This document shows, one piece after another, positions 1-6,091 of a stretch of DNA of 6,091 nucleotides. The notes below the pieces were generated by a model. That model worked only from the letters and a program-made list of their open reading frames with translations, was not told where the DNA came from and made no database searches. How positions within the stretch are numbered: position 1 is the first letter of the stretch; each line of letters starts with the position of its first letter. A program made the position numbers and the translations under genes. The stretch covers positions 1-6,091 of the forward strand of contig QQUD01001053.1 in the NCBI GenBank assembly GCA_008501785.1, in the 5' to 3' direction. This DNA is from Chloroflexota bacterium (GTDB taxonomy: Bacteria > Chloroflexota > Anaerolineae > Promineifilales > Promineifilaceae).

Positions 1-1611
1 CCCGTCAGCCCGCTCCGTATCCAGGCGTGTGAATGGTGTGAAAATGCGCAACTGATCTTTAACACGAATACCTGGGCCGTTATCTTGAACCCAAAAGCGA
101 ATCAACCCATTTTCTTGAACTTTGTATCCCAGCGTTAAATGAGGGGGTTGCCCACCATATTTAAGGCCATTGCTCAAATAATTTACCCAAATCTCTTCAA
201 TCCACGGCGCATACCCTACCGGAATCGGCCAGTAATCGGGGGTCTCAACCGTAGCCATCGCATCTTCAATATCGTAATACAAGCGTTGTTTCGCTTCGGT
301 GATAATCAAGTTCATATCCAGCGACTGCATCTCAATTGATTGCTGCCGTACATGTGCCAGAAACAATAATGATTCAATAATGTTATCCATCTTTTGCGCC
401 ATTTGGTGAATGATTTCCGCATAGTTATGGATAGTTGGATCATCGGCAATGGCGGTTACAGAAGATAAGAGTTCACTCATCCCGACAACAACCCCAAGCG
501 GGCTTTTTAAATCGTGTGCAACCATTTGCGAAAAAGCTTTTAGCTCTTCATTTTGCAGCCGCATCTCATTTTCTAGATGAACACGTGCCGTAATATCTCG
601 CAGCACAATCAGTCGGCCTTTGATATTATCGCCTGAGTTTCGTACATGTGAAACGCTTAAATCGTAGTAAACAGTGCTCTCGTTTTGTTCAAACGCGATT
701 TCTTGGGAAACGGCCGTTTCCGCCCCCAACATCGCTGGCTGATCACCAAATTTAGCCAAAATCAGGTCACTCCCCTGACCAATCGCGTCTTTGTTTTGTA
801 CACCCAACAACGCCTGCATTTTGTGATTTAAATCGACAATCCGATTCTGTGTATCTAACACAATCATCGCGTCATCCATATTGTCAATCAGCGTGTTCCG
901 GGCAATCGGCGTCAAATCTAAAAAGCGAAACTGAAACAGCGCCACCATCAACAATATCCCGGATAAGCTAAACACAATGGTTGTTGGATTAAAATTAGAC
1001 AGTGGCAAAACATCTAAAACATAGAGTGTATCTGAAAAGATGGGCAGCAAGGTGCTGGTGATCAGCAGACTAATTTGCCATCGATAGAGGCGCTGCGTCG
1101 TCACCAGTCGTTTAATCAATAACCCCAAACTCAAAGCAAACAACACATACCCGTGTGGGGCATGGATCGTATAAAACCAAAACTGGTAATCATAAGAAAC
1201 GAGCGAGATAGGCCCCGAAGCACCATCCAATGTGGAAACACCCCGCCACCAATGATGCCAGGGATTTGTCCAAATCATCAAATTTGTGAGTGTGGGAATC
1301 ACAAAGAACCAGGGCTTGACACGCGCCCATTGGTGTTGATGCTCTGTGTATTCAATGACCAACAACAGCCAAAAAACTGGCAGATACGCAATGCCGATAA
1401 AAGAAATATCTGCCAAAAATAATTTGCCGCTGAGAGAGGGAGCAACGTACTCAAAGAGCGCCAACATGATCCAGATGAGCAGGCAGATCATCACAAAAGA
1501 AAACAATCGTGCTACAGGTTGCGACCGCCGCCGCCAACCATAAACAACCAGCCACAAAATAATCAGGTCAGAAATGATCAATGGAAACAAGTATGGGAAA
1601 AAGGTGTTCAT
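1..1611 (-). CDS. Membrane sensor histidine kinase (7TM-PAS-HisKA-HATPase), 3' end outside window
   Basis: The frame is open from ATG at 1611 to the left edge, giving 537 codons without a stop; an in-frame TAA lies two codons upstream, so this ATG is the first possible start. Only a weak ribosome site is visible. Residues 1-230 are strongly hydrophobic with several membrane helices (about 6-25, 36-56, 68-87, 99-115, 143-166, 178-198, 209-229), matching the HisKA_7TM type of sensor region. A PAS domain follows at about 236-345 and ends in the typical VLRDIT segment. The H box AHDLKSPL puts the phosphorylated His at 366. The N box (IWVNYLSNGLKYGG, N477 and N481), G1 box (VQDNGPGI, D510) and F box (IFTPFTRLD, 523-531) show an ATP-binding domain. 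The window ends just before the expected G2 box, so the ATP lid and any receiver domain are unseen. The protein should autophosphorylate and pass phosphate to a response regulator; ligand and regulator are unknown. One AACGGCCGTT copy lies in the PAS coding region. Confidence 0.93.
   Translation of the reverse strand, partial: MNTFFPYLFPLIISDLIILWLVVYGWRRRSQPVARLFSFVMICLLIWIMLALFEYVAPSLSGKLFLADISFIGIAYLPVFWLLLVIEYTEHQHQWARVKPWFFVIPTLTNLMIWTNPWHHWWRGVSTLDGASGPISLVSYDYQFWFYTIHAPHGYVLFALSLGLLIKRLVTTQRLYRWQISLLITSTLLPIFSDTLYVLDVLPLSNFNPTTIVFSLSGILLMVALFQFRFLDLTPIARNTLIDNMDDAMIVLDTQNRIVDLNHKMQALLGVQNKDAIGQGSDLILAKFGDQPAMLGAETAVSQEIAFEQNESTVYYDLSVSHVRNSGDNIKGRLIVLRDITARVHLENEMRLQNEELKAFSQMVAHDLKSPLGVVVGMSELLSSVTAIADDPTIHNYAEIIHQMAQKMDNIIESLLFLAHVRQQSIEMQSLDMNLIITEAKQRLYYDIEDAMATVETPDYWPIPVGYAPWIEEIWVNYLSNGLKYGGQPPHLTLGYKVQENGLIRFWVQDNGPGIRVKDQLRIFTPFTRLDTERADG
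706..721. repeat. AACGGCCGTT palindrome copy 1 (16-bp perfect palindrome)
   Basis: GGAAACGGCCGTTTCC is a perfect 16-bp inverted repeat without a spacer, the longest of the five copies. It lies inside the kinase gene, in the PAS region, where the minus strand reads GAA ACG GCC GTT TCC (Glu-Thr-Ala-Val-Ser). Confidence 0.85.
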
Positions 1612-1650
1612 AATTTACTTGTCTATTTATGAATGAAGTTACAGATTACC

Positions 1651-1785
1651 GGTAGCATAGTGCAAAACGGCCGTTTCTCCCAACACCCAATCTTCAACAA
1701 CTTTGTCCTCGACACAATCGCTTGTAATTTAGCATCCGTCCCGCACACCCCAAATTTCTTTCAGAATTGCATTCGTTATGCTACC
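1651..1785. repeat. 9-bp inverted repeat, arms 117 bp apart
   Basis: GGTAGCATA at 1651-1659 is the exact reverse complement of TATGCTACC at 1777-1785, and matching stops outside these nine bases. The arms flank most of the gap downstream of the AT-rich gene pair and enclose one AACGGCCGTT copy. The pair could be chance, a long-range stem or the edges of a small decayed element. No target-site duplication is visible, and the arms do not fit integron attC core rules. Confidence 0.3.
1665..1676. repeat. AACGGCCGTT palindrome copy 2 (12 bp, intergenic)
   Basis: AAACGGCCGTTT is a perfect 12-bp palindrome, 54 bp upstream of the kinase start codon. It is the only copy outside a gene. Taken alone it could be read as an operator, but the four copies inside genes argue for a genome-wide motif. 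Confidence 0.8.
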
Positions 1786-1862
1786 AGTTCGATATGGCAG
1801 CTAATTTATCTTCATTGAGCCGCTGTTTAAGTTTTGCATATTCATAACTGGGTATTGAACCC

Positions 1863-2600
1863 TCAATATTGTGCAATCGCAGATTGTGAGTATTTATTAC
1901 TTGGTAACTGATCCCAATAACGATTTTGCAGCAAACGGCCGTTTTTTTTCTTCTGAACACCGCCCCATTGCTTAAAAAAGAAGGGGACATCTGCTGTAAT
2001 GCATTGCTCCCGAATATCAATTACCCATTGTTCTTTTATTGGACGAGAGCCGGGACCTGATTCTCCACCAGTAATGACCCAATCAATATTTACTAGGTTC
2101 AAGTCATTTAAAGGTCCCAGCAATGGTTCTAAAGACAAAAACTTAATTTTTGCTCCGGTTGCTCTTAAGTGATCAATACGATGAGTATATGCAGAATTTT
2201 CTACACTAACGCCCATCCACACGTTATCAGGCCAATTAAGTTCATCATTCAATTGCAGCAATCGTTCGGAACGTTTTGTCAAGACCTGAAACGTATGCCA
2301 AGAAGCTCGACGCATGACATCAAATACACGTTGAATGTAATCAAGTGGTACATTCTGATGAAATAAGTCACTCATTGAATTGACAAAGATTTGTTGAGGT
2401 TTCTTCCAGGTTAACGGCCGTTCCAACATATGTTCTTGCAAAGTAAGTTCAAATCCATTTACATAATTGGCTTGCCCCATCGCTTTCAAACGCTTTGCCA
2501 TCCGCTCCGCATAACAATTTTTACAACCGGGACTTACTTTCGTACACCCTGTAACAGGATTCCAAGTTGATTCTGTCCATTCAATTTTTGATGTAGCCAT
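1863..2600 (-). CDS. DUF5131 / phage Gp37-Gp68 family three-Cys-motif protein
   Basis: This is a 245-residue protein with ATG at 2600, preceded by a good ribosome site (AAGGTG, 2608-2613, seven bases from the start). It matches the DUF5131 (Gp37/Gp68) family throughout: [14 protein letters not shown] at the N-terminus, a cysteine cluster C19-X6-C26-X2-C29, then [10 protein letters not shown] (72-81), TFQVLTKR (103-110), VWMGVSVEN (127-135), LSLEPLLGP (155-163), [12 protein letters not shown] (176-187), FFFKQWGG (207-214) and the closing motif [13 protein letters not shown] (221-233). The cluster resembles the [4Fe-4S] site of radical-SAM enzymes, but with CX6CX2C instead of CX3CX2C; enzymatic activity is inferred. 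The gene lies 59 bp after tcmP on the same strand, the usual pairing for these families. A TGCTACAAT extended -10-like element (2643-2651) in that gap might give some independent expression. It appears intact. Despite the phage-derived family name, no phage genes surround it. Confidence 0.9.
1933..1944. repeat. AACGGCCGTT palindrome copy 3 (12 bp)
   Basis: AAACGGCCGTTT lies near the 3' end of the three-Cys protein gene. The minus strand reads AAC GGC CGT TTG (Asn-Gly-Arg-Leu), a codon phase different from copies 1, 4 and 5. It sits on the family's C-terminal GRxL motif. Confidence 0.8.
2413..2422. repeat. AACGGCCGTT palindrome copy 4 (10 bp)
   Basis: This copy lies inside the three-Cys protein gene. 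The minus strand reads GAA CGG CCG TTA (Glu-Arg-Pro-Leu), the third codon phase used among the copies. Confidence 0.75.
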
Positions 2601-2607
2601 ATTATTT

Positions 2608-2613
2608 CACCTT
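2608..2613 (-). promoter_or_regulatory. Ribosome binding site of the three-Cys protein gene
   Basis: The minus strand reads AAGGTG seven bases before ATG at 2600. It is a good Shine-Dalgarno match and fixes this start codon. Confidence 0.7.
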
Positions 2614-2659
2614 GAAAATAAGATTTGGTGATCTTCATGCACATTGTAGCACAGGGGTT

Positions 2660-3781
2660 CTAAAACAGTGACCGTTGTTTGGGAACTCGAGAAAGAAAAG
2701 TGATGATTACTTCATCTGGAAAAGAGTTTTTTCTGCGTTTATTTCCATCAGATTTCAGAGTTTGTACATAGATTTCCTTTTCTTTCTCAAGCAACCTCAA
2801 CGCTTTCGTTACATGTTTAGGTAAAAATGATGTTTTGTTTATCACAAAATCCCTAACTTGTTTGACTTGTACTTTCTGATTCATAAATTTATTTTGCAGC
2901 TCTTTTGCCAGAGTTTCTGACTCATCAAGCTCAAACAAGACTAATTGATTTGGATTTGTCGCATCCGAAAATCTCACTCCACTTGCCGAATCCACTTTCC
3001 AGAAAGCTTGTTTCATCCTTAGATGACCCAATGAATTATTTGTAGCAAAGAAGAGGTAGTAAATTGGTCTGTTTTTCGAGTTGCGCATTTCAAAATAACG
3101 CACAAATTGAGCATGTTTTTTGAGTTGTTCCTGATAGAGTAACCGCAAATCTTCTACCCTGCTTCCGCTATCCTGAGCAATTTTGAACACATCAGTTGTA
3201 CCAAATAGGTCACTGATATGTTGTCGTGTTACTTTATCAGGGTGTTCGAGGAAACGATTGATCGAATCCGCCATAATGTTGATAAAAACTTCAGTTCTTG
3301 GTTTCTTCAGTAGCTTTTGTACCAAGTCAAATGGGACTCCTTTGAAGCCAAAAGGATCAATAAAAGCAAATATAGGCGCTTTTTGAAATTCATCTTTATC
3401 AAAATTATTTAATAAGTCGCGAAATTCATGTTCAAATGCTCTGGCAACTGGTCTGATTTCAAAATTATCAGGTACTTCGATTTGCTCTAACTCGTCATTT
3501 AACTGCGATATTCTATCGGGTCTCTCGTCTACAAAATGGAAGATCAATCGATTTTTCTGTAAGCGATTTCTGTGTTTCTTTGCTTCCCTCAATGCGATAA
3601 TGGGTGACCCAACTTCACCACCATCATATCGTCCAGGACCACAAAAACCGTCAATATAAACGATGTTCTGAAAAGCTGTTCCGAGAATTGGAAACCATGC
3701 ACCCAAATATCGGCGCAAAATTTCATGTTTTGCCAGAGTATGCGGCTCAATTTCCCAAGTTGTTTTTTGAGGTGTTGACAC
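2660..3781 (-). CDS. tcmP: Three-Cys-motif partner protein TcmP
   Basis: I place the start at GTG 3781 (373 residues) because AAGGGG (3789-3794) sits seven bases upstream; a TTG at 3805 would add eight residues but has no ribosome site. The opening TTWEIEPHTLAKHEILRRYL is typical of TcmP. The N-terminal half looks like a Rossmann methyltransferase fold: IDGFCGPGRY (43-52) as the glycine-rich cofactor loop, GGEVGSP (54-60), acidic D85-E86 after the second strand, and FAFIDPFGFKG (138-148) where methyltransferases carry their strand-4 catalytic motif. INIMAD (167-172) and YYLFFATNNSLGHLRMKQ (241-258) are further conserved-looking blocks. Residues about 303-367, rich in Lys and Arg, fit a winged helix. 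I infer a nucleic-acid-acting enzyme or adaptor; activity is unproven for the family. It is followed by its named partner, the three-Cys protein. The gene is AT-rich (sampled lines 25-35% GC) compared with icmF, which suggests transfer. Confidence 0.88.
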   Translation of the reverse strand: MSTPQKTTWEIEPHTLAKHEILRRYLGAWFPILGTAFQNIVYIDGFCGPGRYDGGEVGSPIIALREAKKHRNRLQKNRLIFHFVDERPDRISQLNDELEQIEVPDNFEIRPVARAFEHEFRDLLNNFDKDEFQKAPIFAFIDPFGFKGVPFDLVQKLLKKPRTEVFINIMADSINRFLEHPDKVTRQHISDLFGTTDVFKIAQDSGSRVEDLRLLYQEQLKKHAQFVRYFEMRNSKNRPIYYLFFATNNSLGHLRMKQAFWKVDSASGVRFSDATNPNQLVLFELDESETLAKELQNKFMNQKVQVKQVRDFVINKTSFLPKHVTKALRLLEKEKEIYVQTLKSDGNKRRKNSFPDEVIITFLSRVPKQRSLF

Positions 3782-3788
3782 TTCTTTA

Positions 3789-3794
3789 CCCCTT
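3789..3794 (-). promoter_or_regulatory. Ribosome binding site supporting the GTG start of tcmP
   Basis: The minus strand reads AAGGGG seven bases before GTG at 3781. It lies inside the eight-residue extension that the upstream TTG would give, so it favours the shorter protein. Confidence 0.65.
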
Positions 3795-3825
3795 TTATCC
3801 CACAAACAAGAAACAATACGTTTCC

Positions 3826-3873
3826 ATTTTAGCTTATTCGTAGGATACGCCTAGTTCAACACCTCTAGTTCAA
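3826..3873 (-). promoter_or_regulatory. Candidate promoter/operator region for the tcmP pair
   Basis: The minus strand has TAAAAT at 3826-3831, a 5 of 6 match to a -10 box, about 45 bases before the tcmP start. The only -35-like hexamers are TTGAAC at 3854-3859 and again at 3868-3873. The nearer one is 22 bases from the -10, too far for a standard sigma-70 promoter. The element may be weak or activator-dependent. Confidence 0.25.
3851..3873. repeat. Tandem 9-bp direct repeat CTAGTTCAA, 14-bp period
   Basis: CTAGTTCAA occurs at 3851-3859 and 3865-3873, separated by five bases, between the icmF stop and the tcmP start. Two same-oriented copies in a promoter region could be a regulator-binding site. 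They could also mark an insertion scar at the edge of the AT-rich pair, or be chance. Confidence 0.35.
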
Positions 3874-3874
3874 A

Positions 3875-6091
3875 TCACATATTCCGCCGATACTGCCCCC
3901 CCACCTCATACATCGCCTGCGTAATTTGACCGAGTGAGCAATATTTTGTGGCTTCCATGAGTGCGGTGAAGAGGTTTTGGGTGGTAACGGCCGTTTCCCG
4001 CACCCCCCTCAAAACCTCCACCGACTTCTCAAGATGCCGCCCCTGCAACGCCTGCACCTGCGCAATCTGAAACGACTTCTCCTCCGTCGTCGAGCGAATC
4101 ACCTCTTGCGGAATAATCGTCGGTGAGCCTTCATCAGACAAAAACGTGTTCACGCCAATAATCGGCAGCTTGCCGCTGTGTTTCAAGCTTTCGTAGTAAA
4201 GCGACTCCTCCTGAATTTTGCTGCGCTGATACATCGTTTCCATCGCGCCGAGCACGCCGCCGCGCTCCGTGATGCGATCAAACTCCATCAGCACCGCCTC
4301 TTCCACAAGATCGGTCAACTCATCAATAATAAACGCCCCTTGCAGCGGATTTTCGTTTTTCGATAGCCCCAATTCATGATTGATAATCATCTGAATTGCC
4401 ATCGCCCGCCGCACCGATTCCTCAGTGGGCGTGGTGATGGCTTCGTCATAAGCATTCGTGTGCAGCGAATTGCAGTTGTCGTAAATCGCGTACAGTGCTT
4501 GCAGCGTTGTGCGAATATCATTGAACCCAATCTCCTGCGCGTGCAGCGAACGCCCGCTGGTTTGAATGTGGTATTTCAACTTTTGCGCTCGCTCATTCGC
4601 CTTGTACTTCAACTTCATCGCCTTTGCCCAAATGCGCCGCGCCACCCGTCCAATCACCGCATACTCCGGGTCCACGCCATTCGAGAAAAAGAAGGATAAA
4701 TTCGGGGCAAACTCATTGATGTCCATCCCTCGCGCCAGATAATATTCGACAAACGTAAACCCATTCGCCAGCGTAAATGCCAACTGGCTGATCGGATTCG
4801 CACCCGCTTCGGCAATGTGATACCCCGAAATCGACACTGAATAGAAATTGCGCACATTATTGTCAATAAAATACTGCTGCACATCCCCCTGCAAGCGCAA
4901 GCTGTACTCAGTCGAGAAGATGCACGTATTTTGCGCCTGGTCTTCCTTTAATATGTCGGCCTGAACCGTGCCGCGCACTTTGGAGAGCGTATCGGCTTTG
5001 ATTTGGGCATAAATATCGGGTGACAGCACTTGGTCGCCGGTGATACCCAGCAGCATCAGGCCGAGTCCATCGTTGCCTTCGGGGAGGGTTGCATTGTAAT
5101 GTGGTCTAGCCAGTCTCCGATCCTCATACAATTCCCGCAGTTTCGCCTCAGCATTAGCTTCCAACCCATGCTCACGGATGTACTTCTCACATTGCTGGTC
5201 AATCGCCGCATTCAAGAAAAAGCCCAACATCGTCGCTGCCGGACCATTAATCGTCATCGACACAGACGCCGCCGCATCACACAAATCAAATCCACTGTAC
5301 AGCTTCTTCGCATCATCCAAACTGGCAATCGACACGCCTGAATTGCCAATTTTGCCATAAATATCAGGCCGCGTCGCCGGGTCTTCGCCATACAAAGTTA
5401 CCGAATCCAACGCCGTAGACAACCGCTTCGCAGGCATCCCCAACGAAACGTAGTGGAACCGCTTGTTGGTGCGTTCAGGACCGCCCTCACCGGCAAACAT
5501 GCGCGTTGGGTCTTCGCCTTTGCGCTTAAACGGGAACACCCCCGCCGCAAACGGAAACTCACCCGGCACATTTTCCTGCAAATTCCAACGCAAAATGTCA
5601 CCCCATCCCGTATAACGCGGCAGCACCACACGCGGGATTTGACTATGCGATAATGACTCGGTATGCGTCGGCACTCGAATCTCCCGATTCCGCACCTTGT
5701 ACACAAACTCATCCGCACGATAACGAGAAACTTTGTCACCCCACTCGTCCAAAATCTTTTGATTGTTTCGGTCAAAATGTAGGCTAACCTGCTCGTACAG
5801 CGATTCCAATTCTTTGATGAGGCGATCTTTGTCATCTAAATCGCTGTTTTCTAACGCGCCAATCGATTGGCGAATGCCAAACAGCTGATCCGCGATACCG
5901 GCCTGACCATCTACCCATTCGCCATACCCACGAATCGTTTCCGAAATCTCCGCCAAATACCGCACCCGACGCGGCGGGATGATATGAATCTTTTCGGATA
6001 CACTCTCTTCCTCCAAAAAGTTTGTGTTTAAATTGGCACCCGTTTTTATGGCAACTGTCCCCATAATCTTTTTGTAAAGCAAGTTTGTGCC
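3875..6091 (-). CDS. icmF: Fused isobutyryl-CoA mutase IcmF, C-terminal mutase domain (5' end outside window)
   Basis: The frame is open from the right edge to TGA at 3875, giving 738 residues. The earliest in-window starts (TTG 6082, ATG 6064) have no ribosome site and fall in what looks like the linker of full IcmF (B12 domain, MeaI-type GTPase, mutase), so the gene probably begins outside. Counting from the first codon in the window, [12 protein letters not shown] (38-49) opens the mutase part. Next come GVFPFKR (184-190), the [15 protein letters not shown] block, [52 protein letters not shown] with active-site His425, [11 protein letters not shown] and the terminal [11 protein letters not shown]. 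Gln387 stands where methylmalonyl-CoA mutase has Arg207 to hold the substrate carboxylate; isobutyryl-CoA mutases have Gln there. The expected reaction is adenosylcobalamin-dependent exchange of isobutyryl-CoA and n-butyryl-CoA in the cytoplasm. A relaxed relative acting on other branched acyl-CoAs is possible. GC content is higher than in tcmP. Confidence 0.92.
3986..3995. repeat. AACGGCCGTT palindrome copy 5 (10 bp)
   Basis: This copy lies near the 3' end of icmF. The minus strand reads GAA ACG GCC GTT ACC (Glu-Thr-Ala-Val-Thr), so it gives the same ETAV peptide as copy 1 in an unrelated protein. It falls in a C-terminal stretch that, from memory, varies among IcmF proteins. Confidence 0.75.

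Follow-up and report, generated by a model that had tools for sequence, protein, structure and literature searches.

The bacterial TcmP and DUF5131 (PF07505, three-Cys) families form a named and widespread pair, and the idea that this pair serves in defense is itself known: PADLOC-DB 2.0.0 lists both families, as PDC-M30/M41, with the status of a candidate only. According to the accessible text of the papers concerned, PDCs were found by guilt-by-embedding (PMC10855318; PMC12988326), and a panel of 100 P. aeruginosa strains includes 32 with PDC-M30, of which 68.8% are resistant, a correlation (PMC10855318). In S. meliloti, the excerpts available of another study place the TcmP gene SMa2243 near the Hna defense gene SMa2245 by locus tag and describe it as raised about twofold together with SMa2245 in a nolR+ strain (PMC12445080). 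The literature searched yielded no assigned function for either family and, in the portions accessible, no phage-protection experiment on PDC-M30; the main text of the DefensePredictor paper (PMC13092281) names neither TcmP nor three-Cys, radical SAM or PDC.

What we add is a functional reading of a pair that was known. It assigns two uncharacterized proteins to enzyme classes and names their catalytic residues, and the function of the pair is thereby open to direct test. The radical enzyme and the methyltransferase probably act as one unit, on DNA or RNA, against viruses; if the defense reading is true, radical-SAM chemistry on nucleic acids would join the known ways of stopping phages. The relation of TcmP to RlmJ, the fusions, the exchange of DUF5131 for proteins resembling spore photoproduct lyase (SPL), and the location between repressor and integrase were not found stated in the accessible text of the literature searched (subscription papers and preprints excluded).

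The gene pair and its probable enzyme classes

The window, the whole 6,091-nucleotide stretch of a Chloroflexota contig (QQUD01001053.1) that was analyzed, carries an ordinary, intact member of this pair and listed candidate system. An initial annotation had described two intact genes with TcmP directly before DUF5131, a methyltransferase-like core (IDGFCGPGRY, IDPFG) and a probable winged-helix tail in TcmP, and a CX6CX2C cluster in a radical-SAM-like partner, all of which hold up (Table 1). The DUF5131 gene lies 59 bp downstream of tcmP on the same minus strand, and both frames are complete, with start, stop and RBS-like stretches; the GTG start of tcmP coincides with column 1 of an alignment of 120 sequences, a position at which M conservation reaches 90% or more. 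Both proteins far exceed their family cut-offs, TcmP with 220 bits against TIGR04474 (cut-off 53) and the DUF5131 protein with 345 bits against PF07505 (cut-off 28.9), and the GMT-wHTH profile PF22560 matches TcmP residues 271-340 with 38.3 bits (cut-off 27). Among the PADLOC-DB 2.0.0 profiles, PDC-M30A gave 205 bits on TcmP and PDC-M30B 397 bits on DUF5131, while PDC-M41B gave 412 bits on DUF5131 and PDC-M41A just 65 on TcmP.

Table 1. Positions of the gene pair and its motifs in the window
Feature	Position	Strand	Basis
tcmP gene, GTG start 3781 to stop 2660, 373 aa	2660..3781	-	Open reading frame; TIGR04474, 220 bits
DUF5131 gene (PF07505), ATG 2600 to stop 1863, 245 aa, probable radical-SAM enzyme	1863..2600	-	
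TcmP A17-K18	3728..3733	-	K18 aligned with catalytic K of RlmJ motif X
TcmP motif I IDGFCGPGRY (residues 43-52), putative SAM-binding loop	3626..3655	-	Conservation
TcmP motif IV DPFG (IDPFG, residues 141-145)	3347..3358	-	D142 aligned with RlmJ catalytic D164
TcmP winged helix-turn-helix, residues 271-340	2762..2971	-	PF22560 match; helices in model
DUF5131 CX6CX2C cluster motif, C19-C26-C29	2514..2546	-	Invariant in 116/116
DUF5131 LTKR motif, residues 107-110	2271..2282	-	Conservation; LTK also in SPL-like partners
RBS-like AAAGGGG upstream of tcmP	3789..3795	-	Read from sequence
RBS-like AAGGTG upstream of DUF5131 gene	2608..2613	-	Read from sequence

TcmP was modeled by AF2 with a pLDDT of 90.5. 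RlmJ is its best fold by VIA, and hhalign aligns the two with an E-value of 2.5e-8, in a register that places TcmP K18 on RlmJ K18 and TcmP D142 on RlmJ D164. The K18A variant of RlmJ is inactive, as given in the accessible part of its description (PMC3814359). Across 109 diverse TcmP proteins, K18 and D142 are both invariant, P143 and G145 are each kept in 106, and D44, G48 and G50 in 107, 108 and 104, respectively. Foldseek on TcmP returned histamine methyltransferase first and the RlmJ homologue 2oo3 fifth, with E. coli RlmJ absent from the top 50; the RlmJ profile PF04378 gave no match up to an E-value of 1, and Y4 and H6 of the RlmJ motif X tail, which fall outside the hhalign match, are without clear counterpart in TcmP. 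We conclude that TcmP is very probably an RlmJ-type exocyclic-amine methyltransferase.

For DUF5131, SPL is the best fold match, ranking above viperin, and the protein shows the partial β/α barrel that serves as the criterion for radical-SAM enzymes. The three cysteines of CX6CX2C are invariant in 116 of 116 DUF5131 proteins, as are K109 and R110, and four homologues (L214, L215, L216 and L223) carry a CX3CX2C motif in register with it. Foldseek on its own returned nothing under 0.001, hhalign against the five SPL-like partners described below gave nothing (probability 0.3), and PF20903 on the 116 proteins gave no match up to an E-value of 1; since profile comparison is without a match, the link to SPL rests on the fold, the CX3CX2C homologues and the partner swap. 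We take DUF5131 to be, in all likelihood, a radical-SAM enzyme. At three loci (L235:5576-6349, L236:6515-7306, L237:5237-6052), a gene of a divergent DUF5131 subfamily, with the motif CX3CX11C, lies tail-to-tail with TcmP.

Pairing, partner exchange and fusions

Co-occurrence of the two families, taken as established in the initial annotation, is borne out by adjacency across genome loci and by fusions. TcmP was found at 149 genome loci, and 80 of these were retained. DUF5131 lies within 300 bp of TcmP in 67 of the 80 (31 DUF5131-first, 29 TcmP-first, 7 convergent) and 520-660 bp away in two, and none is present in 11. Four of these 11 are cut by contig ends, one is split over two frames and one is a fragment beside a transposase; in the remaining five, the upstream neighbor is an SPL-matching protein with CX3CX2C, three of them over the Pfam cut-off and two below, and LTK is invariant in all five. 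TcmP shows signs of decay where it is split over two frames, on a Roseiflexus contig, and where only its C-terminal fragment is left beside a Mu-like transposase (L074, L077). Two tandem TcmP genes stand beside one radical-SAM-like gene at L078:9980-12228 and L232:5624-7645.

Within one bacterial class, TcmP is found in 42 of 298 genomes, 40 of which were inspected (G114 and G312, with short weak matches, were left out). DUF5131 is within 471 bp of TcmP in 36 of the 40; of the others, two carry a divergently oriented SPL-like gene 11 bp from TcmP, a third has a Radical_SAM/DUF5131-like protein, and in the fourth, where TcmP scores below cut-off on a 3,350-bp contig, no partner was seen. A quick tree was built from 104 pairs, drawn from genome and viral loci and selected for adjacency; over it the arrangement switches at least 19 times and adjacency stays. 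A comparison of TcmP and DUF5131 for co-divergence gave a signal that is weak because distances saturate (Mantel r 0.29, with 0 of 999 permutations as high).

At L226, in one genome, both proteins are encoded in a single 534-aa frame; another natural fusion, P0351, has 620 aa. Among the best 120 of 7,999 homologues of this protein, 62 match both profiles, L226 included: 56 have DUF5131 first and six TcmP first, some of the TcmP parts being short, and where aligned the fusions keep the cysteines (60/60), K18 (59/59) and D142 (60/60). At L227, DUF5131 is fused to HsdM and flanked by TcmP and HsdS, and at L228 an N6-methylase gene abuts TcmP on the same strand. With the two window proteins as queries, the families number 2,583 TcmP relatives and at least 8,000 DUF5131 relatives. 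We are confident that TcmP and DUF5131 form a physical unit.

Genomic setting and possible defense association

The neighbors of the pair were annotated as unrelated in function, and they are: one flank is the C-terminal 735 aa of an IcmF-type mutase (the best NCBIfam match, under that family's cut-off), with its frame still open at the window edge, and the other is a histidine kinase cut by the opposite edge. No defense genes are among the pair's own neighbors in the window. The pair is AT-rich, with GC contents of 0.376 and 0.398 against 0.516 for the mutase and 0.449 for the kinase, and the five stretches carrying the nearest mutase relatives have a GC content of 0.53-0.56; to judge by base composition, a pair lower in GC than its flanks and these stretches is consistent with horizontal acquisition. 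Downstream of the five relatives (73-79% identity) are other genes, neither kinase nor pair, over the 1.5 to 14 kb on that side, so the insertion boundary of the pair is not readable from them.

About 55 bp at the very end of the IcmF gene are nearly repeated 0.7-1.0 kb further downstream at two loci (L210:3451-3507 and L211:6911-6961), and small genes that look toxin-antitoxin-like by eye occupy the space between, as if the IcmF 3' end were an insertion hotspot in this clade; BLAST of the window against itself gave no near-copy of this 3' end. A palindrome, AACGGCCGTT, occurs five times in the window (709, 1666, 1934, 2413 and 3986), twice inside the DUF5131 gene, and its core ACGGCCGT is expected 0.06 times in the window from base composition. 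The core is abundant in three mutase-relative stretches (9, 11 and 24 copies in 6-10.5 kb) and scarce in two (0 and 2 copies in 16 kb).

At the search sensitivity used, DUF5131 matches 161 of 50,697 phage records and TcmP 12, all of them Gordonia and representing eight phages by name. Six of these temperate phages were inspected, and in every one both genes are confirmed by profile and the pair is located between immunity genes and a tyrosine or serine integrase. In five of the six, TcmP comes immediately after a repressor-annotated gene on the same strand. This location suggests expression in the lysogen rather than during lytic growth. The commonest families among neighbors in paired viral loci (109 of 110 genes counted) are repressors or regulators (phrog_4, 9; phrog_8, 8). 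DUF5131 occurs without detected TcmP in 22 of 80 viral loci, and in four phages (L190, L191, L192 and L193) TcmP is absent within 4-5 kb either side of it; in L190, L192 and L193, genes for replication or recombination are at most 5 kb from DUF5131. Among 72,556 plasmid records, TcmP is found in 70 and DUF5131 in 407.

DUF4326 is encoded near the phage DUF5131 in L190 and L191, adjacent or two genes off. As a second DUF5131 partner it was rejected: phmmer queries with two DUF4326 and two other neighboring proteins, counting matches at any distance, touched just two of the 58 viral loci with the pair and two of the 22 without detected TcmP, and at one of these four the match was to a protein other than DUF4326.

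A comparison of 145 nearest neighbors with 144 genes more than 6.5 kb away at the same 80 loci (the latter drawn from 164, with one of 145 such distant genes left out; 25 families tabulated) matched 212 and 208 PADLOC families, which, with the control inside the same islands, is no usable contrast. Methylase proximity was dropped as support: among the matches listed, 2 of 40 genomes have a DNA methylase gene no more than 5 kb from TcmP, a number that a few chance matches might account for. Of the initial reading as a whole, the methyltransferase core, the winged helix, the radical-SAM fold and the two-gene unit stand, and the comparison bearing on its defense component gave no usable contrast. 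We lean toward an anti-phage role for the pair.

Proposed mechanism, alternatives and known systems

We propose that the two enzymes make up a module that modifies nucleic acid and travels as mobile defense cargo, a chain of steps that, taken whole, we regard as evenly poised. In DUF5131, a [4Fe-4S] cluster held by the three cysteines would cleave SAM, and the resulting 5'-deoxyadenosyl radical would change a base or sugar at one of its carbons. TcmP would dock with DUF5131, grip the target by its winged helix and, drawing on a second SAM, methylate an exocyclic amino group; K18 and D142 would be the catalytic residues, like their counterparts in RlmJ. Working in sequence, both enzymes would hypermodify nucleic acid, and the hypermodification would block incoming phage in the cell or lysogen. 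The folds, motif conservation, pairing, fusions, partner swap and phage location are computed results; the cluster, the chemistry, the order of steps, the substrate and the defense are inferred.

A nucleic acid is the likely target. Because of the SPL fold, the winged helix and the HsdM fusion, we favor DNA as the substrate by a modest preference, with RNA less probable and free nucleotides doubtful. More tentatively, the two proteins may form one hypermodification complex that makes an undescribed base, bearing a radical-installed change and an N-methyl, and provides prophage superinfection immunity; in such a complex the radical-SAM half would be exchangeable (DUF5131 or SPL-like), the methyltransferase half would stay, and the unit could fuse to a type I restriction methylase subunit.

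Other substrates and roles must be weighed against this module. The pair could modify tRNA, rRNA or mRNA (compare RlmJ and RlmN) and so control translation in infection or stress, but TcmP is without the RlmJ helical subdomain and has gained a winged helix, SPL, which ranks first for DUF5131, is a DNA enzyme, DUF5131 is found fused to HsdM, and a patchy distribution (42 of 298 genomes in the class surveyed) is unlike that of a housekeeping enzyme; we consider an RNA-directed role unlikely. Modification might also shield mobile DNA, whether phage, plasmid or island, from host restriction and not serve to attack phages, as would suit the plasmid and phage records of both families and the recombination or replication genes near DUF5131 in some phages. 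The placement of the pair among immunity genes in six Gordonia phages, with TcmP behind a repressor in five, argues against such self-protection, which we hold to be rather improbable.

In a viperin-like small-molecule defense, DUF5131 would make a chain terminator or signal from a nucleotide and TcmP would methylate the product. This is very unlikely: its winged helix and kinship with RlmJ suggest that TcmP acts on polymers, and SPL outscores viperin for DUF5131. We give least credence to a DNA repair pair, in which SPL-like lesion reversal would be joined to a methyltransferase-like DNA-binding partner: SPL is indeed the best fold for DUF5131, and SPL-like genes replace DUF5131 beside TcmP, but the distribution is mobile and patchy, and the invariance of K18 and D142 in 109 of 109 TcmP proteins argues against a mere DNA-binding role, since a binder would not need them.

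The module proposed here compares with several known systems. Viperin differs in that DUF5131 matches no solved chain by sequence at any sensible E-value and has a TcmP partner. Radical SAM mobile pair protein A (TIGR04471) is homologous to DUF5131 over most of its length; a TIGR04471-type protein at L214 is 29% identical to the window DUF5131, on which TIGR04471 itself scores 81 bits, under its cut-off of 355. Unlike DUF5131 with TcmP, the L214 protein neighbors another radical-SAM protein (PF04055, 70 bits), and no TcmP was found in the 3.7-kb locus. SPL (PF20903) shares with DUF5131 a TK motif after the cysteines and is known for a SAM-contacting lysine, whereas its cysteine motif is CX3CX2C against CX6CX2C in DUF5131. 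Finally, TcmP has the fold, motif I and the catalytic K and D in common with RlmJ, the 23S rRNA A2030 N6-methyltransferase (PF04378), and departs from it in the missing helical subdomain, the added winged helix and motif IV, which is DPPY in RlmJ and DPFG in TcmP; a motif IV of the DPFG type is found in Trm1.
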